The notes below the pieces were generated by a model. That model worked only from the letters and a program-made list of their open reading frames with translations. It made no database searches and was not told the DNA's origin. This document shows, in pieces, positions 1-39,113 of a DNA stretch of 39,113 bases. The stretch's first letter is position 1, and every line of letters starts with the position of its first letter. Position numbers and translations under genes: made by a program. The stretch comes from Salinivirgaceae bacterium (GTDB lineage Bacteria; Bacteroidota; Bacteroidia; Bacteroidales; SZUA-534), in contig JAQICC010000089.1 in the NCBI GenBank assembly GCA_027858735.1, forward strand, positions 1 to 39,113, written 5' to 3'.

Positions 1-341
1 CTTTAATATATTATGTTTTTTTTCAACAAAGACTTTATTATGCCAAAAATAATAAGCTTTAATAGTAGATCTATCCAAAAATAGAGCCTTGTAAAATAGG
101 TTTTAACAACTGAACTTAATTCGTAAATATTGCTTTAGATAGAGACCTGCATACATAGTTCCTCAATAAGTAAACAACCCTGAGCACAAGTTGTATAATA
201 TCTGAATCAGATGGTTTGAAGTAATTATAAAAATATTATTAACAAAAATTTAACAGTGAAATTTGCAATAAAACTTGCATATATTGAATTAATATATCAC
301 TTTTGTAAAGCAATGAAATAAAGTATTAACTATTTAAGTGT
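1..341. other. Noncoding leader region upstream of the glycan locus
   Basis: I see no convincing gene in these 341 bases, which are very AT-rich. The only structured part is the promoter-like segment at 275-305, listed separately. The rest could be the 3' flank of an upstream gene outside the window. If this locus is a classical polysaccharide utilization locus, its SusC/SusD genes would have to lie upstream of here or elsewhere. Confidence 0.5.
275..305 (+). promoter_or_regulatory. Putative promoter with palindrome between -33 and -7
   Basis: A TTG at 275-277 and CACTTTTG at 298-305 (7 of 8 to the Bacteroidota TAnnTTTG box) are separated by 20 bases. A perfect inverted repeat (ATATATT, GAATT spacer, AATATAT) at 279-297 fills that spacer exactly. 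The position, 36 bases before the first ATG, suits a repressor operator for the operon. The very AT-rich composition makes a chance palindrome possible. Confidence 0.35.
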
Positions 342-1046
342 ATGAAAAAAATAAAGAAAATAAGTATAGCTAGTGTAAAAATTGCTGCGGGCATGTTGCT
401 AATTGCAGCTTGTAATTCAAGTAATACCTCAAGCAATTACATAGGGAAAGCTTATGAAGATGAAGTTTACAAAGGTGGAGCTCAAACAATATCCGGAAAA
501 CTTCAGTGCGAATATTACGATTTTGGAGGCGAAGGTGTTGCTTTTCATGATACTGATTCTGCTAATTCAGGAAGTGGTGCTTTAAATCCGGCAGATGGGT
601 CATATTTACACGAATTCAGAATGAATGAGCCCGTTGATATTTCTTATACGAAATTTCGTGAACCAGCTATCGACAACACACCCTATAATTTTGTTGATCC
701 CGAAAAGGAGCAATTGTATGTGGGTTGGACTAAGCCAGGAGAATGGATGAAATATACCATTAATGTTGAAACGGAAGGTATGTATCAACTTGGATTAATG
801 TTTACATCTAATAAAGATGGGAGAATAGCATTTGCTGTAAATGATATAATGGTTACCGAGCCTATTCTAATCCCTTCTACTTTTGTTGCTGCTGATACGG
901 TTGCATGGAGACAATGGCACCATTGGAACTACATTGGTGACCTAGCGAAAATCAAACTTAAGAAAGGCATACAAACTTTTACATTACACACCGTTGAAAT
1001 TGGTGACATGAATTACGATTATATAAATTTTGAATTACTTAAATAA
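342..1046 (+). CDS. CBM6-like carbohydrate-binding lipoprotein
   Basis: The 234-aa protein starts with a lipoprotein signal peptide (lipobox LIAAC, Cys about residue 24), so it should be anchored in the outer membrane. The rest resembles a single CBM6-type beta-sandwich. It has the characteristic EYYDFGGEGVAFHDTDSAN stretch near residues 57-75, a later VGWTKPGEWMKYTINV segment, and ends in YDYINFELLK, the usual last strand of such modules. No catalytic domain is attached, so I infer a binding role: holding polysaccharide or oligosaccharide near the enzymes encoded just downstream. The ligand is not predictable from sequence alone. It is the first gene of a tightly spaced + strand run. The start is the only ATG placed correctly before the signal peptide. 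Confidence 0.75.
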   Translation: MKKIKKISIASVKIAAGMLLIAACNSSNTSSNYIGKAYEDEVYKGGAQTISGKLQCEYYDFGGEGVAFHDTDSANSGSGALNPADGSYLHEFRMNEPVDISYTKFREPAIDNTPYNFVDPEKEQLYVGWTKPGEWMKYTINVETEGMYQLGLMFTSNKDGRIAFAVNDIMVTEPILIPSTFVAADTVAWRQWHHWNYIGDLAKIKLKKGIQTFTLHTVEIGDMNYDYINFELLK

Positions 1047-1065
1047 CCTAAAAAAAAATCAAAAG

Positions 1066-2643
1066 ATGATTAAAGATAAAAGACTTCAGAATTTACCAAA
1101 TTGGATTAAAAAAGCTGTGCTGTTTTTAACAAAGACAAAAGTGCCGGCAAAAATTGTGTTCATCTCGACCTCAATTCTAGCAACACTTTGGTTTATAATA
1201 AGAGTAGTTCCTAAACCATCAAGAGCATTGTATCCTTGTATGCAAGTTGCAGCACCTATCATGTCAAGTTTTATTATTTGGGCACTAACTCTATCGGGTA
1301 CAGTTATGGCATTTAAAAAGGCAAAGCATAAGTTATATGAAGCTAAATACATTGCAGCATTTTTATTCGTACTTATTGGAATCGGGTCGGCCTCTGTATT
1401 TACTTTTAATACAGCAAACGAAACTAGTGCTAATGAACTAGAAATTTGGTATAAAGCTAATATTCCATTGGGTGTTGCGAAAGGTATAAACCCAGGCCGA
1501 GTGGCTTGGTCACATAACCCTAACATAGCATCATGGGATGGAAAAACCGGTTTTTGGTGGGAAGATGCCTACAATAATCAAGAGGAAACAGATAAGTTAT
1601 TAAGCCAGGCACTTTTCAGCGTAACCAATAAACAAACTGAAAAAGAAGCTTGGACTGAATTATTCAGCTTTTACAACAAAACCAATCAAAATAAAGAACA
1701 AGGGTATACAGCTGGTGAAAAAATAGCCATTAAGTTAAACTTGAACAATACAGATGCCCATGCAAACAGCAACAGAATAAATGCAAATCCACAACTCACA
1801 CTTGCATTATTAAGCAGTCTAATAAATGAGGGTGGCGTTGCAGAGGAAAACATTATAGTAGGTGATCCAAGTCGTTTTTTAACTGATAATATATACGACA
1901 AATGCCATGCAGCATTTCCAAAAGTACGTTTTGAGGATCATAATGGTGGTGATGGACGAGAAAAAGCAACATTTGTTGAAAATGGTTTTCAATATTCATT
2001 TGATTTCGATAAACAAACAACAGGTTTAGCAACTAGCTTTGTGGAAGCTGATTATGTTATTAACATGGCATTATTGAAAGGGCATGTTAGTCAAGGCGTG
2101 ACACTGAATGCCAAAAACTTTTTTGGCTGTGTTGATATTGAAACCGATTGGCGTAAAAATGCACACTGTAGTGGCTTTAGTCAAAGCAAGGAAGGCACGC
2201 GTCAATATTCAGTTTATCCTGATTTTATTGGACATAAAGATTTGGGTGCTAAAACCATACTTTATTTGGTGGATGGCATTTATGGTCATAAATTTGTTGA
2301 TGGTATACCAGAATTTAAATGGGCACTAGCTCCATTTAATAATGAGTGGCCCAATAGCTTATTTGCTTCTCAAGATCCTGTTGCTTTGGAATCTGTAGCA
2401 CTTGATTTTGCCCTTACAGAATGGCCTGATGCTCCTGACATGATGTATAGCGACCATGCTATGGAAGAAATGGCTTTAGCGAATAATCCGCCTTCAAACG
2501 TTGTTTATGATCCAGAGCGCGATGGTACACCACTTAAAAGCCTAGGCGTTACGGAACATTGGAATAATGCCTCAGATAAAAAATATAGCCGTAACTTAGG
2601 TAAGGAAAATGGTATTGAATTGATATATTTATTAATTGATTAA
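1066..2643 (+). CDS. DUF362 domain protein with N-terminal membrane anchor
   Basis: An in-frame TTG at 1030 exists but overlaps the previous gene. The ATG at 1066, 19 bases after the previous stop and followed by a sensible N-terminus, is the likelier start and gives 525 aa. Three hydrophobic segments (about residues 29-48, 61-82 and 95-114) precede a large soluble part (about 125-525) that looks like a DUF362 domain: AGEKIAIKLNLNN, NIIVGDPSRFLTDN, DYVINMALLKGHVSQGVTLNAKN and SQDPVALESVALDFAL are typical of that family. DUF362 has no firm biochemical function; some members carry ferredoxin-type clusters, but I see no Cys-rich ferredoxin motif here. Its place among glycoside hydrolases suggests a role in glycan processing at the membrane, which is inference. 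Confidence 0.7.
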   Translation: MIKDKRLQNLPNWIKKAVLFLTKTKVPAKIVFISTSILATLWFIIRVVPKPSRALYPCMQVAAPIMSSFIIWALTLSGTVMAFKKAKHKLYEAKYIAAFLFVLIGIGSASVFTFNTANETSANELEIWYKANIPLGVAKGINPGRVAWSHNPNIASWDGKTGFWWEDAYNNQEETDKLLSQALFSVTNKQTEKEAWTELFSFYNKTNQNKEQGYTAGEKIAIKLNLNNTDAHANSNRINANPQLTLALLSSLINEGGVAEENIIVGDPSRFLTDNIYDKCHAAFPKVRFEDHNGGDGREKATFVENGFQYSFDFDKQTTGLATSFVEADYVINMALLKGHVSQGVTLNAKNFFGCVDIETDWRKNAHCSGFSQSKEGTRQYSVYPDFIGHKDLGAKTILYLVDGIYGHKFVDGIPEFKWALAPFNNEWPNSLFASQDPVALESVALDFALTEWPDAPDMMYSDHAMEEMALANNPPSNVVYDPERDGTPLKSLGVTEHWNNASDKKYSRNLGKENGIELIYLLID

Positions 2644-2668
2644 TAATTATACCTAAACTAATTTTTAA

Positions 2669-4525
2669 ATGATGCGCAACGTTTTTACAGGATTAATTTT
2701 ATTTAGCATGTCGCTGACAACCAGCTTATTATTTGGCCAAGAATCCCAAATAATCAACATTGAGAATCGGAACATCACAACCTTAAACGGAGTTTGGAAA
2801 TATATTGTAGACCCTTACGAATTAGGCTATTACGATTACAGAAGAGAAGCTCGTGACCAACGTGATGATCCAGGGAAATCAGAAGCTTTCTTCACCAATC
2901 ACAAACCTCAGACTCCTTCAGAGAGAGTAGAATATGATTTTGATAAATCGGACAACATTTTAGTTCCTAGAGATTGGAATTCACAAAAAGAAAAACTGTT
3001 TTATTACGAAGGGTCTGTATGGTATTATAAAGCTTTCGACTATAAAATGCCATCAAATGGCAATCGCCAATTTATATATTTTGGAGCGGCTAATTACGAA
3101 GCCGATGTGTATTTGAATGGAACTAAGTTAGGTAAGCATATTGGTGGTTTTACTCCTTTTAACTACGAAATTACTAAGCTATTAAAGACTGAGGGTAATT
3201 TTATTATAGTTAAAGTTGATAATACAAGAGGTCTTGAAAAAGTACCTACAATAAATACCGATTGGTGGAACTATGGTGGACTTACGCGCGATGTTAAAAT
3301 TGTGGAAGTTGCCTCTACCTTTGTTGAAGATTACTACATTCAATTAGCGAAAAGCGAACCAAATACTATTGATATTTCGCTTACTCTAAATGGCACTAAA
3401 AAGGCTAATCAACAGGTAATTATAGAAATTCCCGAAACAAAATTAAGTGCAACTTGCATTACTAATGATGCCGGAATAGCTACGGTTAAAATTGCAGCTA
3501 AAAACCTGAAGTTATGGTCACCTGAAAGTCCATATTTATATGACATTAAAATAACTCACAATAACAATATTCTTTCAGATAAAATTGGATTCCGAACCCT
3601 CAAAACAAAAGGTTCCGATATTTTATTAAATGACCAATCAATATTCTTACGCGGTATTTCAATTCACGAAGAAAATGGGATTCGTGGAGGCCGGGCCTAC
3701 TCGGTTGAGGATGCTCGTATGTTATTGGGTTGGGCTAAAGAATTAGGCTGTAATTTTGTGCGCTTGGCACATTATCCACATAACGAAAATATGATTCGTG
3801 TGGCCGATGAAATTGGACTTATGGTTTGGTCGGAAGTTCCTGTTTATTGGACCATTCAATGGCAAAACGAGGAAACATACAAGAATGCTGAGAATCAACT
3901 TACAAATATGATTACTCGAGATAAGAACCGTGCGTCGGTTATTATTTGGTCCATGGCCAATGAAACTCCGGTATCGCCAGAGCGAACTGCCTTTTTAAAG
4001 AAAATGATTGAGACTACTCGTGAACTAGACAATGTTCGTTTAATTAGCGCAGCTTTAGAAAGACACACTGAAAAGGGTACAAAAAACACACAGGTAATTG
4101 AAGACCCCCTACAGGAATTTGTCGATGTAATAAGCTTTAATCAATACATTGGTTGGTACGATGGTTTACCTGAAAAATGTAAAACAGCAGAATTTAATAT
4201 AAAATTTGACAAACCTGTAATTATTTCAGAGTTTGGCGGCGGTGCTTTACAAGGTCATCACGGCACAAAAGAAGAGCGCTGGACGGAAGAATTTCAGGAA
4301 GATTTATATAAAGAGACGGTTAAAATGCTGGATAAAATTCCGCAACTACGTGGTATGACACCATGGATTTTAGCTGACTTTCGTTCTCCTCGTAGGGTAC
4401 TACCTGACATTCAAGATGGTTGGAACCGAAAGGGGTTAATTTCAGAAACGGGCAATAAAAAGAAGGCATTCTATGTGCTTCAAAATTATTATAAAACAAA
4501 AAAGGCAGAATACAACAAAAAGTAG
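2669..4525 (+). CDS. GH2 glycosidase, probable beta-glucuronidase
   Basis: The 618-aa protein has a signal peptide (cleavage near LLFGQ) and the compact three-part GH2 layout: sugar-binding jelly roll, immunoglobulin-like domain and TIM barrel. Its length fits beta-glucuronidases (about 600 aa) rather than the much longer beta-galactosidases. The acid/base Glu is in MANETP (E432) and the nucleophile Glu in ISEFGG (E521). Near the C-terminus NRKG (N586 and K588) matches the N-x-K motif that in characterised beta-glucuronidases contacts the uronic acid carboxylate, so a uronic acid substrate is likely. Beta-galacturonidase is an alternative. Predicted periplasmic or surface enzyme. It sits 25 bases after the DUF362 gene and 27 before the SDR gene, so it is probably cotranscribed with both. 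Confidence 0.85.
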   Translation: MMRNVFTGLILFSMSLTTSLLFGQESQIINIENRNITTLNGVWKYIVDPYELGYYDYRREARDQRDDPGKSEAFFTNHKPQTPSERVEYDFDKSDNILVPRDWNSQKEKLFYYEGSVWYYKAFDYKMPSNGNRQFIYFGAANYEADVYLNGTKLGKHIGGFTPFNYEITKLLKTEGNFIIVKVDNTRGLEKVPTINTDWWNYGGLTRDVKIVEVASTFVEDYYIQLAKSEPNTIDISLTLNGTKKANQQVIIEIPETKLSATCITNDAGIATVKIAAKNLKLWSPESPYLYDIKITHNNNILSDKIGFRTLKTKGSDILLNDQSIFLRGISIHEENGIRGGRAYSVEDARMLLGWAKELGCNFVRLAHYPHNENMIRVADEIGLMVWSEVPVYWTIQWQNEETYKNAENQLTNMITRDKNRASVIIWSMANETPVSPERTAFLKKMIETTRELDNVRLISAALERHTEKGTKNTQVIEDPLQEFVDVISFNQYIGWYDGLPEKCKTAEFNIKFDKPVIISEFGGGALQGHHGTKEERWTEEFQEDLYKETVKMLDKIPQLRGMTPWILADFRSPRRVLPDIQDGWNRKGLISETGNKKKAFYVLQNYYKTKKAEYNKK

Positions 4526-4552
4526 CACTACAATTTAAAAAAACTAAAAAAA

Positions 4553-5266
4553 ATGATTGATTTAAAAGGAAAAAATGCGCTTATCACTGGATCGAGCAGA
4601 GGAGTTGGACAACAAATAGCGCTAGGTTTGGCTCAATTGGGGTGCAATGTAATTTTACATGGCCGTACCATAGAAAGCAATACAAAAACATTAGATTTAC
4701 TTGAAAAATATACAGTTAACAAGTATTGTGTAGCGGGTGAATTATCTGATGAAGGTCAGGTTAATGACATTATTAAACAAGTACAAGATTTAGGTCTTCA
4801 AATTGACATTCTGTATAACAATGCTGCTATTATGTCTCCGTATTACGAAGATTATTGGAAGCATACTTGGGAAGATTGGATGGAAAGTTTCAAAGTAAAT
4901 GTTATGGCAATGTATAGTTTATGCCGTGCATTTGTTCCTGCTATGATTGAAAATGGTTTTGGACGTGTAATAAACACAACTTCCGGAATTATGGATCAGC
5001 CAGAATTGGCCCCTTACGGAGCTTCGAAATGGGCGGTTAATAAATTGACCGATGATTTAAAAGAAAAACTTAAAGCGACTAATGTAAGAATGAATACGCT
5101 TGATCCAGGATGGTGTCGTACCGATTTGGGCGGATCACAAGCCGATCATGATGTAAAAGATGTATTGCCTGGTGCACTTGCTCCTGCTCTTATTGAAAAT
5201 GATGGGCCTAATGGTGAATTCTTCTCAGCTATTGAACACAAGCTTGATCCAGATTTATTAAAGTAA
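4553..5266 (+). CDS. SDR family NAD(P)-dependent oxidoreductase
   Basis: This 237-aa cytoplasmic protein has the classical short-chain dehydrogenase features: the TGSSRGVG cofactor loop at the N-terminus, NNAAIM after the fourth strand, and the catalytic YGASK (Y155, K159) with a Ser in the preceding TTSGIM segment. Substrate is not predictable. In a locus with beta-glucuronidase and unsaturated uronyl hydrolase it could reduce a uronate-derived keto sugar; keturonate reductases of the SDR family are known in uronate pathways. That assignment is inference from neighbours. It has no signal peptide, unlike the genes around it, so it acts after sugar uptake. A weak terminator-like hairpin follows within 60 bases. 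Confidence 0.85.
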   Translation: MIDLKGKNALITGSSRGVGQQIALGLAQLGCNVILHGRTIESNTKTLDLLEKYTVNKYCVAGELSDEGQVNDIIKQVQDLGLQIDILYNNAAIMSPYYEDYWKHTWEDWMESFKVNVMAMYSLCRAFVPAMIENGFGRVINTTSGIMDQPELAPYGASKWAVNKLTDDLKEKLKATNVRMNTLDPGWCRTDLGGSQADHDVKDVLPGALAPALIENDGPNGEFFSAIEHKLDPDLLK

Positions 5267-5285
5267 TAGAATAGGTTAGTAAATT

Positions 5286-5322
5286 AAGAGTGGCAGCGCC
5301 TTAAATCTGCTTCTCTTTTTTT
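5286..5322 (+). terminator. Weak intrinsic terminator or attenuator
   Basis: AAGAG plus GCAG (5286-5296) pairs with CTGC plus CTCTT (5307-5317), with a small TG/TT internal loop, followed by a T run to 5322. Placed 20 bases after the SDR stop and before the GH105-type gene, it may partly separate two halves of the locus. The stem is imperfect, so read-through is likely. Confidence 0.45.
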
Positions 5323-5347
5323 AAAAATATCTTTCATAACTAAACTC

Positions 5348-6514
5348 ATGAAACCGACCCAAACCCTAATTGCATTTTTATTTCTATCCTTTTTATTGTT
5401 CCACAATGCGTTCTCACAAAGTGAAAGTATAAAATGGTCTGATAGCGTTGCTCAAAGTTTTATTAAAAGATTCCCTGACCCTGATACCATGTATTGTTGT
5501 GGGGGTACCAATCACTTTAGCTGGCAAGCTGGCTATGTGATGTTTGCTATGGAGAAAATTTGGAAATCTACTGGTGATTCTACCTACTTTAATTACATTA
5601 AGCGCTACGTAGATCAACAGGTTGACGCACAAGGGAATGTTCCTCCTTTTAAAGATGATGCCTTAGATAATTTCCTTCCGGGATATGCCATTTTGTTTAT
5701 GTACGAGCAAACCCAAGAGGAAAAATACAAGATTGCCGCTAAAACTATACGCGATGGATTTAATGATTATCCACGCAACTCAAATGACCTATTTTGGCAT
5801 GGCGAATGGTCAACCCATCAATCGTGGATTGATGGTGTTTTCATGGGTCAAATATTTCTTGCTCGCTATGGCAGCATTATTGGCGATAGTAAATATGCAT
5901 TTGATGAAGTGGTTAAACAAATGACCTTAATTGTAGATAAATGCGGACAAGATGATGGATTGATCATGCATGGTTGGGATGAAAGCAAAAAAGCCAGCTG
6001 GGCCGATAAAACAACAGGCCTTGCTCCTGCTGTTTGGAGTGAAGGATTGGGTTGGTATGCAGTACTTATTGCCGATGTTTTTGATTATTTACCTAAAGAT
6101 CATCAGGGTTACCCAAAACTAAAGGAAATTCATAAACATTTATGCGAAGGTATTAAGGCCAACCAAGACCCTGAAACAGGCATGTGGTGCCAGGTGGTTG
6201 ACAAATGCGGTGATCCAGGCAACTGGAACGAAACCTCGGGTAGTTGTATGTTCACTTATTTGCTACAAAATTCAATTGATAAAGGTTATATAAGTGAAGC
6301 TGACTATGGTCCAGTAGTCAAGAAAGCCTATAAAGGTTTTGTCAAAAAGGCTGTATATAATGAAGAGGGTTTTATAGATCTGCTTGACTGCAGCAGCATT
6401 GGCATTGTTGATAATTATGATGCTTATCTTAACTCTCCAAAAGAAGTAAGTCCGTTTGGTGCTTTTGGTTCCTTTATAATTGCTACCAATGTTATTGAAA
6501 ATAGCAATCACTAA
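5348..6514 (+). CDS. GH105/GH88-type unsaturated uronyl hydrolase
   Basis: The 388-aa protein has a signal peptide (LLFHNAFSQ) followed by an alpha/alpha-barrel domain resembling YteR-type unsaturated rhamnogalacturonyl hydrolases. Recognisable parts are SWIDGVFMGQIFLARYG (D162 fits the catalytic Asp position), LIMHGWDE, TTGLAPAVWSEGLGWYAV and DVFDYLPKDHQGYPKL. These enzymes hydrate the 4,5-double bond left on the non-reducing uronic acid after a polysaccharide lyase cut, releasing a 5-keto-uronate. That implies a lyase acts on the same glycan, yet none is encoded in this window. GH105 is favoured over GH88 by the WDE and EGLGW region; the exact sugar is unknown. Confidence 0.8.
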   Translation: MKPTQTLIAFLFLSFLLFHNAFSQSESIKWSDSVAQSFIKRFPDPDTMYCCGGTNHFSWQAGYVMFAMEKIWKSTGDSTYFNYIKRYVDQQVDAQGNVPPFKDDALDNFLPGYAILFMYEQTQEEKYKIAAKTIRDGFNDYPRNSNDLFWHGEWSTHQSWIDGVFMGQIFLARYGSIIGDSKYAFDEVVKQMTLIVDKCGQDDGLIMHGWDESKKASWADKTTGLAPAVWSEGLGWYAVLIADVFDYLPKDHQGYPKLKEIHKHLCEGIKANQDPETGMWCQVVDKCGDPGNWNETSGSCMFTYLLQNSIDKGYISEADYGPVVKKAYKGFVKKAVYNEEGFIDLLDCSSIGIVDNYDAYLNSPKEVSPFGAFGSFIIATNVIENSNH

Positions 6515-6555
6515 AACATGAACATTTCATTTTAAACCAAAAAAATATTTGAATC

Positions 6556-7992
6556 ATGAATTACGACCTGTACTTTTCCAAATTCAAGAATTATAGACAC
6601 TTGGTTTTTACTATAGTTCTAGGTGCAATTTATTCAAATAGTATTGCACAACAAAAAATCAACACTAAAGCACAAATGTTTGTTACCGCTGAGTCTACCA
6701 ATCAGCTACTTTCCGATTATGGTATGGTAGAATTTGAACCACTAGAACAACCCGACGAAGATTACCCAACCATTTTTGTAGATGACGATATTACTTTTCA
6801 AACCATTCACGGGTTTGGTGGCGCATTTACCGATGCAGCTGCTATTACTTTTGCGAAATTACCTACCGAGGTACAAAATCAGTTTTTAACAGAATGTTTT
6901 GACCCCATTGAAGGCCATGGATACAACCTTTGCCGTACAACTATTCACAGTTGCGATTATTCCGATTCAATGTATACTTATGCTGAAGTTGAAGGTGATA
7001 TAGATTTGGAACATTTCACTATTAAACATGATATGAAGTATCGCATACCCATGATAAAAAGTGCTATGGAAGCTTCAAAAGGGAATCTTCGTTTTTTCGC
7101 ATCGCCATGGAGTCCACCGGCCTGGATGAAAACAAATAATGAGATGAAACATGGCGGAAAACTCAAATTAGAATATCAGCAAACCTGGGCAAATTATTTT
7201 GTGAAATACGTACAAGAATATAAAAAGTTGGGTATACCCATGTGGGGAATTACAGTTCAAAACGAAGCATTAGCAAACCAAATTTGGGAATCGTGTATTT
7301 ATACTGCAAAAGAAGAAAAAGATTTTGTTCGAGATTATTTGGGCCCAACCTTACACAAAAATGAAATGGCCGATATTAAACTCATGATTTGGGATCATAA
7401 TAGAGGTATTATTCAGCAACGAGCCGAAGTGGCTTTCGAAGATACTGCAGCTTCTAAGTATATTTGGGGAACCGCCTTTCATTGGTATGTAGGTGACCAT
7501 TTCGATAACATTAGGATATTGCACGATGCCTATCCTGACAAAGACATGATATACTCGGAGGCAGGAACAAGAGGTACTTGGGAGGCCGCAAATAAAATGG
7601 CTAAAAATATTATTATGGATCTTAATAACTGGGCTTCGGGCTGGGTATTTTGGAACCTAATGCTCGACCAGAACAACGGCCCAAGGCATGCTGGAGATGT
7701 ATTTTCATCAAACATTGTAAATGCCAATATAAATACCGGAGAAATAACTTACAACCCACCACATTATGTATTTGGGCATTTCTCAAAATTTATTAAACCC
7801 GGTGCTAAAAGACTACCCTGTACATCGAGCAGCGATGAATTTATTGCCACTGCCTTTGTTAATACAAATGGAAAAATTGCTGTAGTTATTTATAATTTAA
7901 GTGATACTGAGCAAAAAGGCCAGATGTGGATTGAGGGAAAAGTGGTTAAATTTTCATCACCAGCCAATGGTCTTATTACCATGGTTTTTTAA
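6556..7992 (+). CDS. Glycoside hydrolase family 30 enzyme
   Basis: The 478-aa secreted enzyme (signal peptide ending near NSIAQQ) matches the glucosylceramidase-like GH30 group: IHGFGGAFTDAAA opens the barrel, the acid/base Glu lies in VQNEAL (E237) and the nucleophile in IYSEAGTRG (E335). ASPWSPPAWMKTN, GTAFHWYVGDHF and the C-terminal HFSKFIKPGAKR segment, which begins the attached beta domain, are also typical. Family activities include beta-1,6-glucanase, beta-glucosidase, beta-xylosidase and beta-fucosidase. The neighbouring GH3 and tandem-module lipoprotein resemble known beta-1,6-glucan loci, so beta-1,6-glucan-type activity is a reasonable but unproven guess. Confidence 0.85.
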   Translation: MNYDLYFSKFKNYRHLVFTIVLGAIYSNSIAQQKINTKAQMFVTAESTNQLLSDYGMVEFEPLEQPDEDYPTIFVDDDITFQTIHGFGGAFTDAAAITFAKLPTEVQNQFLTECFDPIEGHGYNLCRTTIHSCDYSDSMYTYAEVEGDIDLEHFTIKHDMKYRIPMIKSAMEASKGNLRFFASPWSPPAWMKTNNEMKHGGKLKLEYQQTWANYFVKYVQEYKKLGIPMWGITVQNEALANQIWESCIYTAKEEKDFVRDYLGPTLHKNEMADIKLMIWDHNRGIIQQRAEVAFEDTAASKYIWGTAFHWYVGDHFDNIRILHDAYPDKDMIYSEAGTRGTWEAANKMAKNIIMDLNNWASGWVFWNLMLDQNNGPRHAGDVFSSNIVNANINTGEITYNPPHYVFGHFSKFIKPGAKRLPCTSSSDEFIATAFVNTNGKIAVVIYNLSDTEQKGQMWIEGKVVKFSSPANGLITMVF

Positions 7993-8079
7993 TTGATGTT
8001 TCTCTTGCAACCTAAAAAAGCACACAATTAAACCAAAAAATAATTTAACCTAATAATGCTTAAACAATCTAATTAAAAA

Positions 8080-9261
8080 ATGATAAAACTTGTAAAAGCC
8101 TGTTCTCTTTATATTGCAATATTAACCTTACTGCAAAGTTGTGCAACTGAAATGAAATATGACATTGAACTAGATATGTCAAATCCGAGCGATTGGACTG
8201 TTGATGTGGTTCATTTAGGTTCTAAACAAATTGATATTGCATATGACTCGATTGATAATGCCGTTGTAATGCATCCTTTATGGTCTGCTATTGATACAAT
8301 TTCAACCGACGTAGCTACCCGAAATGTTCAGAATGGACGCTTACACACCTACCAAAACATTAAAATGAGCGATTGCACCCAATCCGAAGTTCATTTTGAA
8401 ATAAAAATGCCTCAAGAGTATATTGATGAAGGAAAAATGGAATTTGTTTTTTCGCTGCAAGCAAGTACAGCTGGCGATTATTTATTTAATGGCCATACCT
8501 TTACCATGGAAGATTTTGTGGGGAGCGGAAACACTTACAAAAAAATGGTTGTTATACCAGCCGACTATAATGAACCTCCAATAAAACAAAGAAAAATAGA
8601 GCGCATAAACATCATTTTTGAGCGTCAAGGATCGTTTGTTTCTGCACCCATTAAGATTCGTAATTTAGGTATTTACCTTAACGAAGATAAAATTGTTCCT
8701 CCAGAACCAGATGTTATTGTTGAAAATCCAAAATCGTTTTACGAGTTTACTTACGATACCCAAGAAGCCATTGATGCATTGCATATTGAAGTTTCTACCG
8801 AAACCATGGACATTACCCGCCAATTAAGCGCTACTGGCGATGGTGTGGAATTTATTCCACTATGGAGTGTAGGTCAAGTACCTGATGGACACACTGGCAA
8901 TGTAGCCATCAGTCAAACGCTTGGCGCACCACACAACTTTGAGCCTTTTAAAACTGAATATGTATTTAAAATACCACAAGCATATTTCGACGAAGGTAAA
9001 CTGCAAATTACGCCTTTCGTTCAAGCTGGTGAGCAAGGTTATTTTGTATGGAGTGGTGTTGCGCGTAACTTAGTTGAATATGCCGAAAAAGCAGGTCAAG
9101 ACATTGTACTAAGCTTATCAACCGAAGATTTCTTAGTGAACAAACAAAAAAAGAAGAACCTAATTGAATCCGTAGGTTTTAAATTCGATCGTCATGGTTC
9201 AACGGTAACCGAACTTATAACACTTAAGAGTATAAAAGTAACTTTAGATATTGAAAAATAA
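8080..9261 (+). CDS. Lipoprotein with two tandem beta-sandwich-like modules
   Basis: I do not recognise a named family. The 393-aa protein has a lipoprotein signal (LLQSC, Cys about 21) and two homologous halves joined by a linker rich in Pro and acidic residues (about 205-220). Matching segments are MPQEYIDEGKMEF with IPQAYFDEGKLQI, GDYLFNG with GYFVWSG, and IIFERQGSFVSAPIKIRNLGI with a later FKFDRHGSTV stretch plus its final strands. This is an internal duplication of a module of about 180 residues predicted to be mostly beta strand. Between GH30 and GH3 genes, a surface glycan-binding protein (SGBP-like) role is the best inference. No catalytic signature is visible. Confidence 0.65.
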   Translation: MIKLVKACSLYIAILTLLQSCATEMKYDIELDMSNPSDWTVDVVHLGSKQIDIAYDSIDNAVVMHPLWSAIDTISTDVATRNVQNGRLHTYQNIKMSDCTQSEVHFEIKMPQEYIDEGKMEFVFSLQASTAGDYLFNGHTFTMEDFVGSGNTYKKMVVIPADYNEPPIKQRKIERINIIFERQGSFVSAPIKIRNLGIYLNEDKIVPPEPDVIVENPKSFYEFTYDTQEAIDALHIEVSTETMDITRQLSATGDGVEFIPLWSVGQVPDGHTGNVAISQTLGAPHNFEPFKTEYVFKIPQAYFDEGKLQITPFVQAGEQGYFVWSGVARNLVEYAEKAGQDIVLSLSTEDFLVNKQKKKNLIESVGFKFDRHGSTVTELITLKSIKVTLDIEK

Positions 9262-9263
9262 AT

Positions 9264-9334
9264 TTCACACAAAAATCGCAAAATAAAAAGGACGCAAAGT
9301 GTAAACTATACAACCTTTGTGTTCTTTGTGTGAA
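9264..9334. repeat. Imperfect palindrome with CACAAA/CTTTGTG units
   Basis: TTCACACAAA (9264-9273) pairs perfectly with TTTGTGTGAA (9325-9334), and an inner GGACGCAAAG pairs approximately with CCTTTGTGTTC. It lies between the lipoprotein stop and the GH3 start, and shares CTTTGTGT/ACAAAG units with the element at 22332-22500. It looks like a small intergenic palindromic repeat; as RNA it could affect stability between the two cistrons. Confidence 0.55.
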
Positions 9335-9364
9335 CTTTTCTTAGCAATTAATAAAAACAAATAC

Positions 9365-11782
9365 ATGAAATTAACTAAATCGTATTTAAAGAACCTCCTT
9401 ATTATAGGATTAATCGGTTTATCTACTTTTGCACAAAGCCAGAATATCTATCATAAAGGTTGGATCGATTTTAACAAAAACGGACAAATGGATGTTTACG
9501 AAGATCCTACAGCCGATATTGAAAAAAGAGTAGGTGATTTGGTTTCGCAAATGAATGTTGATGAAAAAACATGCCAGTGTGCCACACTTTATGGGTACGG
9601 ACGCGTATTAAAAGACAAACACCCCACTCCCGAATGGAAAAACGAAGTTTGGAAAGACGGTATTGCCAATATTGATGAAATGCTAAATGGTGTGAGTAAT
9701 CATACTACCTTTATTTCGAATGAATTTACTTACCCTCATGCCAACCATGCCGAAGGTATTAATAATGTACAGAAGTGGTTTGTGGAAGAAACCCGTCTTG
9801 GAATCCCTGTCGACTTTTCAAACGAAGGCATCCATGGTTTAAATCACGATAGAGCCACGCCCCTTCCCTCTCCCATTGCAACGGCAAGTACTTGGAATAA
9901 AGATTTGGTGTACAAAGCAGGTTTCATTGTGGGTCGCGAAGCTAAGGCTTTGGGATATACCAATGTGTATGCTCCTATTCTCGATGTAGCTCGCGATCAG
10001 CGTTGGGGACGTATTATTGAAACTTATGGAGAGGACCCTTTCTTAATTGCTGAATTAGGCTCGCAAATGGTGAAAGGCATTCATAGCGGTGGCGTTGCAT
10101 CAACCTTAAAGCATTTTGCTGTTTATGGCGTGCCAAAGGGTGGTCGTGATGGAAACGTACGCACCGATGCCCATGTATCGCCTCGCGAATTGCACGAATT
10201 GCATATGTATCCATTTCGCAAGGTAATTCAAGAAGCACACCCTGAAGGGGTAATGAGCAGTTACAACGACTGGAACGGCGAACCTGTTTCTGGTAGTCAT
10301 TATTTTTTAACCGAATTATTACGCGAAAAATATGGCTTTAATGGCTATGTGGTGTCCGACAGTCGTGCGGTTGAGTTTTTATTTGATAAACACAAGGTAT
10401 CTAAAACGTATCCCGATGCAGTAAAACAAGTAATGGAAGCTGGATTGAATGTTCGTACAGGTTTTTCTCCACCTTCTGACTATATTTTGCCTTTGCGAGA
10501 ACTTATTAGTGAAGGTAAATTATCAATGGCTACGCTCGATAAAAATGTATCAGAAGTGCTGAGAGTGAAATTCAAAATGGGTTTATTCGATCACCCTTAT
10601 GTTGAAGATCCTAAGAAAGCTAACGATATTGTAGCATCGGCCGATACGAAAGATTTTATGCTTGACATGGCACAACAAGCCCTGATATTATTGAAGAATA
10701 ATGACAATATTTTACCATTAGATATAGCTAATACAAAGAATATTTTAGTTACAGGTCCAATGGCCGATGAAAGTAAATATTTAGTGAGTCGCTATGGCCC
10801 ATCAAACATTGAACTGACTTCGGTTTTAAAAGGTATTCAGAATTATGTGGGTGAGCGTTCAAATGTTAGCTATTTTAAAGGCTGTTCTACTGTTGATGCC
10901 AACTGGCCCGAAAGTGAGCTAATTCAAACACCTTTAACCAGCGGTGAATTGGCTAGTATTGACTCTGCTGTTAAGCAAGCCGAACAATCGGATGCGATAA
11001 TCGCGGTTATGGGTGAAGATGAATTTATTGTTGGTGAAAGTAAATCGCGCACCAGCTTAGATTTGCCAGGGAGACAAACGCAATTACTAAAAGCTCTGAA
11101 AGCAACAGGCAAACCTGTAATTGTAATTTTAATAAATGGCCATCCGCTAACCATAAATTGGGCAAATAAATATATCGACGCCATTTTTGAAACTTGGTAT
11201 TCAAATTCAATGGTTGGTCGAGCAGTGGCAGAAGCTATTTTTGGCAATTACAATCCGGCAGGTCGTTTACCAGTAACAGTTCCAAAAACTGTAGGTCAAA
11301 TCGAATTTAATTTTCCTTACAAACAGTCGTCGCAATCAATGGCTGTTGAGCAAGGAACAGGTAGCAACGGAAGTGCGCGTGTTACTGGAGCTTTGTATCC
11401 TTTTGGTTATGGTTTAAGTTACACTACGTTTGAGTATTCAAATTTAAAGGTAACTCCTGAAAAACAGGGTCCTATGGGGCAAGTTACTGTAAGTGTTGAT
11501 GTAAAAAACACAGGAAAACTTAAGGGCGACGAAATAGTTCAATTATATCTAAAAGATATGGTAAGCAGTGTAATTACCTACGAATATATTTTACGAGGCT
11601 TTGATCGGGTTAGCTTAAATACAGGCGAAACAAAAACAGTAAATTTTGAGTTGACACCCGATGACATGTCAATTCTCGATAAGAACATGAATTATGTTGT
11701 AGAACCGGGTAAATTCCAAATTATGTTGGGAAGTTCATCAGTGGATATCCGATTAAAAAAAGAATTTGAGATTGAAGAATAA
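9365..11782 (+). CDS. Glycoside hydrolase family 3 enzyme (beta-glucosidase-like)
   Basis: An in-frame TTG at 9317 is inside the palindrome and yields no sensible N-terminus. ATG 9365 gives 805 aa starting with a signal peptide (cleavage near FAQSQ). Right after it, residues 35-47 form a DFNKNGQMD loop followed by VYED, an EF-hand-like calcium site seen in this GH3 subgroup. The GH3 barrel follows, with RDQRWGRIIETYGEDP, TLKHFAVYG and the nucleophile Asp in VVSDSRAV (D332). Most relatives have SDW here; Ser replaces the Trp. The alpha/beta sandwich (VLINGHPL, GRLPVTVPKTVGQI) and a C-terminal fibronectin III-like domain complete it. It probably finishes oligosaccharides made by the GH30 enzyme; the sugar is uncertain. 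Confidence 0.88.
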   Translation: MKLTKSYLKNLLIIGLIGLSTFAQSQNIYHKGWIDFNKNGQMDVYEDPTADIEKRVGDLVSQMNVDEKTCQCATLYGYGRVLKDKHPTPEWKNEVWKDGIANIDEMLNGVSNHTTFISNEFTYPHANHAEGINNVQKWFVEETRLGIPVDFSNEGIHGLNHDRATPLPSPIATASTWNKDLVYKAGFIVGREAKALGYTNVYAPILDVARDQRWGRIIETYGEDPFLIAELGSQMVKGIHSGGVASTLKHFAVYGVPKGGRDGNVRTDAHVSPRELHELHMYPFRKVIQEAHPEGVMSSYNDWNGEPVSGSHYFLTELLREKYGFNGYVVSDSRAVEFLFDKHKVSKTYPDAVKQVMEAGLNVRTGFSPPSDYILPLRELISEGKLSMATLDKNVSEVLRVKFKMGLFDHPYVEDPKKANDIVASADTKDFMLDMAQQALILLKNNDNILPLDIANTKNILVTGPMADESKYLVSRYGPSNIELTSVLKGIQNYVGERSNVSYFKGCSTVDANWPESELIQTPLTSGELASIDSAVKQAEQSDAIIAVMGEDEFIVGESKSRTSLDLPGRQTQLLKALKATGKPVIVILINGHPLTINWANKYIDAIFETWYSNSMVGRAVAEAIFGNYNPAGRLPVTVPKTVGQIEFNFPYKQSSQSMAVEQGTGSNGSARVTGALYPFGYGLSYTTFEYSNLKVTPEKQGPMGQVTVSVDVKNTGKLKGDEIVQLYLKDMVSSVITYEYILRGFDRVSLNTGETKTVNFELTPDDMSILDKNMNYVVEPGKFQIMLGSSSVDIRLKKEFEIEE

Positions 11783-11813
11783 GATTTTATAAACTTTAAA
11801 AATTTAAATACAC

Positions 11814-12713
11814 ATGAAAAACAGCAATTCTACTGAAAAAAAAATACAACTTTCTAAATTAGTTTTGGGTTTGTGGCGCTTGCCAAACATTACAGATGAT
11901 GAAATTCTTTCAATCATAAATTCAGCCATAGAATTAGGCATAACTTCCATCGATCAAGCTGATATTTATGGTGGGTATGAAAGTCAAATTTATTTTGGCA
12001 GGGCCTTAAAAAAAGATAAAACATTACGTAAAAAAATACAAATAATTAGTAAAACAGGTATTATATTACCCAATTCAGCGTTCTCAAAATCGGGAATTGG
12101 GTTTTATGATTCAGGCGAGAACCATATCATTCAATCGGTTGAAACATCATTAACCGATATGGGAACCGATTATATGGATTTGCTTTTAATTCACCGACCC
12201 GATTTGTTAATGCATCCAAATGATTTGGACGAAACCCTGCAAAAACTAAAAAAACAAGGAAAAGTACTGCATTTTGGGGTGTCAAATTTTAGCCCAAGCC
12301 AGTTTGAAATGTATAGGAAAAATATGGAAACACCTCTGGAAACCAATCAGGTTGAATTCTCATTAATGCACCTTAATCCATTATTTGACGGAACATTTGA
12401 CAATTGCTTGCAGCATAACATTAGCCCCATGATATGGTCGCCATTAGGTGGTGGAGATTTATTTACCAGCAACGAAAAGCAAGCTATCGAAATTAGAACC
12501 GTATTAAGCAAAATTGGTGAAGAACTAGGCGGAGCATCTATTGATCAAGTAGCATTAGCGTGGATAATGAAACATCCTTCGAATCCGAATACAGTAATTG
12601 GTACGCTAAAACCCGAACGAATTAAATTATCAACTGAAGCATTGAACCTTGATTTGAGCAGAGAACAATGGTACCGTATTCTAATTGCAGCACAGGGTCA
12701 CAATATGGCGTAG
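11814..12713 (+). CDS. Aldo/keto reductase (YdhF-like)
   Basis: The 299-aa cytoplasmic protein has the aldo/keto reductase barrel: LGLWRL near the start, IDQADIYGGYESQ containing the catalytic Asp (D47) and Tyr (Y52), the Lys in IISKTGI, the His in LLIHRPD, and GKVLHFGVSNF. The C-terminal TVIGTLKPERI segment fits NADPH binding. Overall it looks most like the YdhF group. It starts 31 bases after the GH3 gene and is the last + gene of the glycan locus, so it may reduce an aldehyde or keto sugar derived from the glycan. The substrate is inferred from context only. Confidence 0.85.
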   Translation: MKNSNSTEKKIQLSKLVLGLWRLPNITDDEILSIINSAIELGITSIDQADIYGGYESQIYFGRALKKDKTLRKKIQIISKTGIILPNSAFSKSGIGFYDSGENHIIQSVETSLTDMGTDYMDLLLIHRPDLLMHPNDLDETLQKLKKQGKVLHFGVSNFSPSQFEMYRKNMETPLETNQVEFSLMHLNPLFDGTFDNCLQHNISPMIWSPLGGGDLFTSNEKQAIEIRTVLSKIGEELGGASIDQVALAWIMKHPSNPNTVIGTLKPERIKLSTEALNLDLSREQWYRILIAAQGHNMA

Positions 12714-12802
12714 ATTATAGTCATAAATGCTGAATTAAAAAAGGATAAAAAGAAGGTCATAAAATAAACCAAATGCTAAATTTATTGTTACTCCTAAATT
12801 AG

Positions 12803-12859
12803 ACTTAGACCCAAATTGAGCGATTCGCTATCGCAAATCTGCTCAATTTGGGTTTAAGT
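12803..12859. terminator. Long hairpin between convergent genes
   Basis: A 19-base arm (12803-12821) pairs with 12841-12859 with one G-T wobble; the core is ACCCAAATTGAGC. The 19-base loop (GATTCGCTATCGCAAATCT) is itself partly palindromic. It lies between the + aldo/keto reductase and the - AEC transporter gene. There is no strong T run on either side, so it may act as a bidirectional terminator or mRNA 3'-end stabiliser, or be a repeat element. Confidence 0.5.
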
Positions 12860-12934
12860 TATATGTAACCCTAAAAGGAAGTATTATGGACTTTATAGAC
12901 AAAATCTAGATAAGAATATTAAACTGCAACTACT

Positions 12935-13888
12935 TTATTTTGCCATATTCCATACTGAAAACCAGAACGGTATGGTCACTAAACAAAATACATAAGCAAT
13001 CAGCATCATGCTACCAACTTCCTGAACTTTTCCACCATATTTTTTCACTTGCAAAATTATTTGGGTAGCTGGGGCTACTGAGGCTTGAATAACAAGCATA
13101 TCAGCAATTAGTGGATATGCTTGTGCAATATTGGTTTGCAATAAAACAAATATTGTTATCACAGGCATTATTAATAGTTTGGTAGATATTACCTTAATAA
13201 CATCAACAAAATGCGGCATTTTTTTTAAGGCAATACTGCCTAAGGTTGCTCCCAGAATTAGTGTAGCTGAGGGTATTGCTGCTTGTCCTATAAAATCGAT
13301 TGGTAGTAGAACTATTTTAGGAATAAATTTACTTACCGAAGTTAGAACCAACAATACAGCAAATATTGTTGTAATAAACATGGGGTTTAGTAATGCTTTA
13401 AACGAAAATTGGGAATTCTCATCACTGGTAACCATAAACTTACCTACACTCCAAAGCATAGGTATTACCCCCATTACAAACAGAAAAGTATAAGCCGCAA
13501 ATTCATCAAACTGATCGGCAAAAACAAGTTGTCCAATGGGTAAAACCATATAATTGGCATTCATAAAGCCAGCTATAGCTATAAATGAACGTTTTTCTTT
13601 AAGTTTTCTTAAATAGAATAATGAAGCTAATCCCAAGCCAAGGCTAATCATAAATATAGCCAACAGCGGCAACATCCACCAATATGTAAACTCCTCAGGT
13701 TTAAAGTATTGAATTATTTTGGCAAAAGTTAAACACGGTAATAGTAAAATAACTGTTATGTGCGAAAGGGCTTTTATATGTTCATCGTTTAAAACGCCTT
13801 TGCGTAAAAGAATTCCACTTGCTAATCCAATTATAAAAATAACTAGAACAGCTTTAAATATAGGAAGGAAATAGGTGAAAAATTCCAT
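12935..13888 (-). CDS. AEC (auxin efflux carrier) family transporter
   Basis: The 317-aa protein is almost entirely hydrophobic with about ten predicted membrane helices, in two halves separated by a more polar stretch near the middle (KFMVTSDENSQFSF). Features such as LLLPCLTFAKIIQYF, FMNANYMVLPIGQLVF and SVAPATQIILQVKKYGG fit the AEC/MleP family of secondary transporters, whose bacterial members move malate or other organic anions. The substrate cannot be deduced. It is the last gene of a - strand cluster, 11 bases after the S4 protein stop, so it is probably cotranscribed with it. Confidence 0.85.
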   Translation of the reverse strand: MEFFTYFLPIFKAVLVIFIIGLASGILLRKGVLNDEHIKALSHITVILLLPCLTFAKIIQYFKPEEFTYWWMLPLLAIFMISLGLGLASLFYLRKLKEKRSFIAIAGFMNANYMVLPIGQLVFADQFDEFAAYTFLFVMGVIPMLWSVGKFMVTSDENSQFSFKALLNPMFITTIFAVLLVLTSVSKFIPKIVLLPIDFIGQAAIPSATLILGATLGSIALKKMPHFVDVIKVISTKLLIMPVITIFVLLQTNIAQAYPLIADMLVIQASVAPATQIILQVKKYGGKVQEVGSMMLIAYVFCLVTIPFWFSVWNMAK

Positions 13889-13899
13889 TTGTATATGGG

Positions 13900-14121
13900 C
13901 TACATTACAACAATTTCTTCGCCCTCAAACTGAATTTTATCGCCTTTGCGAATCTTAGCTCTTTTACGCGTATCGACTTTCCCATTAAGTTTTACAAGGC
14001 CATCTGTTATGCAAATATTTGCCACAGCCCCACTTTCAACTACCTGAGTAGCTTTTAAAAGCTTATTTAACTCAATGTATGCTGTTTCTATGTCCCCGTC
14101 TCTGAGTTTAAATTCAATCAT
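13900..14121 (-). CDS. Small S4-domain RNA-binding protein (YbcJ-like)
   Basis: The 73-aa protein is little more than one S4 fold: an N-terminal acidic lead-in, then IELNKLLKATQVVESGAVA, a VKLNGKVDTRKRAKIRKGD loop with the basic cluster that contacts RNA, and a final FEGEEIVVM strand. It resembles E. coli YbcJ, a small S4 protein implicated in RNA or ribosome binding, though no exact role is established. It overlaps the end of the nitroreductase gene by 8 bases, indicating translational coupling. Confidence 0.85.
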   Translation of the reverse strand: MIEFKLRDGDIETAYIELNKLLKATQVVESGAVANICITDGLVKLNGKVDTRKRAKIRKGDKIQFEGEEIVVM

Positions 14122-14635
14122 TGTTAATGGAATTATAATAAACGAATTCGTTTATATTTTTTCTTTTCTTTTCAGGTTTTACAGTTTCATCAGGATAACC
14201 CAATGGAATAAGAGCAATTGGTTCTAGATACTCTGGAATTGCAAAATCATCTATTATTTTTTGAACATCAAAATTACAAACCCAACAGGTGGCCAGTTCT
14301 TTTGCTGTTGCTGCAAGGGTAAAATGATCAATAAATATGGACAAATCAATATCGGCATGATTTTTACCATCACTGCGGTGCCAAGCATTATTTTTGTCTG
14401 CTAAGGCAATAACAACTATAGGCGCAGTTTCAATCCACGATCTCTTATAACTGGAATGAATATTCTGCAAGATTTCAGGCTTATTAACTACAATAAACTT
14501 CCAAGGTTGAAAATTAACTGCAGAAGGAGCAAACCTACATGTTTCGAACAATTCGTTTAAAATATCATCTGAAACCGGTTTAACAAGAAAACTTCTGCAA
14601 GAGTAGCGTTTTAAAACCAATTGCTTAAAATCCAT
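14114..14635 (-). CDS. Nitroreductase family protein
   Basis: The 173-aa protein shows the FMN-binding nitroreductase pattern: RYSCRSFLVKPV near the N-terminus (family RRSxRxF motif), CRFAPSAVNFQPWKFIVV, a central DIDLSIFIDHFTLAATAKELATCWV helix region, and ALIPLGYPDE near the C-terminus. Such enzymes use NAD(P)H to reduce nitroaromatics, quinones or enones; the natural substrate is unknown. The start is 2 bases after the tatA stop and the 3' end overlaps the S4 gene, so the three genes form a compact operon. Confidence 0.88.
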   Translation of the reverse strand: MDFKQLVLKRYSCRSFLVKPVSDDILNELFETCRFAPSAVNFQPWKFIVVNKPEILQNIHSSYKRSWIETAPIVVIALADKNNAWHRSDGKNHADIDLSIFIDHFTLAATAKELATCWVCNFDVQKIIDDFAIPEYLEPIALIPLGYPDETVKPEKKRKNINEFVYYNSINND

Positions 14636-14637
14636 AA

Positions 14638-14823
14638 TTATTTGGTTTCCTCATCGATTATATCATCATCGGTATTAGCCTTTTTGAACTCTTTAATACC
14701 CTTGCCAATTCCCCTCATTAGCTCTGGAATTTTACGACCTCCAAAAATGATAATAATGATTACCAAAATAAGGATAATTTCTTGTCCGCCCAGAAATCCT
14801 AAAAATATTGTAGAAAATGTCAT
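14638..14823 (-). CDS. tatA: Twin-arginine translocase subunit TatA
   Basis: The 61-aa protein has one N-terminal transmembrane helix (about 13-29, GGQEIILILVIIIIIFGG), the conserved FGGRKIPELMRGIGKGIKEFKKA hinge and amphipathic helix, and a short acidic tail (DDDIIDEE). These define the TatA/TatE family, which forms the pore for folded twin-arginine substrates. TatE or a TatA paralogue cannot be excluded. No tatC or tatB is adjacent. It is first in a tight run with nitroreductase, S4 protein and AEC transporter; the gap to the upstream small gene is 66 bases. Confidence 0.9.
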   Translation of the reverse strand: MTFSTIFLGFLGGQEIILILVIIIIIFGGRKIPELMRGIGKGIKEFKKANTDDDIIDEETK

Positions 14824-14889
14824 ATCAAAATGTTTTATAAGTCAAAGTTATAAAACTGTTCCAAAATATGTGAGTGTAATTGTAATTTA

Positions 14890-15123
14890 TTATGGCTTAC
14901 GTTCTAAGCGAGCCAATTCATCAGATCCAAATAAGGTAGGATAATCATCTTCAAGATTACGTAAAACCTTAGTAAACAGAGCCTCACGTATTACTTTCGA
15001 TTTATTTATTATTTTATGCTTTTTGCAATACTGGTTTAAGGCATCAATTTCGTAATCGTTAAGCAATATTTGGTGCTTATGCTTACGTCGAAGTGTTCTG
15101 TATTGCTGTGAGTTTACTGACAT
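14890..15123 (-). CDS. Small RHH-like putative DNA-binding protein
   Basis: I do not recognise a named gene. The 77-aa basic protein has a strand-like segment (HQILLNDYE), a helix (IDALNQYCKKHKI) and NKSKVIREALFTKVLRNL, the order expected of a ribbon-helix-helix domain. The C-terminal tail (FGSDELARLERKP) is polar. CAAAAATA at 15140-15147 reads as a TATTTTTG -7 box on the minus strand, 17-24 bases before the ATG, but I see no clear -33 element. It could be a local regulator of the tatA cluster or a small housekeeping DNA-binding protein; it is not evidently paired with a toxin. Confidence 0.6.
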   Translation of the reverse strand: MSVNSQQYRTLRRKHKHQILLNDYEIDALNQYCKKHKIINKSKVIREALFTKVLRNLEDDYPTLFGSDELARLERKP

Positions 15124-15600
15124 TGCATTTAATTTTAAACAAAAATAGAGCTTTACAAAGGCTACACCTAAGAAAAGTCACCAAAGTAATTAACAGAACA
15201 TTGTTAATTATTAACAATAGAATGTTTCCTAATTTACAATCTCACTAAAGTGAAAATAACAAATTAATCAAAACATTCATGATTGGGTATCCCAAACAGG
15301 GCAACCGTATTTAAAACCTTCGTCTATAAAGCAAAATATTTTCTCCACGAATTAACACTAATTCAAAATCAACAAAAGTTGATTTAAACAGTTTTTCGTG
15401 TAAACCGGCCTGCCGTTGAGGCCAGGTTGCGAAACCCTTGAAATATAAAGATATATCGGCATATTCCGACGCTCCTGAAGTAAATTCGGGCTTTACATCT
15501 ACATCAAACTAAATGCATAAATTATTCAGGCTTAGCTAACCGACCGTTTTACAATGCAGAAAGATTCTGCGAATGCTTTCGGATTAAAGCTAATATTAAC
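15124..15600. other. Repeat-rich noncoding stretch
   Basis: No gene is seen. It holds several short palindromes: TTGGG/CCCAA near 15284-15294, AAATCAAC-AAAA-GTTGATTT at 15366-15385, and GGCCT-GCCGTTG-AGGCC at 15407-15423. It also holds one copy of an interspersed repeat at 15440-15529. The section from about 15400 is richer in GC than its surroundings. Confidence 0.6.
15440..15529 (+). repeat. Interspersed repeat, copy A
   Basis: This 90-base segment matches the reverse complement of 31226-31320 with 11 mismatches and one 5-base gap (about 88% identity by hand alignment). Shared blocks include GAAATATAAAGATAT, ATTCCGACGC, TAAATTCGGG and CTACATCAAACTAAA. Both copies lie between genes. The CCTGAA/TTCGGG hairpin at about 15475-15490 keeps pairing through a G-T wobble. 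Similarity may extend upstream towards 15388 with lower identity. Confidence 0.7.
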
Positions 15601-15633
15601 AAAGAAAAAGGCCGCTCCATTTCTGAAGCAGCC
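15601..15633 (-). terminator. Intrinsic terminator of the T9SS protein gene
   Basis: On the minus strand GGCTGCT (15633-15627) pairs with AGCGGCC (15616-15610), including one G-U pair, and is followed directly by TTTTTCTTT. It lies 34 bases after the stop of the T9SS cargo gene and is a good Rho-independent terminator for it. Confidence 0.8.
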
Positions 15634-15666
15634 CCAAACAAACTGTAAACTATCTATGAAAAAAAA

Positions 15667-16440
15667 CTATTCTATCATTATTTTTCGTGAAATAACCCGT
15701 TTACCTTGTAATATTTGAAGTATAAATGGGCCTAAACCATGCTCTTTTAATTGGATGTTTCTACTGTACTCACTATTAAAATCTCTTAACTTTTCTTCAA
15801 AAACCACTTGTCCTACCATATTGCTTATTTTCACGCTTGTATTTCCAGGTTCCGAAAGCTTAAAGTTTACATGAATACCATCGGTTGTTGGATTTGGGTA
15901 AAACTTTACAAATTCAAATTCAGGTTCTTTTATTCCTGATTTTAATGCTTTACTTTTAAATCCATTTATGTCATTTTCTGTCAATTCATCAAGTACAATG
16001 CGGGTTTGCACTATTATTACTTTATTACCGTTCTCATCTTCAATAACATCAAGCAAGCTATCTACATTTTTAATATCATGTTCTTTGTTAATAAAAACCA
16101 TCTCGCCTTTGCGTTCTATTTTAATGTGTTCTCCATCATCTCCAATAAAAATTAGATCATTTTCAAGGCCATCAAGCATAACTTCAATTTTCTTATCAAT
16201 TGAATCTTCCAAGCCGTCAATGTCGCCAAATTCTTCAATTCTTTCCATCTTTCCATCTTCCAATATTTGAATGGTTTTTACAATTACCTCAATAGAATTA
16301 TCATCCGGCTTTATCTGTTTCTTAACTTTAATTACTTTTACATCTTCCGATATACTTTGCCCATAAGCATAACTACCCAAAAAACTGGCAATTAAAATTA
16401 CTAAGATAATCACAGGTGCAAAAAGGTAGTTTTGTTTCAT
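15667..16440 (-). CDS. Secreted protein with T9SS type A sorting domain
   Basis: The 257-aa protein begins with a signal peptide (hydrophobic 8-27, cleavage near SYAYGQ). The middle (about 30-170) is acidic and charge-rich, with repeated beta-like phrases (KVIIVQTRIVLDELTEND) and no family I recognise. The last 80 residues form a type IX secretion C-terminal domain: FVKFYPNPTTDG, VKISNMVGQVVFEEKL, and a final VISRKIMIE. The protein is thus expected to cross the outer membrane by T9SS and be released or attached to the surface. It faces the RprX-like kinase gene across a shared control region and probably has a long structured 5' leader. Function unknown; a regulated stress or envelope role is inference. 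Confidence 0.8.
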   Translation of the reverse strand: MKQNYLFAPVIILVILIASFLGSYAYGQSISEDVKVIKVKKQIKPDDNSIEVIVKTIQILEDGKMERIEEFGDIDGLEDSIDKKIEVMLDGLENDLIFIGDDGEHIKIERKGEMVFINKEHDIKNVDSLLDVIEDENGNKVIIVQTRIVLDELTENDINGFKSKALKSGIKEPEFEFVKFYPNPTTDGIHVNFKLSEPGNTSVKISNMVGQVVFEEKLRDFNSEYSRNIQLKEHGLGPFILQILQGKRVISRKIMIE

Positions 16441-16504
16441 ATTAAAAATATTTTATGGGTTTAATAATATGACTTTTAGAAAATCCCAATAACTCGTTAT
16501 ACTT

Positions 16505-16551
16505 GTTTGATAAGTATTCAGTTAACTAGCTAAACTGATACTTTATCAAGC
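16505..16551. repeat. Inverted repeat in the T9SS gene leader
   Basis: The arm at 16505-16524 (core TTGATAAGTAT, CAGTT) pairs with 16531-16551 with only single-base bulges, around a 6-base loop ACTAGC. If transcribed leftwards it would form a hairpin of about 20 bp some 65 bases before the T9SS gene ATG. It lacks a T run on the minus strand, so a terminator is not obvious; an RNA regulatory element or protein-binding palindrome is possible. Confidence 0.6.
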
Positions 16552-16642
16552 TTCGAAAGCCTTGTTCTTGGAATTTTCTTTTAAGTCTCTTTCATGACAT
16601 GCGGATTATACTATTCTATTAAATCATTTTTTTTTCAACATT

Positions 16643-16721
16643 GTTAGCATTGAAAGATGAAATTTAAAAACTGCGCTTTTAAAAAGTTTTTAAAATTTCA
16701 TCTCTATTTTCAATGCATAAC
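16643..16721. repeat. Long imperfect inverted repeat in divergent control region
   Basis: The arm 16643-16672 (GTTA, GCATTGAAA, GATGAAATTT, AAAAACT) pairs with 16685-16721, with a one-base bulge, a short unpaired stretch (about 16703-16707) and a two-base bulge. The inner stem alone is 17 bp, around a 12-base loop. No ORF is inside. It could be a folded leader element of the minus transcript or a small MITE-like insertion; no clear target duplication was found. Confidence 0.6.
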
Positions 16722-16786
16722 ATACAACAACTATTTATTAAAGCCTAGTTAACTATGAAGAAAAGACTAACTTAAACTTGATGGAA

Positions 16787-16794
16787 CAAATGTA
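16787..16794 (-). promoter_or_regulatory. Putative -7 box for the T9SS protein gene
   Basis: CAAATGTA here reads TACATTTG on the minus strand, an exact match to the Bacteroidota TAnnTTTG box. No good -33 TTG lies upstream of it; instead the GTTAA array begins 23 bases upstream, as expected for an activator-dependent promoter. Transcription would start near 16780, giving a leader of about 340 nt. Confidence 0.45.
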
Positions 16795-16814
16795 GGGAAC
16801 TAATGATAACCATT

Positions 16815-16866
16815 TGGTTAAGGGCCGGTTAAAAACTGTTAAGGTTAGGTTAAAATAAGTTAAAGC
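16815..16866 (+). promoter_or_regulatory. Phased GTTAA direct-repeat array, likely response-regulator site
   Basis: GTTAA occurs at 16817, 16828, 16838, 16849 and 16859: five direct repeats at 11, 10, 11 and 10 bp, one per DNA turn, mostly preceded by G. This is the arrangement OmpR/PhoB-family regulators bind. The last unit lies at the -33 position of the kinase promoter (-7 at 16881) and the first 23 bases from the opposite -7 box at 16794. I infer that the adjacent RprY-like regulator binds here and controls both directions. Confidence 0.65.
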
Positions 16867-16880
16867 TTCAATTCTTTTTA

Positions 16881-16888
16881 TACTTTTG
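16881..16888 (+). promoter_or_regulatory. Putative -7 box for the histidine kinase gene
   Basis: TACTTTTG matches TAnnTTTG exactly. The -33 region is occupied by the last GTTAA repeat rather than a TTG, consistent with activation by a bound regulator. Start of transcription would be about 70 bases before the ATG at 16964. Confidence 0.5.
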
Positions 16889-16963
16889 ACTTGAATACAA
16901 AGTTATAATGATGGTAAAACCTTTAAAAATTACTGTTATTAACTTGATACTTTTTACTAAAAG

Positions 16964-18601
16964 ATGAATAAACAAAAATTTACAGGCATCATATTATTAA
17001 TGGCATTATCGCTTCTAGGCATTATTGCAGTTCAAATTTATTGGATGAATAAATCCATTACCATAAAAGAAGAACAATTTGACCAACAGGTAAGCGAAGC
17101 CCTTGCAAGAGCCTCATACCGAATTGAGCGGAACCAAAATGCCAATTTTATGTCAAATATGTTTAGGGGAATGCCGCAGGTTCAAATGCGCCAATTTATT
17201 AATCCACAGGTAGGTAATGTTGGCAACGATTCTGTATTTATCGAATTTAGCCAGTTTTGGCAAGACAATGAGCCAAAGGTTCATGTAATAAATGGCGATA
17301 AAAATATTAATGTGCAAAAAAATGCAAAAGACGGGCTCGAAACTATAAAATATACTTTTGATACAGTAATAGATGATGGGTATGGCAAGCAACATATTCA
17401 AACATATTCGCAAGTAACCCAACCAACACAAGAACAGGTAGTAGTTATGCCAAATGAAAAAGGTAGTACTGATGAATTGCTTGATAAACCAAAGGAAAGT
17501 CAGCTAAATCAAGTGATGGAGCAAATGGTACTAGAATTTTCAATTCGCGATATACCCATGGAGGAAAGATTAAGCAACTCCATTATTGCGCCAACAATTG
17601 AGTATGAGTTTAAAAATGCAAGCATTCCGTTGAAATTTGAATATGGCATTACTAATTATCAGGGTAATTACTACAAAAAACTAAATACTCGAGGCTTTAA
17701 TCAAGAAAATGCTAAAAAAGCCTATAAAACTACGCTTTTTCCTAACGATATTTTAATGCAAAGCGATCAGTTAGTATTATACTTTCCTAACAAACGCAAT
17801 TACTTAGTAAACAACTTAATATGGCCATTTACCGGTTCATTAATCTTCACCCTTATTATTTTGTTTACCTTCTATTTTACACTTAGAATTATTTATAACC
17901 AAAAGAAAACATCGGAAGTTAAAACCGATTTTATAAATAACATGACGCATGAGTTTAAGACACCCATCGCAACAATCTCACTAGCAGCTGATTCAATATC
18001 TAATCCTACCATTCTTAATGTTCCTGAAAAGGTTATTCGATTTATAGATATAATAAAAGAAGAAAACCGTAGAATGAACCGACAAGTTGAAAGTGTATTG
18101 AAAATGGCTTTGATTGACAAAAAAGATTTTAATTTAAATATGGTGGATACTGCAGTTCATCCACTAATTGAACTTGCTGTTAAGAACATTAGCTTACAAG
18201 TTGAGCAAAAAGGAGGTAAAATAAAACTTGATATCCAAGCAGAGAATGATCACCTAAGAATTGATGAAACTCACTTTGCCAATCTTATTTATAACCTGCT
18301 TGATAATGCTAATAAATATGCCTTAAATGCTCCACCCGAAATAACAGTTTCTACTTATAATCAAAATAGCGATTTTTGTTTGGCTATTTCCGACAACGGC
18401 ATAGGAATGAGCAAGGATGCCCAAGAAAAAATATTTGAAAAATTTTACCGAGTACCAACGGGTAATGTGCATACCGTGAAAGGTTTTGGACTGGGCTTAA
18501 GCTATGTGAAAGCAATTGTAATGCAATTTAAGGGTGATATACTCGTAAACAGTCAAAAAGACAAAGGAAGTACCTTTACCATTAAAATACCGCTTAAGTA
18601 G
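16964..18601 (+). CDS. rprX: Sensor histidine kinase, RprX-like
   Basis: The 545-aa protein has an N-terminal membrane helix (about 7-27), a periplasmic sensor region (about 28-283) rich in Gln and Asn with no recognised domain, and a second helix (about 284-308). The cytoplasmic core follows: phospho-acceptor H329 in MTHEFKTPIATISL, N-box LIYNLLDNANKYA (about 441), G1 ISDNGIGMS and G2 GFGLGLSYVK. Layout and partner resemble Bacteroides RprX, and the adjacent regulator is clearly RprY-like. The likely role is sensing an envelope or periplasmic signal and phosphorylating that regulator. The gene symbol is by similarity recalled from the family, not by alignment. A 178-base gap separates it from the regulator gene. 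Confidence 0.88.
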   Translation: MNKQKFTGIILLMALSLLGIIAVQIYWMNKSITIKEEQFDQQVSEALARASYRIERNQNANFMSNMFRGMPQVQMRQFINPQVGNVGNDSVFIEFSQFWQDNEPKVHVINGDKNINVQKNAKDGLETIKYTFDTVIDDGYGKQHIQTYSQVTQPTQEQVVVMPNEKGSTDELLDKPKESQLNQVMEQMVLEFSIRDIPMEERLSNSIIAPTIEYEFKNASIPLKFEYGITNYQGNYYKKLNTRGFNQENAKKAYKTTLFPNDILMQSDQLVLYFPNKRNYLVNNLIWPFTGSLIFTLIILFTFYFTLRIIYNQKKTSEVKTDFINNMTHEFKTPIATISLAADSISNPTILNVPEKVIRFIDIIKEENRRMNRQVESVLKMALIDKKDFNLNMVDTAVHPLIELAVKNISLQVEQKGGKIKLDIQAENDHLRIDETHFANLIYNLLDNANKYALNAPPEITVSTYNQNSDFCLAISDNGIGMSKDAQEKIFEKFYRVPTGNVHTVKGFGLGLSYVKAIVMQFKGDILVNSQKDKGSTFTIKIPLK

Positions 18602-18779
18602 CTGTAAAATTTAATTAGATTCTAAAATTCATATACTGAAACATATTAGTAAAAAAAGTATTCGGTTTTCGGTAATCAATATTTAATGATCAATTATAGT
18701 ATGTTTAAATTTAATTTAACTTAGAGTCTTAAAGAGATCGTAATCTGTGAATTAGTGACCATAAAAAAAAATAAAACCT

Positions 18780-19478
18780 CTGAGAAATCAAAAAATATTT
18801 TTAGTTGAAGATGACCTGAACTTTGGATCAGTTATGAAATCGTACCTTGAAATGAATAATTTTGAAGTAGATTGGGTTAATAATGGTAAAGATGCAGTAA
18901 GTACATTTACAAAAGGAGTTTACGATTTATGTGTTTTAGATGTTATGCTACCTCATGTTGATGGTTTTACCATTGGTACTGAAATAAAAAAGTTAAAACC
19001 TAATGCCCCTATTGTATTTTTAACCGCCAAAACGCTTAAGGAGGATATGATTAAAGGCTTTAGTGTGGGTGCCGACGATTATATTACCAAACCTTTTGAC
19101 AGTGATGTGCTTATCTATAAAATAAAAGCCATTTTAAAGCGTAATCAATCAGGTATGGATGCTCCGGCCGATGGCGAGATACTTGAAATAGGCAAATTTA
19201 AATTCGATTACAAAACAAGAAATTTGAGCTCTGACGATTGCGAATCCGTAAAACTTTCTCCAAAAGAAGGCGAACTTCTCCTCCATCTAATTCAAAACAA
19301 GAATAAAGTTCTTGACCGAAATTTTGCCCTTGAAAAAATTTGGGGCGAACAAGGCTACTTCGTTGCTCGTAGCATGGATGTTTATATTACCAAACTACGA
19401 AAATTCTTGAAAAGCGATTCTAATTTAGAAATAGTAAATATTCATGGTAGTGGGTACATATTGAAAGAGAATGTATAG
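18780..19478 (+). CDS. rprY: OmpR-family response regulator, RprY-like, probable CTG start
   Basis: The first ATG in frame (18834) would remove the start of the receiver domain, including the acidic pair. Upstream codons from CTG 18780 read RNQKIFLVEDDLNFGSV, the normal first strand and acidic pocket; an in-frame stop lies at 18762 and no ATG, GTG or TTG occurs between. With CTG as start the protein is 232 aa and the phospho-acceptor is D54 (LCVLDVMLP), the standard position. Other marks: IVFLTAKTLKEDM, GADDYITKPF, and a winged-helix DNA-binding domain with FALEKIW, ARSMDVYITKLRKFL and NIHGSGY, very like RprY. CTG precisely where ATG is expected, after an A-rich leader, suggests a rare start codon or a recent mutation. 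It likely binds the GTTAA array upstream of the kinase gene. Confidence 0.85.
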   Translation: MRNQKIFLVEDDLNFGSVMKSYLEMNNFEVDWVNNGKDAVSTFTKGVYDLCVLDVMLPHVDGFTIGTEIKKLKPNAPIVFLTAKTLKEDMIKGFSVGADDYITKPFDSDVLIYKIKAILKRNQSGMDAPADGEILEIGKFKFDYKTRNLSSDDCESVKLSPKEGELLLHLIQNKNKVLDRNFALEKIWGEQGYFVARSMDVYITKLRKFLKSDSNLEIVNIHGSGYILKENV

Positions 19479-20035
19479 ACTTTTGGTTTTCTACTAAAAA
19501 AACCATCCAGAATCATTTCATACATTAGCATTTTATATTATTTCAGGTGCTATTGTTGAATTGTAACTTGGGCTGGGTTCAATATTTGAAAATATCAGGT
19601 TGTTTTAATGCATTCAAAACAGCCATAAAAGTCAAATTATCTGATAATGGATATTAACCTTGCAGAATTCAAGGTAGGGTTAAAATTATATGAGTTTTTT
19701 AGTTTTCAAGTATGAAGTTCTCTGTCCTCAGTAAACTTGTTGACTGCGTACTGAAAACTGCCTACTATATCTCACTTTAAAAATACTCTTTATAAAAATA
19801 TTTTCCACTAAATTCGTAGTAATACCTAAAAGAAAAGATCAGAGTCCGTTCGTGGTTGTCATGGAATATTTTTTACCAGACACTTACGCACGCCCGTGTT
19901 TCTGGTAAAGCCAATTAAATAAAAGCGCGAAGTATAAAGAATTAATTTTTAAAATTAAGTATTAACTTGCAAAATGGTTTTGAATAATATTTTTAAACCA
20001 ACCTAATCAATATTCACAATATAAAATTCAAAAGC
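19479..20035. other. Noncoding stretch between regulator and GH3 genes
   Basis: No ORF of convincing quality. The notable part is a locally GC-richer segment at about 19840-19915 with a hairpin: TTTACCAGA-CAC (19872-19883) pairing with GTG-TT-TCTGGTAAA (19896-19909), with a 2-base bulge. No T run follows, so it is not a clear terminator; it may be a short repeat or the leader of the GH3 gene. No confident promoter was found. Confidence 0.45.
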
Positions 20036-22300
20036 ATGAAATATCTTCATCTTCTTAACTTCTCGTTAATAATTCTGTTCTCGGCATGCAATTCAAATAA
20101 AGAATTAAAAGAAATGTATTTAGATAAAAACCTACCCGTAGACAAAAGAGTTGAATTACTGTTGAATACGATGACCCTTGACGAAAAAATAGGACAAATG
20201 TGTCAATATGTAGGCGAACCTTCAAAAAGTGAAGTGAAAAATGTAGATGAAGAAGTTCAATATGAATTAGACCTTGGTGAAACTGCCGAATTGATTAAAC
20301 AAAGTAAAATAGGTTCATTTTTAAAAGTTCCGACCTACAAAGAAGCTAACTATTTGCAAAAAATGGCCGAAGAATCGCGTTTAAAAATACCCTTACTAAT
20401 TGCCACCGACGCTATTCATGGACATGGAATGTATCAGGAGCCTATTACCATTTACCCTACGGAGATTGGCATGGCAGCATCATTTGATACAGATTTGGCA
20501 AATAAAGTAGCAAAATATACAGCCGCTGAAATGCGTGCAACAGGTTATCACTGGACCTTTTCGCCGAATATTGAGATAGCTCGAGATGGACGATGGGGAC
20601 GATTTGGAGAAACATTTGGCGAAGACCCTTTGTTGGTTTCAGAAATGGGAAAGGCCATGATTGAAGGCTATCAGGGTGATAATTTTGGCGATTCTGTTAA
20701 TGTAATTGCCTGTGCCAAACATTTTGTAGGTGGCGGAATATCCAGTAATGGTTTAAATGGAGCTGCTGCCGACATTTCAGAGCGAACCTTACATGAGATT
20801 TTTTTCCCTCCTTTTATTGAGGCTATCAAGTCGAATGTGTACACCATAATGCCGGCACACAACGAAATAAATGGAATTCCATGTCATGCACACCATACCT
20901 ACCTTAGCAAATTAATGCGCGATACCTGGGACTTTAAAGGCTTTTATGTAAGCGACTGGATGGATATTGAACGATTGGAAACAGTTCATAAAGTTGCAGC
21001 TTCGCAAAAAGAAGCTGCTAAATTAGCCGTTCTAGCTGGCTTAGATGTGCATATGCAAGGACCCGGTTTTTTCGATCATGTGAAAGAATTGGTAAACGAA
21101 GGGGCTATTCCTGAAAAAGTAATAAATGAATCTGTACGCAAAATTTTATATGCAAAGTTTCAATTGGGTTTATTTGAAAATAGATATGTTAATGCTACCA
21201 AAATAAAAAACACCCTAATGAAAAAGGAGCATTTGGATTTGGCCCTTGAAGTGGCGCAAAAATCTATGGTCCTTTTAAAAAATGAGGCAAATATTTTACC
21301 CCTAAGTAAACAACTAAATTCAATATTCATAACAGGTCCAAATGCAAACAGTCAAGCCCTATTGGGCGATTGGTCAAGAAATCAACCCGATGAAAATATT
21401 ACCACAGTAATTGAAGGAATTAGAACTAAGATGTCGGCCACCACCAAAATTGATTTTATGGAATGTGAATCTTATCACAGCTATAGCGATAATTTTATGG
21501 AAGAAGCAAAGAAACGGGCAAAATCAAGCGATGTGACAATCGTGGCTGTGGGTGAAAACTCTATCAGGTTCGATAAAGATAAAACCAGTGCTGAAAACCT
21601 TGACAGACCCATATTGGAATTGGCCGGACAGCAATTGGAATTGGTTAAAGCATTGGTAAGTTCAGGCAAACCTGTGATTGTAGTGCTTATAAATGGTGGT
21701 CCTATAGCTTCACCCTGGTTGGTCGAAAATGTTGCTGGAATTATTGAAGCTTGGGAGCCTGGAATGTATGGTGGACAGGCCATTGCCGATGTTATTTTTG
21801 GCGATTATAATCCGGGAGGCAAACTACCTATTACAATTCCCAGAAGTGTAGGCCATATTCAAAATTTTTACAATCAAAAACCTTCTGCTTTTCACCGAGG
21901 CTGTTTTTTTCAAAGCTCAAGTGAAGCTCTTTTTGAATTCGGATTTGGTTTATCATATACACAATTTAAATACAGTAATTTAAAGGTAAAAAACAGTTTC
22001 ACATCAGATGATATTGTTACCATAAATTTGACAATTGAAAATAATGGTGAACTAGGCGGTGATGAAGTTGTTTTAATTTACATAAATGACATAGTAAGTT
22101 CGGTAACTACACCCGTAAAAAAACTAGTATCCTTCGACCGCCTTCATCTGGAACCAAAAGAAAAGAAGGAATTCACTTTTGATATCTCATCCAATAGCTT
22201 TAAAATGTTTAATCAAGCCATGGACTATGTTATTGAACCCGGTGAATTTGAAATAATAATTGGAAATAATATAATAGTTAGCACAATTTTGTATGAATAG
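20036..22300 (+). CDS. Glycoside hydrolase family 3 lipoprotein (BglX-like)
   Basis: The 754-aa protein begins with a lipoprotein signal (ILFSAC, Cys about 19) and is a full GH3 enzyme: barrel with MTLDEKIGQMCQY, RDGRWGRFGETFGEDP, IACAKHFVGGG and the nucleophile in YVSDWMD (D307), then the alpha/beta sandwich (VVLINGGPI, GKLPITIPRSVGHI) and a C-terminal fibronectin III-like domain. The layout is that of periplasmic BglX-type beta-glucosidases, here lipid-anchored. Unlike the GH3 at 9365 it keeps the normal SDW motif. It stands alone with no flanking glycan genes on the same strand, so it may serve general beta-glucoside turnover. Confidence 0.88.
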   Translation: MKYLHLLNFSLIILFSACNSNKELKEMYLDKNLPVDKRVELLLNTMTLDEKIGQMCQYVGEPSKSEVKNVDEEVQYELDLGETAELIKQSKIGSFLKVPTYKEANYLQKMAEESRLKIPLLIATDAIHGHGMYQEPITIYPTEIGMAASFDTDLANKVAKYTAAEMRATGYHWTFSPNIEIARDGRWGRFGETFGEDPLLVSEMGKAMIEGYQGDNFGDSVNVIACAKHFVGGGISSNGLNGAAADISERTLHEIFFPPFIEAIKSNVYTIMPAHNEINGIPCHAHHTYLSKLMRDTWDFKGFYVSDWMDIERLETVHKVAASQKEAAKLAVLAGLDVHMQGPGFFDHVKELVNEGAIPEKVINESVRKILYAKFQLGLFENRYVNATKIKNTLMKKEHLDLALEVAQKSMVLLKNEANILPLSKQLNSIFITGPNANSQALLGDWSRNQPDENITTVIEGIRTKMSATTKIDFMECESYHSYSDNFMEEAKKRAKSSDVTIVAVGENSIRFDKDKTSAENLDRPILELAGQQLELVKALVSSGKPVIVVLINGGPIASPWLVENVAGIIEAWEPGMYGGQAIADVIFGDYNPGGKLPITIPRSVGHIQNFYNQKPSAFHRGCFFQSSSEALFEFGFGLSYTQFKYSNLKVKNSFTSDDIVTINLTIENNGELGGDEVVLIYINDIVSSVTTPVKKLVSFDRLHLEPKEKKEFTFDISSNSFKMFNQAMDYVIEPGEFEIIIGNNIIVSTILYE

Positions 22301-22331
22301 GCCGAAGTAAAATTCTCTATTAATAAAGCTT

Positions 22332-22500
22332 AGAAGAGGTGTCTAAAAAGTCTTTCTGTGACTCTTTGTATCTCTAAACCTTTGTGTAATAATTTTAAAA
22401 AAAGCTACCATACAGAGTTTCACAAAGAAAGGACGAAATCACACAGATACAAAAACAATTTTTGTTTACTGTTTTACATACTTTTTAGACACCCACTTCT
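22332..22500. mobile_element. MITE-like element with terminal inverted repeats
   Basis: GGTGTCTAAAAAGT (22338-22351) recurs perfectly inverted at the other end (22480-22493), and the match extends outward imperfectly through AGAAG/CTTCT. The 169-base interior has no ORF but contains further complementary pieces (TTTGTATCT, CTTTGTG with CACAAAG), so the whole can fold on itself. This fits a non-autonomous transposon remnant or large intergenic palindrome between convergent genes. No transposase is nearby and no certain target duplication is seen. Confidence 0.5.
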
Positions 22501-22539
22501 TAAATAGTGCCAGCAAGAAAACTCTTGCTTTTGCAAAGA

Positions 22540-23322
22540 CTAAATACCAAAAAAATAATCATTAAGTTTCTTGACATTTACCTGCGCTCTTGTAATATTT
22601 TTATGCTTTAAGCTTAGCTTGTAGCCCTTTAAAATACCTATTATTAAATTATCGGTCGGGTCCTTAGGATTTCTTTTTATGCTAAAAGGTTTTTTAATTT
22701 CGGGTAAGGCCGTTTCCTGATTAAAAGTAGCTATATATCTTCTTATTTTACCATCTTGAATTTGAAACGGTGCTGTTGGTGCTTTAATTTTACGCTTACC
22801 ATTACCCCAATTTTCACCTGTTTTAATGCGGTTAATTTGCATGTCGGAAACACCATAGATTATTGCAATATGCTTCAGTGGATAATTTTTCTTAATCAAA
22901 TCTTTAATTTGCTTTACATCAGCCTTGATAAGCTTTGCATTATTCTTTTTTTTACCTGTTATTCTAAGATTTGTATAATGCAAATTTCTACTATTGCCAT
23001 CTACAAATTCAACAGAGTGTTCTTTATGATCAAAAATACCACCCTCAATTTCGAAGGCTTCTGCAACATAGGGGGCAACAGATTTTAAAATAAGCTTACC
23101 ATCTGAATTGGTTAAGCTACAAAAAGGTTGTCCCTTTCTCTTAGAAAGATGCCTGTAATGCCATTGGCTCTCCCTAACATAAAGTGCTCCATCATCAATT
23201 ATTGCTTTCTCAACTAAATTTAAGGGTATATGTCGGTACACTCTACCAGACTCGCTAATACAATACCTCTCAAAGCCTTTTATTACACGACATTCTTCAT
23301 CATGTATAACTATCTTACCCAT
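22540..23322 (-). CDS. NUMOD4/HNH-derived protein lacking catalytic histidines
   Basis: The 260-aa protein resembles phage and intron HNH endonucleases of the NUMOD4 type. FERYCISESGRVYRH (about 17-31) is the NUMOD4-like motif. The segment SVAPYVAEAFEIEGG through VEFVDGNSRNLHYTNLRIT (about 80-122) aligns by eye with the HNH core, but the expected His in the HRLVA-like helix and in the NHIDG-like strand are replaced (Pro/Ala and Phe). VKQIKDLIKKNYPLKHIAII followed by YGVSDMQINRIKTG (about 135-168) is a C-terminal helix-turn-helix. I infer a DNA-binding protein that no longer cuts. No intron, phage or mobile gene surrounds it. A catalytically altered nuclease or a decaying homing gene are alternatives; the intact frame argues against decay. 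Confidence 0.6.
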   Translation of the reverse strand: MGKIVIHDEECRVIKGFERYCISESGRVYRHIPLNLVEKAIIDDGALYVRESQWHYRHLSKRKGQPFCSLTNSDGKLILKSVAPYVAEAFEIEGGIFDHKEHSVEFVDGNSRNLHYTNLRITGKKKNNAKLIKADVKQIKDLIKKNYPLKHIAIIYGVSDMQINRIKTGENWGNGKRKIKAPTAPFQIQDGKIRRYIATFNQETALPEIKKPFSIKRNPKDPTDNLIIGILKGYKLSLKHKNITRAQVNVKKLNDYFFGI

Positions 23323-23645
23323 AACCTATACTTTTGATTTATTATTTTTAAGAATATTATATTTTATTTCCCTTTAACCTTCATTGCATTTTCATCTTGG
23401 ATGATTGTACGCAACGACAGTACAAATATATTACAAAGATTAGTAATTAATTGTTTTTTGTTATAAAAATATGTGCTGTAAATATTTTGTTTTTCAACAT
23501 ACTGCATCCAAAGAAGTTTTGCATTGTCGATCATTTATACATTGCACTATTGTTCTTATCATCATGCCAACAAAAAAGAAAAAAACTAATTTAACTTTCT
23601 CAAAATAATACAATCGTAACCTTATTTTTAGAAGCAACCATTTTC
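23323..23645. other. AT-rich noncoding stretch
   Basis: No gene seen. CAAATATA at 23423-23430 reads TATATTTG on the minus strand, a possible -7 box about 100 bases before the NUMOD4-type gene, but no matching -33 TTG is at the right distance. The right end may hold the upstream part of the promoter for the small RNA candidate. Confidence 0.4.
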
Positions 23646-23653
23646 TATATTTG
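23646..23653 (+). promoter_or_regulatory. Putative -7 box of a small RNA
   Basis: TATATTTG matches TAnnTTTG exactly. The upstream region at 23622-23631 is T-rich (TTATTTTTAG) but not a perfect -33 TTG. A start of transcription near 23660 would give an RNA of about 125 nt ending at the terminator at 23748-23784. Confidence 0.45.
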
Positions 23654-23659
23654 CAATTG

Positions 23660-23784
23660 CAATAGGCTCTTCTAAAGGAAATATCACAAAAAAAATAGTA
23701 AAGGAATAATTTACAATTGTGATTTGCTATAATGCAGAAACTAGAGAAGCCTCCCTTAAATTTGCTGTTAAGGGAGGCTTTTTT
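23660..23784 (+). ncRNA. Candidate small RNA with strong intrinsic terminator
   Basis: Between the -7 box at 23646 and a perfect terminator there is no ORF, but there is a nested hairpin: ATCACAA (about 23692-23698) pairs with TTGTGAT (23717-23723), enclosing GTAAA-GGAATAA-TTTAC. A strong terminator with no upstream coding gene on that strand implies a short noncoding transcript. I do not recognise a named RNA family; a 6S-like RNA or a regulatory sRNA are both possible. The 5' end is approximate. Confidence 0.5.
23748..23784 (+). terminator. Strong Rho-independent terminator
   Basis: AGCCTCCCTTAA (23748-23759) pairs perfectly over 12 bp with TTAAGGGAGGCT (23768-23779) around an 8-base loop, followed by six T residues. 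No coding gene ends just before it on the + strand, which is the main support for a noncoding RNA upstream. Confidence 0.9.
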
Positions 23785-23808
23785 ATGAAATTTAAAAGCA
23801 TAAAAAAT

Positions 23809-23840
23809 AAAGGGGAGGATTATTAAAAATCCTCCCCTTT
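23809..23840 (-). terminator. Terminator of the ArsR/Cys-rich peptide operon
   Basis: AAAGGGGAGGAT and ATCCTCCCCTTT (23809-23820, 23829-23840) form a perfect 12-bp stem with an 8-base loop. On the minus strand it is followed by ATTTTTTA, giving a good terminator about 40 bases after the Cys-rich peptide stop. It could also back up the small RNA terminator on the other strand, since TTTATTTTT follows there too. Confidence 0.85.
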
Positions 23841-23881
23841 ATTTTTAAGCTGTGTCGATATTTTGTATCGAACTCAGGTTT

Positions 23882-24067
23882 TTAGCAACAGTTTGGTCCA
23901 CAGTCACACCATTCTTTCGCCGAATCTACAAACTTTTTAAAAGATTCAACTTTTGTTTCATCTTTTGGTTCAACTAAAATTTTGATACCCTTAACGGTCT
24001 CGTCAATTTTAACATTAAACTTCTCACTCATTTTTTTGGAATCAAATCCACAACATGATCCATACAT
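23882..24067 (-). CDS. 61-aa cysteine-rich peptide of an ArsR-controlled operon
   Basis: I do not recognise a named family. The peptide has six cysteines confined to its ends: C5 and C6 (GSCCGF) and C54, C56, C60, C61 (CDCGPNCC). The middle is a charged segment that looks like strand-helix (KGIKILVEP, KVESFKKFVDSAKEW). No signal peptide, so it is cytoplasmic. A clear GGAGG lies 8 bases before the ATG, unusual in this window. It is the second gene after an ArsR-family repressor and has a near-copy of the repressor's palindrome just upstream, so it is very likely induced by the same metal or metalloid. I infer a thiolate metal-binding or sequestering role (arsenite, cadmium, zinc or copper possible); this is not proven. 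Confidence 0.7.
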   Translation of the reverse strand: MYGSCCGFDSKKMSEKFNVKIDETVKGIKILVEPKDETKVESFKKFVDSAKEWCDCGPNCC

Positions 24068-24090
24068 AATTTAATCCTCCATAATTTTAT

Positions 24091-24110
24091 TGTTCGACAA
24101 CTATCGAACA
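24091..24110. promoter_or_regulatory. Palindromic operator 2, before the Cys-rich peptide gene
   Basis: TGTTCGA-CAACTA-TCGAACA is a perfect 7-bp inverted repeat with a 6-base spacer, nearly identical to the operator at 24425-24446. It lies in the 56-base gap between the repressor stop and the peptide start. Two such matching sites in one small operon make a shared ArsR-type operator very likely. Confidence 0.8.
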
Positions 24111-24123
24111 TATTAAAAAAAAC

Positions 24124-24423
24124 TTAATCAAAAAATATTTTTATATCATTCAATAATTCTTTATTAACCTGACAAGAAAGCATCTGCCCTTTCCTTTCAC
24201 AAACCAGCAAATTTGCATTTTGCAATTCTTTTAAGTGATGCGATATTGTTGATCGCGATAAATTCATGCAATCACAAGCTTTACTAAACGCTTTTTCAAC
24301 CCCACAGCACATATTAACATCCATGGTTTTTTCCCAATAGTATATCATCTTAAATAGGTTTAAACGCTGCTCACTACCTAGCGCTTTAAAAACCTTTGCC
24401 ATATTTTGATGTGAGTTAGTCAT
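24124..24423 (-). CDS. ArsR/SmtB-family metal-responsive repressor
   Basis: An upstream ATG at 24486 is in frame, but the promoter and operator at 24425-24475 lie inside that extension, so the ATG at 24423 (MTNSHQNMAKVFKALGS) is the better start, giving 99 aa. The winged helix is standard: KALGSEQRLNLFKMIYY, recognition helix LSRSTISHHLKELQNANLL and wing VCERKGQMLSCQVN. Cysteines in NMCCGVEKAFSKACDCMN sit beside and within the helix before the recognition helix, the place where ArsR and CadC carry metal-binding thiols; the CDC pair resembles the arsenite-sensing CxC. It likely represses itself and the downstream Cys-rich peptide and lets go on binding a thiophilic metal. No transporter or reductase gene accompanies it. 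Confidence 0.85.
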   Translation of the reverse strand: MTNSHQNMAKVFKALGSEQRLNLFKMIYYWEKTMDVNMCCGVEKAFSKACDCMNLSRSTISHHLKELQNANLLVCERKGQMLSCQVNKELLNDIKIFFD

Positions 24424-24424
24424 A

Positions 24425-24446
24425 TTGTTCGATAACTTTCGAACAA
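24425..24446. promoter_or_regulatory. Palindromic operator 1 of the ArsR repressor
   Basis: TTGTTCGA-TAACTT-TCGAACAA is a perfect 8-bp inverted repeat with a 6-base spacer, immediately before the repressor ATG at 24423 and overlapping the end of its -7 box. Binding here would block transcription start, so autorepression is the natural reading. Confidence 0.85.
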
Positions 24447-24475
24447 ATGTAAATAATTTATTCTCAATCGCAAAA
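24444..24475 (-). promoter_or_regulatory. Promoter of the arsR-type operon
   Basis: On the minus strand TTTTG (24475-24471) is followed after 19 bases by TACATTTG (24451-24444), an exact Bacteroidota-type promoter (TTG, N19, TAnnTTTG). Transcription would start about 24438, inside operator 1, giving a leader of only about 15 bases before ATG 24423. Confidence 0.75.
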
Positions 24476-24563
24476 TTTTTATTCAAAATAAAAATTATTT
24501 AATTGAATTTAGTAAATTGAATAGTTATTAGTTTAAACCAAACCCACATTTAAAACCATTATT

Positions 24564-25838
24564 ATGAAATCTTATTTAAAACATTTATTGCTAATTGCAT
24601 TAACATGGAGCACCATGGGTACTTTTGGTCAATACAATTACAAAGAGGGAAAAATTATAACCCTACAAAACGATACCATATTTGGATTAATTAAAGATGG
24701 TAGTAAGATTAAAAATTCGAAGGTTTGCATTTTTAAGGAAAATAAAAAAGCGGAACCGGTTAAGTATTTGCCTGCCGACATAAAATCGTATTATATTAGT
24801 TCGGGTAAATATTATAGCTCACAGCAGTACTACAGTAATAATCAATACAAAGATCGTTTTTTTGATATTCTTCTTGAAGGTGAAGTTAATCTATACTATT
24901 ATCATAAATATAGAAACCTCTCTTTTTTTATCCAGAAGAAAGGTGACAAATTAGTAGGTTTATCAAATGAGAACATTAGTCTTGGCCGACCTGTAGGTAA
25001 CAGCGTTGCTTACCATGAGCAGTACAACGTACAACTCCATTTATATAGAGATACATTATTCTCGGTATTTAGTGATTACCCAAGTATGAAAAACCTAATA
25101 TATGCAACCGATTACGATCAAAAATCGTTAGTAAACATAACTAAGTATTATTTAAAGGAAACATGCACAAGCAAGAACTGTATAACTTATGAAAGAGATT
25201 TGAGTATATTAAAACCATCATTTGGTGTATTTACGGGACTCGAATTATCCAGCATTTCTTTCTCAGAATACAATGTTGAATCGAAATTATCAAATGCTAT
25301 TCAAGTTGGAATGTTCTACAATATTCCAATGGCACTTATTAGCAATAGATTCTCGTTCCAATTTGAACTTATTTGGAACAGTATAAATAATCAAAACTTT
25401 ACGAATGATCCAAATAAACTTGCAAACTTAAACATCACATCAAATAAAATTTCGCTACCCCTATTAATCAAGTATAAATTATCAAAAAATAAATTTGCTT
25501 CAACCATTGGCCTTGGAAAAGAATTTGCTTCCATTTACAATTCAAAGATAAAATATGAAGGGGAATATTTAAGAAACGATGGAATTATGGACTTTGGAGA
25601 GCTTGAATCTACAAATTACCGATATAGCAAAGGAGCCTGGTTTTTTGATCTGGAATTTAGTTACAAACTAAATCAAAAACTTACTATATTTTCAGGTATA
25701 CGATTACAAAGACAAGACGATTTAATTATTACAGATAAAAGTGAAAATCGATTAACTTTTGCAAAAGCCAGCAATAAGCCGGGTGCGTATAAGTATCAAA
25801 CAAATATGGCCGTTATAAGAGTTGGCGTAAGTTTTTAG
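24564..25838 (+). CDS. Putative outer-membrane beta-barrel protein
   Basis: The 424-aa protein has a signal peptide (cleavage near TFGQ) and two parts. The N-terminal third (about 25-170) is rich in Tyr and Lys, opening with EGKIITLQNDTIFGLIKDG, a pattern I associate with a small beta domain in Bacteroidota secreted proteins. The C-terminal part (from about 215, FGVFTGLELSSISF) shows alternating hydrophobic strands with loops and ends in VIRVGVSF, a terminal Phe typical of outer-membrane barrels. No named family or enzyme motif is recognised. It is monocistronic and faces away from the ArsR operon; the 140 bases between the two divergent start codons hold both promoters. Confidence 0.6.
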   Translation: MKSYLKHLLLIALTWSTMGTFGQYNYKEGKIITLQNDTIFGLIKDGSKIKNSKVCIFKENKKAEPVKYLPADIKSYYISSGKYYSSQQYYSNNQYKDRFFDILLEGEVNLYYYHKYRNLSFFIQKKGDKLVGLSNENISLGRPVGNSVAYHEQYNVQLHLYRDTLFSVFSDYPSMKNLIYATDYDQKSLVNITKYYLKETCTSKNCITYERDLSILKPSFGVFTGLELSSISFSEYNVESKLSNAIQVGMFYNIPMALISNRFSFQFELIWNSINNQNFTNDPNKLANLNITSNKISLPLLIKYKLSKNKFASTIGLGKEFASIYNSKIKYEGEYLRNDGIMDFGELESTNYRYSKGAWFFDLEFSYKLNQKLTIFSGIRLQRQDDLIITDKSENRLTFAKASNKPGAYKYQTNMAVIRVGVSF

Positions 25839-26037
25839 CAAACGGAGTTTTTATGCTAAAACCAGCTTATGCAATAGTAGAACTTATAATTCATAACTAG
25901 GGCATATAGCCAGGATAAAACCCGAATTATAAGATACCCATTTGAGTTGTTTTCCCAAAAGGATCATATTCTTTTTTGCTATGCATTAGTAATGAAAACC
26001 TAAAGCATCGTTAGAACTAAACGAAACTAAAACAAAA

Positions 26038-26067
26038 GAGTGCTGTTCAAACCCATGAACAGCACTC
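26038..26067 (-). terminator. Terminator of the NagZ-like GH3 gene
   Basis: GAGTGCTGTTCA (26038-26049) and TGAACAGCACTC (26056-26067) form a perfect 12-bp stem around a 6-base loop; on the minus strand it is followed by TTTTGTTTT. It lies 29 bases past the GH3 stop. The + strand side lacks a T run, so it serves mainly the minus gene. Confidence 0.85.
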
Positions 26068-26095
26068 CTATTATCTCTTATTAAACTATGTTTTC

Positions 26096-27865
26096 TTATT
26101 TCATTATAGGGCTATCCAATTTTACAGGAGTTGTACCTACAAAAGGAATTGCTCCCGTTAATGCATCAACCACCGCCTTTTGCGAAAAGTTATCCATACT
26201 ATATGCATTAATTTTAATGGATGCATAATCTAAATAATAATTCACATAATAGGGGTTGCTGTATGAAATGGCAATCATTTTTTCAAAAGGAATCATATTG
26301 GCTGTCCAAATTCCCATTGCTTCAGCATCCTTAAGCATACTTGCTCCAATTGGTGCAAGGTATCTGTTTTCAAAAGCTACAATAACTTTATCATACTGCT
26401 CAAACTCAGATAAACGTCCTTGCCAAGCATATAAATTAGGGTTATGAATAATCTCACCAACTTCAAAGCCTTTTTCCTCTAGCAATTGTTTTGTATCACC
26501 AAGCTGCTGAGTCATATCATTATGGCTGATGTTAATAATCGCAATTTTCTTGGTTGTTTCAGGTTTTAAGGGTATTTCTTTTGCATTGTCAGAAACCAAG
26601 GTTACAGCATTCTCTGCAACTTCTTTTATTGCGTTTTTTATTTCCTCTTTTTCTGTTTCAGTTATTTCATTAAATAGTTTCTCTTTCTTTTCAAGAAGAT
26701 TGAATTTTTCGCGAACTCCCCAAATTCTTTCCACAGCATCATCAAGTCGCGACATTGGTATTTCACCCCTATTAATTCTTGCTTCAACCGTATCCATATA
26801 CGATAGTTCTGGCCACAAAACAAGGTCAACACCCGCCTTAAAGCATTCCACAGCAGTCTCCATTATATTTGGATAGTATCCGCCACAACCACCCATATTT
26901 AAAGCGTCGGACATGATAACTCCGTTAAATTTCATTTTCTCTTTCAGTAATCCAACCATTAACTCTTCCGATAAGGTTGCAGGAGGTAATAAACCTTTAA
27001 TGCGCTTTGTTTGATAAGCTGGAAAACGAATATGTCCTACCATGATACATGGTGTACCATCGTTAATCAAATTCTGGAAAAGTGTACCGTAAGAACTATT
27101 CCATTCGGCCATGCTCATGTTGTTATCTGATGTAATTAAGTGTTGGTTTTTCATGGTTGAACCATCACCAGGAAAATGTTTAATCGTTGGTACAACACCG
27201 GCATCTTTCATGCCTTGCATTTGCGCTTTTAGCAATGGGTAAGCACGATTAGCATCGTCAGAAACAGCACGCTCAACAACTAAGTTTTGTAAGGGGTTAA
27301 TATTTAAGTCAGATACCGGATGCAATAACCAATTTACTCCTAAGGTACTGGCCTCTTTTGCTGTAGTATTACCATATTTTTGCGATAATTCAGGCTTATT
27401 AGCTGCACCTAGCGACATTAATACTGGCATATCGGTATAACCATCATAAACAGAACCAACACCTCGTTCAAAATCTTCCGTAATAATCATCGGATATTTT
27501 GATGCATCTTCATATTCTTGCATGCATTTTTGAATATTCTTAACTACATCTTTTTGCGGTTGATAATTTCCATAACTCCATGCTGGTATAAAAACACCCC
27601 CAACCGGGTACTTTTTTATCATATTGTCAATACTACCAAACTGGTTGTTATAGTTTTCATAATAACCTAGAACTATCATGGTTTGACCAATTTTTTCACG
27701 TATAGTCAATGCTTTCCATGATGTATCTTTCGGAGTATAATCATAGTCAATAGCCTCGGGTCTATTACCTTCACTTTGTGTTTGAGCATTAATTATACCA
27801 TTTGTTGTAACTAACACTATAGTATAACAGGCTATTAAAAAAAAGTTTTTGTGTAGCGTCTTCAT
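26096..27865 (-). CDS. GH3 family protein, NagZ-like with altered KHFPG motif
   Basis: The 589-aa secreted protein (signal peptide ending near IINAQ) has a GH3 N-terminal barrel like beta-N-acetylhexosaminidases, followed by the alpha/beta domain but no fibronectin III-like tail. Motifs: MIITEDFERGVGSVYDG, NWLLHPVSDLNINP, TIKHFPGDGSTMKNQH and nucleophile D320 in VIMSDALNMGG. True NagZ enzymes have KHFPGHG followed by an Asp-x-His; here the His used as acid/base is Asp and the following Asp is Asn. So the usual His-Asp dyad mechanism is probably absent, and the protein may use another acid/base or a different substrate. An ordinary beta-hexosaminidase call would be unsafe. It is monocistronic with its own terminator. 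Confidence 0.8.
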   Translation of the reverse strand: MKTLHKNFFLIACYTIVLVTTNGIINAQTQSEGNRPEAIDYDYTPKDTSWKALTIREKIGQTMIVLGYYENYNNQFGSIDNMIKKYPVGGVFIPAWSYGNYQPQKDVVKNIQKCMQEYEDASKYPMIITEDFERGVGSVYDGYTDMPVLMSLGAANKPELSQKYGNTTAKEASTLGVNWLLHPVSDLNINPLQNLVVERAVSDDANRAYPLLKAQMQGMKDAGVVPTIKHFPGDGSTMKNQHLITSDNNMSMAEWNSSYGTLFQNLINDGTPCIMVGHIRFPAYQTKRIKGLLPPATLSEELMVGLLKEKMKFNGVIMSDALNMGGCGGYYPNIMETAVECFKAGVDLVLWPELSYMDTVEARINRGEIPMSRLDDAVERIWGVREKFNLLEKKEKLFNEITETEKEEIKNAIKEVAENAVTLVSDNAKEIPLKPETTKKIAIINISHNDMTQQLGDTKQLLEEKGFEVGEIIHNPNLYAWQGRLSEFEQYDKVIVAFENRYLAPIGASMLKDAEAMGIWTANMIPFEKMIAISYSNPYYVNYYLDYASIKINAYSMDNFSQKAVVDALTGAIPFVGTTPVKLDSPIMK

Positions 27866-28052
27866 TATTTTAGCTTATGAGTTAAGAATTATTATATTGT
27901 TATTTAGTTTGCTAAAATAATAATGTTTTTCTTTAGTAACTGTTTAAATTAAAATATTGTTGTTAATAATTCAATTACAATATAATGGGTTAATCTTATT
28001 CTAATCAACTCACAACACTATAAAATAACGCATCTTTAATCTTTTTAAACCC

Positions 28053-28772
28053 ATGAAGCTATTTTCCGTAACCCTTATTTTAATTGTATTTATGCTGACC
28101 ATTTCGGCACAAGAATGGAAAAACCTAAAAACATACCAAAAAGCAACAAGCAACAATGAATTAATTGAAGGAAATTGGTTACAAAAGGATAGAAAGCAAC
28201 AAAGCGAAAAATGGCAACAAGCCTGCAAATATAATATAGCAAATGAGAATGGCTTTCAGAAATATCATAGCATAAAACAAATACGCGATTTCTACTTATT
28301 TTTTGATGCAGAAAGACGCATTCAAGGCCATGAGGTAAAATGGGGAGGAATTGCTGCAATTGCCGCCAACCAATTATGCCTATTAGAAAATGACTTTATT
28401 CGAATTTTTATTGTCCACAATAAAGAGATAGTAAATTTTGCGCATGAAGGGTCTGAAAAAGTATTTAAATATGCTTTTCCACGACTTAAAAAAGTGTTTT
28501 TTTCACCCACTGCAATAACCGGTGAAGATGCATTAAAATGGGATGTCAATCATGGAATGATTGAGCAATGTGAAATACTGACGCCTATTTATGCTAATCT
28601 TTCACAAAAATCATTAAATCGACTTGAAAAGATGGCGAAAGGAAAAGGAATATATACCATCGGCGTACCAAAAAAGCTAAAATATAAGGGTGAAATTAAC
28701 GATTGCCAAGCTAGGTTCGAGCATGGCATGACCAAACTTGTTCATTATTGCCAAAGTAAACATAGGCTTTAA
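28053..28772 (+). CDS. Secreted protein of unknown function
   Basis: I recognise no family. The 239-aa protein has a clear signal peptide (MKLFSVTLILIVFMLTISAQ) and then a basic, Lys- and Gln-rich region with EWKNLKTYQKATSNNELIEG and NWLQKDRKQQSEKWQQA. The C-terminal two thirds look globular and mixed alpha/beta, with WGGIAAIAANQLCLLENDFI and KAYFP-like aromatic stretches (VFKYAFPRLKKVFF). Three cysteines are spread outside any motif besides one near the end (HYCQSKHRL). It is divergent from the NagZ-like GH3 gene, with a 187-base shared upstream region, and 148 bases before the sensor gene, so it is probably transcribed alone. Periplasmic location is the only supported inference. Confidence 0.6.
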   Translation: MKLFSVTLILIVFMLTISAQEWKNLKTYQKATSNNELIEGNWLQKDRKQQSEKWQQACKYNIANENGFQKYHSIKQIRDFYLFFDAERRIQGHEVKWGGIAAIAANQLCLLENDFIRIFIVHNKEIVNFAHEGSEKVFKYAFPRLKKVFFSPTAITGEDALKWDVNHGMIEQCEILTPIYANLSQKSLNRLEKMAKGKGIYTIGVPKKLKYKGEINDCQARFEHGMTKLVHYCQSKHRL

Positions 28773-28920
28773 TGCGGTATTATTGAACAATCTCACTGCA
28801 AGCAGACAAGGTTTCATGATAAAAAACAGTTATTATAACGCTAATACACTTACGAATGCAACGTTACATATAAAGGTTATGTTTTTGTTTTTATAAATAA
28901 TCCTCCTATTTTTACTGTTA

Positions 28921-31161
28921 ATGAAAATAAATTCAATCAGTCGTAAACTCGTATTAACAATTGTAATTCCTGTAATTGCCATATTAATGACATTGGGTGT
29001 TCTAAATTATTGGAATACAAAAGGAATTATTAACCAATTAAATGCATCGGAGCAGAAATTTACTATCGATGAAATAAAGTCGTTTATTGAGCTGCAGTTT
29101 GTTGCACTCGATATAATTGAAGAGCCCATTCAACAGCAAATGGAAGTATACAGTACTAAAATTATTGACACCTACTATTCTGATACTACTAATATTGCTA
29201 ACATTAACCTTAACAAAATTAGAGACGATTTGGGAATGGATGCTGCATCATATGACTTATACGTTATAAATACAAATGGTGAAGTTATAAACACAACTTA
29301 CCTAGATGATTTAGGAATAAATCTCTTTAATTTTGGCGATATTTATAAAAAATACCTTCAAGGAATTTTAAATGAAGGTAAGTTTGATAGCCCTAAATTC
29401 TTTTTCGAAAACAAAACTAAGAAGTACAAAAAATACTCGTACCAAGCAACCAAGGATAAGAAATACATAATAGAAATTGGGTTTTACTCAAATCAAGCCG
29501 ATCGCATATTCGATTACATGATTAATCATCTTGAAAAAATAGCTGAACAAAGAATAAATCTCTCCACACTTGATTTATTCTTCTGGCTAGAAACTCCAAC
29601 ATCGCTAAATCCAGAAAAAGAATTTATAGCAGAACACTTGCGAATTCTTCCTGATTTGGAGGCCGGAGAAACAGTTTCGTTACTTAATGAAGGTTCAGAA
29701 AATACAAACTACACCTATGTTTATGTTAAAAATATAAACTCAAAGCTTATTCGCGGTGCAATTGTTAGGCTTACCCATGATTCAAAACATCAAAAGAATT
29801 TTGTAAAGAAAGAGATGTTAAAGTTTGCTGCTGTTTTAATTGTTGCCCTACTACTAACTGTAGTAATTGCCTTTTTAATTAACCCTATTGGTAAGGTTAT
29901 AAAAAACATAACTCGTATAGCCAAAGAGTTAGCCATTGGGAACTTATCTGTAAAAATTGATCCAGCGTTAAAAAACAGAAATGATGAACTTGGTGATTTA
30001 TCCACTGCTATTGATACACTAATTACGGGCTTAGTGCAAACATCGGAATTTGCCAGACAAACCGGAAAGGGAAACTTCGATGAAAAATACAACTTGCTCA
30101 GCGAAAAGGATGTGCTAGGCCAAACCCTCATGAAAATGCAAGAGAGACTAACAAGGGCAAAAATTGAGGAAGAAAAAACATCTGAAGAAGAGAAAAAAAA
30201 CAAATTTACAGCCGATGGGTTAGCACAATTTGGAGAAATATTGCGATCAAACAATAATGACATTTCAGAACTGTGTAACAGAATAATGCAAGGCTTGGTT
30301 GATTATTTAGATATTCCAATGGGGGCTTTGTTTGTTGCTGAAAAACAAGATAATGAAATTACTTTAGAAGCGAAGGCCACTGTAGCCTATAGCAGAATTA
30401 AAGTGTTGAATAAAAAGATAAAACTAAGTGAGGGCCTGATTGGACGCTGTGCTTTTGAGAGACTGCCCATATATTTAACTGAAATTCCTCAAGATTATAT
30501 TGAAATAACTTCAGGCTTGGGAACTGCTAACCCTAGCAACATTTTACTTGTTCCACTAATTTCGGAGAATGAGGTTTTTGGTGTTATTGAAATAGCTTCG
30601 TTTAACGAAATAGAGGCTCACAAAATTGCTTTTACTGAAAAGCTAGCTGAAAGTATTGCTTCTACTTTGTCAACAGTACAAATTAACCAAAAGACAGTTC
30701 AATTACTAGAACAATCGAAAACTCAAAGCGAAGAATTGGCCTCACAGGAAGAAGAAATGCGCCAAAACATGGAAGAACTTATTGCTACTCAAGAAGAAGC
30801 TGTTACTCGAGAAGAAAAACTATCGCGTATTTTGCATGCAGTTGAAGCGTCTGTTTTTAAAACAGAATACAACATGGCTGGTGTTCTGCAGGATATAAAT
30901 GAAAAATACCTGACATTTTTACAAATAAATTCCAATTTATTGCTTGATAAGCACTATAATAAAGAATGTGAAATACTCGGTATTGAGCCCTCGGAATTAG
31001 ACCCTATATGGGTAAAATTACAACAAGGCATACCACAGGAAATTAAAATAGAAGTAACCCCAAATAAGCAAAAGTGTTACATTAAAGAATATTATTGGCC
31101 CATTACTGATAGCAATAGTGATGCCCCCAACAAGATTATTAAGGTTAGCCATTTATGCTAA
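28921..31161 (+). CDS. HAMP-GAF transmembrane sensor with no output domain
   Basis: The 746-aa protein has a first membrane helix (about 11-30), an extracytoplasmic sensing part (about 31-299, no domain named with confidence) and a second helix (about 300-321). A HAMP linker follows (about 322-375, INPIGKVIKNITRIAKELAIGN), then a second HAMP-like region, a GAF domain (about 443-590), a coiled coil (about 597-635, ASQEEEMRQNMEELIATQEE) and a weak PAS-like segment to the end. No histidine kinase, GGDEF, methyl-accepting or phosphatase domain is present. Proteins of this build in Bacteroidota often sit in kinase or gliding networks, so it may signal through a partner. The ORF ends cleanly and no continuing frame was seen. 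Confidence 0.75.
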   Translation: MKINSISRKLVLTIVIPVIAILMTLGVLNYWNTKGIINQLNASEQKFTIDEIKSFIELQFVALDIIEEPIQQQMEVYSTKIIDTYYSDTTNIANINLNKIRDDLGMDAASYDLYVINTNGEVINTTYLDDLGINLFNFGDIYKKYLQGILNEGKFDSPKFFFENKTKKYKKYSYQATKDKKYIIEIGFYSNQADRIFDYMINHLEKIAEQRINLSTLDLFFWLETPTSLNPEKEFIAEHLRILPDLEAGETVSLLNEGSENTNYTYVYVKNINSKLIRGAIVRLTHDSKHQKNFVKKEMLKFAAVLIVALLLTVVIAFLINPIGKVIKNITRIAKELAIGNLSVKIDPALKNRNDELGDLSTAIDTLITGLVQTSEFARQTGKGNFDEKYNLLSEKDVLGQTLMKMQERLTRAKIEEEKTSEEEKKNKFTADGLAQFGEILRSNNNDISELCNRIMQGLVDYLDIPMGALFVAEKQDNEITLEAKATVAYSRIKVLNKKIKLSEGLIGRCAFERLPIYLTEIPQDYIEITSGLGTANPSNILLVPLISENEVFGVIEIASFNEIEAHKIAFTEKLAESIASTLSTVQINQKTVQLLEQSKTQSEELASQEEEMRQNMEELIATQEEAVTREEKLSRILHAVEASVFKTEYNMAGVLQDINEKYLTFLQINSNLLLDKHYNKECEILGIEPSELDPIWVKLQQGIPQEIKIEVTPNKQKCYIKEYYWPITDSNSDAPNKIIKVSHLC

Positions 31162-31225
31162 TTATTTAACGCCATTAGAAGCAAAAAGAATAGGGCAAAC
31201 TGATTAGGTTATTTCTTGTAAGTTT

Positions 31226-31320
31226 CTGATTAATTCATGCGTTTAGTTTGATGTAGCTGTAAAGCTTGTCCCGAATTTATTTCGGGTGCGTCGGAATCCG
31301 CAGACATATCTTTATATTTC
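31226..31320 (-). repeat. Interspersed repeat, copy B
   Basis: Reverse-oriented partner of 15440-15529: 11 mismatches over 90 bases plus a 5-base insertion (ACAAG on the minus strand). It contains a CCCGAA-TTTAT-TTCGGG hairpin at 31270-31286. Both copies sit between genes about 16 kb apart, so this looks like a dispersed intergenic repeat family rather than a duplicated gene. Confidence 0.7.
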
Positions 31321-31362
31321 ATCCCGAAAGCCTTCGAGATCTGAACAGCCTGTTCCAGCTAG

Positions 31363-31381
31363 TTCCGAATTTATTTCGGAA
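31363..31381. repeat. Palindrome related to the repeat's hairpin
   Basis: TTCCGAA-TTTAT-TTCGGAA has the same spacer and the same GAA/TTC core as CCCGAA-TTTAT-TTCGGG at 31270-31286, but the outer pairs differ in a compensating way. This suggests the stem is maintained. It lies just outside copy B and may belong to the same larger element. Confidence 0.55.
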
Positions 31382-31622
31382 AACTTGATTCGAAAAAACA
31401 GATGCATTAAAATAAACGCACCCGGAAATTTTCTTAATTTATATTTATATTATCAGATTTCCTTTAAAAATTAATAATCAGAATATTAAATCAATTTTAA
31501 GAAAATTTATGAATTATTCAGGATAAAGAGAAAGCGATCATTTTTGTATTACATGTTTAATCTTTTATGAATTTTAGTAATAATACTTATCTTAGCATTT
31601 ATTAACCAGAACATTCAATAAT

Positions 31623-32141
31623 ATGAAAGTAAAATACAATTTAATACTATTTCTTTTAATGAGTTTTTCTCTTAGCTCGTTTTCTCAAGCTTTAAAAGTT
31701 GGAGATAAAGCTCCTGAAATAATTATGCCTCTTGTAAATGGTGAAGAATTCAAATTATCGGAACTACAAGGTAAGGTAGTACTTATTGATTTTTGGGCAA
31801 GTTGGTGTGGCCCCTGTCGTAAAGAAAATCCGAATGTAATAAAAGCCTATAATAAATATAAAGATGCTAGTTTTAAAAATGGCGAAGGCTTTACCGTGCT
31901 AAGTGTTTCATTGGACATGAAAAAAGAAAAGTGGGTTAATGCCATTGAAAAAGATGGTATGATTTGGCCTCATCATATAAGCGACTTGAAAGGTTGGAAA
32001 AACGAAGCTGCTTTATTATATAAAATAAAAAGCGTTCCTACTAGTTATTTAATTGATGGCGAAGGTACTATAATAGCTATGAACCTAAGAGGAGAAGCAT
32101 TGGAGAAAAAATTACGAAAATTTAAAAAAGGATTATTCTGA
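31623..32141 (+). CDS. TlpA-family thiol-disulfide oxidoreductase
   Basis: The 172-aa protein has a signal peptide (cleavage near LSSFSQ) and one thioredoxin-like domain of the TlpA/ResA type: APEIIMPLVNGEEFKLSEL, FWASWCGPCRKENP with the redox pair C62 and C65, and the cis-proline in KSVPTSYLI. Such proteins are periplasmic reductants for cytochrome c maturation or for other thiol proteins. The charged KEKWVNAIEKDGMIWPHH insert is typical of Bacteroidota members. It is monocistronic, converges with a cysteine-rich lipoprotein gene and shares a bidirectional terminator with it. Confidence 0.88.
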   Translation: MKVKYNLILFLLMSFSLSSFSQALKVGDKAPEIIMPLVNGEEFKLSELQGKVVLIDFWASWCGPCRKENPNVIKAYNKYKDASFKNGEGFTVLSVSLDMKKEKWVNAIEKDGMIWPHHISDLKGWKNEAALLYKIKSVPTSYLIDGEGTIIAMNLRGEALEKKLRKFKKGLF

Positions 32142-32150
32142 AGATATAAT

Positions 32151-32178
32151 AAAAAAAGCCTCGTTGAGGCTTTTTTTT
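32151..32178. terminator. Bidirectional intrinsic terminator
   Basis: GCCTC-GTT-GAGGC (32158-32170) is flanked by seven A residues on the left and eight T residues on the right, so it works in both directions: for the TlpA-like gene on + and for the lipoprotein end of the - strand run. Confidence 0.9.
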
Positions 32179-32183
32179 ATTAT

Positions 32184-32567
32184 TTAGTTACTTATTGACT
32201 CCTGTCTCACCTTAACCAACAAATTCTCAGCCATTTTAGTTATTTTGGCTTGTGCTTTAATCTCTGCAGATTTACCTGTTTCACAACCTGCCTCAATCAT
32301 TTTTACAGCTACAGCATCAAGAGCATCAGCACAAGTGTTAGCATCTACTCCATCACACTCAAATTTATCACCACCATATGTATAATATGAATTGTTTTCG
32401 CCATCAGTACAAAAAGTCGCAACTGCGCTAAAATCATTGCTACACATTTCTTCGCCTATATTTTCACCATCACATGATTCTTCTGGATCATCTTCACCAC
32501 ATGAACTAAATGAAACGGCCATGGCCATCAATACTGGAAATAAAATTCTTCTTACTTTCATATTCAA
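32184..32567 (-). CDS. Cysteine-rich lipoprotein of unknown function
   Basis: I recognise no family. The 127-aa protein has a lipoprotein signal (SFSSC, lipid Cys 23), and the acidic residues right after it (GEDDPEE) resemble a Bacteroidota surface-export signal. The mature part has six more cysteines (32, 42, 53, 71, 79, 95), which could form three disulfides, then a Lys-rich helix to the end. It follows a DsbA-like oxidoreductase gene by 41 bases on the same strand, so that enzyme may oxidise it. A start two codons later (MKVRR) is equally possible. Confidence 0.7.
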   Translation of the reverse strand: MNMKVRRILFPVLMAMAVSFSSCGEDDPEESCDGENIGEEMCSNDFSAVATFCTDGENNSYYTYGGDKFECDGVDANTCADALDAVAVKMIEAGCETGKSAEIKAQAKITKMAENLLVKVRQESISN

Positions 32568-32608
32568 TATATTTTATGTTACTAATATCTTATTCAAATT
32601 TAAGTATT

Positions 32609-33244
32609 TTATTCTTTTGAAAGTTCTATTTCAATTACTTCTTTAAAAATATTGTAGGGTTTATATCCTTTATATACTTTTCTATTTATTATAAATGAAG
32701 GTGTTCCTGTTAAATTACTACTTCTAAATTCATTTAAATTTTTCTCTAAATAATTATCAGACATACCACTTAGCATACATTCGGCAACCAAAATATCTTT
32801 TTCAATAAACTCATAGGCAACTTCAATAAACTCTTCAGTATAAACAACAGTAGGCTCAGCTATCAATAGCTCATTAAGTTTTTCAAAATTGCCATATTCA
32901 TTAATACAAACAGCCGTTTTTAAAGCATTTAACATGTTTTCGTCATTAGTAAACTCAATAGGTTTAATTATTAGTTTAATAAGTCCTTTATCAAAAAACT
33001 CTCTTTTAAGTAATGGAAAATCATTTTTTAAAAACTTACGACAAAATCCACAATTATAACTTGAATACATAAACAATTGCAACTTAGCCGTATCACTCCC
33101 ATAAACAATATCTAATTCTTTTTCTGTTAAAGGCTTCTGCAATTCTGCATACCTCCATTCATTCTTGTCTTTATTATTTCCTATATAGAAAACAGAAATT
33201 ATAACTAGAATAAAAACTATAGCAATTAATCTTTTTAAACGCAA
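32609..33244 (-). CDS. DsbA-like thioredoxin-fold protein
   Basis: The 211-aa protein has an N-terminal membrane anchor or uncleaved signal (about 5-22) and a DsbA-like fold: KLQLFMYSSYNCGFCRKFLK with the redox pair C65 and C68 (CGFC), a helical insert, and TGTPSFIINRKVYKGYKP with the cis-proline loop. CGFC is close to known DsbA-type motifs, so a disulfide oxidase or isomerase role in the periplasm is likely. Its gene precedes the cysteine-rich lipoprotein, a plausible partner. The C-terminus ends in a helix typical of the family. Confidence 0.82.
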   Translation of the reverse strand: MRLKRLIAIVFILVIISVFYIGNNKDKNEWRYAELQKPLTEKELDIVYGSDTAKLQLFMYSSYNCGFCRKFLKNDFPLLKREFFDKGLIKLIIKPIEFTNDENMLNALKTAVCINEYGNFEKLNELLIAEPTVVYTEEFIEVAYEFIEKDILVAECMLSGMSDNYLEKNLNEFRSSNLTGTPSFIINRKVYKGYKPYNIFKEVIEIELSKE

Positions 33245-33290
33245 ACTAGAACGGCTTTTTATTGATTATTAAGTTCATTCCTATAACTAA

Positions 33291-36200
33291 TTATTCTTTT
33301 GTACTATACTTTTCAAGTATTTCCCTACCTCTTGCTGTCCTATCTATTTCTGTACTATAATTAACCAACAGAGGATTAAATAATAGATTTAAAAAACCCT
33401 CTTGCTTATTCAAATTATTAGCAAATTTCTTCTTTAGCTTTTCATTATCAAAGCCATTCTTCTTTTCCCCTTCGCGATCCATAGAAACAAGATTTAACCC
33501 ATTACGATCTACTGTACCTCCATCCTTTTTATTTTGCTTGGCTTGCTTTTCCATTAATTTATCTGATTTCCCTTTCACCACATCGCCTAAATGCAATACC
33601 AAATGGTATTCATAGCCAATATCATCAGTCATACCATGCATGGCAAAAGCCGATAAGTCAAGTGCATTGCTTACTACATCGGTTTTAGGCACATAAATTT
33701 TATCTTTAAACATAAAAATACTTGTAGTTAAAGTATTAAAATCCATCTTATCCAATTCTTTTAAACCTCCAACCCCAACAGAAGCATCAACTAAAGGTTT
33801 AAAATCATGAATTTTACCATCTTCAAGCGTAAAATCGCCTTTAACTCTTATTCTTTCTGTTGGCCAATCTCCATCCACATAAAAGGCACGCGCATGTAGT
33901 TCACTGGTTAAAATACCACTTAGGTTCTCATGGGTCATTTCTGCTTGATCAAAATCATTATTTACAACCAATAACTCATTTAAATCAAGACCTGAAATAT
34001 AATTCTTAATTTCAACTTTCGGTTTTTCCCATTTTCTTACATCCAACATCATTGATGTATTCACTTCCCCCTTACAAGTTTTAAGTTTAAATTCATCAAT
34101 TACATACAAACTATCGGCAAAACGAAAATTTGCAGAAATATCATCCAAAATATTCTTTTCATAAATAATTTTCTCCACAGAAAACCTGCCCCTTACTAAA
34201 AAATGCGGAACGCCCAAAGCGGCAAAGTCAGGCAACAATGCATTTGTATCAACTGCTATCGTATCGTTTTGTATAGCTTCTGATGATGCCGCAACTTCTT
34301 CCTTTGCAACGGTCTGTGTTGAATCAACTACTGTGGTATCTTCCGGCATCATTGCCATAATTTTATTATAATCTATTATTCCTAAATCAATTACGGTTTC
34401 AACTATTAGCTCCTTATCTCGCCTTTCTTCAATAATGGTTTCATAAACATTCCTTATATAAGTTGAATCAATATTAAAGAATATTCCAGCAGCCGTACCC
34501 TGCATATCATTAATGGAAATTCTATTTTTATTGATACTAATTTTTCCCGAAAAATTATCAATCTGAGTCATCGGATCATTAGACATATGAACTGTTAAGT
34601 CTTTAATGGCAAAATAGGTACTGGTTTTATTAAGTGCAATGTCAGGCGCATCAACCTCAATAGAATCTAAATTTAAAGTTGCCGAAGAAGTTATGCCAAT
34701 ATTTATGGTTCCACGCATCTGCTCTACTAAAGTATCTGGAACAAAACTTTTTAGCTCACCCAAATTCAAAAATACATTTGATCGTGTTGAATAATAAGGC
34801 ATTTCTCCATTCTTAAACTTTAATGAGCCATGAATTTTAGAGCTATCTGTTTCTATATTATAGCTTTTTAAATCAATGGTAATATTATCAGGATCAGAAA
34901 GTTTACCTATAATTTTGGCATCAAGCGAAGTATTTCTAAGCTTTGCTCCGTATTCTGGTATTTTAATGCCTAGATTTTTGATTTTAAAATGATTTGGACG
35001 ATAGCTCATATCTACATTAAAATCTTTAACCGAAAGACTTGAATCAACAACTGCATTGAAATTCTTTAGTCCGATATCGGCTTTACTGTTAGCCATAACA
35101 TAGTCAACAAAATCATCGCCAATTGAATCGGGCAATACACCTTTGGTTGATAAACTGGCATTTATTATCCCTCTAACACTCTCAACAGTAGAGTCGGGTA
35201 CAAAACTGGCAAACTCATCAAGAACAATGGTCATTTCAGTTTTAACATCATACTTTGGGTGATCAATATCAAGTACAGAGAAAGCAATATCAAATTTACT
35301 TTGTTCAGTTTCAAAATGAATGGAGCTAAAATCGGCTTGTGTGGTCTGATTATTTTGTAATATACCATTGCTAACCTTTCCCTCAAACGACAAAGCTTTA
35401 AGAATGGGATAATCAGCTGTTTTCACCAGACCGTTCTTCATACTTAATTTGGCATTCACTTGTGGCAATTCATTAGTAGAATCGGAATAAATTCCTTTTA
35501 TATCAGCATTCATGCTTAAATTACCCGCAACTTGTTTCACGCCAAACTCTTTAAGCATTTCAGTAGGGGCATATTTTATTAATTCAGCCAAATTCAAATC
35601 TTTTATATCAATGTTTAAATCGGTATAAATTTCATCGGTCATTACAGCTTCCCCTTTAACAGCAAGGCTAGCACCATCAGTATGTAATTCTACATTATTA
35701 ATTTTAATAGAATCACCATTGCCATTGGTCTTGTACCCAACATCGAACATAAGTTTTGTGCGTTGCATTAAATGCGCATTGGTTTCAGGATAGCTTACTC
35801 CAAATACCTCGATACTTCCTATGGCACTGCCATTTATGGTATCGCCTTTAATGCTTCCTTCCATGGTAATTTCAGGAATATGAAGACTTGCAAATGTTTT
35901 TAATGTACTGTCGTTATAATAGCAATTAATATTGCGTATGGTAAATTCCTTTAACGTAACATTCAAGGGTTCTGATGGCACTGTATCAAGCTCTTCAACA
36001 ACATTGGTATCTGTAGCTGGTATTAAAAAATCAATATTGGTAATGCTGTCATTATTTACCAGATAGGACATATCAACATCTTCAATCTCCACTTTTACTA
36101 CCTCAATTATGCCATCAATTAGCGGTCTGGTTTTTACCGAAAGATATATTTTACCCAAATGCAATATGGTATCGCCTATATAGGTTAGAGAATCGTTTTT

Positions 36201-36443
36201 TAAAGAATCAGCCGGTACACCCAAATAAATACCACTAAGCTCAATGGTAGCATACGGAAATTTTCGTAAAAGATTAAACGATACATTACCAATCTCAATG
36301 GGTGCGTTGATAGCTTCGCTAACTTTCTCTGTTGCCAAATCGGCAATTTGATTTTCTGATAATTTAGCAACAACCGTTAGAAAAATTATAAGTGCTAAAA
36401 CAACTCCGATAATCCAGACAAAAATTTTAAATATTTTTTTCAT
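33291..36443 (-). CDS. AsmA-family protein
   Basis: The 1050-aa protein has one N-terminal membrane helix (about 7-27) followed by EKVSEAINAPIEIGNVSFNLLRKFPYATIELSGI, the AsmA opening with its basic-aromatic step. The rest is a long series of beta strands with recurring patterns (IDIKDLNLAEL, GLVKTADYPILKALSFEGKV) and a C-terminal AsmA-type region (GDFTLEDGKIHDFKPL, DIGYEYHLVLHLGD). AsmA-like proteins bridge inner and outer membranes and are linked to phospholipid transport and outer-membrane assembly. It lies between topoisomerase III and the DsbA-like gene on the same strand, spaced 113 and 46 bases. Confidence 0.85.
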   Translation of the reverse strand: MKKIFKIFVWIIGVVLALIIFLTVVAKLSENQIADLATEKVSEAINAPIEIGNVSFNLLRKFPYATIELSGIYLGVPADSLKNDSLTYIGDTILHLGKIYLSVKTRPLIDGIIEVVKVEIEDVDMSYLVNNDSITNIDFLIPATDTNVVEELDTVPSEPLNVTLKEFTIRNINCYYNDSTLKTFASLHIPEITMEGSIKGDTINGSAIGSIEVFGVSYPETNAHLMQRTKLMFDVGYKTNGNGDSIKINNVELHTDGASLAVKGEAVMTDEIYTDLNIDIKDLNLAELIKYAPTEMLKEFGVKQVAGNLSMNADIKGIYSDSTNELPQVNAKLSMKNGLVKTADYPILKALSFEGKVSNGILQNNQTTQADFSSIHFETEQSKFDIAFSVLDIDHPKYDVKTEMTIVLDEFASFVPDSTVESVRGIINASLSTKGVLPDSIGDDFVDYVMANSKADIGLKNFNAVVDSSLSVKDFNVDMSYRPNHFKIKNLGIKIPEYGAKLRNTSLDAKIIGKLSDPDNITIDLKSYNIETDSSKIHGSLKFKNGEMPYYSTRSNVFLNLGELKSFVPDTLVEQMRGTINIGITSSATLNLDSIEVDAPDIALNKTSTYFAIKDLTVHMSNDPMTQIDNFSGKISINKNRISINDMQGTAAGIFFNIDSTYIRNVYETIIEERRDKELIVETVIDLGIIDYNKIMAMMPEDTTVVDSTQTVAKEEVAASSEAIQNDTIAVDTNALLPDFAALGVPHFLVRGRFSVEKIIYEKNILDDISANFRFADSLYVIDEFKLKTCKGEVNTSMMLDVRKWEKPKVEIKNYISGLDLNELLVVNNDFDQAEMTHENLSGILTSELHARAFYVDGDWPTERIRVKGDFTLEDGKIHDFKPLVDASVGVGGLKELDKMDFNTLTTSIFMFKDKIYVPKTDVVSNALDLSAFAMHGMTDDIGYEYHLVLHLGDVVKGKSDKLMEKQAKQNKKDGGTVDRNGLNLVSMDREGEKKNGFDNEKLKKKFANNLNKQEGFLNLLFNPLLVNYSTEIDRTARGREILEKYSTKE

Positions 36444-36556
36444 TGTAGGAAATTCATTTGATTATAAATGCATGCTGATTGCTAAAGATAGCAAATCGTT
36501 TAAAATTTGACTAAAATATCAATGAAAAAAAGTAACAATTTAAAAAAGAGTTAATC

Positions 36557-38866
36557 TCAACTCATTTTTTGTAAAATTTCTGCCGAAAGTTGGTCTGTTT
36601 TATAATCGTTTTGGAGAACTGTAAAAGGAATTACAAATTTACAACCTTCTCTGAATCGACTACAGCCATAAGCAGTTTTACCCTTAAGCATGGTTCCTTG
36701 TTTGCATTTGGGGCAAGTTAATGCATGTTCATCTTTACCCCTAACCGAGTTTTGAACCCTGTCAGGGGTAATACTAATAGTAAAATCATTAGTAAATGAC
36801 AAAACTCCCTTTGCTTTCTCCCCATCAATGGAAAACCCAGTAATTTTCCCTGTCTTACCTTTAGCTATTAGAGTATCAATTTGCTTATCGGTAAGCTTTT
36901 TTCCGTACTGGTTAAATTCAACCTTAAAATTACACCCAGTCTTATATTCACTACATCCAAATGCCGACTTCCCTTTTAGAATAGTTCCTTTTTTACATTT
37001 AGGGCAAATTAATTTATCAATTGATTTTGTAGCAACCTTTCCTGTCTCAGCATTTCCCTTTCCCTTATTCGACTTTTTATCATCCTCTTCAATAGTAATC
37101 AGCTTTTTTTGCTCTCGCTTTACCTCGCTCACAATGTCAGAAACCATTACTTTCATTTCCTCTAAAAACAGCTTAGCATCGTATTCACCATTCTCAATTT
37201 GCCTTAACTTTTTTTCCCACATACCCGTTAACTCAACCGATGTAAGCAACTCATTATTTATGGTTTCAATTAATTGAACGCCTGTAACTGTGGGTACCAA
37301 ATTTTTTCGCTGACGCGCTACATATTTACGTTTAAATAGTGTTTCTATTATATTTGCCCGAGTACTTGGGCGGCCAATACCATTTTCTTTCATAAGCTCA
37401 CTAAGCTCTTCATCATCAACCTGTTTTCCCGCTGTTTCCATGGCTCGAAGTAAAGTAGCCTCGGTATAATGTTTCGGTGGCTGCGTTTGCTTTTCTTGTA
37501 AATCGGGTTCGTGAGGTCCTCGCTCCCCCTTTTCAAAATTGGGCATTATTTGTCCTTCATCTAAAAATTTTTCTGTTTCTTTTCTAGGGTATAATTCCCG
37601 CCAACCAGGTTCTAAGATAACCTTTCCTGTTGCCTTAAATTCAACCCCTCCTGCCTGACCTATTACAGTTGTATTCGAAACAATACAATCGGGATAAAAA
37701 ACCGAGATAAATCTACGTGCAATGGCATCATAAAGTTGTTTCTCATGCAAAACCAGTCCTGAAGGGCCTACTCCTGTGGGTATTATGGCATGGTGATCGG
37801 TAATTTTTTTATCGTCAAATACTTTCTTGCTCTTTATAATGGGCTCGCTCAAAACCTTTTGTGTTAAATTTTCGTATGGTTTGAGCTTTTGCATGATCCC
37901 TTTTATTTTGGGATACATATTATTCGGTAAATAGGAAGTATCAACCCTTGGGTAGGTTACCAATTTTCTTTCGTAAAGCTTTTGAATGTATTGTAAGGTT
38001 TCATCGGCTGTAAAACCAAATTTTTTGTTACACTCTACTTGTAGGGCTGTCAAATCGAACAATTTTGGAGGTGCCTCTTTTCCTTTCTTTTTGGTGAAAG
38101 ACAAAATCTCGAAATCATCATTCTTAATTTTTTCTAAAAACTCAGCAGCATCTTCCTTTACCAAAAAACGACCTTGTGTTGCATTAAAAACGACTTCTCT
38201 ATATGTAGTTTTCAGTTCCCAAAAAGGCTCCGACTTAAAATTCTCAATTTCCAAATACTTCCTAACAATTAATGCAAGAGTAGGTGTTTGCACTCTACCG
38301 ATGGAGATGACTCCTTTACCATTGGCATATTTTAAGGTGTAAACCCGTGTAGCATTCATCCCCAATAACCAGTCTCCAATTGAACGTGCATTACCTGCCG
38401 CATACAACAGATCAAAATCAGATCCTTCCATTAGTTTTTCAAAACCTTCTTTTATGGCTTCATCAGTTAATGATGATATCCAAAGACGCTTCAATGGTTT
38501 TTTACAATTTGCCTTGGTAAGTACCCAGCGCTGAATTAATTCTCCCTCAATTCCTGCATCACCACAATTGATAACTTCATCGCATTCCTGACTCAGTTTT
38601 TCAATAGTATTAAACTGTTTCTTTACCCCATCATTATCAATTACCTTAATACCAAAACGTTCTGGAATCATGGGCAGATTATCAAAACGCCACCATTTCC
38701 ATTTCTCCGTGTAATCATCGGGCATTTTCAAAGTACACAAATGACCAAATGTCCAGCTTACCTGATAGCCATTTCCTTCAAAATATCCATCTTTACGTTG
38801 GTTGGCTCCAACAATACGGGCAATTTCTTTAGCAACACTTGGTTTTTCGGCTATACAGAGTTTCAC
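36557..38866 (-). CDS. topB: DNA topoisomerase III (type IA)
   Basis: The 769-aa protein opens with MKLCIAEKPSVAKEIARIVG, the TOPRIM start, and has NCGDAGIEGELIQRW (metal-binding Asp/Glu region, with Gly in place of the usual first acidic residues of DxDxEG), then IGRVQTPTLALIV and the active tyrosine Y305 in VTYPRVDTSYLP. GIGRPSTRANIIETL lies in the later barrel. Two C-terminal zinc-finger-like repeats follow, each with CPKCK, LKGK, GCS and a last Cys. Length is above that of E. coli TopB because of these fingers. It is probably first of the four-gene minus-strand run, with its start at ATG 38866. Confidence 0.9.
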   Translation of the reverse strand: MKLCIAEKPSVAKEIARIVGANQRKDGYFEGNGYQVSWTFGHLCTLKMPDDYTEKWKWWRFDNLPMIPERFGIKVIDNDGVKKQFNTIEKLSQECDEVINCGDAGIEGELIQRWVLTKANCKKPLKRLWISSLTDEAIKEGFEKLMEGSDFDLLYAAGNARSIGDWLLGMNATRVYTLKYANGKGVISIGRVQTPTLALIVRKYLEIENFKSEPFWELKTTYREVVFNATQGRFLVKEDAAEFLEKIKNDDFEILSFTKKKGKEAPPKLFDLTALQVECNKKFGFTADETLQYIQKLYERKLVTYPRVDTSYLPNNMYPKIKGIMQKLKPYENLTQKVLSEPIIKSKKVFDDKKITDHHAIIPTGVGPSGLVLHEKQLYDAIARRFISVFYPDCIVSNTTVIGQAGGVEFKATGKVILEPGWRELYPRKETEKFLDEGQIMPNFEKGERGPHEPDLQEKQTQPPKHYTEATLLRAMETAGKQVDDEELSELMKENGIGRPSTRANIIETLFKRKYVARQRKNLVPTVTGVQLIETINNELLTSVELTGMWEKKLRQIENGEYDAKLFLEEMKVMVSDIVSEVKREQKKLITIEEDDKKSNKGKGNAETGKVATKSIDKLICPKCKKGTILKGKSAFGCSEYKTGCNFKVEFNQYGKKLTDKQIDTLIAKGKTGKITGFSIDGEKAKGVLSFTNDFTISITPDRVQNSVRGKDEHALTCPKCKQGTMLKGKTAYGCSRFREGCKFVIPFTVLQNDYKTDQLSAEILQKMS

Positions 38867-39040
38867 AATGTTTTTTGTTTGAATTAACAGGCTAAAAGTA
38901 CATTTTCAACTTTGCTGAAACAAACTGAGTTATTAACAACAATAGCTATAATATAAACATTTGTTGTTCTTACCTGAATAATTCATAAAATTTGACAAAA
39001 AGCACCTATCTTTTTCATTATCTACACCTTATAATTTTTA

Positions 39041-39070
39041 ACCCCAATTATTCTTGAGAATAATTGGGGT
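39041..39070. repeat. Perfect 13-bp hairpin at window end
   Basis: ACCCCAATTATTC and GAATAATTGGGGT form a perfect 13-bp stem around TTGA. Neither side has a clean T run (minus strand reads TTAAAAATT), so it may be a weak terminator for a gene outside the window or an intergenic repeat. The nearest gene, topB, starts upstream of it and reads away. Confidence 0.6.
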
Positions 39071-39113
39071 CTCCGACAGCGACTAAGTCTCACATCCAAA
39101 TTTGATGCTCAAA

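Follow-up and report, generated by a model that had tools for sequence, protein, structure and literature searches.

Five phased GTTAA repeats were found between two outward-facing promoters in the window, by which we mean the whole stretch of DNA analyzed here (39,113 nucleotides). Taken as a whole, the locus is probably best explained by an activator site for two dimers of an RprY-like regulator, which would fire both promoters. The features were as follows.

15667..16440, minus strand: divergent exported protein of 257 aa with a type IX secretion (T9SS) C-terminal sorting domain
16441..16786, minus strand: leader between the left promoter and the T9SS gene, about 340 nt, with no covariance-model match in its own genome
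16642..16722, minus strand: imperfect inverted repeat (hairpin) in the leader, without a U-tract
16787..16794, minus strand: left -7 box TACATTTG of the divergent promoter, without a -33 TTTG
16817..16863, plus strand: GTTAA array of five repeats, a proposed tandem-dimer binding site, conserved upstream of the kinase in relatives
16881..16888, plus strand: right -7 box TACTTTTG of the kinase promoter, without a -33 TTTG
16964..18601, plus strand: sensor histidine kinase of 545 aa (HisKA, HATPase_c)
18780..19478, plus strand: OmpR-family response regulator (receiver and Trans_reg_C), with RprY as its best NCBIfam match, below the cut-off

Phasing and conservation of the GTTAA array

The five repeats lie on the same strand and start at 16817, 16828, 16838, 16849, and 16859, with steps of 11-10-11-10 bp. 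The initial annotation had described them in this way, and the description held, also against shuffled sequences. In 1000 dinucleotide-preserving shuffles of the whole window, the longest chain with 10/11-bp steps had two repeats; among 20,000 shuffles of the local 264 bp the maximum was three, reached once. The observed array had five. No second chain of at least three GTTAA with this stepping was found elsewhere in the window. Phased repeats (at least three) occurred at five places in the whole 6.0-Mb genome versus none for the reversed pattern, and the three-repeat pattern gave 111 matches in 20 family genomes versus seven. The spacer around the array was AT-rich by eye, as would suit an effect of chance or composition. 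However, the shuffles never attained a five-repeat array, and distant relatives with diverged spacers kept an identical repeat spacing. Based on the shuffles and the conservation, a chance or composition origin was rejected, and we regard its probability as negligible.

The array showed two traits of operators of the OmpR/PhoB type, direct repeats one helical turn apart (11-10-11-10) and a constant placement directly upstream of the target's -7/-35 region. The PhoP box of B. subtilis is similar to GTTAA repeats. A Pho box was considered and set aside; the genes beside the genome's other arrays appeared to include no obvious phosphate gene.

Four or five phased repeats were present at the kinase in 17 of the 18 family loci with a full orthologue (the window and 17 relatives). 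The initial annotation had regarded loss of the array in close relatives as evidence against its reading. Such a loss was seen in G001, where locus L030 had the kinase and regulator without the array at the kinase, and in none of the 16 others. No full kinase orthologue was found in the family genomes G011 and G017. Among the 80 named loci (the best 80 of 588), at least two phased repeats lay within 400 bp upstream in 68 and at least three in 25. Judged from these loci, the array layout is kept across much of the phylum.

Promoter boxes at fixed distances from the array

The Bacteroidota sigma-ABfr promoter consensus consists of a -7 box, TAnnTTTG, and a -33 box, TTTG. The -7 box was found at 16881 and at 16787. 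The right box (TACTTTTG) lies 17 bp past the fifth repeat and 27 bp past the fourth, and 22 bp separate the left box (TACATTTG) from the leftmost repeat. A -33 TTTG was sought at both window promoters and was absent. In related loci it was likewise lacking from 67 of 68 right promoters and 39 of 41 left ones. The outward-facing boxes without good -33 elements noted initially were thus confirmed, and the absence proved to be general among related loci. A sigma-70 scan gave 18 hits versus 20 expected. The TAnnTTTG scan, which covered 16441-16963, also gave a third box unmentioned in the initial annotation, TAACTTTG (minus strand, 16898-16905), which sits on the kinase side and reads leftward through the array.

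The geometry was measured in 103 loci, 24 from the kinase search in family genomes and 79 named ones (from the best 80 of 588). L032, L033, L034, L037, L041, and L042 were left out because their matches start away from the kinase start, and L043 because its DNA contains that of L023. The array was lacking in 15 of the 103 loci, among them incomplete ones and ones truncated at a contig end. In 63 loci the right TAnnTTTG came 26, 27, or 28 bp past the last repeat, and in the five loci with a fifth repeat it came 17 or 18 bp past it; it was thus at fixed distances in 68 of the 88 array loci, and a strict box at these distances was missing in 20. In 40 loci the left box was 21-24 bp away from the first repeat (exactly 22 in 30), and in two, both with three repeats, it was 33 bp away. 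It was present in 41 of the 48 loci spanning at least three repeat positions (missing in seven) versus one of the 40 with two, counts that come from loci related by descent and so are not independent events. Many of the two-repeat loci were recorded as Flavobacteriaceae or Saprospiraceae. Repeat number and left promoter were thus linked.

An array upstream of the -7 box at a fixed distance, with no -33 box, is the usual anatomy of activated promoters. The missing -33 boxes and the fixed distances were therefore as expected of activator-dependent promoters. These two features speak against a regulator that represses both promoters from the array, a reading for which the known relative offers a precedent: according to PMC3646045, RprY of P. 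gingivalis binds its own promoter, and the authors propose it as a possible repressor. We consider repression of both promoters unlikely.

Activation from a tandem site would probably proceed as follows. The array would bind the phosphorylated RprY-like regulator encoded behind the kinase. The four core repeats (11-10-11) would seat two adjacent dimers on the same helix face, and the fifth would be an addition on the kinase side in the window and some relatives. The bound regulator would replace the missing -33 contact and activate both the right promoter, of the kinase and regulator, and the left divergent one. The left transcript would be a T9SS mRNA in the window and a short noncoding RNA in several relatives.

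The adjacent regulator and its paralogues

A kinase gene lies beside an OmpR-family regulator gene, as in RprXY, and a relative of the regulator was encoded downstream of the kinase in 95 of the 103 loci. The regulator scored 247 bits against NCBIfam RprY (NF051850), which was still its best family match and did not reach the cut-off of 370. With the extended frame it scored 266 bits, also below 370 and the highest in the whole genome; the RprY-like paralogues on contigs C204 (254 bits) and C397 (235 bits) did not exceed the cut-off either. An OmpR-family, RprY-like regulator next to the array had been proposed initially. Membership of the OmpR family and RprY as the best match were upheld, and the 370-bit score was not attained. 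By these scores the label RprY-like stands, and identity as RprY is not supported at the cut-off. The regulator frame contained no ATG, GTG, or TTG start at window positions 18750-18834, where relatives have ATG. A CTG at 18780 aligned with the start codon of the relatives and may be a rare start or an assembly error.

For each of the three best RprY-family pairs in the genome, GTTAA repeats at an 11-bp step preceded the kinase. In the C204 and C397 pairs, GTTAA-N6-GTTAA lay upstream of the kinases, and in C397 a -7-like box was seen by eye 28 bp past the GTTAA pair. This bears on the possibility that the array is used by another OmpR-family regulator (the C204 or C397 paralogue, or PhoB) and is a shared node instead of an element of autoregulation. 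The paralogues scored near the window regulator against RprY, and their kinases also carry such boxes. Against this, the array usually accompanied this particular kinase-regulator pair (array in 88 and regulator in 95 of the 103 loci), and the paralogues carry GTTAA boxes of their own, as expected if each autoregulates. We judged the shared node unlikely and retained the adjacent regulator as the probable ligand.

The paralogous pair at C204:10640-10780 of G000 (L011, L250) had a triple array besides its own GTTAA pair. Facing the triple array were a small, divergent cysteine-rich protein and an ORF of 823 aa in which Pfam gave carboxypeptidase-regulatory-like domains, a two-way layout as in the window.

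The divergent T9SS protein and its leader

The divergent protein carries a C-terminal Por_Secre_tail of T9SS type A (Pfam 1.3e-9; TIGR04183 38.1 bits, cut-off 23). A T9SS protein was divergent in five of the 17 array-bearing family loci (the window, G009, G007, G002, and G004). We tested 45 divergent ORFs, family members included, and 30 belonged to one HMM family (worst E 1.3e-12) in an unfiltered search of highly charged proteins, whose composition may add to the scores. The remaining 15 gave E of 0.055 or more, or no match. Of the 30 family proteins, 28 sat in loci spanning at least three repeats, which supported the exported divergent protein of the initial annotation. By eye, the T9SS tail was not present at every C-terminus.

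The left transcript of the window is most likely the mRNA of the T9SS protein with a long structured leader. The first part of the leader aligned by eye with the leader conserved among relatives; in other relatives this conserved leader forms the body of the predicted RNA. A second imperfect inverted repeat was found at 16507-16549. The inverted repeat at 16642-16722 was considered as a mobile element, and this was rejected because no second copy was found in the genome.

The T9SS output is made uncertain by the length of the leader (about 340 nt) and its strong hairpin. These same traits would fit a left promoter whose main product is a short regulatory RNA, the T9SS gene then being transcribed separately or through read-through. 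Terminator-like RNAs at exactly this promoter in twelve family relatives point the same way, as does a UUUUCUUCAUAG stretch in the leader, which by eye resembles the RNA core. However, the window hairpin has no U-tract and no terminator was found there, the covariance model for the RNA gave nothing in the window's genome, and 16787 is the sole TAnnTTTG facing the T9SS gene left of the array. A mainly short RNA in the window therefore seemed improbable, and we kept the mRNA as the most likely transcript.

A predicted small RNA at the left promoter in relatives

The T9SS protein was not seen in the flank examined at 12 family array loci (G005, G006, and ten of genus g4). At these loci a left box exactly 22 bp from the array led to a terminator-like hairpin. 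The automatic terminator rule accepted nine of the 12 and missed L022, L023, and L025, which have a poor U-tract. In G008, the flank was about 1 kb and an unrelated divergent ORF starts farther left. Genus g4 had 13 further four-repeat arrays with a left box at 22 bp, each with a putative RNA of this kind. Among the 25 RNA-promoter boxes, 20 matched TAnnTTTG and five read TACTTTTA. The 25 putative RNAs were 85-137 nt long, with the end chosen by eye, and had no common ORF.

We aligned 19 RNAs, omitting the near-duplicates G015a and G018b and the divergent G005a, G012b, G014b, and G016b. UCAUAA and AGUUGCU were invariant in all 19. In 86.2 percent of cells, two helices drawn from one member gave standard pairs. 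Both sides were changed in 42 helix cells versus 18 in shuffles (0 of 500 shuffles reached 42). The number of pairs with a double change was not above shuffles (142/500), and further pair types were fewer than in shuffles (485/500). RNAalifold alone recovered only part of the two-helix structure. By these comparisons, the terminator of the predicted structure was well supported and the first hairpin moderately so.

A covariance model gave 20 strong matches in the 20 family genomes (E 5e-22 to 3e-13). All were in g4 at four-repeat arrays, and 18 of them were among the sequences used to build the model. A first pass, which scored 150 candidates per genome, gave no strong copy away from an array. 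The G006 copy, also in the model, scored 0.008, and weaker matches from 0.016 upward lay away from known arrays. The window's genome gave no match. At the Rfam gathering score, no RNA match was found in eight loci apart from two tRNAs, and none in the window; a known RNA family was thus rejected. Outside the family, a terminator-like hairpin followed the left promoter in L035, L047, and L080, three loci in which we saw no gene for a divergent protein. L071 had a weak one inside coding sequence, and L065, L099, L104, and L113, also loci without a divergent gene, had none. These comparisons suggest that the left promoter in some relatives probably switches on small RNAs instead of a secreted protein. 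The single surface-protein output of the initial annotation was thus too narrow, since five of 17 family loci had the T9SS protein and 12 the predicted terminator-like noncoding RNA.

An extra array with a small RNA was also observed beside a large kinase-like ORF at L175 (G012:C42) and L176 (G014:C77:11500-19500). From their layout these appear to be duplicated RNA units; the kinase-regulator pair was not in view.

A candidate role of the RNA

The antisense of the RNA core resembled a translation start. With at most three mismatches, it gave 12 matches in six g4 genomes, seven of which were the RNA genes. Four of the other five lay exactly at start codons: those of a TonB-plug receptor (the same gene in two genomes, Pfam being run on one copy), a surface protein resembling BT_3987, and a lipoprotein-like ORF that had no match in Pfam. 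The count itself was not enriched (five non-self matches versus four for the reversed-pattern control in the six genomes). In a duplex test, both cores on average paired more strongly with putatively exported starts than with other starts. The test covered 305 ORFs in about 400 kb of G003, with a crude signal-peptide rule. The bias in mean energy lay beyond 100 of 100 mononucleotide shuffles, with p=0.018 and p=0.057 in the direct comparisons. For each core, starts pairing at -9 kcal/mol or lower made up a slightly smaller fraction of the exported genes than of the others. The best duplex match of one core was discarded as an artefact ORF over the RNA gene itself. For RNA targeting, the position of the matches at start codons is suggestive only.

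A tentative reading, which we consider possible and somewhat doubtful, is that the outer half of the array is a module that turns the kinase promoter into a two-way one, with an exchangeable output. In g4, the multi-copy RNA core would be antisense to the starts of exported or outer-membrane mRNAs, and a kinase that may sense the envelope would turn down the synthesis of envelope proteins. If true, the module would give a secreted-protein output in many lineages and a small RNA in Salinivirgaceae relatives.

Arrays at moxR and other genes

An array was found before moxR in 18 of the 20 family genomes, G000 included (L177-L184, L188, L190, L301-L306, L308, and L309). This was a second point on which a single surface-protein output failed. 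The moxR arrays had four repeats at 11-10-10 or 11-11-10 bp, with three repeats in G006 and two places in G019. In G017, an array was present and the adjoining gene was unconfirmed as moxR; no moxR-type array was found in G015. The genes at the G000 moxR array were AAA_3/bpMoxR, DUF58, and BatA (Pfam). Taken together, the neighbors of the other arrays in the window's genome (G000) were this moxR with DUF58 and BatA, a TPR protein, an ABC-type ATPase (Pfam), and the C204 pair.

Outside the family the moxR array was rare. It occurred in four of the 30 best loci from 60 genomes of the order, two of the four being in-family, and two of the 30 loci had less than 70 bp upstream before the contig end. 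A wider target across the order was therefore rejected, and the moxR array looks like a family trait, which within one family connects moxR and the bat genes with the system. G001 (L139, L188) had no array at the kinase and one at moxR, indicating that self-control and target control can part.

Discussion

The analysis offers a testable operator rule for RprY-like systems of Bacteroidota, in which two GTTAA repeats would mean control of the kinase alone and four a two-way switch. It also offers a candidate family of small RNAs controlled by a two-component system; to our knowledge, such circuits are little known in Bacteroidota. OmrA and OmrB are sibling small RNAs controlled by OmpR. By analogy, RNA copies would here be driven by a response regulator and are proposed to touch mRNAs of exported proteins. 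Unlike OmrA/OmrB, each copy here has its own array, one is divergent to the kinase, and the RNA is predicted.

MasB of Bacteroides thetaiotaomicron, as described in PMC10994844, is likewise an intergenic RNA of about 100 nt in a Bacteroidota, ours being predicted. It is reported to be activated by Cur, which is a system other than this kinase-regulator pair. RprXY of Bacteroides fragilis and RprY of P. gingivalis provide the best family match of the window regulator, with a score that stays under the NCBIfam cut-off. Neither PMC3646045 nor PMC6032018 uses the words motif, consensus, or binding site in its main text. No operator sequence for RprY-like systems was found in the literature searched, mostly papers outside subscription. 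The titles and abstract openings of work on RprY, Bacteroidetes GTTAA repeats, and RprXY small RNAs do not describe the array or the RNA.

The closest likeness in the site itself was to SaeR, an OmpR-family regulator of Staphylococcus aureus. According to PMC5083920, SaeR binds GTTAAN6GTTAA, with a half-site and 11-bp spacing identical to those of the window array, and belongs to a kinase-regulator system with secreted-protein targets. In contrast to SaeR, the present array belongs to a different phylum and joins two pairs through a 10-bp step, flanked by divergent promoters with Bacteroidota -7 boxes. Compared in this way, the array appears to be a conserved tandem operator of a known type whose arrangement is new and whose divergent output can be exchanged.
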